DNA of 20,079 nucleotides from a virus: IMG/VR virus record IMGVR_UViG_3300006854_000131, positions 1-20,079 of that record, one strand, 5' to 3'. Made by a program: the position numbers and the translations under genes. The notes beneath the pieces were generated by a model that had not been told where the DNA came from, ran no database searches, and worked only from the letters and a program-made list of their open reading frames with translations. Shown here piece after piece: positions 1-20,079 of this stretch. Within the stretch, counting starts at the first letter, position 1. The number at the start of each line of letters is the position of its first letter.

Positions 1-902
1 AATCTAGGTCCTGTTGGCTGTTGTGGTCCACCAGGTAGCGGTGTAGCTACAACGCCTTGTAGCTCAGGCGCAATATCACCAAACGGATCAGAGCCAATTG
101 CGTCGTCGGGCATTTCGCTGCCTATGATAGACCGCGTTTGATTTTTCAAATCTTGACGTAGTTGATGGTATCTGTCCATTCTGAATTTAGCAACGCCTCT
201 GAAGATTTCGGGAATAGCTTTTAGCGTTTCCGGGTCCATCGTGAACTGATCGCCTTCGGTCGTAAGCTTGTTGATAAAGTATTGTAGTCTTTGCGTGTAC
301 GCAAGGCCACCGCCTTTTAGCAGGTTAGTCAACTCTGTACCAACGGCTCTGGCGTTAGGCGTTGTAGATAGCATCTGGCCTAGGTTCAAGAGAATCGAAG
401 GCTGCGTCATTGCTGTTGGGTTGTTGAATAGTACGCGTATGTTTTTATATGCCGTAGCAGCGTTGCCTGATTGCTGAACTTCAGGCTGAACGCGCCATTT
501 ATTCAACGCATCAGTTAGCTGACTTTCGTTAAAATGGCTTTGTTGCATGTTTAGTCGAGTTATCATTAAGCCAGACTTGGTTAAAGCATCAGCTTGGCCT
601 CGTGTTATACCTGATTGAGTCCAGATTTCAGGCTTTATTTCAGGATATAGATGACCTAGAATGCCAAATTCACCTGGACCTGCAGGTTCGTTCATATGCT
701 GACGTTCAAATGCCTGCGCAGCGATATCCTGTGTTTGCGCACCAAGCTCCTGACTACGCGCTTGAGCTTCGCCTTGTAGTGCTGATTGTAAAGCTATTTG
801 CGATTGGCGTTTCTTCTGCTCATTAAGCGCGTTAATAAGCGTATTAGTACCTGAGCCAATGTCGCTTTCAACGTTACCTAGTGATACATGAGGCATTGTC
901 AT
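1..902 (-). CDS. Virion-module protein, 3' end outside the window
   Basis: An open frame runs on the minus strand from an ATG at 902 (with a second ATG at 896) to the window edge, giving about 300 residues without a stop. The start lies 3 nt after the upstream stop codon, so it belongs to the same transcription unit. Residues about 25-70 are rich in Gln, Ala, Glu and Arg and should be helical, possibly coiled coil; the rest is mixed and hydrophilic with no membrane segment. Its place downstream of capsid, adaptor and nozzle genes matches where T7-like phages carry internal virion (ejection) proteins. That role is inferred from position only; I do not recognise the family. Confidence 0.75.
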   Translation of the reverse strand, partial: MTMPHVSLGNVESDIGSGTNTLINALNEQKKRQSQIALQSALQGEAQARSQELGAQTQDIAAQAFERQHMNEPAGPGEFGILGHLYPEIKPEIWTQSGITRGQADALTKSGLMITRLNMQQSHFNESQLTDALNKWRVQPEVQQSGNAATAYKNIRVLFNNPTAMTQPSILLNLGQMLSTTPNARAVGTELTNLLKGGGLAYTQRLQYFINKLTTEGDQFTMDPETLKAIPEIFRGVAKFRMDRYHQLRQDLKNQTRSIIGSEMPDDAIGSDPFGDIAPELQGVVATPLPGGPQQPTGPR

Positions 903-905
903 TGT

Positions 906-1661
906 TTATAGCCTTGGCTGTAGCTTCGTTTTATCCGGCGACGTTCTTCCAGGTGCTGGTGTTAGATTCGGACCAGGACCGACAGGACCTGATCTAGCGC
1001 CTGCTACGGCGTTGTTCGGACTGCTAAAGATATTAGCTAATCCAGACCAATCCATGCCGCCAGGTAGTGGCGGTGCATTGCCGCCAGCAGGACCGATTAG
1101 ACCAGCCATTATACGCTGTCTTTCAAGCATAGCTTGCTGTTCGTTACCGTACATTCCTGCTGATAACTGCCCGAGTCCACGTAGATATTGCGTGTTGATA
1201 TCCGCTTCACTGCCTGTTAATGGACTGCCGTAGAAAACGCCTCTTGATTCAGCGTCTGCGCGTGTCTTAGCTAGTGCTTGTTTTGTCTCATTTTGCAAGT
1301 CACTCTTAAGGTAGTTATACGTATCAGCAAATGACGACCCACCTTGTTGCGGCGGTACCTGACCTGCAGGCGTTATCGGTGGCGTCATACCAGGCGTAGG
1401 AGCAGCGCCGCCTACAGTCGTATTCGTTTGTACAGGCTTAGGTTGATCACCCATTACCATTGGCTTTGGTGTTATTACAGGCTTAGTTGTAGTTTGTCTT
1501 GCTTGTGGCTTGTAGACATCAGTTACGTTACCTTGAGGCTTCGGTGCACCTGGCTTAGGAACACGAGCTTGTATGAACGGAGGCTTTGTATCACCACCCA
1601 TGCCTGCGCTAGACAATGTCCGTGGTGTTATATTCGGTCCAAGACCTGATAGAGTTGGCAT
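906..1661 (-). CDS. Pro/Gly-rich virion-module protein of unknown function
   Basis: 251 residues. The ATG overlaps the upstream TAA by one base (TAATG), implying translational coupling. Residues 1-110 are low complexity, rich in Pro, Gly, Thr and Lys, and probably disordered. Residues about 110-185 form the only clearly folded part, a Gln/Ala-rich helical stretch that includes YNYLKSDLQNETKQALAKTR. The C-terminal 50 residues are again Pro/Gly-rich. A helical core between disordered tails in this position suggests a structural or ejected virion protein, but no motif assigns it. Confidence 0.75.
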   Translation of the reverse strand: MPTLSGLGPNITPRTLSSAGMGGDTKPPFIQARVPKPGAPKPQGNVTDVYKPQARQTTTKPVITPKPMVMGDQPKPVQTNTTVGGAAPTPGMTPPITPAGQVPPQQGGSSFADTYNYLKSDLQNETKQALAKTRADAESRGVFYGSPLTGSEADINTQYLRGLGQLSAGMYGNEQQAMLERQRIMAGLIGPAGGNAPPLPGGMDWSGLANIFSSPNNAVAGARSGPVGPGPNLTPAPGRTSPDKTKLQPRL

Positions 1662-2173
1662 TAATAGCCTCCTGTCGTGCCGCTACCGATTCCCGGTGTT
1701 GACGATGTTTGCTGATTTAGATTCGGTCCACTACTTAGAATTGAACTCATTAGTTTATTACGCTGGTCGATTTGGGCGTTATTGTAAGCTGTAGCCGACT
1801 TACGCTGCTTACCAGCACCGACCATGTTCGCCACTTCACCGCCAGCAGTTAGGATTTTGTCTAATGCCAATTTCCCACCTGGCGCGAATGTGTTCGATAA
1901 CGCGCCTGACGCTTCGCCACCGAGCTTACCCAGTATACCAGCGAGAGGGCCAGAACCAGCCAGACCAGCACCGCCAAGGGCAGTAAGAGCAAGCGGTACA
2001 CCGCCGCCAAGGAAGTTCTTAACGAATCCACCTTTGCCCGCGACTGCATTGCCCATTTTTTCAACGTCGCCTCCTAGACTATCGACTATAGGAATACCGC
2101 TAGTACGAAGCGCGTGACCGAGGCCGCGTGCAGGAGCGCTGATGATTTTACCGATGCTTTTGAATATACTCAT
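1661..2173 (-). CDS. Gly/Ala-rich virion-module protein, possible ejection protein
   Basis: 170 residues. The N-terminus (MSIFKSIGKIISAPARGLG) is an amphipathic helix. Residues about 50-110 are very rich in Gly, Ala and Leu and could associate with membranes, and the C-terminal 60 residues are Gln/Asn/Ser-rich. This profile and its place after the nozzle gene resemble T7 gp14 or P22 ejection proteins, which enter the host envelope during DNA injection. That is inference by profile and position, not homology I can confirm. The start is 7 nt downstream of the preceding stop. Confidence 0.72.
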   Translation of the reverse strand: MSIFKSIGKIISAPARGLGHALRTSGIPIVDSLGGDVEKMGNAVAGKGGFVKNFLGGGVPLALTALGGAGLAGSGPLAGILGKLGGEASGALSNTFAPGGKLALDKILTAGGEVANMVGAGKQRKSATAYNNAQIDQRNKLMSSILSSGPNLNQQTSSTPGIGSGTTGGY

Positions 2174-2179
2174 GTTAGC

Positions 2180-2788
2180 TTACCAAAGGTGAATGCATTC
2201 GAAATACGTATGCGCGGGGTCTTTGTCGATGTTTAAACCAGCCCCGCTTGTTTGGTTTACGGCTACTTTGTAAAACGTCCCTGCTGGTGGATCGTTTACT
2301 AGGACGAGAACGTCTTGACTCTGTTCATCGTTTGATCCTAGTGTATGCGTTGAAGCTAGTATGTTAGCTACTGAGTTTACTATTATATTAACTTCTCTAT
2401 AACCAGCAGCAGCAGCGGCCCAGTTTAGATGTACATGAAAAAGCCAAGTTCCTGTTATTTTTCCAGTCGATGGTATCAAGAAGCCATTTGAATTCAGCAA
2501 GCCTGCTGTGTTTGTACCGTCTGATGTATCGAATTCATTTGGTACTGGAAAAGTCTTCGTTACCGTGTCAAATACAACTATCGTATTAGTTACACCACTG
2601 TTAATCGACTGCGTTGCCGTGTTGCCATGAACTCTAGCACGTAAGCGCTGTTGCGGTGTCGTGTTACCTAATGTAGCATTTCTAGTTTCAAGCCTAGACG
2701 GATGTCGTGTGCCATATTTTTCTTCCTGGCCTAGTTTACCTACAAACGGATCATATGGCTTATCAGGACCTCGTAGCGGATTAGTCAT
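2180..2788 (-). CDS. C1q/TNF-like jelly-roll virion protein
   Basis: I place the start at 2788, where ATG overlaps the upstream TAA by one base as elsewhere in this module; an ATG 24 nt further upstream (2812) is also open. The product is 202 residues. After a basic, flexible N-terminal ~60 residues, the remainder alternates short beta strands: a strand ending GFLIPSTGKITGTWLFHVHL, then REVNIIVN, then a DVLVLVN segment, then TFYKVAVNQ, ending in YFECIHLW. This is the pattern of C1q/TNF-like jelly rolls, common in phage tail fibres and head or tail decorations. A receptor-binding or tail-tip role is plausible but inferred. Confidence 0.75.
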   Translation of the reverse strand: MTNPLRGPDKPYDPFVGKLGQEEKYGTRHPSRLETRNATLGNTTPQQRLRARVHGNTATQSINSGVTNTIVVFDTVTKTFPVPNEFDTSDGTNTAGLLNSNGFLIPSTGKITGTWLFHVHLNWAAAAAGYREVNIIVNSVANILASTHTLGSNDEQSQDVLVLVNDPPAGTFYKVAVNQTSGAGLNIDKDPAHTYFECIHLW

Positions 2789-4833
2789 TATGAAGTTCTC
2801 ATATAATCCCAAGCAACTAAGGTCCAGCCGTTTACTGTTACCATCTGGTCAGACGCGTCTACAAACTGCATTCTGCATCTAAAGCCTTGGCTGTTATTAC
2901 CAGCGATATCGACTCTGTAATCTTCTTCGGCTGTATCTACAGCAACGAATGGAAACGACGTAAATCCTGAACTGTCGAAAGCAATTTTAATTACAGGACT
3001 TGATGACGCAGGCAAGTCACCCTGTAGTAGCAGCCACTTTAGCGCTTTCTTCAGACCAGGAGAGCCAAAGTGAAGAACTGGAAACTCTACAGTCATGGTA
3101 ACAGCGTTTCCGCCAGTGCCGTCGAAAAGCACGTCATCAAGTACGGTTGTCGTACTTGATGTTGTTTGTACGTCCATTATGCGTATAAAGCCGTCTGTGC
3201 CGCCACTTAGTATGTTAGGTATACCTGATATATCTGTATACTTACATAACGAAGTCATGCCGAAGCTATATGCCCATGGACCTTGCCAGCTTTGTAGTCT
3301 AACGCTTTGTATAAACAAAGTCTTGTTTGACCCACCATCGCTGGTTCTAGGTACAAGGAACCAAAGTTCTTTACGTCCGCGGTGATATTCTATAGCCGAC
3401 GTTCCTAGGTTAACGGTGTCTAAACTGAACCAATCAGGATTAAGCTGCTCACCCATTGGATCAGCATAGGTTTCTGTAGCTGCATATGGACCACGTTCAC
3501 TTAGAAACGCGCATACGTTCTCGAATCTCTTAATCGCATACGGGCCTACAACGCCTACGTCTGTTGTAATGCCTTCTGTGTCCTGGCTAATCACGATGTC
3601 ATCAGAAGCATGGCCAGTAAAGCGCATTACGGAATCTTTAGTTCCCATTAACAATGACGAGCCTATGACTTCAAAGCTGACTAGAGCGTTACCTGTCAAG
3701 AAATCTGTAACAGCAAAGCCACCATCGGCCTTAGTTAACGGTGTCCATGTCGTAGGATCACCGATCTTGGACCAAAATAGCGTCTTAGGTGTACTCGTTT
3801 GCGTTGCGAATGCTCTTGTATGATATGCTATCAATGCATTAGCCGCAGGAGCGCCATTTGTCGGGTCTAGTTGCGTTAATGTCGTGGTACCATCCCAGAC
3901 CCATAGATGTCCACCGCTACTGAAGTATAGCTTTAGCTTTGCATTAGCTGCAGGATCGCGGAATGGCATAAAGAAGACAGGACCGCTGAAACCACCGCCT
4001 GCTGTATTCCAGCTAAACGCGCTTCGGCTACTACCGTTCTTCATTGTTACCGTACCAGTAGCGGTACCGGACCAATTACCATTTGTCGTTACTGTTAGGA
4101 CTATTCTAAACCATACATGCGTAGGAGAGCCGCTGACTGTAAAGGCTTGATTATTATACGTAGTCGTATTAACAACGCCAACGCTAGCAGTTACTTGATA
4201 TGCAGAACCGACATTAACCCAAGTACCGCCGCTGTCTGTAGAAACTTGGAATTGGACGCTTGTTGTAAGTAGTAAATAAATACCAGATGTACCTGTACCA
4301 TCGGCTTTAACGCTAAATGAATCTACGACATATACATCATCACTAGCATCTACGTTTGAACCTTCTGTCTGGTTCGGATCGCCTAGTTTAACGGTCAACC
4401 CGCCTGTATTCGTGCTGGTACCATTAGTTGTCCTACTTAACGAGCAAATACCATCATCAGAACCGCAAGTATCAGTCCAAGCAAATTTCGGATCAGTGCC
4501 GTTGGCCGTAGACTTAACTGTAGCAGTTGGTGTTTTAGAGCTAAAGGCAACGGTATAATCGAAACCGTCGCGGTAGTATAGCTTACCATTTGCAATAGCA
4601 ACAACTTGTTTACCATTCGGCCCGTCCCACTGAGTTAGACCGTCTATAGAAGCACCTAATGCTGTCTGATGTATGCGCTGGCAACCTGTGCGTTTAGAAA
4701 AGCCACCGTAGACTGTAGATAAACGCGTATTAGTGCAATCGACTAGTTCGTTAGGATTCAACAAATCAGTCGAGATTGCAGTATTTCTACCGCCTCTGAA
4801 GTCGTATCGTGATTCGGTAACTACGCGTTTCAT
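2788..4833 (-). CDS. Tail nozzle / stabilisation-like protein (T7 gp12 / P22 gp10 type)
   Basis: 681 residues, the largest virion gene in view. The start ATG overlaps the upstream TGA (ATGA). The N-terminal region, with LLNPNELVDCTNTRLS then YGGFSKRTGC, resembles openings I know from tail nozzle or head-completion 'stabilisation' proteins of short-tailed phages. The middle is long and beta-rich with many Thr/Ser/Gly and aromatic residues, suggesting a propeller or beta-sandwich body. It follows the adaptor gene, the same order as T7 gp11-gp12. Function rests on the N-terminal pattern, size and position. A large tailspike is less likely because the next gene carries the jelly roll. Confidence 0.72.
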   Translation of the reverse strand: MKRVVTESRYDFRGGRNTAISTDLLNPNELVDCTNTRLSTVYGGFSKRTGCQRIHQTALGASIDGLTQWDGPNGKQVVAIANGKLYYRDGFDYTVAFSSKTPTATVKSTANGTDPKFAWTDTCGSDDGICSLSRTTNGTSTNTGGLTVKLGDPNQTEGSNVDASDDVYVVDSFSVKADGTGTSGIYLLLTTSVQFQVSTDSGGTWVNVGSAYQVTASVGVVNTTTYNNQAFTVSGSPTHVWFRIVLTVTTNGNWSGTATGTVTMKNGSSRSAFSWNTAGGGFSGPVFFMPFRDPAANAKLKLYFSSGGHLWVWDGTTTLTQLDPTNGAPAANALIAYHTRAFATQTSTPKTLFWSKIGDPTTWTPLTKADGGFAVTDFLTGNALVSFEVIGSSLLMGTKDSVMRFTGHASDDIVISQDTEGITTDVGVVGPYAIKRFENVCAFLSERGPYAATETYADPMGEQLNPDWFSLDTVNLGTSAIEYHRGRKELWFLVPRTSDGGSNKTLFIQSVRLQSWQGPWAYSFGMTSLCKYTDISGIPNILSGGTDGFIRIMDVQTTSSTTTVLDDVLFDGTGGNAVTMTVEFPVLHFGSPGLKKALKWLLLQGDLPASSSPVIKIAFDSSGFTSFPFVAVDTAEEDYRVDIAGNNSQGFRCRMQFVDASDQMVTVNGWTLVAWDYMRTS

Positions 4834-5072
4834 CGTATTGTTATCTCTACAATAGCGCTGCCTACAGAACGCCAGCCGAAGTCACAAGCGCCACAGTGAC
4901 CTGGCTGATTATAACCTTTGTCAAGGAACCGCTCGTAGAAGAGACTAGGCGCTATTTCGATAGTAGCTCTTCCGGCTATTGAATGTCGCCATGTTGGATT
5001 TACCCACGGACCACGAGCGACAAGCGCAAGGAGCATGCCTGCGATTAGCTCGATTCTTATATACCACCCCAT
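4830..5072 (-). CDS. Small protein between adaptor and nozzle genes, unknown function
   Basis: About 80 residues, ending in an ATGA overlap with the nozzle gene. The start is uncertain: GTG at 5078, ATG at 5072 (chosen) or ATG at 5036. The first two overlap the adaptor gene by about 16-22 nt; none has a strong ribosome binding site. With the longer starts residues 5-20 (YIRIELIAGMLLALVA) form a hydrophobic helix. The C-terminal half contains SLFYERFLDKGY, then CGACDFGWRS, and two cysteines. I do not recognise the family. Close packing on both sides argues that it is a real gene. Confidence 0.6.
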   Translation of the reverse strand: MGWYIRIELIAGMLLALVARGPWVNPTWRHSIAGRATIEIAPSLFYERFLDKGYNQPGHCGACDFGWRSVGSAIVEITIR

Positions 5073-5764
5073 TCCCACATGTTCTGTGGAGCGAATGGCT
5101 GGGTCATACCGTGATACTTGCGTCTTATTGTATTTAGCATTTTCTGCCTAGCTTGTTCAGCTTGTGCAAATAGGATACCTGCGTCTTCAACGCTACCTTT
5201 GGTCATTGCTCTTGCGGCGGTAGACAGAATCAACGCAGATTCTGTACCGTCTGGAAAAGGTACATTCGTATTATCACTTAGCGATGTATAACTTGCGGGT
5301 CTGAAGCTGTATCGTAATTCAACGAACGTAGTCACGTTGCCTAATGGATGCATCCACATCTGATCGCCTAGGAATTGGTAGCTAAAGCGCTGTTCGACTC
5401 CCGTAGATGCGCGTACAGTGCTGATATCGCCAGTCTGAGTTTGAGCCATCATTAGGAAATCTCTAGGGTCTTTGGCGAAGTATTGTCTACCGTCAGCAAT
5501 GACTTGTTGCATTCGATATAAACGTTGCGTTAAATCACCACCATCACTTATAGTACGTAGGTCGATATAGCCTGGTACACGTAATGGTATGCCTACTTGG
5601 TCGTATTGAGAATTCCAATATGATGCAGTATCTAGAATATCTCCATATAGCTCATCATATACAGTAGATGTAACTATATCTAGATTAGCCGCAGACCATC
5701 TAGCTGCTTGCGGATCATCAAACATCTGCTGTATAGCTGTTCTATACTGAAGCTTAGTTAACAT
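5057..5764 (-). CDS. Head-tail adaptor protein (T7 gp11 / P22 gp4-like)
   Basis: 235 residues; the start overlaps the preceding gene by 11 nt. The N-terminal ~60 residues are helical (LQYRTAIQQMFDDPQAARWS, then VYDELYGDILD). A beta-rich centre follows, and the C-terminal region is helical again (ESALILSTAARAMTKGS, then QARQKMLNTIRRKY). Helical ends with a beta insert and this length are typical of adaptors that form the ring beneath the portal. The gene sits directly before the nozzle gene, as in T7-like phages. The call rests on pattern and context; I see no catalytic motif. Confidence 0.72.
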   Translation of the reverse strand: MLTKLQYRTAIQQMFDDPQAARWSAANLDIVTSTVYDELYGDILDTASYWNSQYDQVGIPLRVPGYIDLRTISDGGDLTQRLYRMQQVIADGRQYFAKDPRDFLMMAQTQTGDISTVRASTGVEQRFSYQFLGDQMWMHPLGNVTTFVELRYSFRPASYTSLSDNTNVPFPDGTESALILSTAARAMTKGSVEDAGILFAQAEQARQKMLNTIRRKYHGMTQPFAPQNMWEWGGI

Positions 5765-6026
5765 TCGGCACCACTAACTTAGGGTCTAGATAGCAAAGAT
5801 GCCAGTCTAAACGTCTATGATCTGCTACTTGTAAACAAAGCATTTTATTCAATACCTTTGTCTGTTCGACTGTAGTCGAGTCATGACGGGCTAGAGTACC
5901 AGGTATTTTGTCGAAGGCTGAGAATTTAACTTCAGCAGCAGCTAAAGCACCAGCAGCGATAGCGACACCGACAGCAAAACGCCAATATTCACCGATAACA
6001 GTTAAGGCAGCCATACGAAAAGGCAT
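5754..6026 (-). CDS. Small single-pass membrane protein
   Basis: 90 residues; start and upstream stop share one base (TAATG). Residues about 14-32 (YWRFAVGVAIAAGALAAAE) form one Ala/Gly/Val-rich transmembrane helix, after a short N-terminus with two arginines. The remaining ~58 residues are soluble with two cysteines. Size and a single membrane span fit a pinholin, spanin or small virion membrane protein. No lysis enzyme is visible nearby, so I leave the function open. Confidence 0.65.
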   Translation of the reverse strand: MPFRMAALTVIGEYWRFAVGVAIAAGALAAAEVKFSAFDKIPGTLARHDSTTVEQTKVLNKMLCLQVADHRRLDWHLCYLDPKLVVPNVN

Positions 6027-6463
6027 TACTCGTCATTAGCAGCAAGCCGAGCTTTTGCTTCTTCCAGGTTAGCCATTAGCGTTTCAGCCACGATCTTATC
6101 ATGACCTTCGACGATACTCGGATGGTCTTTCTTTAGATGTTCTCTGATTAGCTTTTCAGCCCCGAGATTTTCGGGACCTGGTATTCCCCACTGAAGACCG
6201 CACCAGATGCATGTTAGCGGATAACCGTCTTTTGCTGCTGTTAGGATTTTTGACATTGCACGATCAAGCGGATTACCGAACGAATCTGGAATCACGACTG
6301 TATCTGCGTCAATGTTCGCGCCTGCTTTAGTTAGATTCTTGAAACCACGATGTAGGTCACCGTTAGGTAACGGTACCAAATGCTCTTCCATCTTGGCAAA
6401 AGCAGCTAGTCTGTCCTGTAGTTCACGAATCTTAGCATTAGCTAGTTCAAGTTCGACTGACAT
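6026..6463 (-). CDS. Coiled-coil protein with a C2H2-type zinc finger
   Basis: 145 residues, with one-base overlaps with neighbours at both ends. Residues 3-25 form a short heptad-like coiled coil (LELANAKIRELQDRLAAF). Residues 85-114 hold Cys85, Cys88, His109 and His114 in the arrangement CIWC...HLKKDH, a probable C2H2-like zinc site. The C-terminal helix is Glu/Ala-rich. Why a zinc-finger protein sits among virion genes is unclear; it could be a minor head component or a regulator carried in the structural operon. Confidence 0.72.
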   Translation of the reverse strand: MSVELELANAKIRELQDRLAAFAKMEEHLVPLPNGDLHRGFKNLTKAGANIDADTVVIPDSFGNPLDRAMSKILTAAKDGYPLTCIWCGLQWGIPGPENLGAEKLIREHLKKDHPSIVEGHDKIVAETLMANLEEAKARLAANDE

Positions 6464-6975
6464 TAGATTTTCCCCTCACTTACTTCTTGTAGGATTTGTT
6501 CCAGCTTGTGATCGTCAACTTTTCCCGCGATGTGGTATAGCGAAGACGCCACATCTTCCACTTGTTCTAAAGCTATTCGTTGACGGTCTTTCTTTACTTT
6601 CTTATTATGTTCGATAGTATCAGCCATTCTAGTTTTCCAGGTTCGTCTTTCATTATCAACAGAAGCAAGACGTTCTAGGACTAGATTTTCAATACCATCT
6701 AACGAGAGCGGTAGGGATTGTGGATCAGACATATCCTCGCAGAACCAACCTAGCGAGTCATAGCAAGCGCCAATCTCCCCACTTTGATACATTGGCCATC
6801 TTGGATCACCTTGAGGCCAATTGCAGATTAACGAATACCGCTGTGCCCACTCGACGTACAAAATGTCAAGCAGGGAGTCGATTGATTTTAACTTCAACCG
6901 AATCTCCTCTGCCTGAGCATCTTGTCTATCGGCTTGTTGCGGTTTAAGCGCATTGCCGCTAGGATCGTAAAGCAT
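6463..6975 (-). CDS. Helical virion-module protein of unknown function
   Basis: 170 residues, coupled to both neighbours by one-base overlaps. Mostly charged and helical: residues about 15-48 and 105-165 are predicted helices rich in Glu, Lys, Arg and Gln. A Trp/Tyr-rich segment around residues 50-82 includes CNWPQGDPRW and YDSLGWFCED. No signal peptide, membrane span or enzyme motif is visible. Its place between head proteins and the adaptor suggests a head or assembly role. Confidence 0.7.
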   Translation of the reverse strand: MLYDPSGNALKPQQADRQDAQAEEIRLKLKSIDSLLDILYVEWAQRYSLICNWPQGDPRWPMYQSGEIGACYDSLGWFCEDMSDPQSLPLSLDGIENLVLERLASVDNERRTWKTRMADTIEHNKKVKKDRQRIALEQVEDVASSLYHIAGKVDDHKLEQILQEVSEGKI

Positions 6976-7232
6976 TAAGCGTTGATTGTTGCGGTGATAC
7001 GAATACGACTTGGTGGTGGTGCTAATTCGCCTAGATATACGTCATACGGCGAAGTAACCGCTGTACCAAGAGCCGTACCTGATTCTGAAGCAGTCGCCGC
7101 TAGCGTGAATGGGTTGTTTGCAGCTAGTTGTGAATCATCACGATAGTAGTTAACCTGGGTAACAGCAACGGTCTGAGCACCGTTGTTCGTTGTTACCTTC
7201 AGTTCAAGGGTACGTATATGTACCTTAGCCAT
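6975..7232 (-). CDS. Small beta-rich head protein, unknown function
   Basis: 85 residues. The start is supported by AGGAGAT about 8 nt upstream. The sequence alternates strands (VHIRTLELKVTT, then AQTVAVTQVNYYRD) with Thr/Ala-rich loops and ends in a strand (RIRITATINA). The lack of helices and its place after two head genes suggest a small capsid decoration or cement protein; that is inferred. About 100 nt without a gene separate it from the previous gene. Confidence 0.72.
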   Translation of the reverse strand: MAKVHIRTLELKVTTNNGAQTVAVTQVNYYRDDSQLAANNPFTLAATASESGTALGTAVTSPYDVYLGELAPPPSRIRITATINA

Positions 7233-7329
7233 GTTGGCTATCTCCTATATTAGCTTAGGCACTTTCTATAGACCAGGAGAAGACAATAGAACGTCACTAA
7301 GCAATTTGCTAGTATCAGCTAGCTCTGTT

Positions 7330-7902
7330 TTAGTACGTTTCTACCATTACTGTCGGTAGACCTTTGGCTGTGTTACCAATGCTCGTAAATGCTGTTGGAG
7401 CACCGACGATTTGAACTTCTACCAGGAAGATATCGTTCTGACCACCGCCTGGGTTATACATCGTCCAAAGATCGCCGTTAGAGTTTTCTTGGCTTGCATC
7501 GGCTAGCGTGTATAGATTCATCGGCTGGCCTAGTGCTGTACCAGAGCCGCTTGTAACATCGAACCACTGAAGCGTGATAACGCCTGTAGCGCCTGAGAAT
7601 AGCAAGTAACCAGGGCTGCATTCTAGCTTGTAGAGCTTACCACCGCGTAGAGAGAATCGGCCTACTGAAGCTGCGCCGATTGTATTACTATACGTTGTAG
7701 TTGTGTCTAGCAAAACCGCAGCACCGCCTAGAGCACCTGTTAGTTGCGCTACGGATGGACGTGAAAAGTCTACAGTATCGAACTTTAGATGGTCAGCAGC
7801 GCCGACGTTTGTTGATTGTGTAGCTGAAGAATGCGCGAAGACAAAGTCTTTAGTACCAGAAAATGTCTGCGTATCTACTGTACCACTGCGAGGAAATGCC
7901 AT
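7330..7902 (-). CDS. Beta-rich capsid-associated protein (decoration or fibre-like)
   Basis: 190 residues, with GGGAG placed correctly before the ATG at 7902. Thr/Ser/Gly-rich and almost all beta. The segment LRGGKLYKLECSPGYLLFSG followed by VITLQWFDV looks like strands of a C1q/TNF-like or tail-fibre-like sandwich, and DIFLVEVQIVG is a C-terminal strand. It directly follows the capsid gene behind a stem-loop, a usual place for decoration proteins made in large amounts. Head fibre is the alternative. Confidence 0.72.
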   Translation of the reverse strand: MAFPRSGTVDTQTFSGTKDFVFAHSSATQSTNVGAADHLKFDTVDFSRPSVAQLTGALGGAAVLLDTTTTYSNTIGAASVGRFSLRGGKLYKLECSPGYLLFSGATGVITLQWFDVTSGSGTALGQPMNLYTLADASQENSNGDLWTMYNPGGGQNDIFLVEVQIVGAPTAFTSIGNTAKGLPTVMVETY

Positions 7903-7924
7903 TTTGATCTCCCTGCCCTGTTTA

Positions 7925-7950
7925 GCTGGCGGTCAATAAAGACCACCAGC
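7925..7950 (-). terminator. Stem-loop between capsid and downstream gene
   Basis: Positions 7925-7934 pair with 7941-7950 as a 10-bp stem (one G-U pair in the minus-strand RNA) around a 6-nt loop. It lies between the capsid stop and the next gene. No run of T follows it on the minus strand, so it is more likely a partial terminator, processing site or 3' stabiliser that lets capsid mRNA accumulate. Confidence 0.45.
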
Positions 7951-7986
7951 CAAACATGCAGATTAGGTGTTGCGTTAATCGGAGCT

Positions 7987-9264
7987 TTATGCGAAGACAG
8001 GTGAGTAGTTAACCGTGTCTGTGATGCCGCTGATTACGCCTTGTGACAAGCGGTTCAGAACACCATAGTTCCAGTAAGCTGCGAATACAGCTTCCCATGC
8101 GTCACGGTTAGAAACACGCTGCCACTTAGGCGCGTCTTGGAACGAGATTTCACCGAAATCCATCAGGTCGATGAATACGGTATCAGGTCCATAAACGCTA
8201 TATAGTCTACCACGAGGAGCCCAAGGGTCATCTACGAGCGTTGCATTAGCTACCTGCACGCCTGTAAAACCACCCTTAAGTTCCATCTGAGGAGCGCTGA
8301 ATCTACGTAGGCCTAGTAGCGATTCGCCGTATGCCTGCCAAATACCCGTGCTCGTTAGAAGCAGCATGTTCTTTGGAGACTTACGCCAATCGACACCTGC
8401 ACGAGCGCGGATTGTATTCAAGAGTTTCATAACGATAGTTTCATCAACTGTCGTAGAAACGATCTTGTTTGCAACCCAACGTGGATCGTTCAGGCCTTCG
8501 AACGTTGCGAATGCAGCTTCAACGTCCATGATTGACTTTAGGCCGTGTGGTTCGGCACCAAACGATGTGTCGTTAGCATCTACTGCTGTTGGTACTGCTG
8601 TAACGATTAGATCGTTTGCTACCTGGCCTGCTACTGCTGTAGTATAGTTGAACGTTACGTTATCGCCGCTTACTGTATGGCTTAGAATCTGTGTCTTGCC
8701 ACGTAGAGCGAAAGTCGTACCGTTTAGAACTGCGATGTCATCACCATCAACTAGGTGAAGGTTACCGATACCTGCGCCTGTAATGCCGTATGGAGCGCTG
8801 GCGATTACCTGCGTTGTTGAGTTGACAGTACCGATAACTGCACGAATGCCTAGTGAGTCAGAGTGCAGGATTCTTTCCTGCTCAATTTCCCACTGGTCCA
8901 TTACGTCTTCAACGATTTTCTTAGCTGCTGAGATGTAGCTACCCTTTTCGTTATTCGTAGCCTTCAGCGCCAGACCGTCTACTTGAACCTTTGCGTAAGT
9001 TCTAGCTACTGACAGACGACCTTGCTTTTCTCTAGCGATACGAGAAGTAGGCAGGAAGCCTGCTGCGCTTGAAACAAATCCGCCTCTACGTTCTACCTTT
9101 ACGTCGAAGAACAGGTCGTTACCAGCGTAGGTAACGTGTTCAGGACCTAGCTTGCGAGCTTGAGCAAGCAAGACGGTATTGATAGGGAAGATTTTCTTAC
9201 GGATAGGTAGGTAAACGTTCTTTAGGACTGGTGTAAAGTCCTGTAGAATCTGTGGATCAGCCAT
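7987..9264 (-). CDS. Major capsid protein (HK97-fold type)
   Basis: 425 residues, the first gene of the virion operon, downstream of a strong minus-strand promoter. The N-terminal arm (residues 1-60) has no obvious scaffold or protease domain. Residues about 85-130 give the long 'spine' helix region (NEKGSYISAAKKIVEDVMDQ), followed by a large beta-rich domain. The C-terminal part has MLLLTSTGIWQAYGESLLGL and a terminal segment with RDAWEAVFAAYWNYGVLNR, typical of capsid proteins in short-tailed phages. Length, position and pattern fit a major capsid protein. The ribosome binding site is weak (GGACAATC). Confidence 0.85.
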   Translation of the reverse strand: MADPQILQDFTPVLKNVYLPIRKKIFPINTVLLAQARKLGPEHVTYAGNDLFFDVKVERRGGFVSSAAGFLPTSRIAREKQGRLSVARTYAKVQVDGLALKATNNEKGSYISAAKKIVEDVMDQWEIEQERILHSDSLGIRAVIGTVNSTTQVIASAPYGITGAGIGNLHLVDGDDIAVLNGTTFALRGKTQILSHTVSGDNVTFNYTTAVAGQVANDLIVTAVPTAVDANDTSFGAEPHGLKSIMDVEAAFATFEGLNDPRWVANKIVSTTVDETIVMKLLNTIRARAGVDWRKSPKNMLLLTSTGIWQAYGESLLGLRRFSAPQMELKGGFTGVQVANATLVDDPWAPRGRLYSVYGPDTVFIDLMDFGEISFQDAPKWQRVSNRDAWEAVFAAYWNYGVLNRLSQGVISGITDTVNYSPVFA

Positions 9265-9399
9265 TTTGATTGTCCGTTTATCTAACTACGTATTGATATC
9301 GTATACACGCTTGGGGTAGGATTTGGTCTGGTATACAGGCAGAGACAAAGCGCTTTTTGTACGTAGGTAGGTGCTAGGTGCCAGATTGACAGACTAGGC

Positions 9400-9412
9400 T
9401 GCCACGTTGGCA
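9400..9412. promoter_or_regulatory. Palindrome at the start of the virion transcript
   Basis: TGCCA-CGT-TGGCA is a perfect 5+3+5 inverted repeat lying just downstream of the minus-strand -10 box, where transcription would start. Its placement suits an operator. Confidence 0.35.
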
Positions 9413-9415
9413 TAT

Positions 9416-9444
9416 AGTATACAACAACTTACGCTGTTTGTCAA
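9416..9444 (-). promoter_or_regulatory. Promoter of the virion operon
   Basis: On the minus strand TTGACA (9444-9439) and TATACT (9421-9416) are separated by exactly 17 nt. The -35 box matches the housekeeping consensus fully. Transcription would begin near 9409, leaving a ~145-nt leader before the capsid start at 9264. Confidence 0.75.
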
Positions 9445-9458
9445 GTGGTAGGGTGGTC

Positions 9459-9487
9459 TTGACTTTATATATAATAGATATTATATT
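9459..9487 (+). promoter_or_regulatory. Promoter with overlapping palindromic operator, for the 9550 gene
   Basis: TTGACT (9459-9464), a 17-nt spacer and TATATT (9482-9487) form a plus-strand promoter about 60 nt before the 9550 start. A perfect inverted repeat ATATAATA-GA-TATTATAT (9469-9486) covers the spacer and -10 box, an ideal site for repression, perhaps by the ribbon-helix-helix-like product of the first gene. Confidence 0.55.
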
Positions 9488-9549
9488 ATACTTAGTGTTC
9501 CTATTTAACATCAAACCCATGTTCAACTATACAAAAGTGAGGCTAAATC

Positions 9550-9813
9550 ATGCCTAATCTAAGGAAGGAACGTTCTGGTAGACCTGCGAGGCCGAAGAAG
9601 GAGCAGAAATGTGTCTTATTGTGGCTGGATATTGACAAGTGGGAGCAGATTCGTCAGGCTGCGGATTCGATTCAGGAACCGATTACAGGCTGGATTAGAC
9701 GAGCTGTATATCAATCACTACGCAAATGGGAACTGCCAGTAGCTAAGGAGCTATTCGACAAATGCTCTATTTGCGGTAAGAGACATAATCGAGAAGAGCA
9801 CTTTAGTCAATGA
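9550..9813 (+). CDS. Small ribbon-helix-helix-like protein with a zinc motif
   Basis: 87 residues. A basic N-terminus (residues 5-20) precedes a short strand (KCVLLWLDID, 20-29) and two helices (about 30-41 and 44-58), an order compatible with ribbon-helix-helix DNA-binding domains. The C-terminus has Cys72-x2-Cys75, His79 and His84, a possible zinc site. The ATG follows GTGAGG. It is the first gene after a promoter covered by an 8+2+8 palindrome, so autoregulation is an attractive inference. A non-DNA-binding zinc protein remains possible. Confidence 0.7.
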   Translation: MPNLRKERSGRPARPKKEQKCVLLWLDIDKWEQIRQAADSIQEPITGWIRRAVYQSLRKWELPVAKELFDKCSICGKRHNREEHFSQ

Positions 9814-10052
9814 TAACTCTAAGATGCGCATTCGGACATCAGTACGAAGTTCCTGATCGTGTACTTCAGGATATTATAGACGAACCTGCTATAGTCGCAT
9901 ACATTACTCACGATAGGGAAATGTATGCGTCTCCTAAGCACGGTGGTCTAATTGTCGAATGCGGCGAAGTCATTGTTTGGCAACGACATACGGGACCTAA
10001 GCCAACGCGACGATTTAAGTTTCGTAAGGATAGACAGCTAGATTTATTCTAA
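9810..10052 (+). CDS. Small conserved-looking protein of unknown function
   Basis: 80 residues, overlapping the preceding gene by ATGA and so probably translationally coupled to it. It begins MITLRCAFGHQYEVPD, where Cys6 and His10 resemble half of a metal site; Cys51 is the only other cysteine. The C-terminus is strongly basic (RRFKFRKDRQLDLF). I do not recognise it. The tRNA promoter starts 4 nt after its stop codon. Confidence 0.65.
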   Translation: MITLRCAFGHQYEVPDRVLQDIIDEPAIVAYITHDREMYASPKHGGLIVECGEVIVWQRHTGPKPTRRFKFRKDRQLDLF

Positions 10053-10056
10053 GGAC

Positions 10057-10085
10057 TTGACAAATCACTACTGTCTATGTATACT
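10057..10085 (+). promoter_or_regulatory. Promoter of the tRNA array
   Basis: TTGACA (10057-10062), a 17-nt spacer and TATACT (10080-10085). Both hexamers are identical to those of the virion promoter on the opposite strand. Transcription should start near 10092-10093, the first base of the long closing stem of the leader RNA. Confidence 0.8.
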
Positions 10086-10092
10086 GTCCTTA

Positions 10093-10217
10093 GAGGGGTA
10101 TTGCAGAGGATACTAGTCAGGAATGGACTCCGACGCGACTGGATAGTAGCTCTATCATATGGTTCGCAGCCAGGTTGCGCGAAGGGAAAATATCGGATGC
10201 AGTATGCAATACTCCTC
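10093..10217 (+). ncRNA. Structured leader RNA of the tRNA array, about 125 nt
   Basis: GAGGGGTATTGCA (10093-10105) pairs with 10205-10217 over 13 bp with a single G-U pair. Inside are hairpins, among them CGCAGC-CAG-GTTGCG and GATAG-TAGCT-CTATC. The 5' strand begins at the predicted transcription start and the 3' strand ends 2 nt before tRNA-Pro, so RNase P cleavage of that tRNA would release a compact 125-nt RNA. It is not 5S, tmRNA or SRP RNA by the motifs I can check. It may be a stable phage RNA or a cis-acting leader. Confidence 0.6.
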
Positions 10218-10219
10218 AT

Positions 10220-10293
10220 CGAGATTCGGGCTCAAGGTGGGCCACCGCACTTGGAATGCGGGCATCAGGTTGGTTCGATTCCAGCAATCTCGA
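10220..10293 (+). tRNA. tRNA-Pro (TGG)
   Basis: Full cloverleaf: acceptor CGAGATT/AATCTCG, anticodon stem CCGCA/TGCGG with loop CTTGGAA (anticodon TGG), T loop TTCGATT. No encoded CCA. It starts 2 nt after the leader RNA. Confidence 0.9.
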
Positions 10294-10296
10294 CTA

Positions 10297-10366
10297 TAGC
10301 GTAATAATGCCAAGATGGTTTACACACACAATGGTACCGTAGAAACTTCAGTCGGTTATTGCGCTA
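10297..10366 (+). ncRNA. Structured spacer RNA between tRNA-Pro and tRNA-Cys
   Basis: Positions 10297-10307 pair with 10356-10366 over 11 bp (one G-U). Inside, TGCCA can pair with TGGTA, or GCCA with TGGT as a smaller hairpin. There is no T-loop motif or tRNA-like anticodon arm, so it is not a tRNA. It fills the gap exactly, 3 nt from each tRNA. Confidence 0.5.
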
Positions 10367-10369
10367 CAT

Positions 10370-10440
10370 CTGCTGTTGGTTGAGTGGTTAAACGGGCGTC
10401 TGCAAAACGCCATAGGTTGGTTCGATTCCAACACAGTAGT
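10370..10440 (+). tRNA. tRNA-Cys (GCA)
   Basis: Acceptor CTGCTGT/ACAGTAG with one G-U pair, anticodon stem GGCGT/ACGCC with loop CTGCAAA (anticodon GCA), T arm GTTGG/CCAAC. No encoded CCA. Confidence 0.9.
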
Positions 10441-10443
10441 CTT

Positions 10444-10500
10444 TGTCAGTAGGCCCTCCAAGGCTTACGAGCGTGGAGCTTTACTTCATCCTTACTGGCA
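10444..10500 (+). ncRNA. Structured spacer RNA between tRNA-Cys and tRNA-His
   Basis: TGTCAGTA (10444-10451) pairs with TACTGGCA (10493-10500) over 8 bp with one G-U pair. An inner stem CTCCA/TGGAG encloses a small GCT-TACG-AGC hairpin. It spans the gap between two tRNAs and lacks tRNA motifs. Confidence 0.45.
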
Positions 10501-10505
10501 ATTAA

Positions 10506-10579
10506 CAGGTACGTGGCCTAGTCGGTAAAGGCATTGGGCTGTGAACCCAAGGAAGTAGGTTCGAATCCTACCTACCTGA
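10506..10579 (+). tRNA. tRNA-His (GTG)
   Basis: Anticodon stem TTGGG/CCCAA with loop CTGTGAA (anticodon GTG), T arm GTAGG/CCTAC. The acceptor CAGGTAC/CTACCTG has a C-C mismatch at its base. The extra G-1 usual in tRNA-His is not encoded opposite position 73, which is A. No CCA. Confidence 0.85.
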
Positions 10580-10582
10580 TAC

Positions 10583-10654
10583 GTCGCTTTCGTCTAGTGG
10601 CTAAGACCGATGGCTTTCAACCATCAAAAGAGGGGTCGGAACCCTCAAGCGATA
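10583..10654 (+). tRNA. tRNA-Glu (TTC)
   Basis: Acceptor GTCGCTT/AAGCGAT, D stem GTC/GAC, anticodon stem GATGG/CCATC with loop CTTTCAA (anticodon TTC), T arm GAGGG/CCCTC. The T loop GTCGGAA is atypical. No CCA. Confidence 0.88.
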
Positions 10655-10656
10655 TC

Positions 10657-10703
10657 ATGTCGGTTGCGGCTTTCCGACATTTCAGATATAAACATTCAGC
10701 CGC
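10657..10703 (+). ncRNA. H-type pseudoknot RNA between tRNA-Glu and tRNA-Gly
   Basis: Stem 1 is ATGTCGG/CCGACAT (10657-10663 with 10674-10680, 7 bp perfect). Its 10-nt loop contains GCGGCT (10666-10671), which pairs perfectly with AGCCGC (10698-10703) 17 nt downstream of stem 1. The element starts 3 nt after tRNA-Glu and ends 4 nt before tRNA-Gly. Confidence 0.6.
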
Positions 10704-10707
10704 TTAC

Positions 10708-10779
10708 GTTAGTGTGGTATAAAGGGCGTGCCTCTGGCTTCCAACCAGAAGAATGCAGGTTCGAGTCCTGTCGCTAACT
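10708..10779 (+). tRNA. tRNA-Gly (TCC)
   Basis: Acceptor GTTAGTG/CGCTAAC, anticodon stem TCTGG/CCAGA with loop CTTCCAA (anticodon TCC), T arm GCAGG/CCTGT. No CCA. Confidence 0.9.
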
Positions 10780-10785
10780 CTAGAC

Positions 10786-10856
10786 GCGGTAGAGATGTTG
10801 TGGTGGCATGCTACGTTGCCAACGTAGATGGGCGAGTCCGATTCTCGCTTACCGCA
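10786..10856 (+). tRNA. tRNA-Gly (GCC)
   Basis: Acceptor GCGGTAG/TTACCGC, anticodon stem CTACG/CGTAG with loop TTGCCAA (anticodon GCC), T arm GCGAG/CTCGC with loop TCCGATT. The D stem is short (ATG/CAT). No CCA. Confidence 0.87.
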
Positions 10857-10867
10857 TTTGTTTAACG

Positions 10868-10937
10868 GGGCTGGTAGTCGTTAGCTGTGAGCTTAGTCAT
10901 CCCTTCAGCAAGGACCTAAGCAAGAGCCTGCCAGCCC
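10868..10937 (+). ncRNA. Structured spacer RNA between tRNA-Gly and tRNA-Val
   Basis: GGGCTGGTAG (10868-10877) pairs with CTGCCAGCCC (10928-10937) over 10 bp with one G-U. Inside, GCTTAG/CTAAGC (10891-10896 with 10916-10921) carries a CCTT-CAGC-AAGG tip. No tRNA motif is present. Confidence 0.55.
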
Positions 10938-10949
10938 ATTTATGCTTAC

Positions 10950-11022
10950 TGCTCGGTCGCCTAATGGTATGGCATCTGTCCTACACACAGAACAAGTTAG
11001 GGTTCGAGTCCCTACTGAGCAA
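10950..11022 (+). tRNA. tRNA-Val (TAC)
   Basis: Acceptor TGCTCGG/CTGAGCA, D stem GCC/GGC, anticodon stem TCTGT/ACAGA with loop CCTACAC (anticodon TAC), T arm TAGGG/CCCTA. No CCA. Confidence 0.88.
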
Positions 11023-11026
11023 TTTA

Positions 11027-11099
11027 GTGTCGATGGCGAAATGGTTATCGCATCGGTCTTTTAAACCGTAAGTTCATGGTTCGAGTCCATGTCGGCACA
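11027..11099 (+). tRNA. tRNA-Lys (TTT)
   Basis: Acceptor GTGTCGA/TCGGCAC, D stem GCG/CGC, anticodon stem TCGGT/ACCGT with loop CTTTTAA (anticodon TTT), T arm CATGG/CCATG. No CCA. Confidence 0.9.
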
Positions 11100-11103
11100 C
11101 TAG

Positions 11104-11176
11104 AGCAGATTGGTCCAGCGGCTACGACGCTTGGCTCATAACCAAGAAATCATGGGTTCGAATCCCATATCTGCCA
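11104..11176 (+). tRNA. tRNA-Met (CAT), probably elongator
   Basis: Anticodon stem CTTGG/CCAAG with loop CTCATAA (anticodon CAT), T arm ATGGG/CCCAT. The acceptor AGCAGAT/ATCTGCC has an A-C mismatch at 1-72, an initiator-like position, but the three G-C anticodon-stem pairs of initiators are not complete. Because a separate Ile (TAT) gene reads AUA, Met is more likely than lysidine-type Ile. Confidence 0.8.
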
Positions 11177-11204
11177 TTTAGCTATAAGTTATCTGATATC
11201 TAAA

Positions 11205-11303
11205 GCTCTGGTGGCGAAACGGTAAACGCGGTTGTCTTAAAAACAACTGAAACGCATCTGGCTCAAAACCAGTTGACTGAGAGTTCGAATCTCTCCTAGA
11301 GCA
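11205..11303 (+). tRNA. tRNA-Leu (TAA) with a second anticodon-like arm
   Basis: Acceptor GCTCTGG/CTAGAGC, anticodon stem GTTGT/ACAAC with loop CTTAAAA (anticodon TAA), T arm GAGAG/CTCTC. The region between anticodon and T arms is about 31 nt, twice the usual class II length. It contains CTGG-CTCAAAA-CCAG (11258-11272), whose loop reads as a CAA (Leu) anticodon. AAACGC precedes both arms (11224 and 11250), 26 nt apart, as if the arm had been duplicated. Confidence 0.8.
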
Positions 11304-11304
11304 C

Positions 11305-11378
11305 TGGCGTGTAGCTCAATCGGTTGGAGCAATCGGCTTATATCCGAAAGGCTGTGGGTTCAAGTCCCACCATGCCGA
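11305..11378 (+). tRNA. tRNA-Ile (TAT)
   Basis: Acceptor TGGCGTG/CATGCCG, D stem GCTC/GAGC, anticodon stem ATCGG/CCGAA (outer A-A mismatch) with loop CTTATAT (anticodon TAT, reading AUA), T arm GTGGG/CCCAC. It begins 2 nt after tRNA-Leu. Confidence 0.85.
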
Positions 11379-11382
11379 CTGT

Positions 11383-11455
11383 GGTAGTGTGAGGTTAGCG
11401 GATAGCCTGCTGAGCTTGTACCTCAGTCGCATTGGTTCGAATCCAATCTCTACCT
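11383..11455 (+). tRNA. tRNA-Thr (TGT)
   Basis: Acceptor GGTAGTG/CTCTACC with one T-T mismatch, anticodon stem CTGAG/CTCAG with loop CTTGTAC (anticodon TGT), T arm ATTGG/CCAAT. No CCA. Confidence 0.87.
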
Positions 11456-11456
11456 T

Positions 11457-11528
11457 GCTTTGTTAGTTGTAGTGGCAACACGGGGTCTTGGTAAGACTCA
11501 ATCGCAGGTTCGATTCCTGCACTTAGCT
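11457..11528 (+). tRNA. tRNA-Thr (GGT), acceptor with mismatches
   Basis: Anticodon stem GGGTC/GACTC with loop TTGGTAA (anticodon GGT), D arm GTTG/CAAC, T arm GCAGG/CCTGC. The acceptor GCTTTGT/ACTTAGC has two adjacent T-T mismatches, shared exactly with tRNA-Thr (CGT). An alternative 5' end at 11462 gives a better acceptor but a truncated D arm. Confidence 0.78.
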
Positions 11529-11532
11529 CTTT

Positions 11533-11605
11533 GCGTTGCTGGCGGAATGGCATACGCGGTAGTCTTAGAAACTACTTTCTGAAGGTTCGAGTCCTTCGCG
11601 ACGCA
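11533..11605 (+). tRNA. tRNA-Leu (TAG) with a short variable loop
   Basis: Acceptor GCGTTGC/GCGACGC, D stem GCG/CGC, anticodon stem GTAGT/ACTAC with loop CTTAGAA (anticodon TAG, reading CUA), T arm GAAGG/CCTTC. The variable loop is only 5 nt (TTTCT), unlike the long class II arm normally present in bacterial tRNA-Leu. Position 73 is A. Confidence 0.82.
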
Positions 11606-11606
11606 T

Positions 11607-11678
11607 TGGTTGCAAGCATTAATGGTGATGCAATCGGCTCTTAACCGATAGAACACGGGTCAGTACCGTGGCAGCCAA
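11607..11678 (+). tRNA. tRNA-Lys (CTT)
   Basis: Acceptor TGGTTGC/GCAGCCA, D stem GCAT/ATGC, anticodon stem ATCGG/CCGAT with loop CTCTTAA (anticodon CTT), T arm CACGG/CCGTG with the unusual loop GTCAGTA lacking the TTC motif. No CCA. Confidence 0.83.
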
Positions 11679-11681
11679 CTT

Positions 11682-11755
11682 GGTCGATTGGCGGAATAGG
11701 TTACCGCACTCGTCTGATACACGAGAGGCTCGTGGTTCGAATCCACGATTGACCA
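11682..11755 (+). tRNA. tRNA-Ile (GAT)
   Basis: Acceptor GGTCGAT/ATTGACC, D stem GCG/CGC, anticodon stem CTCGT/ACGAG with loop CTGATAC (anticodon GAT), T arm CGTGG/CCACG. Confidence 0.9.
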
Positions 11756-11757
11756 CT

Positions 11758-11857
11758 ATAGACAACTGGACGTGGGAATCTGTGACCTAGGCACTACGGG
11801 GACCCACCGAACTTGCCTCGAACAAGGTAGCGGTAATCCTCCGCGAATGTTGTCTAT
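11758..11857 (+). ncRNA. Four-helix structured RNA between tRNA-Ile and tRNA-Thr
   Basis: ATAGACAAC (11758-11766) pairs perfectly with GTTGTCTAT (11849-11857). Three further hairpins lie inside: GTGGG/CCCAC (11772-11776 with 11803-11807), CTTG-CCTCGAA-CAAG (11812-11826) and GCGG-TAATCCT-CCGC (11830-11844). The four-way layout with two 7-nt loops mimics a tRNA cloverleaf, but the T-loop motif is absent and the D-side arm is too large. It could be a derived tRNA-like RNA or an unrelated compact RNA. Confidence 0.55.
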
Positions 11858-11859
11858 TT

Positions 11860-11930
11860 GCTTTGTTCGTCTAGTGGTAAGACGGTAGTTTCGTAAACTA
11901 CTAACGTTGGTTCGATTCCAACACTTAGCT
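11860..11930 (+). tRNA. tRNA-Thr (CGT), acceptor with mismatches
   Basis: D stem GTCT/AGAC, anticodon stem GTAGT/ACTAC with loop TTCGTAA (anticodon CGT), T arm GTTGG/CCAAC. The acceptor GCTTTGT/ACTTAGC contains the same two adjacent T-T mismatches as tRNA-Thr (GGT). Confidence 0.8.
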
Positions 11931-11937
11931 CTCTAAC

Positions 11938-12016
11938 GGTAGTCGAGCAGCAATGGTGCTGCAGGTGGCTGTAACCCACTGGCTTCGGCAGCTAGGTTCG
12001 ATCCCTAGGATTACCA
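11938..12016 (+). tRNA. tRNA-Tyr (GTA)
   Basis: Acceptor GGTAGTC/GATTACC, D stem GCAGC/GCTGC, anticodon stem GGTGG/CCACT with loop CTGTAAC (anticodon GTA), an 11-nt class II variable region, T arm CTAGG/CCTAG. Confidence 0.9.
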
Positions 12017-12018
12017 CT

Positions 12019-12102
12019 GGTTAATTGGCCGAGAGGCTGATGGCGCGTGTTTGCTAAACACGTTTGCGTAAAGCAACGAAGGTTCGAATCCTTCATTAAC
12101 CG
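12019..12102 (+). tRNA. tRNA-Ser (GCT)
   Basis: Acceptor GGTTAAT/ATTAACC perfect, D stem GCC/GGC, anticodon stem CGTGT/ACACG with loop TTGCTAA (anticodon GCT), class II variable arm TTGC/GCAA, T arm GAAGG/CCTTC, G at position 73 as usual for Ser. Confidence 0.92.
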
Positions 12103-12105
12103 CTT

Positions 12106-12160
12106 GGCTGTCATGGCAGCCGTTCTAGATGTAAACGATACTGACGAGTATCGACCATGA
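12106..12160 (+). ncRNA. Pseudoknotted RNA between the two tRNA-Ser genes
   Basis: Hairpin GGCTG/CAGCC (12106-12110 with 12117-12121) has the loop TCATGG, all six bases of which pair with CCATGA (12155-12160). Between them lies a perfect 7-bp hairpin CGATACT-GACG-AGTATCG (12136-12153). The element ends 2 nt before tRNA-Ser (TGA). Confidence 0.55.
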
Positions 12161-12162
12161 AT

Positions 12163-12245
12163 GGAAATTGTCCGGCTGGTCGAGGACGCAGTCTTGAAAA
12201 CTGTTGGGTGTAAAAGCCTCGGGGGTTCGAGTCCCTCAGTTTCCG
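12163..12245 (+). tRNA. tRNA-Ser (TGA)
   Basis: Acceptor GGAAATT/AGTTTCC, anticodon stem GCAGT/ACTGT with loop CTTGAAA (anticodon TGA), class II variable region of about 16 nt, T arm GGGGG/CCCTC, G at position 73. Confidence 0.9.
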
Positions 12246-12254
12246 CTTAGCACG

Positions 12255-12324
12255 ACGTGGTTGCCTAGACTCCACGTTACCAAAAGCTAGCGTGGTTTCC
12301 AGGGTTACCACGTTAAACACCTGG
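12255..12324 (+). ncRNA. Hairpin plus H-type pseudoknot before tRNA-Asp
   Basis: A first hairpin ACGTGG/CCACGT (12255-12260 with 12272-12277) is followed by an 8-bp stem AGCGTGGT/ACCACGTT (12289-12296 with 12307-12314). In its 10-nt loop CCAGG (12299-12303) pairs with CCTGG (12320-12324). The 10-nt loop with flanking T residues resembles the pseudoknot at 10657-10703. It ends 3 nt before tRNA-Asp. Confidence 0.55.
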
Positions 12325-12327
12325 TCT

Positions 12328-12401
12328 GCGATTTTAGCGTAGAGGCTTAACGCGCTGCCCTGTCACGGCAGAGAACGAGGGTTCGAATCCCTCAAGTCGC
12401 G
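12328..12401 (+). tRNA. tRNA-Asp (GTC)
   Basis: Acceptor GCGATTT/AAGTCGC, D stem GCG/CGC, anticodon stem CTGCC/GGCAG with loop CTGTCAC (anticodon GTC), T arm GAGGG/CCCTC, G at position 73. Confidence 0.9.
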
Positions 12402-12404
12402 CTT

Positions 12405-12473
12405 CTCGATGTGCGTTTGGACCGCAACTACGTTTCTACCGTAGCCAAGAGGGTTCGACTCCTTCCGTCGGGA
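12405..12473 (+). tRNA. tRNA-Arg (TCT)
   Basis: Acceptor CTCGATG/CGTCGGG, short D arm GCG/CGC, anticodon stem CTACG/CGTAG with loop TTTCTAC (anticodon TCT, reading AGA), T arm GAGGG/CCTTC. AGA and AGG appear common in the phage genes. Confidence 0.83.
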
Positions 12474-12479
12474 CTTTTA

Positions 12480-12552
12480 GCTGTGCTGGTGTAACTGGTG
12501 TGCACTAGGCGCTGAAGACGCCAAGGTTGGGGTTCGATTCCCTGGGACAGCA
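12480..12552 (+). tRNA. tRNA-Phe (GAA)
   Basis: Acceptor GCTGTGC/GGACAGC with one G-G mismatch, anticodon stem with GGCG/CGCC and loop CTGAAGA (anticodon GAA), T arm TGGGG/CCCTG. Confidence 0.85.
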
Positions 12553-12555
12553 TTT

Positions 12556-12627
12556 CTGGTCGTAAGCTAACGGATAGACGGCTTGTCTTCGAAACAGGCA
12601 GTGGTGGTTCGATTCCACCCGACTAGA
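12556..12627 (+). tRNA. tRNA-Arg (TCG)
   Basis: Acceptor CTGGTCG/CGACTAG, anticodon stem CTTGT/ACAGG with loop CTTCGAA (anticodon TCG), T arm GGTGG/CCACC. Confidence 0.87.
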
Positions 12628-12628
12628 C

Positions 12629-12700
12629 TTGGTCGTAGTGTAAAGGATAACACAGAAGTCTACGAAACTTCTAATCAGGGTTCGAGTCCCTGCTACCAAA
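12629..12700 (+). tRNA. tRNA-Arg (ACG)
   Basis: Acceptor TTGGTCG/CTACCAA with one C-T mismatch, D stem GTG/CAC, anticodon stem GAAGT/ACTTC with loop CTACGAA (anticodon ACG, normally deaminated to ICG by host TadA), T arm CAGGG/CCCTG. Confidence 0.87.
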
Positions 12701-12701
12701 C

Positions 12702-12772
12702 TGGTCTGTCGTCTAACGGCAGGATGTTAGTCTCTGAAACTAACGATCTTGGTTCGAATCCAAGTGGACCAA
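12702..12772 (+). tRNA. tRNA-Gln (CTG)
   Basis: Acceptor TGGTCTG/TGGACCA, anticodon stem TTAGT/ACTAA with loop CTCTGAA (anticodon CTG), T arm CTTGG/CCAAG. It starts 2 nt after tRNA-Arg (ACG). Confidence 0.88.
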
Positions 12773-12773
12773 T

Positions 12774-12841
12774 TTGCTACGTGAATCCAACCGCCTTATA
12801 AGCGGCATCGTCTAGGACAATGACGTGAAAGGTCGTAGCAA
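12774..12841 (+). ncRNA. Structured spacer RNA between tRNA-Gln and tRNA-Asn
   Basis: TTGCTACG (12774-12781) pairs perfectly with CGTAGCAA (12834-12841). Inside are CCGC-CTTATAA-GCGG (12791-12805), whose 7-nt loop looks like an anticodon loop, and CGTC/GACG (12809-12812 with 12822-12825). No T arm is present, so it is not a functional tRNA. Confidence 0.5.
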
Positions 12842-12845
12842 CCTA

Positions 12846-12917
12846 TGGCTTTTGGGCGAATGGCAAGTCGTGCGGCTGTTAACCGTTAAGATGTAGGTTC
12901 GAATCCTACAGAGCCAG
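12846..12917 (+). tRNA. tRNA-Asn (GTT)
   Basis: Acceptor TGGCTTT/AGAGCCA, anticodon loop CTGTTAA (anticodon GTT) on a weak stem TGCGG/CCGTT with an outer T-T mismatch, T arm GTAGG/CCTAC, G at position 73. Confidence 0.85.
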
Positions 12918-12919
12918 TT

Positions 12920-13180
12920 GTTGATTGTTCGACCTGTAGCTGTTTCGGCTAGTAGCACTGGCCTTCATGATGCAAGGCTGCTATTAGCTCAGCGCAGACA
13001 ACAGAGGAAGTTCGCGACTGCTAGAGGGATTTGCCTAGCGAGATGGTACACTCGTTAAATAGACCCTAGGCGAAGCAATGCAGCAACCCAAACAGGAGAT
13101 TGACTGACCCTCGGTAACTCCGGGTTGGGGCTTAGACAGATTACAGGATAGAACAGAATCGCGGCTATGGAATAATCAAC
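12920..13180 (+). ncRNA. rnpB: RNase P RNA candidate (phage-encoded)
   Basis: RNase P RNA is the ribozyme that cuts the 5' leader from precursor tRNAs. P1 is GTTGATT/AATCAAC (12920-12926 with 13174-13180). P2 is CCTGTA/TACAGG (12933-12938 with 13142-13147). P3 is a long hairpin, GCTAGTAGC/GCTATTAGC with GCCTT/AAGGC inside (12948-12988). Conserved region I, GAGGAAGTTCGCGA (13004-13017), and region V, ACAGAATCGCGGCTA (13153-13167), form P4 with a bulged U in the place of E. coli U69. AGACAGAT (13134-13141) resembles CR-IV. GCCTAG/CTAGGC encloses a hairpin like P7 with its branches, and GGTA (13113-13116) resembles the L15 tRNA-binding loop. At 261 nt it is much shorter than bacterial forms (about 350-400 nt), so peripheral helices are missing. 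Confidence 0.82.
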
Positions 13181-13183
13181 AAT

Positions 13184-13255
13184 GGGCGATTGGCGTAATC
13201 GGGAACGTATCGGTCCTGCACACCGAAGTCAAGGGTTCGACTCCCTTATTGTCCA
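13184..13255 (+). tRNA. tRNA-Ala (TGC)
   Basis: Acceptor GGGCGAT/ATTGTCC with two G-U pairs, D arm GCG/CGT, anticodon stem TCGGT/ACCGA with loop CCTGCAC (anticodon TGC), T arm AAGGG/CCCTT. It starts 3 nt after the RNase P RNA candidate. Confidence 0.88.
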
Positions 13256-13258
13256 CTT

Positions 13259-13331
13259 GAGTTGTAGGTCATAAAGGCATGACGCTAGTCTCCAAAACTA
13301 GAAACACTAGGTTCGATTCCTAGACAACTCG
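13259..13331 (+). tRNA. tRNA-Trp (CCA)
   Basis: Acceptor GAGTTGT/ACAACTC perfect, D stem GTC/GAC, anticodon stem CTAGT/ACTAG with loop CTCCAAA (anticodon CCA), T arm CTAGG/CCTAG, G at position 73. Confidence 0.92.
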
Positions 13332-13334
13332 TTT

Positions 13335-13490
13335 ATGTTACCATCCATGATTCCACCAACGCAGCAGCCATCTACTTGTCCAACTTGCGGTAGATGTCCT
13401 ACATGTGGACAGCCGTATCCAGTATTCTATCCGTACAATTATCCATGGTATCCGTATACTATAACATGGTCGTCTCAAACGAATAAGTAA
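13335..13490 (+). CDS. 51-residue Cys/Pro/Tyr-rich protein inside the tRNA array
   Basis: An ATG 4 nt after tRNA-Trp opens a 51-residue frame that stops 5 nt before tRNA-Gln (TTG). Residues 14-26 hold a doubled motif, CPTCGRCPTCG, giving four cysteines as in a small zinc-binding knuckle. The rest is Pro/Tyr/Trp-rich (YPVFYPYNYPWYPY). The repeated motif and tight fit between tRNAs support a real gene, but there is no clear ribosome binding site and I do not know its function. Confidence 0.55.
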   Translation: MLPSMIPPTQQPSTCPTCGRCPTCGQPYPVFYPYNYPWYPYTITWSSQTNK

Positions 13491-13494
13491 ACAC

Positions 13495-13566
13495 TGGAAT
13501 GTCGTTTAACTGGCAGGACCGTGGACTTTGAATCCACCAGTCTAGGTTCGAATCCTAGCGTTCCAA
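13495..13566 (+). tRNA. tRNA-Gln (TTG), last of the array
   Basis: Acceptor TGGAATG/CGTTCCA, anticodon stem GTGGA/TCCAC with loop CTTTGAA (anticodon TTG), T arm CTAGG/CCTAG. It follows the small ORF directly. Confidence 0.9.
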
Positions 13567-13626
13567 TCATATCGTATACCCTACCATATCGCATACATGA
13601 CATATTACGTATACTGTCCTAGATGT

Positions 13627-13758
13627 ATGCAACTTAGACATCACGATACACCTGATTCATACTGTAACGTCTGCGCTTCTACTGGCTATATCAAAGCTAA
13701 CAGAACGCAGATTTTACTTTATTGGCAATCTGTAACTCAATATCCCACCTCGACTTAA
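13627..13758 (+). CDS. Possible 43-residue protein
   Basis: ATG at 13627 begins a short frame with a Cys-x2-Cys (CNVC) near residue 13 and a hydrophobic-aromatic C-terminal half. The start is only about 12 nt downstream of TATACT (13610-13615), so a transcript from it would be almost leaderless. No -35 box or ribosome binding site is visible. Weak candidate. Confidence 0.25.
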   Translation: MQLRHHDTPDSYCNVCASTGYIKANRTQILLYWQSVTQYPTST

Positions 13759-13800
13759 CCCCGATATTTATACGAAATCTATTAGAGCAGCTTAACACCG

Positions 13801-13834
13801 TGCATATTTATGCAAAGGGCTGTATAAATATGCA
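13801..13834. repeat. Inverted repeat in AT-rich region
   Basis: TGCATATTTAT (13801-13811) and ATAAATATGCA (13824-13834) are perfect 11-bp inverted repeats around a 12-nt loop, at the left edge of the ATGCA cluster. Confidence 0.65.
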
Positions 13835-13914
13835 TGACTATACTGCCAATTTGGCATGATTTGCATACTTATGCATTTATGTCCATAGCTAAATATGCAA
13901 TTATACACTGCCAT

Positions 13915-13937
13915 ATTGACAGTGTCCTATTGACACT
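13915..13937. promoter_or_regulatory. ATTGACA direct repeats with AGTGTC/GACACT palindrome
   Basis: ATTGACA occurs at 13915 and 13929. Between and across them AGTGTC-CTATT-GACACT (13921-13937) is a perfect inverted repeat. The TTGACA parts could serve as -35 boxes, but no good -10 follows at 17 nt, so an operator is more likely than a promoter. Confidence 0.4.
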
Positions 13938-14028
13938 ACATTTATGCAGGCATAACTGAATGGAATAGCTCAAGCATTACTTTAACTTTGTGCTCAACGT
14001 GTCGAAATGACTCTTGCATTTTGCATTA

Positions 14029-14081
14029 GATTGTAGTGATTTGATACGTAGGCAAAAATCGTGCCGTTACAATCGCTTTTT
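14029..14081 (+). terminator. Terminator-like hairpin downstream of the tRNA array
   Basis: GATTGTA (14029-14035) pairs with TACAATC (14068-14074). The loop contains a smaller GGCA/TGCC hairpin, and GC plus five T residues follow. It may end the long tRNA transcript, although the long loop makes it a weak intrinsic terminator. Confidence 0.35.
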
Positions 14082-14231
14082 AGCTGCAATTTCTTGCATG
14101 TATATATATACCTTACATTAATGTATCAGATATGTTACATACTGCAAATAGCATGCCAATAGCGAAGTGTAGTAATGACAACAACTTACGCCATTTAGCA
14201 CATTGGCACCGCTCTTGCTTACTGGTATGGC

Positions 14232-14402
14232 ATGAAACCTGAGACTCACGTAGCGGAATGGCACGATGTGACCTACTACCTGTACGTAGACCTGTTGCGT
14301 CTAGATGGGGACTACTGGACGGGTAGCGGTGACTGGTCCGCGCGTGCACTGCTATTCTGGGACGATAGCAGCTATGTTACCCTAGTCCCGATCAGGGGTT
14401 AG
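14232..14402 (+). CDS. Small acidic aromatic-rich protein, unknown function
   Basis: An ATG at 14232 gives a 56-residue frame ending 2 nt before the next start, so the two are likely cotranscribed. It is Trp/Tyr/Asp-rich (YYLYVDLLRLDGDYW, then ALLFWDDSSYVTLVP) and should form a small beta or mixed fold. The ribosome binding site is weak. GC content rises here compared with the upstream AT-rich region. Confidence 0.45.
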   Translation: MKPETHVAEWHDVTYYLYVDLLRLDGDYWTGSGDWSARALLFWDDSSYVTLVPIRG

Positions 14403-14404
14403 CT

Positions 14405-14803
14405 ATGCCTAAGTTACATCCGCTCGTGCGGATTGAACTTGACGGCATGCGGCCAGTCACGCGCACGAATTGGCTATGGCGTCCCAAGCAGGACTGGGCT
14501 CCCGGGCACGTTGCGCGACGTGGCAAGCTTAAGGGTAAGCGGCTAGCTGGCAAGTACATGCGGCTAGGCTCAGTCACGGCACAACGTGCGCGTGACGCCC
14601 AAGAGGCCCGCATACGTCTAGCGGTAATCCGCCAACAGCCGAAAGCTGCGCGTGAGTCACGCTCGCGTACAGCAGCAGCACAGGACAAGCGCGATACCCG
14701 CACGGTCGCGGGTACGTACAGTCAACACGTGCACTTGTGCCCAACGTGCAGTAGTGGCGGACCATGCGACTACGCACGGAACAAGTTCGGCGCTGTGCGG
14801 TAG
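14405..14803 (+). CDS. Basic Arg/Ala-rich protein with a C-terminal CPTC motif
   Basis: 132 residues. The first half is basic with a Trp-rich patch (TNWLWRPKQDWAPGH). Residues about 55-100 form a long Arg/Ala/Gln helix that could bind nucleic acid. The C-terminus holds CPTC and a third Cys in GGPCDY, with histidines just before (HVHLC), a plausible zinc site like those in neighbouring small proteins. GC content is higher than in neighbours. A minus-strand frame covers the same DNA but lacks such motifs. Confidence 0.6.
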   Translation: MPKLHPLVRIELDGMRPVTRTNWLWRPKQDWAPGHVARRGKLKGKRLAGKYMRLGSVTAQRARDAQEARIRLAVIRQQPKAARESRSRTAAAQDKRDTRTVAGTYSQHVHLCPTCSSGGPCDYARNKFGAVR

Positions 14804-14808
14804 TAATC

Positions 14809-14839
14809 TGTAGGGCTAGGTTCGACTCCTAGCCCTACA
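14809..14839 (+). ncRNA. Stand-alone tRNA minihelix (acceptor stem plus T arm)
   Basis: TGTAGGG-CTAGG-TTCGACT-CCTAG-CCCTACA folds as one perfect 12-bp helix with a canonical T loop. This is exactly 7 acceptor pairs stacked on 5 T-stem pairs, with the D and anticodon arms absent. No T run follows, so it is not a normal terminator. It may be a tRNA deletion remnant, an RNase P or tRNA-enzyme decoy, or a processing signal. Confidence 0.65.
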
Positions 14840-14842
14840 CTT

Positions 14843-14956
14843 ATGCTTCATTGGCTTGTAGTTTGGTTCCTAGCGTCACTGCTATTCACGACGCTATGGG
14901 CTATCGGATACGGACACGTATTTAGCCTAGAGGAACGCAATGTCAAAGACAATTGA
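14843..14956 (+). CDS. 37-residue single-span membrane protein
   Basis: ATG at 14843, just after the minihelix, opens a frame of which residues 3-24 are a hydrophobic helix rich in Leu, Trp and Phe (WLVVWFLASLLFTTLWAIGY), followed by a short polar tail. It overlaps the next gene by 17 nt in another frame. No clear ribosome binding site is visible. Small phage membrane proteins of this kind include lysis or superinfection-exclusion factors, but nothing here decides. Confidence 0.45.
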   Translation: MLHWLVVWFLASLLFTTLWAIGYGHVFSLEERNVKDN

Positions 14957-15128
14957 CTGTCCAAAATGCGGTGAGCCTATGGACGTTCCGGCTTACCCCG
15001 GTGACGGAGTTTACAAGGTCCACGTTTGCGTCGAATGGCCTAATGCTTGGACACCTAGCAAAGGCCATTTATCGCATGGGAAAAGGCTCTTAGAGGACAA
15101 CGATGACAGTGATTTGTCCGACTTGTAA
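14940..15128 (+). CDS. Small zinc-ribbon protein
   Basis: 62 residues with AGAGGA just before the ATG. CPKC at residues 7-10 and a further CVEW cysteine around residue 30 give a partial zinc ribbon; the C-terminus is acidic (EDNDDSDLSDL). The first of several tiny Cys-x2-Cys proteins encoded in a row. Unknown function; such proteins often bind nucleic acid or other proteins. Confidence 0.65.
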   Translation: MSKTIDCPKCGEPMDVPAYPGDGVYKVHVCVEWPNAWTPSKGHLSHGKRLLEDNDDSDLSDL

Positions 15129-15222
15129 AGCGCCTACTCCCGTTCCTGTTGTGCCTGTTAGGCGAACGGGGTACTTGCGTTGTGTCAATGGCCATATGTT
15201 TCCTTATGCCATTGTGCGCTAA
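15103..15222 (+). CDS. 39-residue zinc-ribbon protein
   Basis: ATG at 15103, preceded by AGAGGA at good spacing and overlapping the previous gene. CPTC near residues 5-8 and RCVNGHMF near residues 26-33 form a compact four-ligand zinc ribbon (CxxC and CxxxH). This frame explains the DNA better than the overlapping GTG-started frame at 15149. Confidence 0.6.
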   Translation: MTVICPTCKAPTPVPVVPVRRTGYLRCVNGHMFPYAIVR

Positions 15223-15409
15223 GTGCAAGCGATCTAGGCCGTTGTTCCTAGGCAGGTACGGTTGGCCTTGGCGTAGATTCGACTTGTTTAGGTGTTCATT
15301 CTGTAACAGCTACTTGCGTTCTACGCTTAGCGGCGGTATTATTTACCTAACCGCTAGGCAAGCAAAGAGGCTGAAATGGGTAATGTGGACAGCAAAACCG
15401 ACGTGCTAA
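15206..15409 (+). CDS. Small two-knuckle zinc protein
   Basis: I choose ATG 15206 over the upstream GTG (15149), because the longer version runs through the preceding zinc-ribbon gene. The product is 67 residues with CAKC at the N-terminus and CSFC around residue 30, a classic pair of zinc knuckles separated by a basic, Trp-rich stretch (GRYGWPWRRFD). The C-terminal half is basic. Probably nucleic-acid binding; family unknown. Confidence 0.5.
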   Translation: MPLCAKCKRSRPLFLGRYGWPWRRFDLFRCSFCNSYLRSTLSGGIIYLTARQAKRLKWVMWTAKPTC

Positions 15410-15675
15410 CGCTAGATGACGCGCTAAAAGGCGGGCCGGGATTAGCCGGATACGCTTACGACGCGGATATCCTATGCGTTGAATGCGGTAGGGAAAAGCT
15501 AGTACAGGTATACAAGCAATTCCCTAACGGTATCTATTGGCCATTCGCTTGCGATAGCGAGACGATACCGCAGCCGATTTGGTTTGGTGAATCTGATTAC
15601 GCGCAGTATTGTAGTAGCTGTGCGGTCTACGTCTATGGCGGTAGGGAACAAAGCGATTCAAGGATTGTAGAATAG
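15376..15675 (+). CDS. Small Cys-rich protein (CVEC...CSSC)
   Basis: 99 residues; the ATG follows AGAGG and overlaps the previous gene by 34 nt in another frame. CVEC near residue 34 and CSSC near residue 80, plus Cys around 59, suggest one zinc site linking N- and C-terminal parts. It is aromatic-rich and acidic. Function unknown; last of the small zinc-protein run before the amidoligase operon. Confidence 0.62.
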   Translation: MGNVDSKTDVLTLDDALKGGPGLAGYAYDADILCVECGREKLVQVYKQFPNGIYWPFACDSETIPQPIWFGESDYAQYCSSCAVYVYGGREQSDSRIVE

Positions 15676-15730
15676 ACAACAGAAGCTAACTCGTTACCAT
15701 TCACCTAGGGGAAGGAGGTGAGATAACGAT

Positions 15731-16822
15731 ATGCCAGTTATCAGTAGTAGCAGAACGCAGAATTGCACGAATTGCCATCAAGGCATTACGCCATACAATG
15801 GCTTTCATACGCCAGAAGGCGGTTACGTTTGCCTAAGCTGTCGTAGATTGCGTGTTGTATGCGACTACTGCGGTGATATCCTGACTGAAGGGGAGGAGAC
15901 GTTTTCGGTCTACTCAAGCCCTACTACAACGCAGGATATCTGCAGAGGCTGCTTTGATAACAACAGTCATTGCTGCAGTCAATGCGGTAGGTATAGCATT
16001 GACAACGACAGGTGCCCTTTTTGCCCTCGTGATGTAGAGAGTTACGATTACTGGCCTAGGTTGCAATTCTATAAGGCCAAGGGCGAAACGAAAGCACCGT
16101 ATTACTTCGGTTTCGAGCTAGAAGTCGAGCACGAAGATGGGCCACCGTCACCGATGCCAGCTTTCGTATTCTGCAAGGATGACGGTAGTCTGAATAGCGG
16201 CTATGAAGTTGTATCGCATCCGGTATCGCCAGCTTGGATTAGAGAGCATAAGCCTGAGCTAAAGGCTTTGCTGACTAAGCTGAAAGAAAACGGAGCGATG
16301 AGCTACAACACGCGAACCTGCGGTATGCATGTTCACGTATCGCGGACTGCGTTTGACGGTACGTTTCATCTATTCAAGTTTCTCGAAATGTTCTACCGTC
16401 ACGCAGGCTGGACATTGCTTATCAGTCAACGCAAAGAGGAATTGCTAGACAGATGGGCAACGTGTGGTGCGTCGTTTGGTGACGTTATCCGCAAAGCGAA
16501 AGCAAAGATGAATGGCCATGATTCGCGGTATACAGCCGTGAATCTGGAAAACGATGAGACTGTCGAAGTGCGTGTATTCAGAGGTACGTTAGGCTCTACA
16601 TCGTTCTTTAAGAATCTACAGTACGTAGAGGCTATCGTTGAATTCACGCGAGAGTCAAGCAGGTTGAAAGTTAGCCCGAAAGACTTTAGGCAATGGGTGT
16701 TGCTACGTGAAAAGCAGTATCCTGACCTAGTCAATTGGCTAAAGACAAGAGGACACATGGAAGGTTTCAGAGTCAATCTGAAAGCACAACTAAACCAAAA
16801 CGATGACGAGGAGGTGAGCTAG
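15731..16822 (+). CDS. Amidoligase-family protein with N-terminal zinc knuckles
   Basis: 363 residues with an excellent AAGGAGGTGA 9 nt upstream. Residues 12-98 contain six Cys-x2-Cys pairs (12/15, 34/37, 44/47, 71/74, 82/85, 95/98), a multi-knuckle zinc region. The catalytic part begins with FGFELEVE (126-133), followed by DGSLNSGYEVVSHP (151-164), CGMHVHV (197-203) and, near residue 280, VEVRVFRGTL. These are hallmarks of the COOH-NH2 ligase (amidoligase) family related to glutamine synthetase, which uses ATP to join a carboxyl group to an amine. The substrate is unknown. The next gene can supply ammonia from glutamine. The zinc region may recognise a protein or RNA target. Confidence 0.82.
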   Translation: MPVISSSRTQNCTNCHQGITPYNGFHTPEGGYVCLSCRRLRVVCDYCGDILTEGEETFSVYSSPTTTQDICRGCFDNNSHCCSQCGRYSIDNDRCPFCPRDVESYDYWPRLQFYKAKGETKAPYYFGFELEVEHEDGPPSPMPAFVFCKDDGSLNSGYEVVSHPVSPAWIREHKPELKALLTKLKENGAMSYNTRTCGMHVHVSRTAFDGTFHLFKFLEMFYRHAGWTLLISQRKEELLDRWATCGASFGDVIRKAKAKMNGHDSRYTAVNLENDETVEVRVFRGTLGSTSFFKNLQYVEAIVEFTRESSRLKVSPKDFRQWVLLREKQYPDLVNWLKTRGHMEGFRVNLKAQLNQNDDEEVS

Positions 16823-16825
16823 AGA

Positions 16826-17716
16826 ATGTGCGTAGCGATACATGCTCCTGCTACAGCAGAGCTTATTCCGGTTGAAGATTTCGAACTAATGCGCCAAGAG
16901 AACGGCGACGGAATGGGCATGATGTATGCGGAGAACGGAAAGCTCAAAGTAATCCGTCAGCTACGCCGTGTTAAGCGATTCTGGGCAAAGTATAAGAGAC
17001 TACATGAGAAGGGGTTAGATGTAGTCATACACTTTCGCCTAGCTACGCATGGTGATAAGACCTTGCGTAACGTGCATCCGATTCATGTCAGTGGTAATCT
17101 GGCTTTAGTCCACAATGGTATCTTCAGTGGCTTTAGCCAGAAGGATATACGCAGCGATACGCGGCAGTTTGTTGATACGGTATTAAAGCAATTGCCTGAC
17201 GGCTGGTATACGAATGATAAGGCATGGGAGCTTATCAGCTATACTACGTCTGGCTCTAAGCTGATCTTTATGGACGCCAATGGTACCGTGAAGATCATGC
17301 ACGAGAAGGATGGTAGCACAGTAGACGGCAATTGGTACAGTAATCGCTACTGGAAGTGGTCGTATACACACGATTACTATACCGGATACAATCATCACCG
17401 GAGGGGTCTTTCTCGCTGGTGGCAGGACGATGAGGGGGATTATCATATCCCTATTAGCAAGGTACCAGAGAAGGACGAAAGCGTTGTAAGCTGGAACGGC
17501 GAAGTAGCGTCTGGTGCGTTCTTACACTGGCCTACAGGCAGAGTTGTCTGTGAGTCATGTAGGAAGGAAGTGCTGGGAATGGAAGCGGATATGTACTTTC
17601 AGACGCTATGGGATGATGGAGAGCCTATCGTGTGTGACGTATGCGATAGGTGCGTGAATCATGACACGATGTTGCTATTGGCTGCGGGATCGTCAATGGC
17701 AGGAGAGGTGTCGTAA
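16826..17716 (+). CDS. Class II glutamine amidotransferase
   Basis: 296 residues. Removing Met1 exposes Cys2, the N-terminal nucleophile of class II (Ntn) glutamine amidotransferases. HFRLATHG (69-76), NVHPIHV (82-88), LALVHNGIF (92-100) and DTRQFVDTVL match the family's substrate-binding motifs. A C-terminal extension carries CESC and CDVCDRC, probably a zinc site. The enzyme hydrolyses glutamine and passes ammonia to a partner. The gene starts 3 nt after the amidoligase with AGGAGGTGA inside that gene's end, so the two are very likely partners making an amide product. Confidence 0.85.
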   Translation: MCVAIHAPATAELIPVEDFELMRQENGDGMGMMYAENGKLKVIRQLRRVKRFWAKYKRLHEKGLDVVIHFRLATHGDKTLRNVHPIHVSGNLALVHNGIFSGFSQKDIRSDTRQFVDTVLKQLPDGWYTNDKAWELISYTTSGSKLIFMDANGTVKIMHEKDGSTVDGNWYSNRYWKWSYTHDYYTGYNHHRRGLSRWWQDDEGDYHIPISKVPEKDESVVSWNGEVASGAFLHWPTGRVVCESCRKEVLGMEADMYFQTLWDDGEPIVCDVCDRCVNHDTMLLLAAGSSMAGEVS

Positions 17717-17886
17717 TGACAAAGAAATTCGAAGTATACTGTGTCAAAAAGGACTTTAGGTCTAGTCCTGAGCCTGCTAGTCATGAGAATTGGCGGGCAC
17801 GCTTTAGATATCGAACAGACGCAGAGCAGTACGTAGCTCTACGCGAATGGTCAGACTTCGTTATTCTCGAAGTCTATGACGATTAG
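17716..17886 (+). CDS. 56-residue protein in the amidoligase operon
   Basis: The ATG shares one base with the preceding TAA (TAATG). The protein has a beta-helix-beta look: FEVYCVKKDF, a helix around RTDAEQYVALREW, then FVILEVYDD. This resembles a small ferredoxin-like or adaptor fold but is not recognised. Its coupling to the amidotransferase suggests it serves the same pathway. Confidence 0.65.
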   Translation: MTKKFEVYCVKKDFRSSPEPASHENWRARFRYRTDAEQYVALREWSDFVILEVYDD

Positions 17887-17899
17887 GAGGTGGTGAGAG

Positions 17900-18508
17900 A
17901 TGCCTTTACGTGATCCACTATTTGAGGCTCCACGTTGTATTGGATGCGGCGCTTTAGAAGGCGCTATACATGCTGGATGGTGCGATGTGCCTATTCAACG
18001 TGCAGCACAGCAAGCACAAGTATTTGATGAAGCTGTACGTCAACTAGAAACACGAATAACAGTTGCAGAGCAGCGTTTACAAGCTGAATTTGAAGTAGAG
18101 TCTACGGTAGATGAAATAGCGCCATCGGAAGTTAGATGGGACCCGAGTAGGCTTCCTTCGTGGAATACGGCGACTGTAGCAACAGATACAAACGCTAGAG
18201 ACGCGATATTTGGCGTAATGGAATCGTGGGCTACGCTAGCGAATAATAGGCCAGACGTAGACCCGCCTCGTAGGCGTTTGCTAAGAACGAGACCACGAGC
18301 ACAGACAAGGCCAGTAGCGAAAAGGCCTAAAGTGCTTACGTTGAAAAGAGCTAGGCAGATATTCCTAGATGCTTTAGAGGAATTGTCTGTAGATCATGTA
18401 CGTAGAGACTTTGTTATGCTACTAGAAGCTCAATTTCCACGGACACCTTGGGGTAAGCTGGAAAAGACAGCGAAGCGGATATTACAAGAAGCCGGATTGG
18501 AGGTGTAA
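17900..18508 (+). CDS. Zn-motif and coiled-coil protein, unknown function
   Basis: 202 residues behind AGGAGGTGGTGA. The N-terminus has CIGC (13-16) and a nearby WC (28), a possible zinc site. Residues about 35-65 form a Gln/Glu-rich coiled coil. The middle is Pro/Arg-rich and flexible (RRRLLRTRPRAQTRP), and the C-terminal 60 residues are helical and charged. The basic linker suggests nucleic-acid or protein binding. Same operon as the amidoligase genes. Confidence 0.68.
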   Translation: MPLRDPLFEAPRCIGCGALEGAIHAGWCDVPIQRAAQQAQVFDEAVRQLETRITVAEQRLQAEFEVESTVDEIAPSEVRWDPSRLPSWNTATVATDTNARDAIFGVMESWATLANNRPDVDPPRRRLLRTRPRAQTRPVAKRPKVLTLKRARQIFLDALEELSVDHVRRDFVMLLEAQFPRTPWGKLEKTAKRILQEAGLEV

Positions 18509-18509
18509 G

Positions 18510-18725
18510 GTGTCAGGTTGGAATCTACCTCCCGGTGTTTCGGTATCACGAATACCGGGGAATGAGCCAGAGTCAGACTTGTACGAAAAGGTCTATGGCA
18601 TGTTGACAAGAGCATGGGCCTATGGGTATACGTTGTCAGATATCGAAGCTATATGGGAAGATATCTGTGACGCGAATGAAATACCGACAATGGAGGAAGC
18701 CAGTGATGACGGATTACCATTCTGA
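18510..18725 (+). CDS. Small acidic protein, unknown function
   Basis: 71 residues from a GTG start one base after the previous stop, with GGAGG upstream. Mostly helical after residue 22 (ESDLYEKVYGMLTRAWAYG, then LSDIEAIWEDICDAN) and acidic at the end. No motif recognised. Confidence 0.58.
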   Translation: MSGWNLPPGVSVSRIPGNEPESDLYEKVYGMLTRAWAYGYTLSDIEAIWEDICDANEIPTMEEASDDGLPF

Positions 18726-18861
18726 TAAACGATATGCGGACTGGCTGAAAGTGTACGACGAAGAAGTTCGGGACAAAGTAAGGCATTTTGCTGCTGGTGT
18801 ATGGCAGGCAGTTAAGTCTGTGCAACGCTATGACTTAGCTGATCCTGAGGATTCAAAGTAG
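18706..18861 (+). CDS. Small helical protein, unknown function
   Basis: 51 residues from the ATG at 18706, preceded by GGAGGA in the end of the previous gene and overlapping it by 20 nt. A longer frame back to 18622 exists but would lie wholly within that gene. Charged helix in the centre (RYADWLKVYDEEVRDKVRHF). Unknown function; last gene of the operon. Confidence 0.55.
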   Translation: MTDYHSDKRYADWLKVYDEEVRDKVRHFAAGVWQAVKSVQRYDLADPEDSK

Positions 18862-18914
18862 GTTGGATTGTTGACAATACTAGGTGTTTGGTTAGATTTA
18901 CTTAGAAGTTCTAA

Positions 18915-18923
18915 TGGTATATT
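18915..18923 (+). promoter_or_regulatory. Extended -10 promoter candidate before the structured leader
   Basis: TGGTATATT fits the extended -10 pattern (TGn plus a -10 hexamer). The -35 region is poor. A TTGACA at 18871 is too far away to act with it but could drive its own weak promoter. Confidence 0.3.
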
Positions 18924-18949
18924 TTATTGGCTATAGCATAACACGTCGC

Positions 18950-18971
18950 GGCGTGCTTGTATACGCCTTTT
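18950..18971 (+). terminator. Terminator-like hairpin 1 in the leader
   Basis: GGCGTG/TACGCC stem followed by TTTT. It overlaps a competing CACG/CGTG hairpin. Confidence 0.45.
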
Positions 18972-19066
18972 AGAATGGCTGAAAGTCCGATGTTTGGCAG
19001 CAGCCTGTAACTAAAATTGCGACGTTCGGTTAGTAGCAAGGCTCCACATTAGCCCGTTGTTTGTAC

Positions 19067-19090
19067 AACGGTTAGCTAGTACCGTTTTTT
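19067..19090 (+). terminator. Terminator-like hairpin 2 in the leader
   Basis: AACGGT-(8 nt)-ACCGTT followed by further T residues, ending 28 nt before the GTG start. Its 5' arm is shared with an upstream hairpin, so only one of the two can form. Confidence 0.5.
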
Positions 19091-19117
19091 CACTCCGTAG
19101 CAAGGGGGAATAAAGAC

Positions 19118-19399
19118 GTGATCGAAGTTAAATCTAGCGAGCTAAGGGGCCGTTTAAAGGTGTCTTGGGTGTCGGGTACAGAAGTATTCGACATCGAAAA
19201 CATGGGCACCTTTTGCAGAGGGGAGCCAGCGGTTTTACTTGTATATCTAAAATCGCTGGCCCCTTTGCGTCTTAAGCGATATAAAGAACGCAAAGCTGTA
19301 CTTTGCTTTAAGCATAAGCATTATCAAGCATTACGTAGACCGAGAACGAATTGTACAGAATGCTGGGAGGCGTATAATGAACGACATGAAGTGTCCTGA
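19118..19399 (+). CDS. Small protein with C-terminal CTEC, containing a long hairpin
   Basis: 93 residues from a GTG start with AAGGGGGAA upstream. The middle is hydrophobic (EPAVLLVYLKSLAPLRL) and the C-terminal part basic, with CFKHKH (His after Cys) and CTEC, a probable zinc site. The mRNA contains a 16-bp hairpin (19219-19265). Function unknown. It overlaps the next gene by 23 nt. Confidence 0.55.
   Translation: MIEVKSSELRGRLKVSWVSGTEVFDIENMGTFCRGEPAVLLVYLKSLAPLRLKRYKERKAVLCFKHKHYQALRRPRTNCTECWEAYNERHEVS
19219..19265. repeat. Long inverted repeat within the coding region
   Basis: Positions 19225-19236 pair with 19249-19260 over 12 bp (one G-U). After a bulged A at 19224 the stem continues with GGG/CCC and A/T pairs, giving about 16 bp around a 12-nt loop. 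Confidence 0.6.
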
Positions 19400-19817
19400 A
19401 TGTAATGCACCTGTTAAGCAGGCGGGTACGCATCTTGATTTATCGCCTAGGATTGACTACGTGCCCCCCGCAGCGCCCCGAGTACCACTGAAGTCGCCGA
19501 CGTTCGCGGCGGATGATGTGCAAGCGAGCGCGACGATGACGCCACGGTATGCGCGGCGCTTCTCATTGGACGTGGCGGAAGATGCCTTGGCGAAGCTCGC
19601 CCCGGCGGTCCTGCCGTGGGTAGTCGAGCGACTGGCGGGGCAAATTGCCCAGCGGCATCAGGGCGATGTGGAGATAGCAGTCAACGAGTACCTGCGTAAC
19701 CGCGAGTGGGCCGAGCCCGTCATCCGGGAAGCGATCCGCGATGCCGTGCAAGTGGTCGTCCGCGACATGCTCAACAGCTCTCCACTGGGAGATACGTTGC
19801 GCCATGAACAATTCTGA
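19377..19817 (+). CDS. Zinc-motif N-terminus joined to a helical domain by a PAAPR linker
   Basis: 146 residues. CPEC (6-9) begins the protein. A linker with PPAAPRVPLKSP follows, then a helical domain from about residue 60 (DVAEDALAKLAPAVLPWVVE, then NEYLRNREWAEPVIREAI). From about 19460, within this gene, base composition turns markedly GC-rich, with codons unlike upstream genes, so the C-terminal part may have been acquired or fused. Function unknown. Confidence 0.65.
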   Translation: MNDMKCPECNAPVKQAGTHLDLSPRIDYVPPAAPRVPLKSPTFAADDVQASATMTPRYARRFSLDVAEDALAKLAPAVLPWVVERLAGQIAQRHQGDVEIAVNEYLRNREWAEPVIREAIRDAVQVVVRDMLNSSPLGDTLRHEQF

Positions 19818-20079
19818 ATGTGGCCCCGCAGCGCCCCGCAATCGCAACGAGCCGCCAGACCCGGACGTGCGCGAATTGGCCACGCGGCCCCCGGCAGCGC
19901 CCCGACTGGATGCGTTGCTCGATCACGAGCTGGCGCAGTTGCGGGACAACGTACTTGCTGATCTGGCGCTGGCCGACAAATACGAGTACAACGCGCACCT
20001 TCGCGAGCCTCTGCGCCGTCGCTATGACGCGATTGAGGCCGAACGAAAACGTCGGGCGTCCCCCGCAGCGCCAGCGCCC
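19466..20079 (+). repeat. Dispersed CCCCGCAGCGCCCCG repeats encoding PAAPR
   Basis: Exact copies lie at 19466-19480 and 19824-19838. A one-base-longer variant ends at 19904, and a partial copy starts at 20061. In both genes the motif is read in the same frame as Pro-Ala-Ala-Pro(-Arg). Confidence 0.7.
19804..20079 (+). CDS. GC-rich protein with PAAPR motifs, 3' end outside the window
   Basis: ATG at 19804 overlaps the end of the preceding gene by 14 nt, and the frame stays open to the window edge (92 residues). PAAPR-type motifs occur near residues 8, 29 and 88. Between them lies a charged helical stretch (LDALLDHELAQLRDNVLADL, then REPLRRRYDAIEAERKR), probably coiled coil. It shares GC-rich composition and linker motif with its neighbour, so both may form one module. 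Unknown function. Confidence 0.6.
   Translation, partial: MNNSECGPAAPRNRNEPPDPDVRELATRPPAAPRLDALLDHELAQLRDNVLADLALADKYEYNAHLREPLRRRYDAIEAERKRRASPAAPAP

Follow-up and report, generated by a model that had tools for sequence, protein, structure and literature searches.

RNase P, the RNA enzyme by which cells trim their tRNAs, ranks with one other as a classic ribozyme of almost universal occurrence. To our knowledge, viruses were not known to carry it and have been assumed to borrow the cellular enzyme. A 20,079-nt stretch of viral DNA (positions 1 to 20,079 of IMG/VR record IMGVR_UViG_3300006854_000131; hereafter the window) raises the question of whether a phage may instead encode an RNase P RNA of its own amid its tRNA genes, as a first-pass annotation made from the letters alone had proposed. 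We found no earlier phage-encoded RNase P RNA in the open-access literature, and a 2024 review of RNase P, in which the host enzyme is taken to process phage tRNAs, does not report one.

The RNA gene fills a gap in a packed tRNA array

The gene in question sits between two tRNA genes of a long array:

10220..13566, plus strand: tRNA array, 28 tRNAs by ARAGORN and 2 extra by Rfam
12846..12917, plus strand: tRNA-Asn (ARAGORN), directly upstream of the RNase P RNA
12918..13182, plus strand: phage RNase P RNA gene, 265 nt, matched by covariance model R1 (see below), with ends taken from the 13-bp P1 and the flanking tRNAs
13184..13256, plus strand: tRNA-Ala (ARAGORN), directly downstream of the RNase P RNA

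Gaps within the array measure 10 nt or less in 18 of 29 cases and zero in two, and CCA is mostly unencoded in the tRNA genes. The P1 helix begins at the first base past tRNA-Asn and stops one base short of tRNA-Ala, so that the RNA occupies the whole space between them; the ends originally assigned, 12920 and 13180, must be moved outward to 12918 and 13182.

The tRNA-operon location was borne out, and it recurs in close relatives. These were found by a search with the capsid protein, whose one named relative, from Cellulosimicrobium phage DS1, is remote (22%), except for L023, which was found by sequence pattern. The RNA adjoins tRNA-Asn in L001 (the window's virus or one almost identical), L002, L007, and L012 and lies between tRNA-Gln and tRNA-Ala in L023, with the same gene neighborhood around it in L002, L007, L012, and L023. 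No RNase P RNA was found in the available contigs of L003, L004, and L010, which are close relatives with 28 tRNAs, or in that of L006, implying that it is dispensable or replaced there. L006 (4602-7529) is itself a close relative, with 92% capsid identity and only 3 ARAGORN tRNAs versus about 30 in the others. A tRNA nucleotidyltransferase was not found in the 50-kb relatives of the window phage.

Several further features of the window deserve mention. A 99-nt tRNA-Leu(UAA) at 11205-11303, overlooked by ARAGORN and scoring 58 bits with Rfam, carries in its variable region a second anticodon-arm-like hairpin (CTGG-CTCAAAA-CCAG, with a CAA loop) and looks as if fused from two tRNA-Leu genes. 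At 12774-12842 lies a tRNA-like element (TTGCTAC...GTAGCAA, anticodon arm CCGC-CTTATAA-GCGG) with no recognizable D arm, called by neither ARAGORN nor Rfam, and at 11608-11677 a weak tRNA-Lys(CUU) with an odd T loop, whose 27 bits fall slightly under the Rfam cut-off. Outside the array, amidoligase-like (PF12224, E=4e-9) and glutamine-amidotransferase-like genes are adjacent at 15731-17716.

A class A catalytic core with a single short specificity arm

The following parts of the RNA could be assigned, all on the plus strand:

12918..12930: P1 5' strand, TTGTTGATTGTTC, pairs with 13170-13182 (from sequence)
12933..12939: P2 5' strand, CCTGTAG, pairs with 13141-13147
12940..13004: P3, CTG (12940-12942) with CAG (13002-13004)
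13004..13018: CR-I, GAGGAAGTTCGCGAC, J3/4 plus P4 5' strand (GAGG AAGU U CGCGA C)
13009-13017 with 13159-13166: P4 pairing, bulged U at 13012 equivalent to E. coli U69
13018..13021: P5 5' strand, CTGC, pairs with GCAG 13080-13083 (from sequence and P5 covariation)
13024..13028: P6 5' strand, GAGGG, pseudoknot with CCCTC 13108-13112 in L17, a class A feature
13033..13075: reduced specificity arm (from the fold and helices 7 and 8 of alignment A1)
13082..13095: CR-III-like AGCAA, P15 5' strand CCC, and L15 AAACA (from comparison with E. coli rnpB)
13095..13121: P16/P17 hairpin with the P6 3' strand within its loop (A1 helices 10 and 11)
13122..13129: 3' side of L15, GGGUU, and P15 3' strand GGG (from comparison with E. 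coli)
13133..13141: CR-IV, UAGACAGAU, aligned to E. coli UAGAUGAAU at 327-335
13141..13147: P2 3' strand, TTACAGG, pairs with 12933-12939
13153..13167: CR-V, ACAGAATCGCGGCTA (ACAGAAUCGCGGCUA), including the P4 3' strand
13170..13182: P1 3' strand, GAATAATCAACAA (from sequence)

Most of the structure that the first-pass annotation had read into the segment is thus present: helices P1, P2, and P3, the pairing of CR-I with CR-V as P4 around one bulged U matching U69, and the resemblance to CR-IV. It had misplaced L15, naming a GGTA loop; L15 is instead represented by GGGUU at 13122-13126, opposite E. coli GGGUA 291-295 in the alignment. The window's P1 comprises 13 bp including one G-U, while its P3 is enlarged by an inserted hairpin where most relatives have 3 bp and a tetraloop. 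Together with the crossing of P2 and P4 and the position of CR-IV before P2', these helices satisfy what we required of an RNase P RNA. When the segment was folded, as the annotation had suggested, its stability was above that of all 200 shuffles (z = -4.0).

P4 has the normal layout of 3 pairs, bulge, and 5 pairs, backed by the huge phage LR756502, which has U-A in place of the Y-G pair; a P4 one pair shorter than the bacterial helix was considered and rejected after re-registering on the invariant U. A13085 and A13086 correspond to E. coli A248 and A249, and GGU 13123-13125 to E. coli G292-U294, which binds the CCA of tRNA. In CR-IV, the window carries a G where E. coli and most relatives have A333. 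The arrangement P15-L15(GGU)-P16-P17 with the P6 pseudoknot meets the definition of class A. A complete S domain, comprising P7-P12 and the motifs that bind the T loop, is missing: the stretch from P5 to P5' measures only 66 nt, with a single arm of one P7-like stem and one short hairpin in its place.

Covariation across phages supports the fold

Independent evidence was obtained from an alignment of 27 phage members (A1), from which the window's own group was excluded, and a covariance model (R1) built from it. R1 matches the window RNA with 81.2 bits (E=5.5e-20) and also L002, L007, L012, L023, and newly found loci. That a model made from other phages only should recognize the window so strongly supports the call of a phage-encoded RNase P RNA, as do compensatory changes in P4. 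Note that R1 placed the window's P1/P2 at 12981, wrongly because the window's P3 is long; the true P1 is at 12918.

A1 supports P1, P2, P3, P4, P5, P6 (as a pseudoknot into L17), P7, one short arm, and P15-P16-P17, with no P8-P14. Overall, 87.4% of its cells pair, both sides change at 45 of 56 pairs, and the covariation score is 0.608 versus 0.174 for shuffled and at most 0.172 for slid alignments. P2 is 100% paired, and both sides change at all nine pairs of P1 and all six of P6. For P6, a control swapping loops between sequences did not discriminate, since the sequences are related, whereas the column covariation in A1 does.

For P4, the test used three pairs left unconstrained by the relaxed scans. 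These are Watson-Crick in 146/147 cases, compared with a mean of 86.8 and a maximum of 112 in shuffles, and all of G-C, A-U, U-A, and C-G occur. The bulged U is present in every one of the 59 distinct core sequences, the L15 GGU is invariant in A1, and J3/4 GAGG, U69, AGCAA, L15 GGU, CR-IV, and CR-V are preserved among members. Related phages with unconserved CR-I and CR-V or a broken P4 would have refuted the proposal; they display the opposite, conserved CR-I and CR-V and a P4 held by compensatory changes. One member, L106, carries a second, partial copy of the RNA (3207-3539, 40.1 bits) adjoining the first.

Standard models miss the RNA

The Rfam search by which the annotation had proposed to verify its call gave no usable RNase P match at gathering or relaxed thresholds. 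Over the whole window, with E up to 1, only tRNAs and chance matches were returned; RF00010 (gathering score 100 bits) gave no match, and a narrow scan yielded only RNaseP-T (RF02357), at 18.3 bits and E=0.05, short of its gathering score of 60 bits. Since no other family member tested reaches an Rfam RNase P gathering score, we attribute the near-miss to loss of the S domain. When named phages were searched with the segment by BLASTN, a tRNA was the only match.

Searched with R1, the E. coli rnpB locus (1 kb) gave rnpB itself as the best match, on the correct strand (E=1.7e-4) and in register from P15 through CR-V. Members retain, relative to E. coli rnpB, GAGG, U69, AGCAA (A248, A249), the L15 GGU (292-294), the CR-IV AGA, and CR-V ACAGAA with P4. 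Among 20 Bacteroidota rnpB loci, R1 detected three, weakly (best E=0.03), with the top two matches inside rnpB. The phage RNA thus shows homology with a cellular counterpart in E. coli rnpB, with only a weak signal on Bacteroidota.

The closest known type is bacterial class A (RF00010, E. coli M1 RNA), which shares P1-P7, P15-P17, P4 with its bulged U, the P6 pseudoknot into L17, A248/A249, the L15 GGU, CR-IV, and CR-V; some phage members, such as DLP6, even have a P18-like insert as in class A. Unlike class A, the phage RNA is about 195-265 nt rather than 377 nt, has one short arm for the S domain (P8-P14), usually has a P3 of 3 bp and a tetraloop, stays under Rfam thresholds, and is known only from phages or phage-like contigs. 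Archaeal type T (RF02357, Thermoproteaceae), the sole Rfam RNase P family giving any match to the window RNA, likewise combines a degenerate S domain with a kept P6 (PMC5839562), but the phage RNA has a bacterial-type P15-L15-P16-P17 and no archaeal setting. RNase P RNAs of CPR bacteria (PMC8172020) are comparable in being missed by standard models and in having lost helices, including P12 in some; they are cellular, however, and two thirds lack the L15 UGG, whereas the phage family retains GGU. Loss of the S domain need not abolish activity: the E. coli C domain cleaves substrates without it, the P. furiosus C domain does so without protein, and P6 aids C-domain cleavage (PMC5839562).

A family seen so far in phage and phage-like contigs only

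A first scan with a CR-I/CR-V DNA pattern returned 21 viral contigs, and with three more scans the total reached about 70, comprising 59 distinct core sequences. Members reside mostly in or beside tRNA arrays: a tRNA directly adjoins the RNA at 27 of 45 loci, and 27-74 tRNAs occur in 11 of the 12 scanned whole records carrying it (the exception being L038). At L014, L026, L038-L040, L051, and L052, the RNA lies kilobases from tRNAs or in tRNA-free loci. The 494-kb contig of L014 also encodes a CUA-anticodon tRNA (8568-8641), called tRNA-Pyl, a possible stop-codon suppressor.

By BLASTN, unannotated copies were identified in the cultured Stenotrophomonas phage DLP6 (KU682439.2, 105774-106017) and in three huge phages, LR756501 (735 kb), LR756502 (642 kb), and LR756511 (595 kb); RNase P is not mentioned in the DLP6 paper, nor an RNase P RNA in the text of the huge-phage paper (PMC7162821). 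In cells, the DNA pattern had 0 matches across 84,980 bacterial and archaeal species. A relaxed pattern had one; the contig concerned, 11 kb long and rich in tRNAs, had been binned with a Flavobacteriales MAG and most likely belongs to a phage. In 60 other Bacteroidota genomes, R1 found two marginal partial matches only (E about 0.01). The family has so far been found only in phages or phage-like contigs.

One phage also encodes the protein subunit

RnpA was not found in the window family or DLP6, nor in 43 further records, and the window family therefore does not qualify as encoding a holoenzyme. LR756502, in contrast, has both the RNA and an RnpA, which scores above the TIGR00188 cut-off and carries the motif KRAVDRNRVKRLMRE. 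Since most members lack an RnpA of their own, we infer that they would use that of the host.

Two side observations concern possible CCA-adding functions. A weak CCA-nucleotidyltransferase-like ORF (L115 521-1992; LR756502 524020-525491) lies a few small genes before the RnpA gene, and the two possibly form a tRNA-maturation cluster. In DLP6, an ORF near 124.9 kb (L076 1405-2004) weakly matches the poly(A) polymerase/CCA-enzyme head domain (PF01743, E=4.5e-5, below cut-off) and is directly preceded by a similar-looking ORF.

Proposed function and alternatives

The sequence, structure, covariation, distribution, and genomic setting of the RNA, and the RnpA gene of one relative, are established by these data. 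On this basis, we are highly confident that 12918-13182 encodes a minimal, class A-derived RNase P RNA, most likely active with host RnpA on phage tRNAs, while transcription, catalysis, protein partner, self-release, and phage benefit are inferred. The annotation's reading was largely right, although catalysis and the reason it offered, a limiting host RNase P, likewise remain inferences.

Most likely, the RNA would be transcribed with the tRNA array and come free when the tRNAs on either side are processed; by cutting at the 5' end of tRNA-Ala, it may liberate its own 3' end. Folded as an active ribozyme, most likely with host RnpA, it would cleave the roughly 30 phage tRNAs at their 5' ends, each cut freeing tRNAs and nearly forming the 3' end of the preceding one. 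Unusual phage tRNAs may be well served by an RNA that has lost the domain binding the T loop. The T4 tRNA cluster is likewise tightly packed, with partly CCA-less tRNAs requiring RNase P, but T4 depends on the host enzyme (PMC11143913), unlike what we propose for the window phage. Theta (HDV-like) ribozymes beside phage tRNAs are also phage encoded and proposed to mature phage tRNAs, but they self-cleave at tRNA 3' ends and have an unrelated fold (PMC10879173).

P3, P15, CR-IV, and CR-V belong to the C domain, the part that contacts RnpA. The retention of just this domain without the S domain, along with the missing RnpA in almost all members, could also fit a noncleaving decoy that soaks up host RnpA or binds tRNAs and so restrains host RNase P during takeover. 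We regard this as improbable, because active-site and CCA-binding letters are invariant: a decoy has no need for the bulged U (59/59), J3/4 GAGG, or L15 GGU, nor for a place in a tRNA array, and one phage supplies RnpA too.

Alternatively, an RNase P-derived RNA might have taken on another task (regulation, other substrates, or RNA stability) and lie near tRNAs by history. The lost T-loop-binding domain and the members kilobases from tRNAs or in tRNA-free loci would agree with this, but the invariance of the CCA-binding GGU in A1 and the tRNA-rich genomes (27-74) of most whole records, L038 excepted, make it more doubtful still. That a host rnpB fragment was acquired by recombination and is decaying or misassembled, as the lack of Rfam recognition and the single copy in the window might suggest, we consider scarcely tenable: compensatory changes over 59 distinct core sequences contradict it, as do the shared neighborhood in independent related contigs and the absence of any cellular match in 84,980 species save one probable phage contig.

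Implications

We thus see in the phage RNase P RNA a known kind of molecule in a new, minimal, virus-owned form. Probably, it represents an old, separate, phage-restricted class A type without S domain, spread over phages of 50 kb to 735 kb, which would work as a hybrid with host RnpA (in one 642-kb phage, as a fully viral holoenzyme), take over tRNA maturation, and release itself. Standard annotation misses this RNA entirely, so it is probably commoner than recorded. With a virus-owned RNA in cultured as well as giant phages, the minimal natural size of RNase P without a specificity domain becomes testable, as do the working of a viral RNA with a host protein subunit and the reason for large phage tRNA arrays.
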